A stretch of DNA of 36,420 bases from Fimbriiglobus sp. Lineage in GTDB: Bacteria > Planctomycetota > Planctomycetia > Gemmatales > Gemmataceae. The position numbers were made by a program, and so were the translations under genes. The first letter of the stretch is position 1; each line of letters starts with the position of its first letter. Positions 1 to 36,420 of this stretch are shown piece by piece. A model generated the notes under the pieces. That model was given only the letters and a program-made list of their open reading frames with translations. It was not told the DNA's origin and did not search any database. The DNA lies in NCBI GenBank assembly GCA_025351325.1, contig JANXWE010000232.1:1-36420 (forward strand), written 5' to 3'.

Positions 1-80
1 CGGAATTCGGAATAGAAGAAGCTTCGGTCGTCTCCTTCTCAAACTCCGGACTCCGAACCCCGAATTCCGCACTCCCGACT
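1..80. repeat. Imperfect palindrome with 7-base period, cut by window edge
   Basis: Bases 1-10 (cggaattcgg) are the reverse complement of 59-68 (ccgaattccg), and inner bases (agaag near 16-20, cttct near 35-39) can pair too. The right arm reads as degenerate heptamers: actccgg, actccga, accccga, attccgc, actcccg. The same design with other sequences occurs at 1671-1768, 16293-16406 and 16898-17010. It lies directly before tRNA-Gly and may extend left of the window. Function unknown. Confidence 0.5.
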
Positions 81-152
81 GCGGGAGTAGCTCAACGGTA
101 GAGCACTTGCCTTCCAAGCAAGATGTTGTGGGTTCAAATCCCATCTCCCGCT
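81..152 (+). tRNA. tRNA-Gly (anticodon TCC)
   Basis: A complete 72-base cloverleaf. The acceptor arms are gcgggag (81-87) and ctcccgc (145-151). The D-arm sequence agctcaacggtagagc is present, and the anticodon stem cttgc/gcaag closes the loop cttccaa with anticodon TCC, which reads GGA. The T-arm contains ggttcaaatcc. The terminal CCA is not encoded. It heads the tRNA-tuf block. Confidence 0.96.
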
Positions 153-224
153 CTGGCCATCCGCTCGACTCGGTTGTATCAAGACAGTGGTCTTATGATG
201 GTCGCTAGTGATTCTGACGATTCT

Positions 225-297
225 GCTGCTGTAGCTCAGTTGGTAGAGCACTTCATTGGTAATGAAGAGGTCGTGGGTTCAATTCCCACTAGCAGCT
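225..297 (+). tRNA. tRNA-Thr (anticodon GGT)
   Basis: A complete 73-base cloverleaf. The acceptor arms are gctgctg (225-231) and tagcagc (290-296), with one G-T pair. The D-arm is gctcagttggtagagc, the anticodon stem cttca/tgaag closes loop ttggtaa with anticodon GGT, and the T-loop is ttcaatt. CCA is not encoded. A tRNA-Thr just before tuf is the usual bacterial order (as in the E. coli tufB operon). Confidence 0.96.
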
Positions 298-434
298 CTC
301 CGGAGTGAAGGGTTCTGTAAGTTCAGTCCACAACACTCCACTCCGGCCACGTCGCCGCGCCTCTCTCCAAGTAGGGCGGACGTACGACGTCCGGGCGTAT
401 TCCCTGCAACCTGGAGTTTCCAGCGGAGATTGAG
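298..434 (+). promoter_or_regulatory. tuf leader with short hairpins
   Basis: No gene is seen here. Inverted repeats: ccggagtg (about 299-306) with cactccgg; ggacgt-acg-acgtcc (378-392); ctgga-gtt-tccag (411-423), which ends just before the ribosome binding site ggag (424-427) of tuf. The last hairpin could affect ribosome access or mark the processing end after tRNA-Thr. No convincing promoter was found, so tuf is probably transcribed from upstream of the tRNAs. Confidence 0.35.
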
Positions 435-1667
435 ATGGCGAAGGGCGAATTCAAGCGGACTAAACCACACCTGAACGTCGGCACCATTGGTCACATTGAC
501 CACGGCAAGTCGACCCTCACCGCTGCGCTCGTCGCACGCCAAGGGTTCAAGTTCGGCGGCGAAGTCAAAAGCTACTCAGAAATCACCAAAGGCGGAACGG
601 TTCGCGATGCGAACAAGACCGTTACCATCGCCGTGTCGCACGTCGAATATGAAACGAACGCACGCCATTACGCCCACATCGACTGCCCCGGGCACGCCGA
701 CTTCATCAAGAACATGATCACCGGCGCCGCCCAAATGGACGGGGCGATCTTGGTGGTGGCTGCCAACGACGGCCCGATGCCACAAACTCGCGAACACGTG
801 CTCTTGGCTCGCCAAGTGGGCGTACCAAAGGTCGTGGTGTACATGAACAAGTGCGACACCGTCGACGATCCAGAATTGCTCGAACTCGTGGAACTCGAAA
901 TCCGCGAACTGCTCAACAAGTACGACTTTCCCGGCGACGACACGCCAATCATTCGTGGTCAGTCGAAAGACGCGCTCGAAAACCCGAAGACCGATGGCCC
1001 GGGTTCGAAGTCGATCGACGAACTCGTCGACGCCCTCGACAACTACATCCCGATTCCGGAACGGGCCGAAGACAAGCCGTTCTTGATGTCGATCGAAGAC
1101 GTGTTCAGTATCAAAGGTCGGGGTACTGTCGCCACGGGTCGCGTGGAGCGCGGTACGGCCAAAGTCGGTGACGAAGTGGAAATCATCGGTCTCCGCAAGG
1201 ACGTCGTGAAGACGATCCTCACGGGGATCGAAATGTTCCAAAAGACCCTCGACAAAGCCATTGCCGGCGACAACGTCGGAGCACTGCTCCGGGGTATCGA
1301 CCGCGACGGCATCGAACGTGGGCAAGTGCTCGCCAAGCCGGGCAGCATCAAGCCGCGGTCGAAGTTCGAAGCCAACATCTACGTGCTCAGCAAAGACGAA
1401 GGTGGTCGCCACACCCCGTTCTTCAGCGGGTACCAGCCGCAGTTCTACTTCCGCACCACCGACGTGACCGGTAAGATCACGTTGCCAGAAGGCGTGGAAA
1501 TGTGCATGCCTGGCGACAACGTCAAAGTCGTCGTGACCTTGATGGACGGTATGCCCGTCGCGATGGACGAAGGTCTCCGCTTCGCGATCCGCGAAGGCGG
1601 CCGGACGGTCGGCTCGGGCGTGGTGACGAAGATCCTCGAAGACGATCCGGCTCCAGCCAAGAAGTAA
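435..1667 (+). CDS. tuf: Elongation factor Tu
   Basis: Encodes EF-Tu (410 aa), the GTPase that delivers aminoacyl-tRNA to the ribosomal A site. Visible motifs: P-loop GHIDHGKST (residues 19-27), DCPGH (83-87), NKCD (138-141), then beta-barrel domains 2 and 3 ([25 protein letters not shown] near the end). The switch I element that is RGITIN in most bacteria reads KTVTIA (61-66): the threonine that senses the GTP gamma-phosphate is kept, while Arg-Gly is replaced by Lys-Thr. From memory this form is usual in planctomycetes. Start ATG follows ggag at 424-427. It is flanked by tRNA-Thr upstream and tRNA-Trp downstream. Confidence 0.98.
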
Positions 1668-1670
1668 GTT

Positions 1671-1768
1671 CGATTGCGGATTTGGGATTTCGGATTTTAG
1701 GAAATGGCGAGGAATACTGAATTCCCCGTCCCATTTTCTTGTAATTCGAAATCCCAAATCCGCAATCC
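1671..1768. repeat. Long palindrome with 7-base-period arms (tuf / tRNA-Trp)
   Basis: Bases 1672-1692 are a perfect 21-base inverted repeat of 1747-1767. Inside, ggaat (1711-1715) can pair with attcc and aaatgg (1703-1708) with ccattt, so the whole 98 bases can fold into one long imperfect hairpin. The arms read as heptamers: cgattgc, ggatttg, ggatttc, ggatttt on the left and gaaatcc, caaatcc, gcaatcc on the right. No T-run follows, so it is not a normal terminator. It begins 3 bases after the tuf stop codon. Confidence 0.75.
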
Positions 1769-1778
1769 GAAGTTCAAT

Positions 1779-1851
1779 AGGTGCGTAGCTCAACTGGTAG
1801 AGCAGCGGTCTCCAAAACCGCAGGTTTCAGGTTCGATTCCTGACGCACCTG
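1779..1851 (+). tRNA. tRNA-Trp (anticodon CCA)
   Basis: A complete 73-base cloverleaf. The acceptor arms are aggtgcg (1779-1785) and cgcacct (1844-1850), with discriminator G. The anticodon stem gcggt/accgc closes loop ctccaaa with anticodon CCA. The T-arm contains ggttcgattcc. CCA is not encoded. tRNA-Trp just before secE is a widespread bacterial arrangement, although the usual rpmG between tuf and this tRNA is missing here. Confidence 0.97.
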
Positions 1852-1922
1852 CTCGATCTTGGTACTTAACTTTTCGTCGTTTGGATGCGTCCCGCATTCG
1901 TGCGGGTCCGAAAGGGCCGGGT

Positions 1923-2900
1923 ATGTCGACTGCGGTTCAACCCACTACCACTCCCCCGGTTCGAGTCAACTCGTCACACACGAGTTTGGTGATCGCCAGC
2001 GTCTACGGAGCACTCGTCGTTCTCGGCGGGTTGGTGATTGCCGGATACGTCGTTCCGCTACTCTGGCAACAATACGCCGCACCAGCCACTAGTCAGCTTC
2101 CGGGCTTCTTGAGTTTGTCGCTGCGACTGATTGTTCAGCTCGTTGCGGCAGGCGTCGTGATCTACGCAGGCACACGATTGGCCGGGAACAACCCACCCCG
2201 TGGGATTCGCGGCGGGATTTTCCTGGTCATCTCCATGATCATCGGGATCTTCTTCATCGTCCGGGCTTTCAATTTCCAACTGGCCGACTTGGCTTACGGA
2301 ACACCCGTTTCGCTAGTGGTGTTGGGAGTGTTGGCATTTGGTGCATTCCGGGTGCTGATGTCACCATGGGCCGAAGCGAAGATGCACGCGATCGAGGAGC
2401 AGGGCTGGTTTCACACGAATAGTTTCAAAGCCACCCAAGGATTGAAAGTCCGCCGGTACACACTGGTCGGCGTCCTGATCGTCGGTTTGACAGGCGCTTT
2501 GAGTCTGTACCACCACATGGCTCTCGGCACCGGCGACTTGATGCTCACCATGCCGTTTTACGACAGGGCCATCGCGGTGCTCTCCTCGAAAGAAGTGACG
2601 GTTCCACTGGTGATCGCGCTGCTCACGGGGTGGTTCGCTTGGCGTCTCGTGAACGTCCCGACGTTCGCCGACTTTTTGATCGCGACCGAAGCCGAAATGA
2701 ACAAAGTGTCGTGGTCGACCCGTAAGCGGTTGTTCCAAGACACAGTTGTGGTGCTGGTGACCGTCGTGATTCTCACCTCGTTCTTGTTGATTGTCGATCT
2801 CTTCTGGGGCTGGCTGTTGAGTCAGCCGTTCATCGGCGTGTTACCGGCCAAAGCAGCCGAAGTTCAGAAACAAGGCCCCGGCGAATCGCTGAATTGGTAA
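1923..2900 (+). CDS. secE: Preprotein translocase subunit SecE, extended form
   Basis: SecE is the small clamp subunit of the SecYEG protein channel. The canonical part is at the C-terminus: amphipathic FLIATEAEMNKVSWSTRKR, then the membrane span VVVLVTVVILTSFLLIVDLF. The protein has 325 aa against roughly 60-130 aa in most bacteria; the extra N-terminal 240 residues hold about six more hydrophobic spans (near residues 22-47, 60-85, 95-115, 125-142, 175-195, 225-245). Start ATG 1923 was chosen because the longer in-frame reading runs through tRNA-Trp. It is followed 45 bases later by nusG, the normal partner. Long SecE proteins are, to my knowledge, a planctomycete trait; what the extra spans do is unknown. 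Confidence 0.92.
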   Translation: MSTAVQPTTTPPVRVNSSHTSLVIASVYGALVVLGGLVIAGYVVPLLWQQYAAPATSQLPGFLSLSLRLIVQLVAAGVVIYAGTRLAGNNPPRGIRGGIFLVISMIIGIFFIVRAFNFQLADLAYGTPVSLVVLGVLAFGAFRVLMSPWAEAKMHAIEEQGWFHTNSFKATQGLKVRRYTLVGVLIVGLTGALSLYHHMALGTGDLMLTMPFYDRAIAVLSSKEVTVPLVIALLTGWFAWRLVNVPTFADFLIATEAEMNKVSWSTRKRLFQDTVVVLVTVVILTSFLLIVDLFWGWLLSQPFIGVLPAKAAEVQKQGPGESLNW

Positions 2901-2945
2901 CCGCCCCGTTCCGAGATTAGACCGTTCCTCGAATTGCAGATCACC

Positions 2946-3647
2946 ATGCCAGCCATTGAAACCGCCGAAATCGAAATACCGATCCATGAGATCGCAACCG
3001 ACGAGGTCGAAGAAACCCCCGCGGCACCCGTCGAAGTGAATCTCAAACGCTGGTACGTGGTCAAGGTGGCCAGTGGACGCGAAGAGTCGATCAAAGCCGC
3101 CATCGAGCGCAAGGTGAAGATCGAAGCGATGGAACCGTTCTTCGGTCAGATCGTCATCCCCGTCGAAAAAGTGCGGATGATCAAGAAGGTCAAAGAGACG
3201 AAGAACGGCGAGAAGATCACCAAAGAAAAGCCCTACATCAAAGAGACGAAGAAGTTCCCCGGCTACCTCATGGCCGAGGTCGAATTCAACGCCGAGATTT
3301 TGACGCTCTTCCGCGATGTCAACGGCGTGGGTGACTTCGTTGGAGCGACCGGGCCGGGCAAGCCACCACCACCGATGAGCGAACTCGACGTCCAGCGGAT
3401 GCTCTTCGGGATGCTGCCCGGCGATGACAAAAACGCCGCGATCAAATCGACGGTGGTCAAACTCGATTTCGAGAAGGGCGACAAGGTTCGCATCCGCGAC
3501 GGGGCCTTTGCCAACTACGAAGGCGAAGTGAAATCGATCAGCGACCCGAAGGACAGCGGCGAGGCTCCGAAAGTCACCGTCGAAGTGCAAGTGCTCGGTC
3601 GTCCAGTGCCCATCGAGATGGAATATTTCCAAGTCGACAAGATTTAG
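2946..3647 (+). CDS. nusG: Transcription termination/antitermination factor NusG
   Basis: NusG (233 aa) binds the RNA polymerase clamp and couples transcription to Rho or the ribosome. It shows a 30-residue acidic lead, the NGN domain (from LKRWYVVKVASGREESIKAA; FPGYLMAEVEFN; GVGDFVGATGPGKPPPPM) and a C-terminal KOW domain (FEKGDKVRIRDGAFANYEGEV). The NGN domain has a lysine-rich insertion (KKVKETKNGEKITKEK), so the protein is longer than the 181 aa of E. coli NusG. ATG 2946 was chosen; an in-frame TTG at 2934 would add four residues. It is downstream of secE as in most bacteria, with a terminator-like hairpin after it. Confidence 0.97.
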   Translation: MPAIETAEIEIPIHEIATDEVEETPAAPVEVNLKRWYVVKVASGREESIKAAIERKVKIEAMEPFFGQIVIPVEKVRMIKKVKETKNGEKITKEKPYIKETKKFPGYLMAEVEFNAEILTLFRDVNGVGDFVGATGPGKPPPPMSELDVQRMLFGMLPGDDKNAAIKSTVVKLDFEKGDKVRIRDGAFANYEGEVKSISDPKDSGEAPKVTVEVQVLGRPVPIEMEYFQVDKI

Positions 3648-3710
3648 CGTGTATTCTTGCGGAGCGCCCTATGCGTTCGGCAACCGAAGCCTATATTCTA
3701 AGATTCAATG

Positions 3711-3744
3711 ATTCTCTCCGGCTGTCCGGAGAGAATTCGTTTTG
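3711..3744 (+). terminator. Terminator-like hairpin between nusG and rplK
   Basis: A perfect 11-base-pair stem: attctctccgg (3711-3721), loop ctgt, ccggagagaat (3726-3736), followed by tcgtttt. This fits an intrinsic terminator or attenuator separating the secE-nusG unit from rplK-rplA. The 60 bases from here to rplK would then hold the r-protein leader. Confidence 0.7.
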
Positions 3745-3805
3745 AAGTCCTACCCAGCGCAACGCCTGGCAAGTTCCACTTGCGTTTGATCGACAAGGTG
3801 TAGTT

Positions 3806-4270
3806 ATGGCCAAACAAGTAACCGCGTTCGTCAAGCTGCAGTGCCCAGGTGGTACGGCGACACCTGCCCCACCCGTCGGGCCAGCGTTGGGCCAGCACGG
3901 CGTGAACATCGGCATGTTCGTGAAGCAATTCAACGACCGCACGAACGCACCAGAAACCAAAGGTTTGATGCTGCCGGTGATCATCACCGTGTACAGCGAT
4001 CGCAGCTTCGAGTTCAAAATCAAATCGCCACCTGCAGCGATTTTGCTGAAGCTCGCTGCGAAGATCCCACCAGAAAAGAAAAAGGGTGGCGACGTCATTC
4101 CCGCGGAAGCCAAGAAGACCGGAAAGTACAAAGGCTTCACGGTGACCAAGAAGCAACTGCACGACATCGCTGCCAAGAAGATCAACGACTTGAACGCCCG
4201 CGATGTCGACCACGCGGCCAAAATTATCGCCGGTACGGCCCGCAGCATGGGTTTGACCATCGTCGACTGA
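3806..4270 (+). CDS. rplK: 50S ribosomal protein L11
   Basis: L11 (154 aa) forms the stalk base and GTPase-associated centre with 23S rRNA. The sequence is colinear with the family: N-terminal [36 protein letters not shown], which includes the proline-rich hinge and the methylation region, then the C-terminal rRNA-binding domain ending in [10 protein letters not shown]. An insertion [25 protein letters not shown] makes it slightly longer than the usual 142 aa. Start ATG 3806. Downstream is rplA, 113 bases away. Confidence 0.98.
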
Positions 4271-4383
4271 GCTTCGTTTTCCCCTGACGATCGTTTCGAT
4301 TGTCTCCCGCACCACCCGCCTTTGTGCGAGTGGGAGGGCTGGCACCACTTAAGGTGGAATGCCGCCCGCCAACAGGAGTGAGT

Positions 4384-5214
4384 ATGGCAGACGAGAAAGA
4401 GACCGCAGGCGCGGCGGCAGAAGCACCGAAAACCGAGGCCATTAAGCCGGCGGCCGGTGCAAAGTCGGAGCTGGCCGAAGCTCCGAAAAAGAAGAAGAAA
4501 CCGGGCGTGGCACCACGTCGTGGCAAGAAGCTTCGCAATATGCTTCGCAACGTCGAAAAGAAGGTCGCGGACGCTGGCACATTGCCCGTCAAGCAGGCCG
4601 TCGCGTTGCTCAAGCAACTCAAGCGAGCCAAGTTCGACGAGACGGTTGAAATCCACATCAACCTCGGTATCGATCCAACCCAGTCTGACCAAACGGTTCG
4701 TGGAACGGTGGCCCTCCCTCACGGGATCGGCAAAGCCGTTCGCGTGGCGGTCTTCTGCCAAGGTGACAACGTCGCCAAGGCGAAAGCGGCCGGGGCCGAT
4801 TTCGCGGGCGGTTCTGATCTCGTCGAAAAAGTCCAGAAGGAAAACTTCCTCGACTTCGATGTGGCCATTTGTACCCAAGACATGATGCCGCAAGTGTCCC
4901 GCCTCGGGAAAGTGCTCGGGCCACGCGGCCTGATGCCCACCCCGAAAGCAGGCACTGTGGTGACGATGACCGGTGACCTCGCCGGCGTGGTGCGCGAATT
5001 CAAAGCGGGTAAGGTGGAATACCGTTCGGACAAGACCGGCCAAATCCACGCGGGTGTCGGCAAGATGTCGTTCGACGAAACCAAACTCGTCGAGAACGTC
5101 TTCGCGTTCGTCGAAGCGGTGCGTGGGGCCAAGCCCTCCGGTGTCAAAGGCAACTACATCAACGGCTTGGTTCTGTCGGCGACGATGTCGCCCGGCCTCC
5201 CGATCATCGCGTAA
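4384..5214 (+). CDS. rplA: 50S ribosomal protein L1, extended N-terminus
   Basis: L1 (276 aa) forms the mobile L1 stalk and in many bacteria represses its own operon by binding the mRNA leader. The L1 core begins near residue 46 ([16 protein letters not shown]) and includes [35 protein letters not shown] and [18 protein letters not shown]. An extra N-terminal tail of about 45 residues is Ala/Glu-rich and ends in a KKKKK patch; it is probably disordered and RNA-binding. ATG 4384 was chosen because aggag lies at 4374-4378; an in-frame TTG at 4300 lacks such support. Confidence 0.96.
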
Positions 5215-5236
5215 TTCCACCTTCCATCGTACATCT

Positions 5237-5256
5237 CCGCCCGGTCGACCGGGCGG
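5237..5256 (+). promoter_or_regulatory. Perfect 20-base palindrome before rplJ
   Basis: ccgcccggtcgaccgggcgg is a perfect GC-rich palindrome that ends 20 bases before the rplJ start. In RNA it makes a very stable hairpin; in DNA it could be a protein site. L10 leaders commonly carry an L10-L12 binding or processing structure, so an autoregulatory role is plausible but unproven. No T-run follows, so it is not a standard terminator. Confidence 0.6.
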
Positions 5257-5276
5257 TTCAGCCGGGGTTCATTCTC

Positions 5277-5846
5277 ATGAGTAAGGCAGTCAAGCAACTG
5301 GAGCTGGACGACCTGCGAGCCACCTTCAAGGACGTGAAGGATTACGTGCTGCTGGAGCCGGTCAAAGTCGATTCCGCCACGGAATACGAGTTCCGCAAGA
5401 AGCTCCGCGGCAACAAGATCCGCGTGAAGCTCGTCAAAAACAGCTACGCCCGCAAGATCTTCACCGAACTGGGACTCAACCTCCAAGACACGTGCTGGAC
5501 AGGGCCAACCATGCTCTGTTGGGGTGCGGATAGCGTGAAGTCGCTGGCGAACAGCGTCGACACCGCCGTGAAAGAGTCTCGGAAAGATCCGAAAGCTCCA
5601 GACAAGTACAAAGTCAAAGCCGCGATCGCCGACGGTCATGCCACCACACTCGATATCGCTAAGACGATGCCGACCAGATTGGAAGCGATTGCCGATGTGC
5701 TGGGTGCGATCCTCGGGCCAGGGGCGACGCTCGCCGCAGCGATCACTGGGCCGGGTGCGACCGTGGTCAACTTGATCACCGCCATCGAAGAGAAAGCCAA
5801 AGAAGGGGCCGCGCCCGCCGAAACTGAACCGGCACCTGCCGCTTAA
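5277..5846 (+). CDS. rplJ: 50S ribosomal protein L10
   Basis: L10 (189 aa) anchors L7/L12 dimers to the ribosome next to L11. The N-terminal globular domain is recognisable (KAVKQLELDDLRATFKDVKDYVLLEP, KLRGNKIRVKLVKNSYARKIF, equivalent to the usual VVKNTLAR segment). The C-terminal helix that carries L7/L12 follows (VLGAILGPGATLAAAITGPGATVVNLITAIEEKAKE), ending in an Ala/Glu/Pro tail. Conservation is lower than for other r-proteins but position and architecture are decisive. Start ATG 5277, 62 bases after rplA. Confidence 0.95.
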   Translation: MSKAVKQLELDDLRATFKDVKDYVLLEPVKVDSATEYEFRKKLRGNKIRVKLVKNSYARKIFTELGLNLQDTCWTGPTMLCWGADSVKSLANSVDTAVKESRKDPKAPDKYKVKAAIADGHATTLDIAKTMPTRLEAIADVLGAILGPGATLAAAITGPGATVVNLITAIEEKAKEGAAPAETEPAPAA

Positions 5847-5863
5847 TGATCCGAACTGAACGG

Positions 5864-5935
5864 CCATTCGGGTCTGGTTCCCGAATGGTAATCTTCCCAC
5901 AGCTATTACGCTACCGCCGGCCCGCTTCAGCCGGC
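5864..5935 (+). promoter_or_regulatory. Two hairpins between rplJ and rplL
   Basis: First hairpin: ccattcggg (5864-5872), 7-base loop, cccgaatgg (5880-5888), a perfect 9-pair stem followed by taatctt. Second hairpin: gccggc (5916-5921), 8-base loop, gccggc (5930-5935), 23 bases before the rplL ATG. Because L7/L12 is needed in several copies per ribosome, such structures may set relative yield through partial termination, processing or mRNA protection. That role is inference. Confidence 0.55.
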
Positions 5936-5958
5936 ACTAACTTTTGAAAGGTTTTTCC

Positions 5959-6345
5959 ATGGCTTCCGTTGCAGAATTGGCCGAATCCCTCGTCAAGTTG
6001 ACCCTCCTCGAGGCAGTCGAACTCAAGAATCTCCTCAAAGAAAAAGGCATCGAGCCAGCCGCTGGCGGCGGTGGCATGATGATGGCAGCTGGCCCAGCGG
6101 CTCCAGCTGCGAAAGTCGAAGAGCCTACGGAATTCAACGTCATCCTCGACAGCTTTGATCCAGCTAAGAAGATCAACGTCATCAAGGTTGTCCGCGAATT
6201 GACCGGTCAGGGCTTGGCCGAAGCCAAGGCGACGGTCGAAGGTGCCCCGAAGACGATCAAGGAAAATGCCGACAAGAAGACAGCCGACGATGTCAAGAAG
6301 AAACTGGACGAAGCGGGCGGCAAAGCCAGCATCAAACCGGTTTAA
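5959..6345 (+). CDS. rplL: 50S ribosomal protein L7/L12
   Basis: L7/L12 (128 aa) is the multicopy stalk protein that recruits and stimulates translational GTPases. It has the N-terminal dimerisation helices (VAELAESLVKLTLLEAVELKNLLKEK), an Ala/Gly/Met hinge (GGGGMMMAAGPAAPAAK), and the C-terminal domain (FNVILDSFDPAKKINVIKVVRELTGQGLAEAKATVE). Length is usual for the family. ATG 5959 was chosen over an upstream TTG (5944), since gaaagg (5946-5951) is placed as its ribosome binding site. A strong terminator follows. Confidence 0.98.
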   Translation: MASVAELAESLVKLTLLEAVELKNLLKEKGIEPAAGGGGMMMAAGPAAPAAKVEEPTEFNVILDSFDPAKKINVIKVVRELTGQGLAEAKATVEGAPKTIKENADKKTADDVKKKLDEAGGKASIKPV

Positions 6346-6370
6346 TTGGCGAATTGCAAAAATAACTCGA

Positions 6371-6410
6371 AAAACCCGGGGTCAACCTATTGACCTCGGG
6401 TTTTCTTTTG
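6371..6410 (+). terminator. Intrinsic terminator after rplL
   Basis: A 15-base stem with one G-T wobble (6371-6385 with 6390-6404), loop ccta, then a T-rich tail (ttttcttttg). It lies 25 bases after the rplL stop and separates the rplKAJL unit from rpoB. Confidence 0.88.
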
Positions 6411-6786
6411 TTATTTTTATAGATGGTGCACAGTTAATGGATTCTTGCGGTTGACAATGTGCGGTAATCGTGCTTGCGAGTACCACTTTGCCTCCGAAAC
6501 GCTACGCTGTGGTGACAATGCGCGCTGTCCATTCGTTTGGGTTCGCAGTTTTGAAATTGTCTTGTTTTCGAGCTGGGCTGTCCCGGCATTATTTTGTGCG
6601 CCTGTATCGAACGCAGCTCGTGGGGGGTGACCCGGTTGGGTACAACCCGATGACTGCCATACCTGCTCCGCTATCCACCCACAATCAATAACGAACCGCG
6701 TCTTCCTTCGCAAGCCCCGTTGCCACGAAATTGCAACGTGAGGGTTTTGTGAAGTGTCGCCATCGTTTTTGGGAAGGATCGACACT
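6411..6786 (+). promoter_or_regulatory. rplL-rpoB intergenic region (rpoB leader)
   Basis: About 375 bases without a convincing gene. The strong terminator just upstream implies that rpoB needs its own promoter here. ttgaca at 6451-6456 is a perfect -35 hexamer, but no good -10 lies 16-18 bases downstream; ttgttt (6562) with cattat (6587) is an alternative with a long spacer. The short ORFs in this stretch have no ribosome binding site or family resemblance. A separate rpoB-PP2C-rpoC unit is the simplest reading. Confidence 0.35.
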
Positions 6787-10533
<3,747 letters not shown>

Positions 10534-10550
10534 AACCTGCTCCTTTCTTT

Positions 10551-10607
10551 ACCCCGAAGGGGTTACAGATATTAGCCCAGGGTCGCCGCTTCGGCGTACC
10601 CTGGGTT
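10551..10607 (+). promoter_or_regulatory. Double hairpin between rpoB and the PP2C gene
   Basis: A short hairpin accccgaaggggt (10551-10563) is followed by a long one: agcccagggt (10574-10583) pairs with accctgggtt (10598-10607) and inner cgccg (10584-10588) pairs with cggcg (10592-10596). There is no T-run afterwards (caatgatgaaaaaa follows), so full termination is unlikely. A partial stop, RNase processing point or regulatory fold before the inserted gene is possible. Confidence 0.55.
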
Positions 10608-10659
10608 CAATGATGAAAAAATGTTATGCGCCGACGGTTCCTAACAGGAGGTACTCGGC

Positions 10660-11319
10660 ATGGTCAGCGCCCTGACATTCACTGAGGTCGGGGGGCACCG
10701 ACAAAACGAAGATGCTGCGATCGTTCAGCAGCATCCAGCAGATCCGACCGTGTGGATTTGCGCGGTCGCCGATGGACAAGGAGGACAAGCGGGTGGTGGC
10801 CCTGCAGCCCGACTCGCTTGCAAGGCAACGATAGATGCAGCGGCAAAATGCGACCCACCGAATTTGCTGAATCCGGCGGTGTGGTCGAGCATTCTCAGAA
10901 CGGCGGATGAAGCCGTTCGACTCGACGCAGAGGCTGGATACACGACGTTGATCGGCCTGTGCGTGAATGCGGATCGAATCGTCGGAGCTTCGAGTGGCGA
11001 TAGTGCGGCACTCCTAGTGAATGCGGAAGAGGAAACCAAGCTGACTTTCAGCCAGCACAAGAATCCTCCCATCGGCTCGGGTGGGGCATTCGCGGTTCCG
11101 TTCATGAAACGCGTTCGGACGCCTTGGCAACTGCTCGTGATGACCGACGGGGTGTGGAAATACGCCGGATGGGGAAAGATCACTGAGACAGCCCTGCGTG
11201 AACGGGGGTCGTCCCTGATCGAGGAATTGCAGAAGGCCGCCCGGCTGCCCGGAAGCGGAGAATTCCAAGACGATTTTTCGATTGTTCTGTTGGCGGATGA
11301 AGGCGACGCGATTGGTTGA
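10660..11319 (+). CDS. PP2C-type protein phosphatase between rpoB and rpoC
   Basis: A 219-aa metal-dependent Ser/Thr phosphatase domain of the PP2C family, cytoplasmic (no signal or membrane span). The metal-site acidic residues are all visible: GHRQNEDAAI (Asp18), AVADGQGG (Asp38-Gly39), SSGDSAALL (Asp114), LLVMTDGVWKY (Asp163), EFQDDFSIVLL (Asp204/205). It is therefore likely active, and close to a minimal domain in length. Start ATG 10660 has a perfect aggagg at 10646-10651. It sits between rpoB (126 bases before) and rpoC (42 bases after), all on one strand, so it is probably co-transcribed with RNA polymerase genes. Its substrate is unknown; planctomycetes have many Ser/Thr kinases. Confidence 0.9.
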   Translation: MVSALTFTEVGGHRQNEDAAIVQQHPADPTVWICAVADGQGGQAGGGPAARLACKATIDAAAKCDPPNLLNPAVWSSILRTADEAVRLDAEAGYTTLIGLCVNADRIVGASSGDSAALLVNAEEETKLTFSQHKNPPIGSGGAFAVPFMKRVRTPWQLLVMTDGVWKYAGWGKITETALRERGSSLIEELQKAARLPGSGEFQDDFSIVLLADEGDAIG

Positions 11320-11361
11320 TACGGCACGGTACCGAACACAATATATAGCGAGGATTCCATA

Positions 11362-15729
<4,368 letters not shown>

Positions 15730-15739
15730 TGACGCAATC

Positions 15740-15784
15740 GGACTCTGTTCGCGGTTTGAACAGAGTCCAATTCTGAGATTTTTT
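15740..15784 (+). terminator. Terminator after rpoC
   Basis: A perfect 11-base stem ggactctgttc (15740-15750) with gaacagagtcc (15758-15768), a 7-base loop, and a T-run (tttttt, 15779-15784) 10 bases after the stem. It fits the end of the rpoB-PP2C-rpoC transcript. Confidence 0.7.
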
Positions 15785-15788
15785 CCAA

Positions 15789-15854
15789 GGTGCCCTAGCA
15801 GAACGGGCACCAGTTTGCTTTATTAGTTGTTCCCAGTGGGCGGGTTTACCGCCC
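15789..15854 (+). promoter_or_regulatory. rpsL leader hairpins
   Basis: Two stems precede rpsL: ggtgccc (15789-15795) with gggcacc (15805-15811), and gggcgg (15838-15843) with ccgccc (15849-15854). The first may be a second terminator (followed by agtttgcttt). The second is inside the probable rpsL 5' leader, about 60 bases before the start; str-operon leaders can carry an S7-binding site, which would need testing here. Confidence 0.4.
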
Positions 15855-15913
15855 TGTGGAACCGTTTGTACGAGTTACGACCTTCATTTGTGTCGGTCTT
15901 TCAGAGGTTCGGC

Positions 15914-16288
15914 ATGCCGACGATCAATCAGTTGGTGAAGAAGCCCCGGACGCCTCAGCGCTCGAAGCCGAAGCACCCCGCCATGGAAGGTTGCCCGCAG
16001 AAGCGCGGCGTCTGCACCGTGGTTAAGACAATGACCCCGAAAAAGCCGAACTCGGCGTTGCGGAAGGTCGCCCGGGTTCGCTTGTCGAGCGGCATCGAAG
16101 TCACGGCGTACATCGGCGGCGAAGGGCACAACTTGCAAGAACACTCGATCGTGTTGGTGCGTGGCGGCAAAGTGCGTGACTTGCCCGGCGTGCGGTACCA
16201 CATCGTCCGCGGTGTGCTCGACTGCCAAGCGGTGACGGATCGCAAACAGGCCCGCTCGAAGTACGGTGCCAAGTCCGACGGCAAATAG
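15914..16288 (+). CDS. rpsL: 30S ribosomal protein S12
   Basis: S12 (124 aa) lies at the decoding centre and affects fidelity and streptomycin response. The whole sequence matches the family: [32 protein letters not shown] (with Lys43 equivalent in PKKPNS), [31 protein letters not shown]. The PKKPNS lysine and the GVRYHIVRG loop are of the normal, streptomycin-sensitive type. Start ATG 15914 follows agagg (15903-15907). A longer in-frame reading from 15827 is not supported because family members begin at MPTINQL. Confidence 0.98.
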
Positions 16289-16292
16289 GAAT

Positions 16293-16406
16293 AGTTCCAG
16301 GTTCCATGTTCCAAGTTCCATGTTGTCGAACGCCCGAGTTCGATTGGAATTTGTGAGTATGGTGCTTGGGATCGAACATGAACTTGGAACTTGGAACTTG
16401 GAACTT
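16293..16406. repeat. Long palindrome with 7-base-period arms (rpsL / rpsG)
   Basis: The left arm (16293-16325) reads agttcca, ggttcca, tgttcca, agttcca; the right arm (16373-16406) reads gaacatg, aacttgg, aacttgg, aacttgg, aac. They pair over about 30 bases with a few mismatches. An inner hairpin is tcgaac (16326-16331) with gttcga (16338-16343). It fills the whole rpsL-rpsG spacer and ends about 6 bases before the rpsG start, where no clear ribosome binding site is seen apart from the repeat itself. Confidence 0.75.
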
Positions 16407-16412
16407 TAATTT

Positions 16413-16889
16413 ATGGGTACGAAGTCTCGCACGGCCAGCTACGACAAGATGGTTCCGGACGTCCGGTTCAATTCGTTGCTCGTGTCCAAATTCATCAACT
16501 GCTTGATGCACGATGGCAAAAAAGCCACCGCGACTCGGATCTTCTACGACGCCATGGAACTGATCCAAAAGCGGATCCCGGACGTCGATCCGGTCGAAGT
16601 CTTCAAAGCGGCCATCGACAACGTCAAGCCGGCACTCGAAGTGCGCTCCCGCCGGGTCGGCGGTGCCAACTACCAAGTGCCAATGCAAGTGAAGCCCCAG
16701 CGTCAGCAATCGCTGTCGATCCGCTGGCTCATCATCGCCATCCGCAGCAAGGCGGGTCGCCCGACCTTCCAGCGGCTCGCGGACGAACTGATCGCCGCAT
16801 CTCGCCGCGAAGGCGAAGCAATGTCGAAACGCGAACAAACCGTGAAGATGGCCGAAGCCAACAAGGCATTCAGCCACTTCGCTTGGTGA
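16413..16889 (+). CDS. rpsG: 30S ribosomal protein S7
   Basis: S7 (158 aa) nucleates assembly of the 30S head and contacts the E-site tRNA. Family features: VPDVRFNSLLVSKFINCLMHDGKKATATRIFYDAMELI, VEVRSRRVGGANYQVPMQV (as LEVRSRRVGGANYQVPM), QQSLSIRWLIIAIRSK, and the C-terminal MSKREQTVKMAEANKAFSHFAW. Length matches the family (about 156 aa). Start ATG 16413 lies directly after the right arm of the upstream palindrome. Downstream comes fusA, giving the usual rpsL-rpsG-fusA order. Confidence 0.98.
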   Translation: MGTKSRTASYDKMVPDVRFNSLLVSKFINCLMHDGKKATATRIFYDAMELIQKRIPDVDPVEVFKAAIDNVKPALEVRSRRVGGANYQVPMQVKPQRQQSLSIRWLIIAIRSKAGRPTFQRLADELIAASRREGEAMSKREQTVKMAEANKAFSHFAW

Positions 16890-16897
16890 TGTGTCGT

Positions 16898-17010
16898 AGT
16901 CGGTGAACAGTGGTCAGTGGTCGGTGCCTTCGGGCACAGGCCTCTGACCATTTTGCATTTGAACCCTCGCGAGTTTTTCTAAACTGACCATCGACCGCTG
17001 ACCACCGACT
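16898..17010. repeat. Long palindrome with 7-base-period arms (rpsG / fusA)
   Basis: The left arm 16898-16925 matches the reverse complement of 16983-17010 at 22 of 28 positions. The right arm reads ctgacca, tcgaccg, ctgacca, ccgactc; the left carries gtggtca, gtggtcg. A nested strong hairpin is listed separately at 16912-16949. It fills the spacer between rpsG and fusA. Same design as the elements after tuf and rpsL but with different sequence. Confidence 0.65.
16912..16955 (+). terminator. UUCG-capped hairpin after rpsG
   Basis: ggtcag (16912-16917) pairs with ctgacc (16944-16949), more pairs follow inward, and gtgcc (16924-16928) pairs with ggcac (16933-16937) around the extra-stable loop ttcg. 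attttgc follows. It resembles an intrinsic terminator or an mRNA-end stabiliser inside the larger palindrome. Confidence 0.5.
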
Positions 17011-17021
17011 CCTGGTTTCCA

Positions 17022-19139
17022 ATGGCCAAATCCTCTTCCGCGACCGACGAACTCGCCAAGATTCGCAATCTCGGGGTCATCGCGCACATCGACGCTGGCA
17101 AGACGACCACCACCGAACATCTTCTCTTTTATGCCGGGGCCAAGCACAAGCTCGGCGGGGTCGATCAAGGCACCACCCAGACCGATTACGACCCCGAAGA
17201 ACAAGAGCGTGGCATCACGATCTACTCGGCGTGCATCCCCTTCCAGTGGGCCGGGTTCACCATCAATCTGATCGACACCCCGGGCCACGTCGATTTCACC
17301 GCCGAGGTCGAGCGGAGCCTGCGCGTGCTCGATGGGGCCGTCTGCGTGTTCGATGCGCAGAAGGGGGTCGAGGCCCAATCGGAAACCGTTTGGAAGCAGG
17401 CGAACAAGTACTCGGTGCCCCGGTTGATTTTCGTCAACAAAATGGACGTCGTCGGGGCCAGTTTCGCCAAGGCGCTGGTGTCGATCCACGACCGCCTCAC
17501 ACCCGACTTCGCCGCCAATGGCCGGCCGGTGCCAATTCAAATTCCCATCGGATCCGGCAGCGAAAAGGACAGCCCCAAACCGTTTCGGGGCGTCATCGAC
17601 ATCCTCGAACAGCAGGCGATTTACTTCGACCCGGCCGACGGCGGCAAGACGATCACCCGCGAATCGATCCCGGACGAGGAACTCGACACGGTGAAGAAGT
17701 ACCGCGAGCAACTCTTCGACGCGCTCACGCAACACGACGAACAAGATCTGATCACTTCGGCAGTGCTCGAAGGGTTGGAGCCGGACCTGACCAAAGTCCG
17801 CAAGTTGATCCGCGAGCAGACGCTGTCACGGAAGATTTACCCCGTGCTGTGTGGCTCGGGACGCGAGCATATCGGCATCCAGCCGATGCTCGACGCCGTG
17901 ACACTCTACCTGCCCAGCCCGCTCGATCGACCACCAGTGGTCGGCACCAACCCGAAGAACGGCAAAGAAGAGATTCGCAAACCGGATCCGAAGGAACCAT
18001 TCTGCGGGTTGGTCTTTAAAGCGGCGTGGCACCCGAGTGGGCACCGATTCTTCATCCGCGTCTACTCCGGCACGTTGCGGCCGAACGCGCGGGCGTTCAA
18101 CACCGGCCGGGACGTGAAAGAGAACATCGCCAAACTGTTCCACGTGCACGCCGACCCGAACCGTGGGTTGGAAGAAGTCGAAACGGCCCCGACTGGCGAT
18201 ATCGTCGCGGTCGTCGGCTTGAAAGAATCGAAGACGGGGGACACTCTGTGCGACACCCAGCACCCGATTCTGCTAGAGCCGATCAGCTTCGCGGAGGCGG
18301 TGGTCAGCCAGTCGATCGAACCGGAAAGCGGCAAAGACAAGGACAAGCTAGCGAACGCCTTGGAGATGCTCCAGCTCGAAGATCCGACATTCAAAGTGCA
18401 AGATAGCAAAGACACGGGCCAAGTGCTGATGAGCGGCATGGGCACGCTCCACCTCGAAGTGAAAGTGCACCGGCTCGAGCGCGACTTCAAGTTGGAAGTG
18501 CGTGTCGGCAAACCACGGGTGAGCTTCCGCGAGATGCTGCGGGCCGGAAAGACGGTCGAAATCACCGTGGACAAACTCGGCGACAAACCGAGTTTCGCGT
18601 TCCTGCGGGTGTCGTTCACCACGTTCAAAACCGAGAAGCCCGTCACGGTGCGGAACAGCGTTGGCAGCGAGGCGCTCCCGCCGTTATTCGCGGCCGCCGC
18701 CGAGCGCGGGTTGATCGACGCTTGTCAAACGGGGGAACTCGGCTACCCGATGATGAACCTGCAAGCGACGATCACCGACGCCCGCTTCGACCCGCAGCTC
18801 AGCAGCGAAGACGCCTTCGTCGTCGCGGCGAACAAGGCCTACCGCCAAGCGTGCGATGACAACATCGACCTGCTCCAGCCGATCATGAAAGTGACCGTCA
18901 GCACGCCGTCGGACTTCCTCGGCAACATCACGGGCGACCTCGCCAAACGGGGCGGGGAAGTGAAGGAGATCACCGGCGACAGCACGGCCGAGGTGGTCGC
19001 CTACGTCCCGCTCGAGAAGTTATTCACCTACGCCAACGAGGTCCGCAGCCTGAGCCAAGGCCGGGCGAATGCGTCGATGGAACCCGATTCGTACCAAGTC
19101 GCTCCGCAGGAAGTGGTCCGCCGCATTCGGGGTGGGTGA
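17022..19139 (+). CDS. fusA: Elongation factor G
   Basis: EF-G (705 aa) is the GTPase that drives ribosomal translocation and, with RRF, recycling. Motifs: G1 AHIDAGKT (21-28), switch I EEQERGITI (59-67), DTPGHVD (85-91), NKMD (139-142), then domain II, III and the domain IV/V region (LQATITDARFDPQLSSEDAF; GDLAKRGGEVKEITGDSTAEVVAYVPLEKLF). The stretch around switch I reads TDYDPEEQERGITIYSA rather than the commoner MDWMEQEQERGITITSA. Planctomycetes and spirochaetes are known to have divergent EF-G paralogues (spdEFG1/2), so this may be one of them. Position after rpsL-rpsG is canonical. A REP hairpin with T-run ends the gene. Confidence 0.95.
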   Translation: MAKSSSATDELAKIRNLGVIAHIDAGKTTTTEHLLFYAGAKHKLGGVDQGTTQTDYDPEEQERGITIYSACIPFQWAGFTINLIDTPGHVDFTAEVERSLRVLDGAVCVFDAQKGVEAQSETVWKQANKYSVPRLIFVNKMDVVGASFAKALVSIHDRLTPDFAANGRPVPIQIPIGSGSEKDSPKPFRGVIDILEQQAIYFDPADGGKTITRESIPDEELDTVKKYREQLFDALTQHDEQDLITSAVLEGLEPDLTKVRKLIREQTLSRKIYPVLCGSGREHIGIQPMLDAVTLYLPSPLDRPPVVGTNPKNGKEEIRKPDPKEPFCGLVFKAAWHPSGHRFFIRVYSGTLRPNARAFNTGRDVKENIAKLFHVHADPNRGLEEVETAPTGDIVAVVGLKESKTGDTLCDTQHPILLEPISFAEAVVSQSIEPESGKDKDKLANALEMLQLEDPTFKVQDSKDTGQVLMSGMGTLHLEVKVHRLERDFKLEVRVGKPRVSFREMLRAGKTVEITVDKLGDKPSFAFLRVSFTTFKTEKPVTVRNSVGSEALPPLFAAAAERGLIDACQTGELGYPMMNLQATITDARFDPQLSSEDAFVVAANKAYRQACDDNIDLLQPIMKVTVSTPSDFLGNITGDLAKRGGEVKEITGDSTAEVVAYVPLEKLFTYANEVRSLSQGRANASMEPDSYQVAPQEVVRRIRGG

Positions 19140-19173
19140 TTATTTCACCGAGCAGACACTCAGATGTATTGAG

Positions 19174-19253
19174 ATGGCGAGCCGGTCAGCGTCAGCTGCC
19201 GGGTTTTTTTGAGCAGTAAAGAATCCGGCAGCTGAAGCTGACCGGCTCGCCAT
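19174..19253. repeat. Inverted pair of REP-like elements; also terminates fusA
   Basis: Unit 1 (19174-19202) and unit 2 (19225-19253, reversed) match in 28 of 29 bases. Each unit folds by itself: ccgg-t-cagc, a four-base loop, gctg-ccgg. The loop is gtca in unit 1 and ttca in unit 2. Unit 1 is followed by ttttttt (19204-19210), making an intrinsic terminator for fusA. A third unit with loop gtga is at 21489-21516. The pair lies between converging genes, as REP/BIME elements often do. Confidence 0.85.
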
Positions 19254-19264
19254 TGTGAAAAAGA

Positions 19265-20104
19265 CTACTTCTTGCGGCCGGCGAAGAACTCGGCGATGCG
19301 GGATCGGGAATCGGCCGAACCCGCCAAGCCGATGAATGCGGCGGTTTCGAGAGCCAAGCCGTTCTCCAGTGGCAGTTCGGTTCCGCGGGCGATGACGGGC
19401 AGGAGTAAAGCCAGCGCGGGTTGGGCTTCGTCAGTCGGAATACTCGGCTCCGCACTCGGCAGCGGATTTCCTTTGTTGAAGCGCTTGGCGGAATGCTCAC
19501 CGGACGTGAACAACGCTTCCGGAGTCGTGTGGTTCACAAAACCATCCGCGAGGCCGAGCCGGATGGCCTCGGTACCGGTCACGCTCGTACCGGTGACCAT
19601 CATATTCAGCGCGGCGGAGACACCGATGATCCGGGGCAGGCGCTGGGTACCGCCCCAGCCGGGGATCAAGCCGAGCTTCACTTCCGGCAATCCGAGTTCC
19701 ACTTTCGGGTTCGTCCCGACCAGCCGATAATCGCAGGCGAGCGCCACTTCCAAGCCGCCACCGAGGGCGGCCCCGTCGATGATCGCACAGGTCGGAAACG
19801 GCAAATTCTCGAGCAGCGCCAATGTCGCCAGCCCGAATTCCATCAGCTCGCGCACGGCAGGATGGTGCGGCGCCGGCACGCTGCCCAAGAATTTCAAATC
19901 GGCACCGGCAATAAAGATGTTCGGCTTGGCACTGTCGAGAATCAATCCGACGCAGTCCGTGGCCTGATTCAAAGTGAGCAGCACCGCGTGGAGCTCGTCC
20001 CACAGAGCGCGGGTGAGCACATTGGCCCGGCTGCCCGGTTGATCGACGGTGAGCACCGCGATGCCATCGGGCCGCATCAGCAGCCGGAGCGGAGATTCGG
20101 CCAT
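19265..20104 (-). CDS. Enoyl-CoA hydratase/isomerase (crotonase) family protein
   Basis: A 279-aa crotonase-fold protein, most like the hydratase half of FadB/FadJ-type enzymes. The oxyanion-hole segments are IAGADLKFL (near 66-73) and DGAALGGGLEVALACDYR (110-127). Both acidic residues of true hydratases are present (Glu119 in GGGLE and Glu141 in GLPEVKLGLIPGWGGTQRLPR). It probably hydrates trans-2-enoyl-CoA to 3-hydroxyacyl-CoA in fatty-acid breakdown, but no other beta-oxidation gene is nearby. The start ATG 20104 has aggtg about 5 bases upstream. It lies 47 bases after the serpin gene on the same strand and may be co-transcribed. Confidence 0.88.
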   Translation of the reverse strand: MAESPLRLLMRPDGIAVLTVDQPGSRANVLTRALWDELHAVLLTLNQATDCVGLILDSAKPNIFIAGADLKFLGSVPAPHHPAVRELMEFGLATLALLENLPFPTCAIIDGAALGGGLEVALACDYRLVGTNPKVELGLPEVKLGLIPGWGGTQRLPRIIGVSAALNMMVTGTSVTGTEAIRLGLADGFVNHTTPEALFTSGEHSAKRFNKGNPLPSAEPSIPTDEAQPALALLLPVIARGTELPLENGLALETAAFIGLAGSADSRSRIAEFFAGRKK

Positions 20105-20151
20105 GGAGTCACCTGCGTGAGAATCAGATGCTCCATAATACCCCGAAACCG

Positions 20152-21387
20152 TCAGCCAATCTTGGACAAGCGGCCCAAGAACAGAACCGTGTTCGAGGGA
20201 ATATGGCGGATGGCGAACAGGAACGGCCGATCCGCCCGGAAGACTTTCGGCTCGACCGGGATCTGGACAGAAGTCGCCCCGACGATGACGCCCGTCGCGG
20301 CGGCGGCTTCGGTGCCTTCCTCGTTCACATCCACGAAGGCCTTGTGGATCACGGCCGAAACCGAGAGCGCTTCGCGGCCGGAGTGCATCCCGGTCAGGTC
20401 GGCTTTCTTGTCGTCGAACACGTCCTTCATCCCCAATGCTTGCAGCGGCTCCCTCAGGCTGGACTCGGTTTCGACTTTGAACTTGGGCAACGTCAAATCG
20501 ACGGTGATTCTCGGTTGCAACGCCTTGACCGTCTCCGCGATGGCCGCCCCGCTCAGCTTCTTCTCCAGGTCGGCAAACCCCTCGGCTTTACGCGGCAACC
20601 AGACGAGCATCGAGGTTTCTCGACCTTTGTAGGGCAGCTCGATGGCTTGGTAGTCCGGGGTTTCCGCGTAGCTCATCGCGGCGTGGCGATACATCAACGG
20701 AATCTCGTGTTTCGCGCCGCCGATGTGGAACGGTCCCGCTTTCGTCTGCGACTTTTCGAACGGGACTTCCCAAGTTCCTTTGAAGTAGATGGCGTTCGTC
20801 AGCACCAACCGGGTGAGCGCGGTCACTGCCCCCATGGGAATCAAGTTCTTGATCTTGTCGTGAGTCTCTTTCTCGACCCAGGCGTTGATGATACCCCGGG
20901 CCGCATCTGGCATGGTGAAGTCGGTGTCGATCAGTCCTGCGCCGTAGTTCTCGTGGGTGGTGGTCAGAAATTCTTTCCGCCACGGGTACCCTTTCGTGCC
21001 CCAGAGCGCATTGGCGACACTCAGTTCGTAGCCCCGTCTCACGGCGGGGACTTTCTCGTTGTTGAGTGCCGCCATCATCGTCTTGAAGCCACTGTGGGCC
21101 AGTTTCGCTTCGACGGGTAGGTGGAGAACTTTGAGCATTTGGGCCAAGGTATTGCCGTTGGCTCCCACGCTGGTCATGGCGAGTGCCGCTTCGACGCTGA
21201 AGGGGGAGAAAAAGACGTTGTCCTTGGTCGATTTCAGTTGGCCGTAGAGTTCGCCCGCGAAGGCATTGTTGCCCTCGGCGATGCTGAACGGTTTGGGTTC
21301 CTCCGGCTTGTTCGCGCGGCCGAGTGAGTATCCCAGTGGAATGGCTGCAGCGGTGGCCAAGAAGTGGCGACGGGTTGGCGACATCAT
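20152..21387 (-). CDS. Serpin-family protease inhibitor with Tat signal
   Basis: A 411-aa serpin. It starts with a twin-arginine export signal (SPTRRHFLATAAAIPLGYSLG), so it is probably exported folded. Serpin landmarks: NVFFSPFSVEAALAMTSVGA, ANALWG, LTNAIYFKGTWEVPF, the hinge NEEGTEAAAATG (355-366), and the C-terminal FRADRPFLFAIRHIPSNTVLFLGRL. The hinge has small residues at P12-P9 and Thr at P8, which fits an inhibitory, loop-inserting serpin. Counting from the hinge puts P1-P1' near Thr372-Ser373, suggesting an elastase- or subtilisin-like target, but this is a rough guess. Two adjacent ATGs (21387, 21384) are possible starts. Divergent from the next gene. Confidence 0.93.
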   Translation of the reverse strand: MMSPTRRHFLATAAAIPLGYSLGRANKPEEPKPFSIAEGNNAFAGELYGQLKSTKDNVFFSPFSVEAALAMTSVGANGNTLAQMLKVLHLPVEAKLAHSGFKTMMAALNNEKVPAVRRGYELSVANALWGTKGYPWRKEFLTTTHENYGAGLIDTDFTMPDAARGIINAWVEKETHDKIKNLIPMGAVTALTRLVLTNAIYFKGTWEVPFEKSQTKAGPFHIGGAKHEIPLMYRHAAMSYAETPDYQAIELPYKGRETSMLVWLPRKAEGFADLEKKLSGAAIAETVKALQPRITVDLTLPKFKVETESSLREPLQALGMKDVFDDKKADLTGMHSGREALSVSAVIHKAFVDVNEEGTEAAAATGVIVGATSVQIPVEPKVFRADRPFLFAIRHIPSNTVLFLGRLSKIG

Positions 21388-21744
21388 GTTCCAGTTCCTC
21401 GAAATGTGCAGGGCGACAACTGCCCCACCATCCAGACGATTCGGCGACCCAGAAAGTTGGCAACAGTTACAAAACTGTTGTGCGGACAGGCGAGCCGGTC
21501 AGCGTGAGCTGCCGGATTCATTTGCCGCACCCAAGCATCTCCACCCTCAGGCATCCCAGCGACCCGCGGCACTTTTGGTACAGCCCGAACAATCGTTCCA
21601 GTCCCATACCGTTCTGACCGGGGAACCCGAAAACCCGCCGAGCGAACCCGAGTTTGGCACCTCTGTGGTACGATAGAAATAAGACGTGTCGGGCGGCGTA
21701 GTGTTCCCGGCGTTTCATCCGTTCCGTGTGCAGGAGTAGCACCA
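21388..21744. promoter_or_regulatory. Divergent intergenic region with REP unit and hairpin
   Basis: About 357 bases between the serpin gene (-) and the FG-GAP gene (+) with no supported ORF. It contains a perfect 8-pair hairpin, caacagtt-acaa-aactgttg (21461-21480), and a single REP-like unit (21489-21516). Both genes presumably have promoters here; none could be placed with confidence. aggag at 21732-21736 is the ribosome binding site of the + gene. Confidence 0.4.
21489..21516 (+). repeat. Single REP-like unit
   Basis: Same 28-base core as the pair at 19174-19253, in the orientation of unit 1. The stem bases are unchanged and the four-base loop is gtga instead of gtca. No T-run follows here. 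Confidence 0.8.
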
Positions 21745-23289
21745 ATGTCCGGTCCCTCGAAAACCGCGAACCCCCTAGCCACGAATCGCTTCCGACCGAT
21801 CATGGAGCGGTTGGAGTCCCGTGAAGTCCCGGCCGTCGTCACGTTGCCGGACGTGTTCGTCGTGCGCGCCGGTCGTATTCTCGATGTCAATACAACGGGT
21901 ATTTTCGGGGTCGGTGGCGTCCTCAACAACGATGTCGACGACACCAACGCCCCGGTCAGCAACGCCGGACTCCGGGTTACGCTTTTCACGCAGCCCATCG
22001 ACTCGGCGACCGGACTGGCACTCGGAACTCCTTTCAAGATTTTTAGCGACGGAACATTCTCGTTCCGTGCCCCGCACAATTTCAACGGCGTAGCCACCTT
22101 CACCTACCAAGCCGCTTCGAGTGGCGGTCTTCTGAGCGCCTTTGAAACCGTCTCGATCCGCGTCATCGCACCGGTTCGGCGGCTGGCGGTCGGCGCCGAT
22201 CAAGGGGCCACGCCGACGGTGGCGGTTTACGACGGTACCGGCAAGAACCTCCTCTTCAACTTCGAGGCCTTCGACTCGAGTTTCAAAGGTGGCGTCCGCG
22301 TCGCCCTGGGTGACTTCAACAACGACAACATCCAAGATATCGTGGTTGCGGCCGGCCCGCGTGGTGGCCCACACATCAAGATCATCGACGGCCGAACCGG
22401 CGAGCAACTCTCGAGCTTCTTCGCGTTCGACCCGGCGTTCCGTGGCGGCGTCGAAATCGCCACCGGCGATCTCAACGGCGACGGTACCGACGACTTGATC
22501 GTCTCGGCTGGTTCCGGAACCAGTGCCCACGTCAAAGTCTTCAACGGTAACGTCGTCACGCGTGGCAGCTTCAACGGGAATGCCATCGGAGATCAACTCG
22601 CCAGCTTCTTCGCCTACAACTCCGGCGAGACCAATGGCGTTCGGGTGGCGGCCGGCGAAATCGACGCCGATGGCATCATCAAACTCGTCACCGCGCCGGC
22701 CTCGGGGAGTACCCTCGTCAAGGTCTTCGACCTGTCGAGTGGCAAAGCGGTTCAGACGAAAAACTTCTTCGCGGGTAACTCGAAAGATACTCGCGGATTG
22801 TACGTCGCGGTGGGTGACCTCAACAACGACTTCCTGGACGACATCGTCGTCGGTAGTGGTTCGGGGACACCCGAAGCCCGGATTTACATCCGCAACCCGG
22901 TCGACCGCAACCAGATGATCTTCAGCCGAGCGATCACCTCCGAGGGGTTCAGCGATAGCTTCGTTTCGGACGCCTTCACGAACCCGTTGAACACGAACGC
23001 GGCTCCAGATTATTTGGACAATACGCTGACCTCGCCGACCCCGATCCCCACGAGCTTGGCTGGTGGGCCGACGACACCGAAACCGGGTTTCTTGCAAGGC
23101 TACACGGGTGGGATGCGAGTGGCCGTCAGCTTCAACAACACTGACAACTTCGGCGACATCACCCTCGCGCAAGGGCCGAACGGCTACCCGCGCGTGCAGA
23201 TCCTCGACGGCATCGATCTCAGCACGATTGAGGACTTCACGGTCTTCACGGGATTCTTCGGCGGCTTGAACGTCGCCGGCCACCACTAA
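21745..23289 (+). CDS. Exported FG-GAP repeat (beta-propeller) protein
   Basis: A 514-aa protein with no classical signal peptide, but with the planctomycete N-terminal sorting motif MERLESREVPAVV (near 20-32). After it comes a cadherin/Ig-like beta domain with GGVLNNDVDDTN and SDGTFSFRAPHNFNGVATFTY. The rest is a chain of FG-GAP/integrin-type blades, each with VRVALGDFNNDNIQDIVVAAG-like units (DxNxDxxxD calcium loops): VEIATGDLNGDGTDDLIVSAG, LYVAVGDLNNDFLDDIVVGSG. It is probably a surface or periplasmic adhesive or calcium-binding protein. Start ATG 21745 with aggag at 21732-21736. A strong terminator follows. Confidence 0.9.
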   Translation: MSGPSKTANPLATNRFRPIMERLESREVPAVVTLPDVFVVRAGRILDVNTTGIFGVGGVLNNDVDDTNAPVSNAGLRVTLFTQPIDSATGLALGTPFKIFSDGTFSFRAPHNFNGVATFTYQAASSGGLLSAFETVSIRVIAPVRRLAVGADQGATPTVAVYDGTGKNLLFNFEAFDSSFKGGVRVALGDFNNDNIQDIVVAAGPRGGPHIKIIDGRTGEQLSSFFAFDPAFRGGVEIATGDLNGDGTDDLIVSAGSGTSAHVKVFNGNVVTRGSFNGNAIGDQLASFFAYNSGETNGVRVAAGEIDADGIIKLVTAPASGSTLVKVFDLSSGKAVQTKNFFAGNSKDTRGLYVAVGDLNNDFLDDIVVGSGSGTPEARIYIRNPVDRNQMIFSRAITSEGFSDSFVSDAFTNPLNTNAAPDYLDNTLTSPTPIPTSLAGGPTTPKPGFLQGYTGGMRVAVSFNNTDNFGDITLAQGPNGYPRVQILDGIDLSTIEDFTVFTGFFGGLNVAGHH

Positions 23290-23299
23290 TGATTGACCG

Positions 23300-23334
23300 A
23301 ATCCCGTTCGCTTCCCGAACGGGATTCCGTTTCT
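23300..23334 (+). terminator. Terminator after the FG-GAP gene
   Basis: A perfect 12-base stem gaatcccgttcg (23300-23311) with cgaacgggattc (23317-23328), loop cttcc, followed by cgtttc. The stem begins 10 bases after the stop codon. Confidence 0.78.
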
Positions 23335-23405
23335 ACAATAATCTCAACGTCTGAGAGCGACGCCAAGCCCGATTTCCCATCGCTCTCGCCTTCGCATCCA
23401 ACTCC

Positions 23406-25469
23406 ATGAGCGCTTCGCACGTTTCCGTCGTTCCCCCCGGCGAACCCAAACACCACCAGTCGTTTTGGCTCTGGGTGATGTGCCTCACGGGACTGGATTA
23501 CTTCAGCACCCTCGGCTACCAACCGTCCATCGCTTTCGACAGTGCCGGTCGATTGGCCCCACTGGCGACGATCGTGCTGGTGCTCGTCACGCTCCTCGGG
23601 GCCTACCCCGTCTATGCGTTCGTCTCGAAGTGTTCCCACGAGGGCCAGGGTTCCATCGGAATGCTGGCAAATCTATTCGGCGGTTGGTGGGCGAAATTGC
23701 TGATCCTCACGCTGCTGGGGTTCGCCGCCACCGACTTCGTGATCACCAAAACGCTCTCGGCCGCCGACGCCGCCAAGCACATGATCGAAAACACGCTCTG
23801 GCCATTCCCGGTCGACGATGCGGCCCACGGCTGGAATCTCCAGCAACTCGGCGTGACCGCCTTCCTGCTGATCCTGCTCGGTGGTATGTTCCTCCGTAGC
23901 GTCCGCGAAGTCATCAGCATGGCCGTCGTCATCGTTGGCATTTACCTCTTACTCAATGTGATTGTCATCGGCTCCGGGGTGCTCTACCTCGTCGAACATC
24001 CGGCCGTGCTCCAAGACTGGTGGGCCAAAGTGCAAGCCGGCGACTGGGTTCTCGCCGAATCGCCGATCGAGGTCGTGCCCGGTGGCGGCTGGCTGATGCT
24101 CTTCAGCGTCGTCTTCCTCATTTTCCCCAAGCTCGCACTCGGGTTGAGCGGCTTCGAAACCGGCGTGGCCGTGATGCCGTTGATCCGAGGCGACGCCACC
24201 GACGACCCCAAAAATCCGGCGGGCCGGATTCGCAACACCCGCAAATTGCTGCTCACGGCGGCACTGATCATGTCCACGGGCCTCATGGGTTCGTCGTTCG
24301 TGGTGAGTACCCTGATCCCGCCCGATGCGCTCGTCTACTTCGATGAAGACGGCAAACCGGTGAAGCCCGATAGTTGGCCCGAAGGCAAGCCGAAGCCGAA
24401 AGCCCGCGCCCACGAACGGGCCTTGGCCTATTTGGCCCACGGCGAGCCACTCGCGGCCGGCGTCGGCCCCGAAGGGGAAAAGCTCAACCCGATGTTCGGC
24501 GAGTGGTTCGGCACCATTTACGACATCAGCACGGTGGTCATCCTCTGGTTCGCCGGTGCCAGCGCCATGGCAGGGTTGCTGAATCTCGTGCCGAAATACT
24601 TGCCGCGTTACGGCATGGCTCCCGAGTGGGCACGGGCCGTCCGGCCGCTCGTCATGCTCCTCACGGGGGTCAATTTGCTGGTGACGCTGATCTTCAAAGC
24701 CGATGTGTCGGCGCAGGGGGACGCCTACGCCACGGGGGTGCTCGTGTTGATTACCAGTGCTGCCGTCGCCACGGTCATCGAAAAATATCGCACGAAACAA
24801 GGCTCCTTTGGGGGCAAATTGTCGCTGCCGTTCGTCTTCATCGCCGTGCTCTTCGTCTACACCACCGCGGCGATCGTCATCGAAAAACCGGTCGGGTTAT
24901 TGATCTCGTCGTGCTTCATCGCCACGATCCTGCTCACGTCTTTTATCTCGCGGATCGCCCGCAGCCGCGAACTCCGGTTCGCCGGTTTCAAAGCGGTCGA
25001 CTTCGAGTCGAAACTGCTTTGGGATACCATCCGCGATTTGGAACTGACGATCCTCGTCCCACACCGTCCCGGCCGACGGACCCTCGCCGAGAAGGAGCAA
25101 TCGATCCGCCGCGAGCACCGTATCCCGCGTGACCTCATGGTGGTGTTCGTGGAAGTGGAATTGACCGACGCCAGCGAATTCGTCCCGGAGCAAGTCATCC
25201 ACGTGCGTGAAGAACAGGGGCGGTACATCCTGCGGATCACCAAAGCGGCGAGCATTTCGCACACCCTCGCGGCCTTGGCATTGGAAATGGCCAAGGTCGG
25301 CCGGGCGCCGGAAATCCACTTCGGTTGGACGGACGAAAGCATCCTCTCGGGCACCCTCGGCTTCCTCCTCTTCGGCGAAGGCAACGTCCCCTGGATGGTG
25401 CGTGCGTTGATCCGCAAGGCCGAGCCGAACCCGTCCAAACGACCGCTCATCATCATCGCGGGTGCGTGA
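23406..25469 (+). CDS. APC-superfamily amino acid transporter with C-terminal domain
   Basis: A 687-aa inner-membrane permease. The first span region FWLWVMCLTGLDYFSTLGYQPSIAF is typical of APC-type amino acid permeases, and about a dozen hydrophobic spans run to about residue 520 (for example LATIVLVLVTLLGAYPVYAF, WWAKLLILTLLGFAATDFVI, LFSVVFLIFPKLALGLSGFETG, VVILWFAGASAMAGLLNLVPKYL). A hydrophilic loop near 300-360 and a cytosolic C-terminal domain of about 160 residues (from SRELRFAGFKAVDFESKLL) are extra to the core. That domain ends in PSKRPLIIIAGA and has no recognised catalytic motif. Substrate not predictable. Start ATG 23406 lacks a clear ribosome binding site. Confidence 0.85.
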   Translation: MSASHVSVVPPGEPKHHQSFWLWVMCLTGLDYFSTLGYQPSIAFDSAGRLAPLATIVLVLVTLLGAYPVYAFVSKCSHEGQGSIGMLANLFGGWWAKLLILTLLGFAATDFVITKTLSAADAAKHMIENTLWPFPVDDAAHGWNLQQLGVTAFLLILLGGMFLRSVREVISMAVVIVGIYLLLNVIVIGSGVLYLVEHPAVLQDWWAKVQAGDWVLAESPIEVVPGGGWLMLFSVVFLIFPKLALGLSGFETGVAVMPLIRGDATDDPKNPAGRIRNTRKLLLTAALIMSTGLMGSSFVVSTLIPPDALVYFDEDGKPVKPDSWPEGKPKPKARAHERALAYLAHGEPLAAGVGPEGEKLNPMFGEWFGTIYDISTVVILWFAGASAMAGLLNLVPKYLPRYGMAPEWARAVRPLVMLLTGVNLLVTLIFKADVSAQGDAYATGVLVLITSAAVATVIEKYRTKQGSFGGKLSLPFVFIAVLFVYTTAAIVIEKPVGLLISSCFIATILLTSFISRIARSRELRFAGFKAVDFESKLLWDTIRDLELTILVPHRPGRRTLAEKEQSIRREHRIPRDLMVVFVEVELTDASEFVPEQVIHVREEQGRYILRITKAASISHTLAALALEMAKVGRAPEIHFGWTDESILSGTLGFLLFGEGNVPWMVRALIRKAEPNPSKRPLIIIAGA

Positions 25470-25607
25470 GGTTAGTCGGTTGTGATGGGTCGACTCGCCT
25501 CCAATCCTTTGACGTCCCCTCATTCTGGTGCTCGCACACCTAGCCTCGGTGAACGGCACTTCCTCGGCTCAGGCTATTGGCGTTAAGGAAATATTTCGGA
25601 AATGTGC

Positions 25608-25636
25608 TTGACAGTCGTAATGCTTCAAGTGAGACT
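25608..25636 (+). promoter_or_regulatory. Possible promoter of the envelope cluster
   Basis: A perfect ttgaca (25608-25613) lies 17 bases before gagact (25631-25636), a weak -10 match (3 of 6). It is in the 218-base gap ahead of the small cysteine-rich gene, in a visibly more AT-rich stretch. Low confidence because planctomycete promoters are poorly defined. Confidence 0.28.
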
Positions 25637-25687
25637 GTTTTAAGTGCCTTTCACTTTGAATCAGTCACACTCTTGGAGGGCATGACA

Positions 25688-26020
25688 ATGGTTGCATTCC
25701 GGATGTTCGCGATCTTGGCAGTCTGCGTTGGGCTGGGCTTGGTGCTGGGCGTCACCGAACGGGAAGCCCAAGCCGCGACGCGGATCAGTGGGGCAAACTG
25801 CGCTGGTAAATACACGTGTCCTGTAGGTACTACAGTAACGGGCGACTTCGGTGTTGCGTGCACCATCACTGGGGGAGAAAAGCTCTTTTGTCGTCCCAGC
25901 AGCTTCTGGAGCTGCAATTCTGGAGGTGGCCCAGCAGCGGCTTGTGTCGGTACATACAGGAACCCTAGAGATGGTGCAATTTTGATTTGCACTCAAACGA
26001 GTGCGAATTGCGCTGACTGA
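25688..26020 (+). CDS. Small secreted cysteine-rich protein
   Basis: A 110-aa protein of no family I recognise. Residues 1-30 (MVAFRMFAILAVCVGLGLVLG..EREAQAA) form a signal peptide with a likely cut after AQA-A. The mature part of about 80 residues has eight cysteines (NCAGKYTC, VACTI, FCRPSSFWSC, AACVG, LICTQTSANC), an even number fit for four disulfides, and few charges. ATG 25688 was chosen: ggaggg at 25675-25680 is 7 bases away, while the ATG at 25682 is too close. It is 120 bases ahead of the next gene on the same strand. Function unknown; a small wall, pilus-associated or defensive peptide are options. Confidence 0.7.
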   Translation: MVAFRMFAILAVCVGLGLVLGVTEREAQAATRISGANCAGKYTCPVGTTVTGDFGVACTITGGEKLFCRPSSFWSCNSGGGPAAACVGTYRNPRDGAILICTQTSANCAD

Positions 26021-26043
26021 AGTGCTTTTTCACTGCTCCAGAG

Positions 26044-26081
26044 ACATTCCGGAATGGCGCCAAAAATGATTGAAGCCATTC
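26044..26081 (+). promoter_or_regulatory. Hairpin between the cysteine-rich gene and the next gene
   Basis: ggaatggc (26050-26057) pairs perfectly with gccattcc (26074-26081) across a 16-base loop, followed by ctttatag. The left part also forms the alternative palindrome cattccggaatg (26044-26055). Possible attenuator or partial terminator that lowers expression of the downstream genes relative to the small cysteine-rich gene. Confidence 0.5.
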
Positions 26082-26140
26082 CCTTTATAGAAATCTCTCC
26101 CACTTCTCAACCGGACAAAGCCACTCTGAGGAGCAAATCG

Positions 26141-27190
26141 ATGCGAATTGCGTTGTGTATCCTAGTCTCGCTCGTGTTGGGCGTGAATTTACGTGCCGAT
26201 GAGAAACTGAGTCGGGAGGACGCGACGTTGATTTTCGAGGCGATGCAGCAGAAGTACCGCTCGCTTTCGTGCGATCATCTCCGCGAGTCGAACATGGCGC
26301 CGATTCGGGTGCCAGGTCAGTACTTTCAAGCAGAAAACGGCTGGGTTCGGGGCGTATGCAAGCGGAGTGACGCGTTCGACACCGACACCATCATCAAAAA
26401 CAATGTCCATGCAAACTACCGGCGATTCTTGAACACGATTGAAATTCGGCCCGCGCGGACGACCTCCGGTTTTGAAATGGTTTTAATGCTGTCCGATGCT
26501 TGGGAAATGGCCGGAATGAGATTTTATATCGGCAGGGACATACACCCGAGGGCGATTTCCGACTATCTGGCCGACCGGACAACCGAGAAGGACTGTTCAC
26601 GGTTACCCAACGGCGACATTGTCATTATCAGCACGATCTTCGATCAAAAGAAATTCGTCGAGAAGTGCACTTTTTCTAAAGAACATAATTTCATGTTCAA
26701 ATCCAAAACATTGCTCGAATCGGGTACTGACAAGATTCTCTACGAAAAAGTGACGCAGTCGTACGTTCAATCGAACGGTCTCTTTTTTCCGAAAGTGATC
26801 ATCAGTACGTCCTATGATCCTGACAAGCGAACCCCCGGGACACCCGATATCGTCAGCGAAACCATCACCTTTTCCAACGTCTCGATCAACAAGCCAATTC
26901 CCCTCACGACGTTTGGCGATCACGTCGGTAAACCGGGAACGTCGATCGTCGACACCATTTCCCAGACCGTGGACGTCATCGACTCGAACGGGGTGCGGAA
27001 GAAGACGGATATGGTGATGATCGATCCCACCCGCGCCGATGCGCAAACGACATCGACCGAATCCACTTCGACAACTATCGAACAGAAACGCACCATTCGG
27101 ATCTCGGTCGGAATCGCGGTCATCGCGGTGGGGGTCGTGCTCGGAATCGGAATTACGGTCAGAAGAGCGCGAAATCGGGGGGTGAAATGA
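26141..27190 (+). CDS. Secreted or periplasmic protein with C-terminal membrane anchor
   Basis: A 349-aa protein not assigned to a family with confidence. It starts with a signal peptide (MRIALCILVSLVLGVNLRA) and ends in a membrane span with a basic tail (ISVGIAVIAVGVVLGIGITVRRARNRGVK), so the body faces outside the inner membrane. The middle begins EDATLIFEAMQQKYRSLSC and ends ETITFSNVSINKPIPLTTFG; this beginning and end resemble LolA-like lipoprotein-carrier folds, which I offer only as inference. ATG 26141 was chosen because gaggag lies at 26128-26133; the longer reading from 26054 lacks a signal peptide. Its stop overlaps the next start (atga at 27187-27190). Confidence 0.75.
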   Translation: MRIALCILVSLVLGVNLRADEKLSREDATLIFEAMQQKYRSLSCDHLRESNMAPIRVPGQYFQAENGWVRGVCKRSDAFDTDTIIKNNVHANYRRFLNTIEIRPARTTSGFEMVLMLSDAWEMAGMRFYIGRDIHPRAISDYLADRTTEKDCSRLPNGDIVIISTIFDQKKFVEKCTFSKEHNFMFKSKTLLESGTDKILYEKVTQSYVQSNGLFFPKVIISTSYDPDKRTPGTPDIVSETITFSNVSINKPIPLTTFGDHVGKPGTSIVDTISQTVDVIDSNGVRKKTDMVMIDPTRADAQTTSTESTSTTIEQKRTIRISVGIAVIAVGVVLGIGITVRRARNRGVK

Positions 27191-28263
27191 GCCAGACATT
27201 CCGCACCACACTTGGGATGGTCGTCGCCGGGGTGTTCTGCTTCGCCGCGATGTACGGTGTCTCTCGTTACTGGTATCAACCGTCGGAACAGGGCCCCGCA
27301 CTCGAAGTAGTCAGTTCGATCCGCTGGGAGCGGGTCGAGGTCATGGGCACCGCTTACGCGGACGCGGAATTTCGCAACAGCGGCACCGATTGGCTCGTGA
27401 TCGATTCCATCCGAAGCGGGTGCGACTGCAGCGGCCTACAAACGACAGTCAAGGGGGATGTGGTCAAAATCGAAGAAATGCGGATTGCACCGGGGGAATC
27501 CAAATTCGCCCAGGTGAAATTTCAAGCGCGCGGACCGGCTGGTAGTGCGTTGTCCCAAGTGATCGCCTACCGAACCAATGAAGCCATCCCTGAGAACCGA
27601 GAACGCACACTGGTACTCGACATCGGTTTCGTCGGCGGCGGACTCACGGGATTGCCGACACAAATTGACTTCGGAGTACTCAAGCCCGGCGAGGTTTCCG
27701 AGAGAAAATTTGAAATTGTCGATGACTCCGGTGCCGAACGCCACGTCGTCGGTGTGCTATCATGTCACGATTCTTTCGCGATTACGGAAGCCGACCACGC
27801 AAAAGTGGCGTTGCCCGGTGGCGGACACTCGGTGGTACGCGGCAAAATAAAATTCTCCTCCAAAGTCCCGGGAAGCTACCACGGCAAAATTATTTTTGCA
27901 CCATCGGATCGCGGCTCGAATCCCGAACCGATCCTCATGAACGCAAAAGCATTGCCCAATTTGCGAATCACGCCCGACGTTTGCGTTTTGGACGATTCTG
28001 AATCGCAACGGACGGCGACCTACCCATTCACCATCGAAAGCAACGTCGGAGATATATCTGAAGTCGAAGCGGTGGGCCTTCCCGAGTACCTCGATTGCAA
28101 GATTGATCCCGCGCCATCGGCTTCCGGACGTGCTTCCTTGACACTCGCCTTGAACAGTCGCCTCTCGAAATCCACGCTCAGAAAACTGGAAACGATCACG
28201 TTCCGCTGCCGGATCAATGGCATGAACTACACAGTCACGGCGTCAGTCAAACTTCTGGGGTAG
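27187..28263 (+). CDS. DUF1573 domain protein, membrane-anchored
   Basis: A 358-aa protein with an N-terminal membrane anchor (LGMVVAGVFCFAAMYGV). A DUF1573 domain follows: AEFRNSGTDWLVIDSIRSGCDCSG (Cys79 and Cys81 in the family's C-x-C), then IAPGESKFAQVKFQARG. Two further Ig/ASH-like beta segments come after (LPTQIDFGVLKPGEVSERKFEIVDDSG and the C-terminal third). DUF1573 proteins are common in planctomycetes and Bacteroidetes; their role is undefined, probably extracytoplasmic binding. Its ATG overlaps the stop of the gene before, and the next gene starts 2 bases after its stop, so these three genes are translationally linked. Confidence 0.87.
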   Translation: MSQTFRTTLGMVVAGVFCFAAMYGVSRYWYQPSEQGPALEVVSSIRWERVEVMGTAYADAEFRNSGTDWLVIDSIRSGCDCSGLQTTVKGDVVKIEEMRIAPGESKFAQVKFQARGPAGSALSQVIAYRTNEAIPENRERTLVLDIGFVGGGLTGLPTQIDFGVLKPGEVSERKFEIVDDSGAERHVVGVLSCHDSFAITEADHAKVALPGGGHSVVRGKIKFSSKVPGSYHGKIIFAPSDRGSNPEPILMNAKALPNLRITPDVCVLDDSESQRTATYPFTIESNVGDISEVEAVGLPEYLDCKIDPAPSASGRASLTLALNSRLSKSTLRKLETITFRCRINGMNYTVTASVKLLG

Positions 28264-28265
28264 CT

Positions 28266-29180
28266 ATGAACCACTTCACTCGGCGGGCCGGCTACACACT
28301 CATCGAACTCATCGTGGTGTGCGGGATCATCGGGATCTTGGTCGGCCTGACCTTACCCGCCGTTCAAAAAGTGCGCGAATCCGCGGCCAGAACCTCGTGC
28401 AAAAACAATCTCAAGCAAATCGGCTTGGCCCTTCTGACGTACGAAACCAGCCGCGGCCACTTCCCTCCGAGCAAAGCGGTACCGCCGCTAGACAACGATT
28501 GCAACCTCCAGGTCACGTGGCGGGTTCTCATCCTCCCCGAACTCGGGCAAAGTCCGCTCTGGGCGACGGCCGAAGCGTCCTGCCGCACCAGCACCAAACC
28601 GTGGTTGGCCGCCGAACACCCCGGCGTGCTCGCCTGCCCCACGTTCTTGCAATGCCCGACCGATGCCGGCCGAATTTCCGGCGTGCATGCGAATCCGGAA
28701 GGGCACCCGCTGTCGTTCAGTTCGTACTTCGGCGTCTCGTCGTCCGGAAAAACTCCGGCCCAACGGTTCGACGGCTTGTTCGGGACTCGGGAAAAAGAGC
28801 CGGGCCGACGGATGGCCGATATCGTCGACGGAACCAGCAATACTCTGGCGGTCGGGGAACGCCCGCCACCCGCCAATTTCGCGTCGGGGCAGTGGTACGC
28901 GAAATCTTGGTATTTCACGGAAGATGATTCGCATTATTTGGAAGATTCCATCGGGATCGTGCAATATCCCTACGGAAAATCACCTTGTGCCAGCGGCACG
29001 TTCGGCCCCGGAACCATCGACAACATCTGTGACACGTGGCACTTTTGGAGCCGCCACAACTCCGGCGCCCACTTTTCGTTCGTCGACGGGTCGGTCCGAT
29101 TCCTCCCGTACAGTTTCAAGGACTCACTTCCGGATTTGGCCTCGATCGCCGGACGGGAGACGACCACGTTCATCGATTGA
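28266..29180 (+). CDS. DUF1559 pseudopilin-like protein
   Basis: A 304-aa type II secretion/type IV pilin-like protein of the planctomycete DUF1559 family. It starts with a short leader and the prepilin motif RRAG|YTLIELIVVCGIIGILVGLTLPAVQKVRESAAR, with glutamate at +5 of the mature protein. It has CKNNLKQIGLALLTYE and the family's C-terminal H-x-DG signature (HNSGAHFSFVDGSVRFLPYSF). The body probably forms a surface or periplasmic pseudopilus unit. Such genes are very numerous in planctomycete genomes, usually scattered. Here it closes a three-gene linked set. No prepilin peptidase or secretion ATPase gene is in the window. Confidence 0.92.
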   Translation: MNHFTRRAGYTLIELIVVCGIIGILVGLTLPAVQKVRESAARTSCKNNLKQIGLALLTYETSRGHFPPSKAVPPLDNDCNLQVTWRVLILPELGQSPLWATAEASCRTSTKPWLAAEHPGVLACPTFLQCPTDAGRISGVHANPEGHPLSFSSYFGVSSSGKTPAQRFDGLFGTREKEPGRRMADIVDGTSNTLAVGERPPPANFASGQWYAKSWYFTEDDSHYLEDSIGIVQYPYGKSPCASGTFGPGTIDNICDTWHFWSRHNSGAHFSFVDGSVRFLPYSFKDSLPDLASIAGRETTTFID

Positions 29181-29213
29181 AACCCGGAGGGTTGCAGGAG
29201 GGAACGATGGCAA

Positions 29214-29768
29214 TCATTTGGCTTTCGGAGCGGGTTCCTTCAGCAGTTCGTCGATGAGTTTGATGGCCCGTTCGGCACCGTCCTCGCCGAGTTCCCCTTC
29301 CCAGTGGTAGCGGACAATTCCAGCTTTATCCACCAAGTACAGGCACGGCCAGCACCGGACGCCCCACGCTTTCCAGTTGGCGAGATCGTTGTCCACCGCG
29401 ACGGCGAACGTCAGTTTGTTCTTCTCCATCCGCTCTCGGATCCGTTCGATTTTCTTCTCGGCGTCGAACTCGGGCGTGTGGATGCCGACCATCAAATAGT
29501 CTTTTTGTTCTTGATATTTGTCCTGCATCGCCCGGTAGTGGGGATAATTGTTGACGCAGTTGAAGCAACCGTTCGTCCAGAAATGCACGATCACCACCTT
29601 GCCGGTCTGGTCGGCCATTTTCAACGGCTTCGCATTGATCCATTCGGTGACGCCGGTGAACTCCGGGGCGGGGATCGGTTTCGGCTTCGGATCTTCAGCT
29701 CGGCCACAGGCACCGACGATTCCGAGAACGAACAGCGAAGCAACCAGCGTGTTGAGAGTCGACATCAT
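29214..29768 (-). CDS. TlpA-like thioredoxin-fold lipoprotein
   Basis: A 184-aa thiol-disulfide protein of the TlpA/redoxin group, outside the cytoplasm. The N-terminus MMSTLNTLVASLFVLGIVGAC has a lipobox-like VGAC (Cys21), so lipid anchoring is likely. The active site is FWTNGCFNCVNNYP (Cys68 and Cys71), after GKVVIVH; the cis-proline region is WGVRCWPCLYLVDKAGIV, which adds a second CxxC (CWPC). The second pair is unusual and could be a relay or metal site. It converges with the DUF1559 gene and might act on disulfides of the cysteine-rich protein nearby (inference). A GTG at 29780 would add four residues. Confidence 0.87.
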   Translation of the reverse strand: MMSTLNTLVASLFVLGIVGACGRAEDPKPKPIPAPEFTGVTEWINAKPLKMADQTGKVVIVHFWTNGCFNCVNNYPHYRAMQDKYQEQKDYLMVGIHTPEFDAEKKIERIRERMEKNKLTFAVAVDNDLANWKAWGVRCWPCLYLVDKAGIVRYHWEGELGEDGAERAIKLIDELLKEPAPKAK

Positions 29769-29851
29769 GGAGTCTTTCACTGGAGAATTTAGAAAAGGAA
29801 ACGAGTGCGCACTTGATCGTGCGCTCTCGAGAAATTCAATCCTACCGCCGA

Positions 29852-31282
29852 TTAGCCCCGTGAGCCATGGCGGCGGTAGTGGCGGAACAGATTCAACGCA
29901 TCCCGGAGTTGATCCGACTCGGAACCGTTTTCGCCGAACTGATCCGAGCCGACGTAAATGCGATCGCCACTAAACGACCGACGACCGTTGAGTTGGACGA
30001 TCGCCAGCCCTTGCGGATGGGCGTTCGCCGGGACGTCTTTTTGCGAAAAGATGATCGGTGCCAGCGGTTCGCTCAGAGTGCCATCGCGGGCCAGTCGCAG
30101 GGTATGCAACTGATTACCCTGAGGGAACGAGGGATCCGTCGACTGGGTGACGGCGAACAAGAATTTGCCCGTCGGGTCGAGCGCGATCTCGAACACGAAT
30201 GTCTGCGCACCACCGGGGGTGCCACGCGGGCCGCCGAGCTTGAGTTCTTGAATTTGAACCGGATTCAACGGGTCGGCCAACGAGAAGAAGCTTACCGAAT
30301 CGGTGACGGTATTCGACACGTAGAGCACGCGACCATCCTTGCTGACTTGGCACCAGCACGGGGCCGCACCAGTATCGGCAGCCGTGCTCACGTAGTTTGT
30401 GCGCCCGGTTTCGTCGTACGTGAAGACGCCAACTTGGCCGGACGAGGCAAAGCCGGTGTAGACAATGTTCAAACTCGGGTGACTGGCCGCGCCCAATAGC
30501 ACCGGTGCGCTTGTCCCCGCACTGGCCGGCCCACCCGGTGCAGCCGTGAGGGTGCCATCGGCGTTGATCCGGAACGTGTTCACCGTGTTGCCACCCGCCG
30601 TACCCTGAAAACTCGCCACTTCGACGAAGAGGAAGCGGGCGTCGCGTGAAACCAACGTCTGGGTCACCAAGGTGCCGACCGGGAATGTGACGGTGGAATT
30701 CGCAATCCGGTCGAGGCCACCGTCCCGGTCGATGGTGAACGCGGTCACGCTGGGCGCCGTCGTTCCATTGACTCCCGCCGCGGCATCACCACGGTTGCCG
30801 ATGTACAAAGTGTTGCCGGCGATACCGATGCTGTCCGGTTGATCGCCACCGGAAGCAAAAGTCCCGATCAATTGCAGCGAGCCATTCCGTTGGATTCGGA
30901 ATGCCGAGACGTTGTCGCTCCCTTGGTTCACCGCGTAAAGAAACTTGCCATCGGCGGTGGCTTGCACTTGCTGGTCGCCGTCATCTGGGCCGACGAGCTT
31001 GGGGATGTTCAATTGCCCGGTTCCGCCCGTGGCGAACGATCCGATGCGAGTGAGGTCACCGGTGCGGGCATCGCGTCGGAAGGCCAACACCGCGTTGCGT
31101 CCCTCTTGCGGGTTGTTCGTCTCGGTGTAAACAATGGCGACATCGCTTCCAGCGGGGCGTTCGAGCACGCTCCCGGCGTTGAGCACGGCCGGCACGGCTC
31201 GCTCATCGAGCGGCTCCAAGCCGAGCAAGGCGCGGGTCACGGGCGAACATCGATTCGTGGAAGAAGAGCTGAGCCAATTCAT
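29852..31282 (-). CDS. Lactonase-type beta-propeller protein, exported
   Basis: A 476-aa seven-bladed propeller of the lactonase/YVTN kind (6-phosphogluconolactonase-like). After SPVTRALLGLEPLDERAVPAVL, which holds the planctomycete LE..R.VPA sorting motif, come repeats such as VQATADGKFLYAVNQGSDNVSAFRIQRNGSL, QVSKDGRVLYVSNTVTDSVSFFSL and LDPTGKFLFAVTQSTD. The motif suggests export, so an intracellular sugar-lactonase role is unlikely; a surface binding or scaffolding role fits better. ATG 31282 was chosen because gaggaa sits 8 bases upstream; the longer reading from 31327 lacks this. Divergent from the sigma gene. Confidence 0.87.
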   Translation of the reverse strand: MNWLSSSSTNRCSPVTRALLGLEPLDERAVPAVLNAGSVLERPAGSDVAIVYTETNNPQEGRNAVLAFRRDARTGDLTRIGSFATGGTGQLNIPKLVGPDDGDQQVQATADGKFLYAVNQGSDNVSAFRIQRNGSLQLIGTFASGGDQPDSIGIAGNTLYIGNRGDAAAGVNGTTAPSVTAFTIDRDGGLDRIANSTVTFPVGTLVTQTLVSRDARFLFVEVASFQGTAGGNTVNTFRINADGTLTAAPGGPASAGTSAPVLLGAASHPSLNIVYTGFASSGQVGVFTYDETGRTNYVSTAADTGAAPCWCQVSKDGRVLYVSNTVTDSVSFFSLADPLNPVQIQELKLGGPRGTPGGAQTFVFEIALDPTGKFLFAVTQSTDPSFPQGNQLHTLRLARDGTLSEPLAPIIFSQKDVPANAHPQGLAIVQLNGRRSFSGDRIYVGSDQFGENGSESDQLRDALNLFRHYRRHGSRG

Positions 31283-31517
31283 CGGGAAACTTCCTCGTTG
31301 CGGGGGACAATCCAACACGGGACTCATTCCGCGTGTTACGGTGAGTTGGTCGCTCGAGTGACGTGGAACTTACACGTCTCGAAGAAAATTCTGGCTGCGA
31401 GCACAATTTCAAAAATTGTTTTAGCCGGCTGTAAGGAGACCCGCAGTCGAGCGACTAACGTACCAGCGGATGCCGGATCAGGATGACACCGGAGTTCGAA
31501 GTCGATCAGGAGCGGTG

Positions 31518-32120
31518 ATGATGGATGTGAAGGTGCCACGAGGCGGGCCGATCTTGGACAACGGCATCGATCCGCAGCAGTGGTTGGATCGGCACGCTGA
31601 TTTCCTCTACCGATACGCGCTTCGCAAAGTGGGGCGGGAGGATTTAGCTGAAGATCTGGTCCAAGAAACTCTGCTTGCCGCATGGCGGGGCCGGGAACGA
31701 TTCGCTGGCCGCGCGAAAGAACGGAGCTGGCTCACGGCCATCCTGAAGCGGAAAGTCATCGACTGGCTCCGTCGCACCATCCGTGAGCGGAAGAATTCGG
31801 CCAGTGACGTCGATCGTCGGATCGATGGGTTGTTCACTCGATCCGGAAAATGGCGGACATCTCCGAAACGTTGGTCATCGGATACGCCGGAGTCGGACAC
31901 GGATCGATCGGAATTCTGGGGCGTCCTCCACGGTTGCACCGACAAATTGCCCGCCCGGTTGCGGGAGGTGTTTGTGCTCTGGCATCTGGACTAAACTCCG
32001 GGCGACGAAATTTGCGAAACGGTGGCCATCACTCCGACCAATCTCTGGGTGATGTTGCACCGGGCGCGTCTTCGCATGTGGCAATGCTTGAGCAAAAACT
32101 GGTACGGTCTCGATCCCTAA
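31518..32120 (+). pseudogene. ECF-type sigma factor with in-frame TAA in region 4
   Basis: A sigma-70 family ECF factor of the planctomycete type. Residues 1-158 are open: region 2 reads WLDRHADFLYRYALRKVGREDLAEDLVQETLLAAWRG, SWLTAILKRKVIDWLRR, then the linker and the start of region 4 (GCTDKLPARLREVFVLWHLD). A TAA at 31992-31994 interrupts it. The same frame stays open for 41 more codons to TAA 32118 and encodes the rest of region 4: TPGDEICETVAITPTNLWVM followed by LHRARLRMWQCL. The stop most simply arose from GAA. Without readthrough the -35-binding helix is lost, so the factor should be inactive. Start ATG 31518 (or 31521) follows aggag at 31508-31512. An intact anti-sigma-like gene follows. 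Confidence 0.85.
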
Positions 32121-32141
32121 TTTTTAGAAAGCGAATCTGAC

Positions 32142-32423
32142 GTGTTGATCTCCTGCCGTCGGGCGACCGAACTCACTTCCCAAGAATTGGACACCGAATT
32201 GAGTTTCCACAGGCGATTCGTGCTTGGTGCCCACCGTTTTGTGTGCGGGGCATGCAGACGCTTCCGTAAGCAATTGGTCGACATCGACCGTGCCTTGGAA
32301 GAGTTCTTGAACGATCCAACCGGCCCGGCCGACGTACAGATGACCGACGAATCGAAAACCCGGATCCGAGAAGTGTTGAAAAGTGCGACGTCGGATGATG
32401 ACGCCAATCCGATCGCCTACTGA
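32142..32423 (+). CDS. Zinc-binding anti-sigma-like protein
   Basis: A 93-aa protein of the short ZAS-like type that follows ECF sigma genes in planctomycetes. It has ISCRRATELTSQELDTELSF at the start and HRFVCGACRRFRKQL in the middle, giving the HxxxCxxC zinc motif, then a helical tail. There is no membrane span, so it would hold the sigma factor in the cytosol. GTG 32142 is the start, 21 bases after the sigma tail, which indicates one transcript. The gene looks intact although the sigma gene carries a stop codon. Confidence 0.8.
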   Translation: MLISCRRATELTSQELDTELSFHRRFVLGAHRFVCGACRRFRKQLVDIDRALEEFLNDPTGPADVQMTDESKTRIREVLKSATSDDDANPIAY

Positions 32424-32430
32424 GTCCACC

Positions 32431-33351
32431 TCAAAACCATTTCGACCAACGCAGCTCGTTCGATTGCGGCTTGGGGTTCAGTGCCATTTCGATCACCATG
32501 TCGGCCATCTTTTCGACGCACCACTCGAAGTATTTGGGCGTCAGGGAGTTCACGTCCATGTCCGGTGCCGGATTCATGAAGTCGATGGCGTAGGGAATGC
32601 CATCTTTCACGGCCCACTCCACCGTGTTCATGTCGTAGCCGAGGGCGGTGACGAGCGCCAGGCAATCACGGACGATTCGGTCGTGGAGTGCCGGGCTGAG
32701 GTAGTGGTCGTCGGGGATGTATTTGCGATTGTGGGTGTCGTAGGGCATCACCAGCACGTCCTTCTGGTTCAAGCACATGCAGCGGACGTACTGATCCCAG
32801 TGAATGAACTCCTGGGCGATCATCGTCATCAATCCGGATTCGTTGTAGCTCCGAATCAACTCATCAAGTGTTTTGCACACATAAACGCCACGCCAACCGC
32901 CACCATGGGCGTCTTTCAAGATGCACGGCAATCCGCCCACTTGCGAGACGATGTAATCCCAGTTCAGCGGGAACATGAGGTTTCGCAGGCTTTCGTTCGG
33001 CACGATCCCCGGAACATACTCTTTGTTCGGGATCGCCATCGTCTTCGGGTGCGCCAGTCCCAGCTTCGTGCAAAGTGAGGCCTCGAAGAATTTATCGTCG
33101 GCCGTCCACATGAACGGATTGTTGACGACGCGAACCCCTTCGAGCACGGCGTGCTTCAAGTAACTCCGGTAGTACGGCACTTCGTGCGAAATGCGATCCA
33201 CGATCACCGCGTACGGGATCGGCTCGTCCATGGCGGTGCCACCGAGTCGGATGTACTCGGCGTGGACGCCGGCTTGGCGACCGTTGACGGCATCCAGAAA
33301 CCGGGGCGGGAACGACCACTCGCGGCCGCACAAGAGTCCGACTTTGAGCAT
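32431..33351 (-). CDS. ATP-grasp ligase
   Basis: A 306-aa ATP-grasp protein related to RimK/D-Ala-D-Ala ligase-type enzymes, which form acyl-phosphate and join it to an amine. Seen: N-terminal MLKVGLLCGREWSFPPRFLDAV, the middle domain NNPFMWTADDKFFEASLCTK, the ATP-binding GLPCILKDAHGGGWRGVYV (Lys146 and the glycine loop at 149-155), AQEFIHWDQYVR, and the metal-site end YAIDFMNPAPDMD (in place of the usual E-x-N). The substrate is not known. The start ATG lies 3 bases after the stop of the esterase gene, so the two are translated from one message and probably act in one pathway. It converges with the anti-sigma gene 7 bases away. Confidence 0.85.
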   Translation of the reverse strand: MLKVGLLCGREWSFPPRFLDAVNGRQAGVHAEYIRLGGTAMDEPIPYAVIVDRISHEVPYYRSYLKHAVLEGVRVVNNPFMWTADDKFFEASLCTKLGLAHPKTMAIPNKEYVPGIVPNESLRNLMFPLNWDYIVSQVGGLPCILKDAHGGGWRGVYVCKTLDELIRSYNESGLMTMIAQEFIHWDQYVRCMCLNQKDVLVMPYDTHNRKYIPDDHYLSPALHDRIVRDCLALVTALGYDMNTVEWAVKDGIPYAIDFMNPAPDMDVNSLTPKYFEWCVEKMADMVIEMALNPKPQSNELRWSKWF

Positions 33352-33354
33352 GGG

Positions 33355-34071
33355 TTATTCTCCGCCCAAATACAGTTGCACCATGCGGTGCCAGTAGGGC
33401 CAATCGTGTGCGAATCCGTCCCACTCCCGGAGGGCGTTGCCGATGCCCTTGTTCCAAAGTTGTCCCGAGAGTTCCCGGTTTTGGTCGACGAGTCGGTCGC
33501 CCTTGCCGACCGCCAGAATGATGTTCTGGCGGCGGAGTGCGTCCAACCGAACTTGGTCGGATTCGTTCGGGATGAAGTCGAGCGGGTTGTGGAAGTAGAT
33601 GGTCTCGTTGTGGAACCCGTCGGTGAACCGGCGGATGTCCACGAGCGAACTCATGGCCAAAATCCGGTTCACCAGCTCGGGATGACGCAACCCGAACGTC
33701 AGTGCGTGGTAGCCACCGAAGCTCGCCCCGGTAGCAATCAGGTACGGATTCGAGTTCCGCGACTGCGTGAATGGCAGCACTTCGTTGGCCACATAACGGT
33801 CGTATTGCTCTTGTCGCCAAGCCCGGCCACCGGGGTGTTTGCTCCGGGCGTACCAGCTCTCGCGGTCGACGGCATTCACGCAGGTGAGGTGGAACCAGCC
33901 CCGCTCCAACGGTTCGCGCAGGGCGTCGATCATCCCGCGGTCTTCCCATTCGTGGAAGGTGCCACCGGAGGTCGGGAAGGCCACAACTCGCGCGCCGCCG
34001 TGGCCGAATTCGAGCAGTTCCATGTCGCGTTCGAGCGAGGGGCTGTACCAGCGGTGATACTGTCGGTGCAT
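33355..34071 (-). CDS. Putative esterase (alpha/beta hydrolase), partner of ATP-grasp gene
   Basis: A 238-aa alpha/beta hydrolase. It begins MHRQYHRWYSPSLERDMELL, followed by EFGHGGARVVAFPTSGG, and has the nucleophile elbow GASFGG (Ser117), a late acid region, and a C-terminal histidine in EWDGFAHDWPYWHRMV. This N-terminus is typical of an esterase group that I recall next to ATP-grasp genes in many bacteria. ATG 34071 was chosen to fit that N-terminus, although an in-frame ATG at 34194 would add 41 poorly conserved residues and no strong ribosome binding site is visible for either. No signal peptide, so cytosolic. Could release or transfer an acyl group on the product of the ligase. Confidence 0.83.
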   Translation of the reverse strand: MHRQYHRWYSPSLERDMELLEFGHGGARVVAFPTSGGTFHEWEDRGMIDALREPLERGWFHLTCVNAVDRESWYARSKHPGGRAWRQEQYDRYVANEVLPFTQSRNSNPYLIATGASFGGYHALTFGLRHPELVNRILAMSSLVDIRRFTDGFHNETIYFHNPLDFIPNESDQVRLDALRRQNIILAVGKGDRLVDQNRELSGQLWNKGIGNALREWDGFAHDWPYWHRMVQLYLGGE

Positions 34072-34229
34072 GGTGTCGAAACCAACGAGGACACAGGTTG
34101 CACTGAGAGGTAATGGAAGTATGCGGAAGTAGCCGCGTATGGGCCAGTGGAGTGGGCGAGGAAAGTGCGAAGGCAAAGAGTACCCGTTGAACATTCCGAA
34201 TGGATCGAGAGAAATTTAGCGATTGGTGA

Positions 34230-34790
34230 CTAAATCAATAGCGATACAACCGCCGAAGACGAGCAGAGCCAACCGATGGCCCCGTACATCCAAATAGGCA
34301 TCACCCAAGCCGATTCCCTGGCAAAAGTCGGCGATGGATCGTTCCCCGAGATAGTAGACTCTTGACCAATTGGCGATTCGCTGCCCGCCGTGATGGGCGT
34401 TCGAAGCGGGCCACTATAACACGGTAAATTATAGTGAGGTATTCTCACCTGAGGCACATTAATATGGGCGCTCTGTACTTCTCCGATGCCTTTAGCCGAA
34501 GGCCGTTCATAGAGCCGCCCGAGAGACATTAGCACGAACATGCCGCCGAAAAATAATGCGTGCGTGATCAGAGTGCTGGCGCCGTGTATCAAGCTATAGT
34601 TATAGACCGCACGACTGACTTCGGTGTACCTCCCATGGTCACCCAAGAAGTATCGGCCTCCCACTACTCTACCGTTATCAGCACCCCCGCCAATCTTACT
34701 AGCGACGACCAAAAACACGGCGAAGTTAATGAATGCAAGAATAAATATCGGATGCAAATATTTGGCGGGCGATTTTAGGTAGTGGCCCAT
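34230..34790 (-). CDS. Three-span membrane protein, function unknown
   Basis: A 186-aa integral membrane protein. It starts MGHYLKSPAKYLHPIFILAFINFAVFLV, with the first span near 13-32. A polar part follows (GGADNGRVVGGRYFLGDHGRYTEVSRAVYNYS) that I recall from planctomycete hypothetical proteins. The second span is near 69-90 (GASTLITHALFFGGMFVLMSL), then a long polar stretch and a last span to the C-terminus (WVMPIWMYGAIGWLCSSSAVVSLLI). No catalytic motif. Start ATG 34790 was chosen; a reading from 34877 would add a basic tail. Codon use is more AT-rich than in the core genes, which suggests different history. No partner gene is obvious. Confidence 0.7.
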   Translation of the reverse strand: MGHYLKSPAKYLHPIFILAFINFAVFLVVASKIGGGADNGRVVGGRYFLGDHGRYTEVSRAVYNYSLIHGASTLITHALFFGGMFVLMSLGRLYERPSAKGIGEVQSAHINVPQVRIPHYNLPCYSGPLRTPITAGSESPIGQESTISGNDPSPTFARESAWVMPIWMYGAIGWLCSSSAVVSLLI

Positions 34791-34851
34791 CTGTGTGTTG
34801 ATGAAATTGGTCAAGTGGCGGTTTGAGGGTCGGTCATTTCGTCGGTTCAGT

Positions 34852-35122
34852 CTACTCGTTCGACTCGACCGGATCATCGTCGCCGTCGAAGTGCGGGAAG
34901 ATGTCGCTCAGATATAAGAACTGCCAAGTCACTCCGTCCATTTCGTTTGTTCGCATCTTTAGTTGGTACAATTCAAGTAATGGCATTGAACAGGGGCTTC
35001 GACATTGAGCGAAGGATAATGTCTGGCGCATTCAGCGAGATAGTCTTCGCCAAGCGGATAGCCGCATCTTCGAGGCGGGATTTCAAGAGGGCTATCGATT
35101 CTGGGGAGAGTTCTTTTGGCAT
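34852..35122 (-). pseudogene. Small gene split by a frame change, or two overlapping small ORFs
   Basis: On the minus strand ATG 35122 follows ggagtg and opens a 49-codon ORF (MPKELSPESIALLKSRLEDA at the start, ISLNAPDIILRSMSKPLFNA near the end) that stops at 34973. Another frame opens at ATG 34986 inside it, runs 44 codons (MPLLELYQLKMRTNEMDGVT, then FLYLSDIFPHFDGDDDPVES) and stops at 34852. A single one-base change near 34980 would join them into one protein of about 90 residues with a helical first half and an acidic end. I recognise no family. Either one gene broken by an indel or a small overlapping pair. Confidence 0.45.
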
Positions 35123-35198
35123 TTTTCACTCCGTTGTTCGCTTCGAGGCCGGACGCTTCCACTTCCAACCGCCGCCGTGGCTACGGTACACTGAGGGG

Positions 35199-35351
35199 AT
35201 GAGCAAGCCAACCAAAAAACGCCGATTGCCCGACCCGAACGTGACCGCGTTCCTGTTCGTCCAGAAGTTGACCGGGCAACCGCCGAAGGTGGAGAAGGAA
35301 GAGAAGGGGAAAGGCAAGCCGAAGAGGAAGACGAAAGGCAACGCGGATTGA
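35199..35351 (+). CDS. Small basic protein, resembles the C-terminally truncated 'PDPNxxA' group
   Basis: A 50-aa, lysine-rich protein: MSKPTKKRRLPDPNVTAFLF then VQKLTGQPPKVEKEEKGKGK and KRKTKGNAD. The first half resembles small planctomycete and cyanobacterial proteins of the form K-K-x-PxDPNxxAFxVVxxxTG, which normally continue into a glycine-lysine repeat region; here only a short charged tail remains. It may bind nucleic acid. The ATG comes directly after aggg, closer than ideal. It converges with the small gene at 35369-35782, with 17 bases between stops. Confidence 0.5.
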   Translation: MSKPTKKRRLPDPNVTAFLFVQKLTGQPPKVEKEEKGKGKPKRKTKGNAD

Positions 35352-35368
35352 CTCCTTGCTATTCACGT

Positions 35369-35782
35369 TCAAACAGGAACAATCTCGTGGTGTGAATCGA
35401 ACCACAGAACATAGAAAACATGATCCGCATAGTAGCCGAAGAGCCGGCCCGCACTGCCCGCTCTGAGGCCAAGCATTTGCACTTCATCGCCCACCGAAGA
35501 CGGGCGACTAACCTTGCGCATATCGCTATCTTTGTAAGGCGTACAATTGAGACCGGTCTTGCCTTCTCCCTTGCGGCCTGAGGTTTTGACATCTTGCCAA
35601 GACATCGTTGTGAGTTTTCGGAAACAATCCATAAACGCTTTAATTTCGTCAGACTCTGCATTACTAAGGCAGAATCTGTCGCCGGGAGAAAATGTAGAAA
35701 ACCGCAAAGCAACTGGAGTATGCAGCCGGTTCAAAGTAGGCTTTGGCATTTCGGCCAACGGTTCTTTGCGGATTTTATTCAC
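35369..35782 (-). CDS. Putative toxin of a Panacea (PanAT-type) module
   Basis: A 137-aa soluble protein of no family I can name. The N-terminal third reads MPKPTLNRLHTPVALRFSTF, the middle is SWQDVKTSGRKGEGKTGLNC, and the C-terminus reads GSAGRLFGYYADHVFYVLWF then DSHHEIVPV. The C-terminal strand pattern R-xFG-x5-F-x-VLWFD-xxH recalls the beta-sheet end of RelE/HigB-like ribonucleases, but no catalytic set is proven. The GTG start at 35782 comes 7 bases after the antitoxin stop and has gaggg close upstream, so the two are translated together. Panacea antitoxins sit beside very diverse toxins, which makes this the likely toxin. The ATG at 35749 is an alternative start. Confidence 0.65.
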   Translation of the reverse strand: MNKIRKEPLAEMPKPTLNRLHTPVALRFSTFSPGDRFCLSNAESDEIKAFMDCFRKLTTMSWQDVKTSGRKGEGKTGLNCTPYKDSDMRKVSRPSSVGDEVQMLGLRAGSAGRLFGYYADHVFYVLWFDSHHEIVPV

Positions 35783-35789
35783 AGCACCC

Positions 35790-36260
35790 TCACTCTTTGA
35801 CGGCGTTTTTGTCGAAGAACACCTTCATGCTGTCCTTCGTTATTTCCACGTGGCACTTCTCGCCCGGCGCATATCCTAGCCGAGCCTCGTCCCAAGGGGT
35901 GCCGGGTTGGTGCGTCATTCGCACTAGTTTAGACGCTGAGTAGTCCTGATAAGTAGACCATACTTCGGAAATGAATCGGCTGTCATCTTCATCGAGTCTG
36001 ATTTCAATATCCCGCGTCGAATCGTGAGGTATCGCTTCTCTTTCGTGATGCTTGAACGAATGGTAGACTGTCGGCACGACCGGGCCAAGAGGCCAAGCCT
36101 CGATACGGTCATCAAAAGCCGGCTTGCTGCGGAGGGCCAGAGACCAACCTTGAACGTAGTAAAGCAGTTTCTGGAGTCGCAAATTGGTGAGAGGATCAGA
36201 CTCTTCGCCGGAATTGGCCAAGTCGATCAAGAGCAATGCCACGTCTTTTGCGCTCGTCAT
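35790..36260 (-). CDS. Panacea-domain (DUF4065) antitoxin
   Basis: A 156-aa protein that is almost only a Panacea/DUF4065 (SocA/GepA-like) domain. Hallmarks: DPLTNLRLQKLLYYVQGWSL, AFDDRIEAWPLGPVVPTVYH, then SFKH, and the later SASKLVRMTHQPGTPWDEAR. In PanAT modules this domain neutralises the neighbouring toxin. ATG 36260 was chosen because ggagg sits 5 bases upstream; in-frame starts further up (36278, 36284) lack this. The gene is first in a two-gene unit with the putative toxin at 35369-35782. Nothing in the sequence shows a promoter with certainty. Confidence 0.93.
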   Translation of the reverse strand: MTSAKDVALLLIDLANSGEESDPLTNLRLQKLLYYVQGWSLALRSKPAFDDRIEAWPLGPVVPTVYHSFKHHEREAIPHDSTRDIEIRLDEDDSRFISEVWSTYQDYSASKLVRMTHQPGTPWDEARLGYAPGEKCHVEITKDSMKVFFDKNAVKE

Positions 36261-36284
36261 CGCAACCTCCAGCAACATGGACAC

Positions 36285-36420
36285 TACGGCATTATCCCAA
36301 CTTTTCAGGAATGAGAAAGGTCAGTCGTTTTACCATCCCCCACTCTTCAAGATACGCCGCTTTTGCGGATCGTCACGACGCACCCGGCGGAATGAGTTTG
36401 GTCATTTTGACCGCCGCCCA
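36285..36420. other. Right window end, no supported gene
   Basis: About 136 bases upstream of the antitoxin gene, probably with its promoter. Reading leftwards from the edge on the minus strand, a frame WAAVKMTKLIPPGAS stops at 36373 and could be the end of a gene outside the window, but another frame is also open to 36351, so neither is claimed. Confidence 0.25.

Follow-up and report, generated by a model that had tools for sequence, protein, structure and literature searches.

In this study, we found that the heptamer-armed foldbacks of a Fimbriiglobus sp. genome stretch of 36,420 nucleotides (the window, always meant at its full length) have counterparts elsewhere in the same genome and in other phyla. 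The reading we favour, with about even confidence, is that they represent a class of short (~80-150 bp) non-coding foldbacks in which degenerate tandem copies of a 7-nt word, in some cases one of 8 or 9 nt, form the stem around an unconserved loop, and which spread as units and are kept up by slippage and template switching. Several word families occur in one genome, one word occurs across phyla, and the polarity of each word tested is fixed. Copies are found in tight intergenic spacers and, in frame, in variable protein loops, and the same site in congeners carries another word or is empty.

Table 1. Foldbacks of the window and the genes beside them
Feature	Position	Strand	Remarks
Foldback, word ACTCCGC/ACTCCGG	1-80		truncated at contig start; 3' arm ~42-80 adjoins tRNA-Gly
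tRNA-Gly(TCC)	81-153	+	
tuf (EF-Tu)	435-1667	+	ORF, which we take to be tuf from its translation; stop codon 4 nt upstream of foldback
Foldback, word GGATTTC/GGATTTG	1672-1767		5' arm 1672-1696, 3' arm 1743-1767; occupies whole tuf/tRNA-Trp spacer
tRNA-Trp(CCA)	1779-1852	+	11 nt 3' of tuf/tRNA-Trp foldback
Foldback, word GGAACTT / AGTTCCA	16293-16405		arms 16293-16318 and 16380-16405; occupies rpsL/rpsG spacer
rpsG (S7)	16413-16889	+	ORF; foldback on either side; rpsL-rpsG-fusA order conserved in relatives
Foldback, word AGTGGTC	16898-17010		arms 16898-16922 and 16986-17010; occupies rpsG/fusA spacer
fusA (EF-G)	17022-19139	+	ORF; gene order conserved in relatives

As the earlier note had described for 1671-1768, the tuf/tRNA-Trp spacer carries a heptamer-armed foldback with a perfect 21-base inverted repeat: its arms pair at 24 of 25 positions, 21 of them perfectly (GATTGCGGATTTGGGATTTCG), and lag-7 identity is 0.81. 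The same plan was indeed present elsewhere in the window, with complete foldbacks in the rpsL/rpsG spacer (24/26 paired, lag-7 identity 0.92) and the rpsG/fusA spacer (20/25 paired, 0.67), and a fourth at the contig start with clear period-7 in the 3' arm only (0.70). This last one lacks most of its 5' arm because contig C262 begins at base 1. Contigs C160 (L019 1-60) and C215 (L111 1-50) likewise begin inside an ACTCCGC foldback, apparently within a carB-like gene, and share the loop of the truncated element. Thus, with three contig starts in ACTCCGC foldbacks, the assembly seems to break at such hairpins. The window foldbacks start 4-8 nt past a stop codon and stop 7-11 nt short of the next gene.

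An excess of period-7 foldbacks over chance, on which the earlier note had staked its reading, was observed. The window contains six strong runs at lag 7, none at lags 4-6, 8, 10, 11 or 13, and almost none over lags 4-13 other than 7, and first-order Markov shuffles of 423 kb of the Fimbriiglobus genome yielded 4-6 foldbacks in total, none with period 7. Two known identities were rejected for these elements. Intrinsic terminators (GC stem, short loop, then T-run) were not detected at 1600-1900 or 16250-17060, and the only Rfam 15 matches over gathering score in the window were three tRNAs, with no known RNA family for the foldbacks.

The words of the window are recurrent families and are not independent of one another. 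The earlier note had called the heptamers unrelated; the spacers of the window do hold different words, but all four words recur elsewhere in the genome as families. By pattern search, GGATTTC arrays occur at ~13 loci and GGAACTT arrays at four, one in the window and three elsewhere, and the reversed control pattern for either word had no match in this genome. AGTGGTC is found at many loci, with 55 matches at up to 3 mismatches versus 3 for the control, and ACTCCGC at no fewer than four loci. In contig C143, two spacers between tRNA genes are occupied by ACTCCGC foldbacks. The GGAACTT copies at rpsN/rpsH, atpD/atpC and rpsL/rpsG and in leuS have common termini (AGTTCCAGGTTCCA...TGGAAC(C/T)TGGAACT) and unrelated loops. 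Nearby pairs were convergent in 5/5 cases for GGATTTC, 4/4 for GGAACTT and 8/8 for AGTGGTC. These genome-wide counts rest on pattern searches together with an unselected 423-kb sample, which contained one clear strict period-7 foldback, at atpD/atpC.

Other hairpins were also seen. A second dispersed hairpin family with the ends GGCGAGCCG...CGGCTCGCC and a variable GC-rich core lies at 19174-19253 of the window, with further copies at L008 12099-12203, L018 210-315 and L027 1914-1991. A foldback family GACCTCACCCCCC...CCCCCTCTC occurs at L106 8597-8653, at L178 1298-1460 and in the tRNA-Leu/tRNA-Ser spacer of L396 (~700-810); its sites include an inter-tRNA spacer of the Fimbriiglobus genome. 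The hairpin GTTAACCCGATGCGCAAGCATCGG was found at two loci of the latter, L013 6377-6482 and L020 2076-2156.

A search with a pattern demanding the foldback found GGATTTC foldbacks in 116 contig stretches or more, in named genomes of at least eight phyla. Among the matches listed, the hosts belong to Bacteroidota, Acidobacteriota, Planctomycetota, Pseudomonadota, desulfobacterial lineages, Chloroflexota, Nitrospinota, Verrucomicrobiota and Cyanobacteria (Tychonema); the isolates Fibrella forsythiae and F. rubiginis, Mucilaginibacter sp. OK283 and Tychonema sp. BBK16 are hosts other than metagenome-assembled genomes (MAGs). Loops were unrelated among these matches and stems reached 39/39 pairs. 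Arrays of at least 20 bp formed 132 convergent pairs, no divergent pair and 43 single arrays among the matches listed, where the 116 stretches had been chosen for the convergent form and ~16 of the pairs are independent. In foldbacks with other words, period 7 dominated over 6, 8, 9, 10 and 11 at the loci read. The distribution is patchy: within the phylum of the window the exact GGATTTC foldback was found in 3 of 294 genomes, and no period-7 foldback was found in 200 kb each of the related genera G004 and G011. A divergent-orientation control gave no match in the same 294 genomes, which is weak evidence alone, given that the convergent form itself occurs in only 3. Of 40 word groups, 24 were G/T-rich and 15 A/C-rich (p = 0.2), and a telomerase-like process with a G/T-rich 5' arm was rejected for want of a general strand bias. 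As separate observations, L222 (~440-560) appears to be nested, with a GGAAGCC-like word in the outer arms, which enclose a GGATTTC array, and in L199, L202, L206, L213 and L215, from betaproteobacterial and other Pseudomonadota MAGs, the GGATTTC loop holds a common GCGCGGC...GCCGCGC hairpin.

Slippage does not account for exactly the same words in different phyla, and no horizontally transferred copy was traced. A broader reading would define a pan-bacterial class by its architecture (7-nt-periodic stem, fixed polarity, free loop), with words that cross phyla and replace each other at the same sites, driven by a novel enzyme or templating process by which heptamer arrays and the complementary arrays are written. 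We regard this as possible yet doubtful.

The earlier note placed all four window elements next to tRNA or translation genes. The excess at such genes is real but not exclusive, and the neighbourhood seen in the window partly reflects its rif-str block. Thirteen elements of the cross-phylum set lie within 1 kb of a tRNA gene, and among the matches listed all 13 are 1-7 nt away from it; ~3 would be expected within 200 nt under random placement, and the 13 copies amount to five independent loci. A tRNA array of an Acidobacteria MAG (L196 5891-7863) carries a GGATTTC foldback in 6 of its 8 inter-tRNA spacers. Ribosomal-protein spacers are occupied at rplR/rpsE in a Chloroflexi genome and at rpsQ/rplN, rpsS/rplV and rplB/rplW in a Pyrinomonadaceae genome, the names being given by homology to the S10/spc block of the Fimbriiglobus genome. 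In that genome, copies lie at rplO/secY, rplB/rpsS, rpsN/rpsH, rpsM/rpsK, groES/groEL and atpD/atpC, in the tRNA cluster of C143, within leuS and where selB begins, but they are also found at rmlA/rmlB, an ABC transporter, moxR and others; the names of these flanking genes are our assignments from reading the translations. The foldback loci looked at in the distant genome G013 were at non-translation genes. Because the C5 block was picked for its matches, any fold-enrichment derived from it would be biased, and we claim none. Two assignments were rejected: the rpsG/fusA spacer as the site of the L190 element, where no fusA match was found, and the tRNA-Ile/tRNA-Ala spacer of L219 as an rRNA spacer, with no rRNA beside it.

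The leuS and uvrA genes also carry in-frame heptamer insertions, situated in variable loops. At G000:C124 (~11.9-19 kb), a fused double uvrA (ORF of 2478 aa in the Fimbriiglobus genome, G000; ~2300-2460 aa in relatives) contains three heptamer insertions.

The close fit of foldbacks to tRNA genes, along with the occupation of six of eight spacers in the Acidobacteria array, would be expected if the long stems between co-transcribed tRNA and ribosomal genes were a selected RNA structure, either processing hairpins (e.g. for RNase III) or translation-decoupling hairpins, in which any pairing word would serve and the words turn over while the hairpin stays. Furthermore, the tuf/tRNA-Trp, rpsL/rpsG and rpsG/fusA spacers are hairpinned in most genus members, and in some relatives the hairpin of the same spacer is non-periodic. 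However, the rpsL/rpsG hairpin is absent from many relatives, and copies also lie inside the leuS and uvrA coding sequences and in spacers of unrelated operons. The lack of a terminator signal or an Rfam family also speaks against selected RNA, which in addition leaves the words and polarity shared across phyla unexplained, and we consider it fairly unlikely as the main explanation. Under the favoured reading of dispersed foldbacks reshaped in place, an RNA role, for example as a processing hairpin between co-transcribed genes, would be secondary or locus-specific.

When the same spacers were compared in relatives, different words were found at the same site. Within the genus, the tuf/tRNA-Trp spacer holds GGATTTC (G000), GGTCAGC (G003) or GTGGGCT (G001), and in another genus AGATTGC. 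The rpsL/rpsG spacer holds GGAACTT, GTTTCAA, GGAACCC or the 8-nt CAAGTCGT across relatives, and the rpsG/fusA spacer AGTGGTC, GATCAGC or the 9-nt GGCACAGAG, with CACAGAG in another genus and GTCCTTT in another family. At L143 and L144, the rpsG/fusA spacers of two genera carry CACAGAG foldbacks with a period of ~9 and very long stems. In leuS, the loop that holds GGAACTT in G000 has an AATTGCA array in G024. The words in two uvrA loops differ between G000, G002, G003 and G006, and some of the words in the leuS and uvrA loops were read from the encoded peptide only. One Fibrella spacer has GGATTTG in F. forsythiae and a purine-rich foldback in F. rubiginis, and the site of another F. forsythiae element is empty in F. 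rubiginis.

The earlier note had proposed such a comparison of spacers in close relatives, and at most loci an arm agrees better with its own partner than with the orthologous arm. The own-partner score exceeded the same-arm score between genomes in all genomes at rpsL/rpsG and rpsG/fusA and in 3/5 at tuf/tRNA-Trp, where G001 and G013 have a related word in common. Identity from arm to arm was 0.94 versus 0.83 from unit to unit, the former being inflated by the pairing of at least 80% demanded at detection.

Different words at the same sites of congeners, the agreement of the two arms of an element, unrelated loops and a 7-nt periodicity with degenerate units would all fit a local origin only, in which a chance short palindrome in each spacer grew by 7-nt slippage and was perfected by template switching, with words independent of one another. 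Against this, a few words repeat at many loci and in many phyla, polarity and the GGAACTT termini are fixed, and copies are either present or missing as whole units, both in spacers and within genes. We judge a local origin unlikely, and purely local slippage was rejected as the whole story because the words are common to many loci. Thus, of the slippage and foldback templating proposed in the earlier note, the part that stands is that both arms carry the word of their element while orthologues differ: the process accounts for upkeep, not for dispersal.

Mobilisation by a transposase, as a MITE or as a REP-like hairpin moved as ssDNA by an enzyme of the IS200/IS605 or RAYT type that recognises the heptamer stem as the end, agrees with the dispersed copies, their presence or absence in congeners, the in-gene insertions and the consistent termini and polarity, but seems quite improbable, since the loci read showed no conserved flanking tetranucleotide, no common core and no evident autonomous copy, several words in one genome would each require recognition, the two window elements searched had no plasmid or phage match, and only five viral contigs in all carry the element. 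A plasmid or phage origin was rejected on the same matches. For mobilisation of the IS200/REP type, target duplication is not expected.

According to the favoured reading, a foldback would arrive or spread as a unit, either carried by a mover or templated ectopically on another copy, and would then be spared by purifying selection solely in spacers and tolerant loops. Once settled, its arms may lengthen or shorten by 7-nt slippage steps, and arm complementarity may be upheld by intrastrand template switching (quasipalindrome correction). Spread as units is suggested because words, polarity and termini are shared, and reshaping in place because loops are unrelated, units are degenerate and arms agree with each other. 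That loops differ between most loci counts against dispersal as a copied element, and a mover, an autonomous partner and a target-site duplication were not found at the loci read. The 3 of 294 genomes of the phylum and the lack of period-7 foldbacks in the sampled parts of G004 and G011 also weigh against this reading. In yeast, template switching perfects quasipalindrome arms, a process associated with strong transcription and with RNA:DNA hybrids (PMC3820800). The same upkeep may operate in these bacteria, and if transcription promotes template switching in them as in yeast, the excess seen at operons of tRNA and ribosomal-protein genes would be in keeping with it.

If this is true, one structural repeat class, known up to now from heptamer repeats scattered over a few genomes, is widespread and turning over at essential operons. 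Slippage and template-switch mutagenesis could then be studied in a natural setting, in bacterial DNA under transcription. It would also account for recurring low-complexity peptides in protein loops, such as FQVPSSKFQ, NPKSEIRNPKS and GTWNLELGTWNLEL, warn that draft assemblies may break at these hairpins, and raise the question of what carries words between phyla.

Heptamer word strings used as a literature query returned nothing relevant in open-access papers, and in the open-access papers searched we found no description of such breadth, of copies inside genes or of one word replacing another at a site. Several known systems nevertheless share features with these foldbacks, the Xanthomonas GGGAATC repeats and the Nostoc trnL P6b stem coming closest. 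Rickettsia palindromic elements (RPE) are short palindromes in spacers and in frame in genes, and form sequence families with conserved cores. The in-frame palindromic insertions in leuS and uvrA resemble them, whereas RPE are not known to show heptamer periodicity. MITE-like features of the present foldbacks are terminal inverted repeats, dispersed copies and presence or absence at orthologous sites; a target-site duplication was not seen by eye in a small sample, the four GGAACTT and the listed GGATTTC copies, and no autonomous partner (the same ends around a transposase) was apparent in an array scan of the 116 contig stretches. REP/BIME and GTAG-type palindromes (PMC3733652), and MITEs, are likewise dispersed intergenic hairpins, but they have conserved sequence and terminal tags and are not known to have a 7-nt-periodic stem or same-site word replacement. 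In place of the tetranucleotide tag and conserved hairpin of REP/BIME, flanks and loops vary between copies here.

Heptamer arrays with one consensus each and many copies are known as the heptanucleotide elements of Geobacter metallireducens (PMC2700814), and TAACTGA repeats of Beggiatoaceae form many-copy arrays that occur also in distant phyla, although these are direct repeats upstream of start codons with one inverted set only (PMC4679880). The Xanthomonas GGGAATC repeats and their Nostoc counterpart GGGGA(C/T)T share with the present foldbacks the degenerate, dispersed tandem 7-nt units; those of Xanthomonas have mostly four units, with 70 and 75 convergent inverted pairs in two genomes, as reported in the accessible portion of that account (PMC4692102). 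Convergent pairs are thus a part of that type and the rule here. In the same portion, the repeats are studied for their G-quadruplexes, each species has a single word, and the foldback is a side note (PMC4692102), whereas GGATTTC, GGAACTT, AGTGGTC and ACTCCGC units are without a run of 3-4 G. In-gene turnover, same-site word replacement and cross-phylum spread are features of the present foldbacks and not, as far as that portion goes, of the Xanthomonas account (PMC4692102). In the P6b stem of the Nostoc trnL (tRNA-Leu) intron, two alternative heptanucleotide classes form the same structure, with 7-nt indels on both arms (PMC4476775). That stem, albeit a single locus in a group I intron and not dispersed, has in common with the present foldbacks the interchangeable heptamer words in one stem.

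What the first reader, a model, noticed from the sequence alone, without database searches (positions are those of the whole stretch)
31518..32423. ECF sigma factor with one in-frame TAA but an otherwise intact region 4 and anti-sigma partner
The frame is open on both sides of TAA 31992-31994 and encodes the expected helix-turn-helix after it (NLWVMLHRARLRM). The simplest history is GAA to TAA. Intact codons downstream and the intact zinc anti-sigma-like gene mean either a very recent loss, a sequencing error, or use of stop-codon readthrough to make a small amount of full sigma.
Basis: seen in the sequence. Interest (0 to 1): 0.58.

Follow-up and report, generated by a model that had tools for sequence, protein, structure and literature searches.

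The report
Recently broken sigma factor gene
A bacterial gene-switch protein (a sigma factor) has a premature stop in its DNA-reading end, most likely a fresh loss-of-function mutation in a dispensable local regulator; related bacteria have broken the same gene independently, at other places.

Summary
An ECF sigma gene (31518-32120, +) has one in-frame TAA at 31992-31994; the frame then runs on through an intact helix-turn-helix to 32117. A small zinc-type anti-sigma gene (32142-32423) follows. The best reading is a recent nonsense mutation, not programmed readthrough. Five of five close homologues have Glu at that column. The codons after the stop are about as conserved as those before it. 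No suppressor tRNA was seen. Other copies of the family carry their own single internal stops elsewhere: TAG in the sister orthologue, TAG and TGA in two more (4 of 98 class-wide matches). Two more widespread ECF families gave 0 of 300 listed. Positions and stop codons differ, which argues against a conserved recoding site; the family looks prone to loss. A sequencing error cannot be excluded, because this is a 382-contig draft and no reads or sister strains could be examined. The more useful by-product is a conserved promoter, TGTAAG-N16-CGACYAA. It lies in front of the sigma and, divergently, in front of a beta-propeller gene. In this genome the exact 16-base-spacer form was found only at those two places. 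The sigma therefore looks like an autoregulated local switch whose wiring is still intact.

The parts
31518..32120 (+). ECF sigma factor gene, interrupted; start ATG 31518 (ATG 31521 and an upstream in-frame ATG 31470 are alternatives), proper stop TAA 32118-32120
   Evidence: AGGAG-like ribosome site before 31518 (sequence)
31992..31994 (+). in-frame TAA; the column is Glu in the five relatives aligned
31995..32117 (+). 41 codons after the stop: recognition part of region 4 and C-terminal tail, still conserved
32142..32423 (+). small soluble-looking zinc-type anti-sigma gene, 93 aa, C-X25-H-X3-C-X2-C
31430..31458 (+). predicted ECF promoter of the sigma operon, TGTAAG-N16-CGACTAA, perfect match
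31346..31374 (-). divergent predicted ECF promoter of the beta-propeller gene, TGTAAG-N16-CGACCAA, perfect match
29852..31327 (-). divergent 491-aa beta-propeller protein (Pfam Lactonase PF10282), the likely target gene; syntenic in G013 and G036

Best explanation
This is a recent nonsense allele of an accessory ECF sigma factor. When intact, the sigma (region 2 plus region 4) is held by the small zinc anti-sigma encoded next to it and, once released, transcribes from TGTAAG-N16-CGACYAA promoters: its own operon and the divergent beta-propeller gene. The TAA cuts the protein after residue 158, inside region 4 and before the recognition helix, so the product should not read the -35 element and the local switch should be off. 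The anti-sigma and both promoters have not yet decayed. Shown: the stop, the conserved coding after it, the anti-sigma motif, the promoter pair, the independent stops in relatives. Inferred: loss of function, the regulon, the recency, and that the allele is real and not an assembly error.
For: Sense codon (Glu) at the column in 5 of 5 relatives aligned. Amino-acid identity after the stop is as high as before it: to G013 70% against 66%, to G003 71% against 63%, to G036 61% against 54%; to G001 it is lower, 56% against 63%; 3 of 41 residues after the stop are unique to this copy, against 26 of 143 before. Sister orthologue G013 (98/88 support) has its own TAG 8 codons further on; G380 has TAG at the start of region 4 and G284 TGA in region 2: 4 of 98 class-wide matches have an internal stop (stops located), against 0 of 300 listed matches of two other ECF families, Fisher p 0.0035, or 0.014 leaving the window's own stop out. 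Phylum-wide, a second tandem copy in G681 is broken too. Both promoters are perfect.
Against: No decay is visible after the stop, which is also what functional readthrough or a base error would give. G001 is less alike after the stop than before. The control ECF families are found in more genomes (265 and 385 of 397, against 91), so the higher stop rate here may only reflect dispensability. No reads, sister strains or expression data were available.
Confidence: 0.75

Rival explanations
1. The TAA is a sequencing or assembly-consensus error (or a minority strain's allele) in a draft genome, and the sigma is intact in the living organism.
For: Genome in 382 contigs, so probably a metagenome-assembled or draft genome; one substitution is enough; everything around it is undamaged.
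Against: Only 1 of 55 region-4 domain matches in this genome has a stop, so errors are not rampant; the orthologue in G013, on a 1.2 Mb contig, is broken independently, which raises the prior for a real loss.
Confidence: 0.17
2. The stop is read through at a low rate and full-length sigma is made in small amounts, as a way of damping an autoregulated switch.
For: Codons after the stop look constrained; anti-sigma and promoters intact; other orthologues also carry single stops with open frames after them.
Against: Positions and stop codons differ between copies (TAA, TAG, TAG, TGA), so there is no conserved recoding site; no tRNA with anticodon TTA, CTA or TCA among 49 tRNAs of G000 or 77 of G013 (neither list is guaranteed complete); release-factor domain genes are present. 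The stop of G284 lies already in region 2.
Confidence: 0.05
3. The truncated 158-residue product is itself used, for example as a decoy that binds the anti-sigma or core polymerase.
For: Region 2 is intact and the stop falls late.
Against: The sister orthologue is cut 8 codons later, G380 about 18 codons earlier (my count on the printed alignments) and G284 within region 2, so no common truncated form is kept; the codons after the stop would not stay conserved for long if only the fragment mattered.
Confidence: 0.03

Closest known systems
RpoE2-HrsE of Haemophilus influenzae (ECF group 13; PMC7907618, sections 22 and 24 and passages read)
   Same: ECF sigma followed by a small cytoplasmic anti-sigma with the motif C/H-X23-26-H-X3-C-X2-C; sigma acts on neighbouring genes
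   Different: Neighbour genes are msrAB and a transporter there, a beta-propeller protein here; that sigma hardly controls its own promoter, whereas here the promoter pair predicts autoregulation; here the sigma is interrupted. Sequence relationship to RpoE2 was not tested.
TIGR02943 (Sig70_famx1) ECF sigma factors
   Same: Read-through protein exceeds the curated cut-off
   Different: One in-frame stop; as encoded, the 158-residue part falls below the cut-off (116.1 bits)
Ordinary bacterial pseudogenes by one nonsense mutation
   Same: Single stop, otherwise intact frame, accessory regulator, intact copies in relatives
   Different: The same gene is broken independently in several relatives

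Membership tests
ECF sigma factor (TIGR02943 type) | Region 2 and region 4, score over the family cut-off | tested here: met
   Met only when the TAA is read as X (165.1 against 162.2 bits; PF08281 32.6 against 25.7); not met by the encoded 158 residues alone
ECF sigma factor (TIGR02943 type) | Transcription from a specific promoter with core polymerase | not testable with these tools
   Promoter pair predicted only
Soluble zinc anti-sigma (ZAS) | C/H-X23-26-H-X3-C-X2-C motif (as given in PMC7907618) | tested here: met
   C5-X25-H31-X3-C35-X2-C38; NF052368 over cut-off
Soluble zinc anti-sigma (ZAS) | Binds zinc and inhibits the partner sigma | not testable with these tools
   needs protein work
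ECF group 13 (RpoE2-HrsE, Neisseria SigE) | Sigma clusters with that group in a tree | not tested
   No named group-13 sequence was fetched; only the anti-sigma motif agrees
Programmed stop-codon readthrough gene | Stop at a conserved position in orthologues | tested here: not met
   Stops at different columns; 5 of 5 relatives have Glu at the window's column
Programmed stop-codon readthrough gene | Suppressor tRNA or reassigned stop | tested here: not met
   None among 49 and 77 tRNAs (lists may be incomplete); no other region-4 domain with a stop in either genome
Pseudogene | Relatives have an intact frame at this site | tested here: met
Pseudogene | Loss of function and of expression | not testable with these tools
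   needs reporter or proteome

The most novel reading that the evidence does not exclude
This sigma family is kept in a low or revertible 'off' state by recurrent nonsense alleles: the stop alleles are selected while promoters, anti-sigma and downstream codons are kept, so that readthrough or reversion can bring back the autoregulated local switch. The recurrence in sister orthologues would then be adaptive, not drift.
Probability: 0.05. Interest if true: 0.7.

Novelty: new member of a known kind. Interest (0 to 1): 0.3.

Why it matters
As it stands it is a small case of regulator loss caught early: the sigma is broken while anti-sigma and target promoters are intact, the order one expects, since losing the anti-sigma first would leave an autoregulated sigma unchecked (inference). 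The recurrent breakage in relatives marks the family as dispensable. The conserved TGTAAG-N16-CGACYAA promoter pair gives a concrete, testable target set for this sigma.

Tried and rejected
Programmed readthrough at a conserved site: rejected, the stops differ in place and codon. Altered genetic code or suppressor tRNA: not supported. Two flagged copies proved not to be premature stops: G345 and G720 end there; in my own slightly extended extraction G256 likewise shows only its end. All 20 flagged control matches were stops at the ends of the match, outside the core. RF1 could not be confirmed by its tripeptide with my simple search; RF2's SPF was found (motifs recalled). Viral contigs gave only remote matches. 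Comparison with solved structures gave general ECF sigmas and nothing for the anti-sigma. Broad paper searches listed no paper on a nonsense-interrupted sigma of this kind, judging by titles and abstract starts; only PMC7907618 and PMC6527743 were opened, in passages and, for the first, two sections. A regular-expression scan for ECF promoters with guessed hexamers found almost nothing; the element was seen by eye in the printed upstream regions and then tested.

Full report
Observation. The TAA at 31992-31994 is real in the given sequence and in frame. The interrupted gene is an ECF sigma factor, 31518-32120: Sigma70_r2 before the stop, Sigma70_r4_2 across it, and TIGR02943 over its cut-off when the stop is read as X. 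The 41 codons after the stop match ECF profiles alone. The anti-sigma gene 32142-32423 passes NF052368 and has C-X25-H-X3-C-X2-C. The window is a whole contig of a 5.09 Mb, 382-contig genome, 96% complete, so it is probably a metagenome-assembled or draft genome. By gene content it looks planctomycete (recalled, not from a call).

Is it more than chance or local damage? In G000, 1 of 55 region-4 domain matches has a stop inside, this one; in G013, 1 of 71, and it is the orthologue. Of the tRNAs scanned, 49 in G000 and 77 in G013, none has a stop-reading anticodon; Rfam rows were 51 and 74, and for G013 only 150 of 264 candidates were scored, so the lists may be incomplete. Release-factor domain genes are present, 4 per genome, one in each with SPF.

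Relatives. The first search gave G013 (65% identity, one TAG), G001 and G003 (intact) as nearest. In the tree of 33 copies, G000 and G013 are sisters (98/88), then G001 and G003. The divergent beta-propeller gene is next to the sigma in G000, G013 (70% identity) and G036 (61%), which supports orthology; it was not found in the stretches taken for G001 and G003. At the window's stop column 5 of 5 aligned relatives have Glu. G013's TAG lies 8 columns further on.

How often is this family broken? In the family 17 matches were found in 95 genomes, 2 with stops. In the class, 98 matches in 397 genomes, 5 flagged: G000, G013, G380 (TAG at the start of region 4) and G284 (TGA in region 2) are internal; G345 is a proper end. 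In the phylum search 41 rows from 392 genomes, 3 flagged: G000 again, G720 a proper end, and G681, whose second tandem copy has a TAG early and loses homology after about residue 142. As control, two other ECF families over the same 397 genomes: the 150 rows listed for each (more matches existed but were not listed) held 20 flagged rows, all fetched, all with the stop at an end of the match. Fisher p for 4 of 98 against 0 of 300 is 0.0035; leaving out the window's stop, which is why we looked, 3 of 97 gives 0.014. The controls are more widespread (265 and 385 genomes against 91), so the excess may only say that this sigma is dispensable.

How old is the stop? After the stop the copy is about as conserved as before: identity 70% against 66% to G013, 71% against 63% to G003, 61% against 54% to G036, but 56% against 63% to G001; third-position changes dominate. 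Only 3 of 41 residues after the stop are unique to this copy. Even if all three were decay, the 95% upper bound is 7.75 changes, roughly 0.08 per replacement site (my estimate of about 93 such sites), against a silent divergence of about 1.5 to G013 (near saturation). So the stop is young, or not real, or not fully effective; these data cannot separate the three, but the scatter of stops over the family speaks against a designed one.

What the system does. Upstream of the sigma there is TGTAAG-N16-CGACTAA (31430-31458) and, on the other strand in front of the beta-propeller gene, TGTAAG-N16-CGACCAA (31346-31374). With up to two mismatches the 16-base spacer form is found within 300 bases upstream in 14 of 33 copies on the sigma side and 11 of 33 on the other strand; ten other spacer lengths give 0-2. 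The pattern was derived from six of these 33 upstream regions, so those six are not independent; most distant copies lack it. In whole genomes the exact GTAAG-N16-CGACYAA form occurs in G000 only at these two places (2 other hits have other spacers), in G001 only at its own two, in G013 at its two plus one elsewhere; of the two genomes without the sigma, G065 has one such hit and G002 none. The likely design is therefore an autoregulated sigma with a zinc anti-sigma that drives one neighbouring beta-propeller gene. The nearest described pair of this layout that I read is RpoE2-HrsE of Haemophilus influenzae (PMC7907618, sections 22 and 24 and passages), which answers oxidants; whether this one does is unknown.

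Verdict. A real and correctly read interruption, best explained as a recent nonsense loss of a dispensable local sigma factor (0.75), then error (0.17), then readthrough (0.05). Ordinary in kind; the recurrence in relatives and the promoter pair are the parts worth keeping.

Noticed in passing
window 31346-31458: Pair of divergent perfect ECF-type promoters TGTAAG-N16-CGACYAA, conserved in relatives; predicts the sigma's regulon.
   Followed up: yes
L314 (G681:C105:14054-14479): Tandem second copy of the sigma with an early TAG and lost C-terminal part beside an intact copy.
   Followed up: partly
G013:C1:649098-649125 (in L316): A third exact promoter-like element in G013 away from the sigma locus; possible further target.
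   Followed up: no
L222, L225, L234 (G013) and L191 (G000:C143): Dense tRNA arrays with low-scoring tRNAs, one with a four-base anticodon call (tgct); possibly mobile-element borne.
   Followed up: no
window 10660-11319: ORF reading like a PP2C-type phosphatase (by eye) between rpoB and rpoC, an unusual place.
   Followed up: no
window 20152-21387 (-): Serpin-like protein by eye, a protease-inhibitor family uncommon in bacteria.
   Followed up: no
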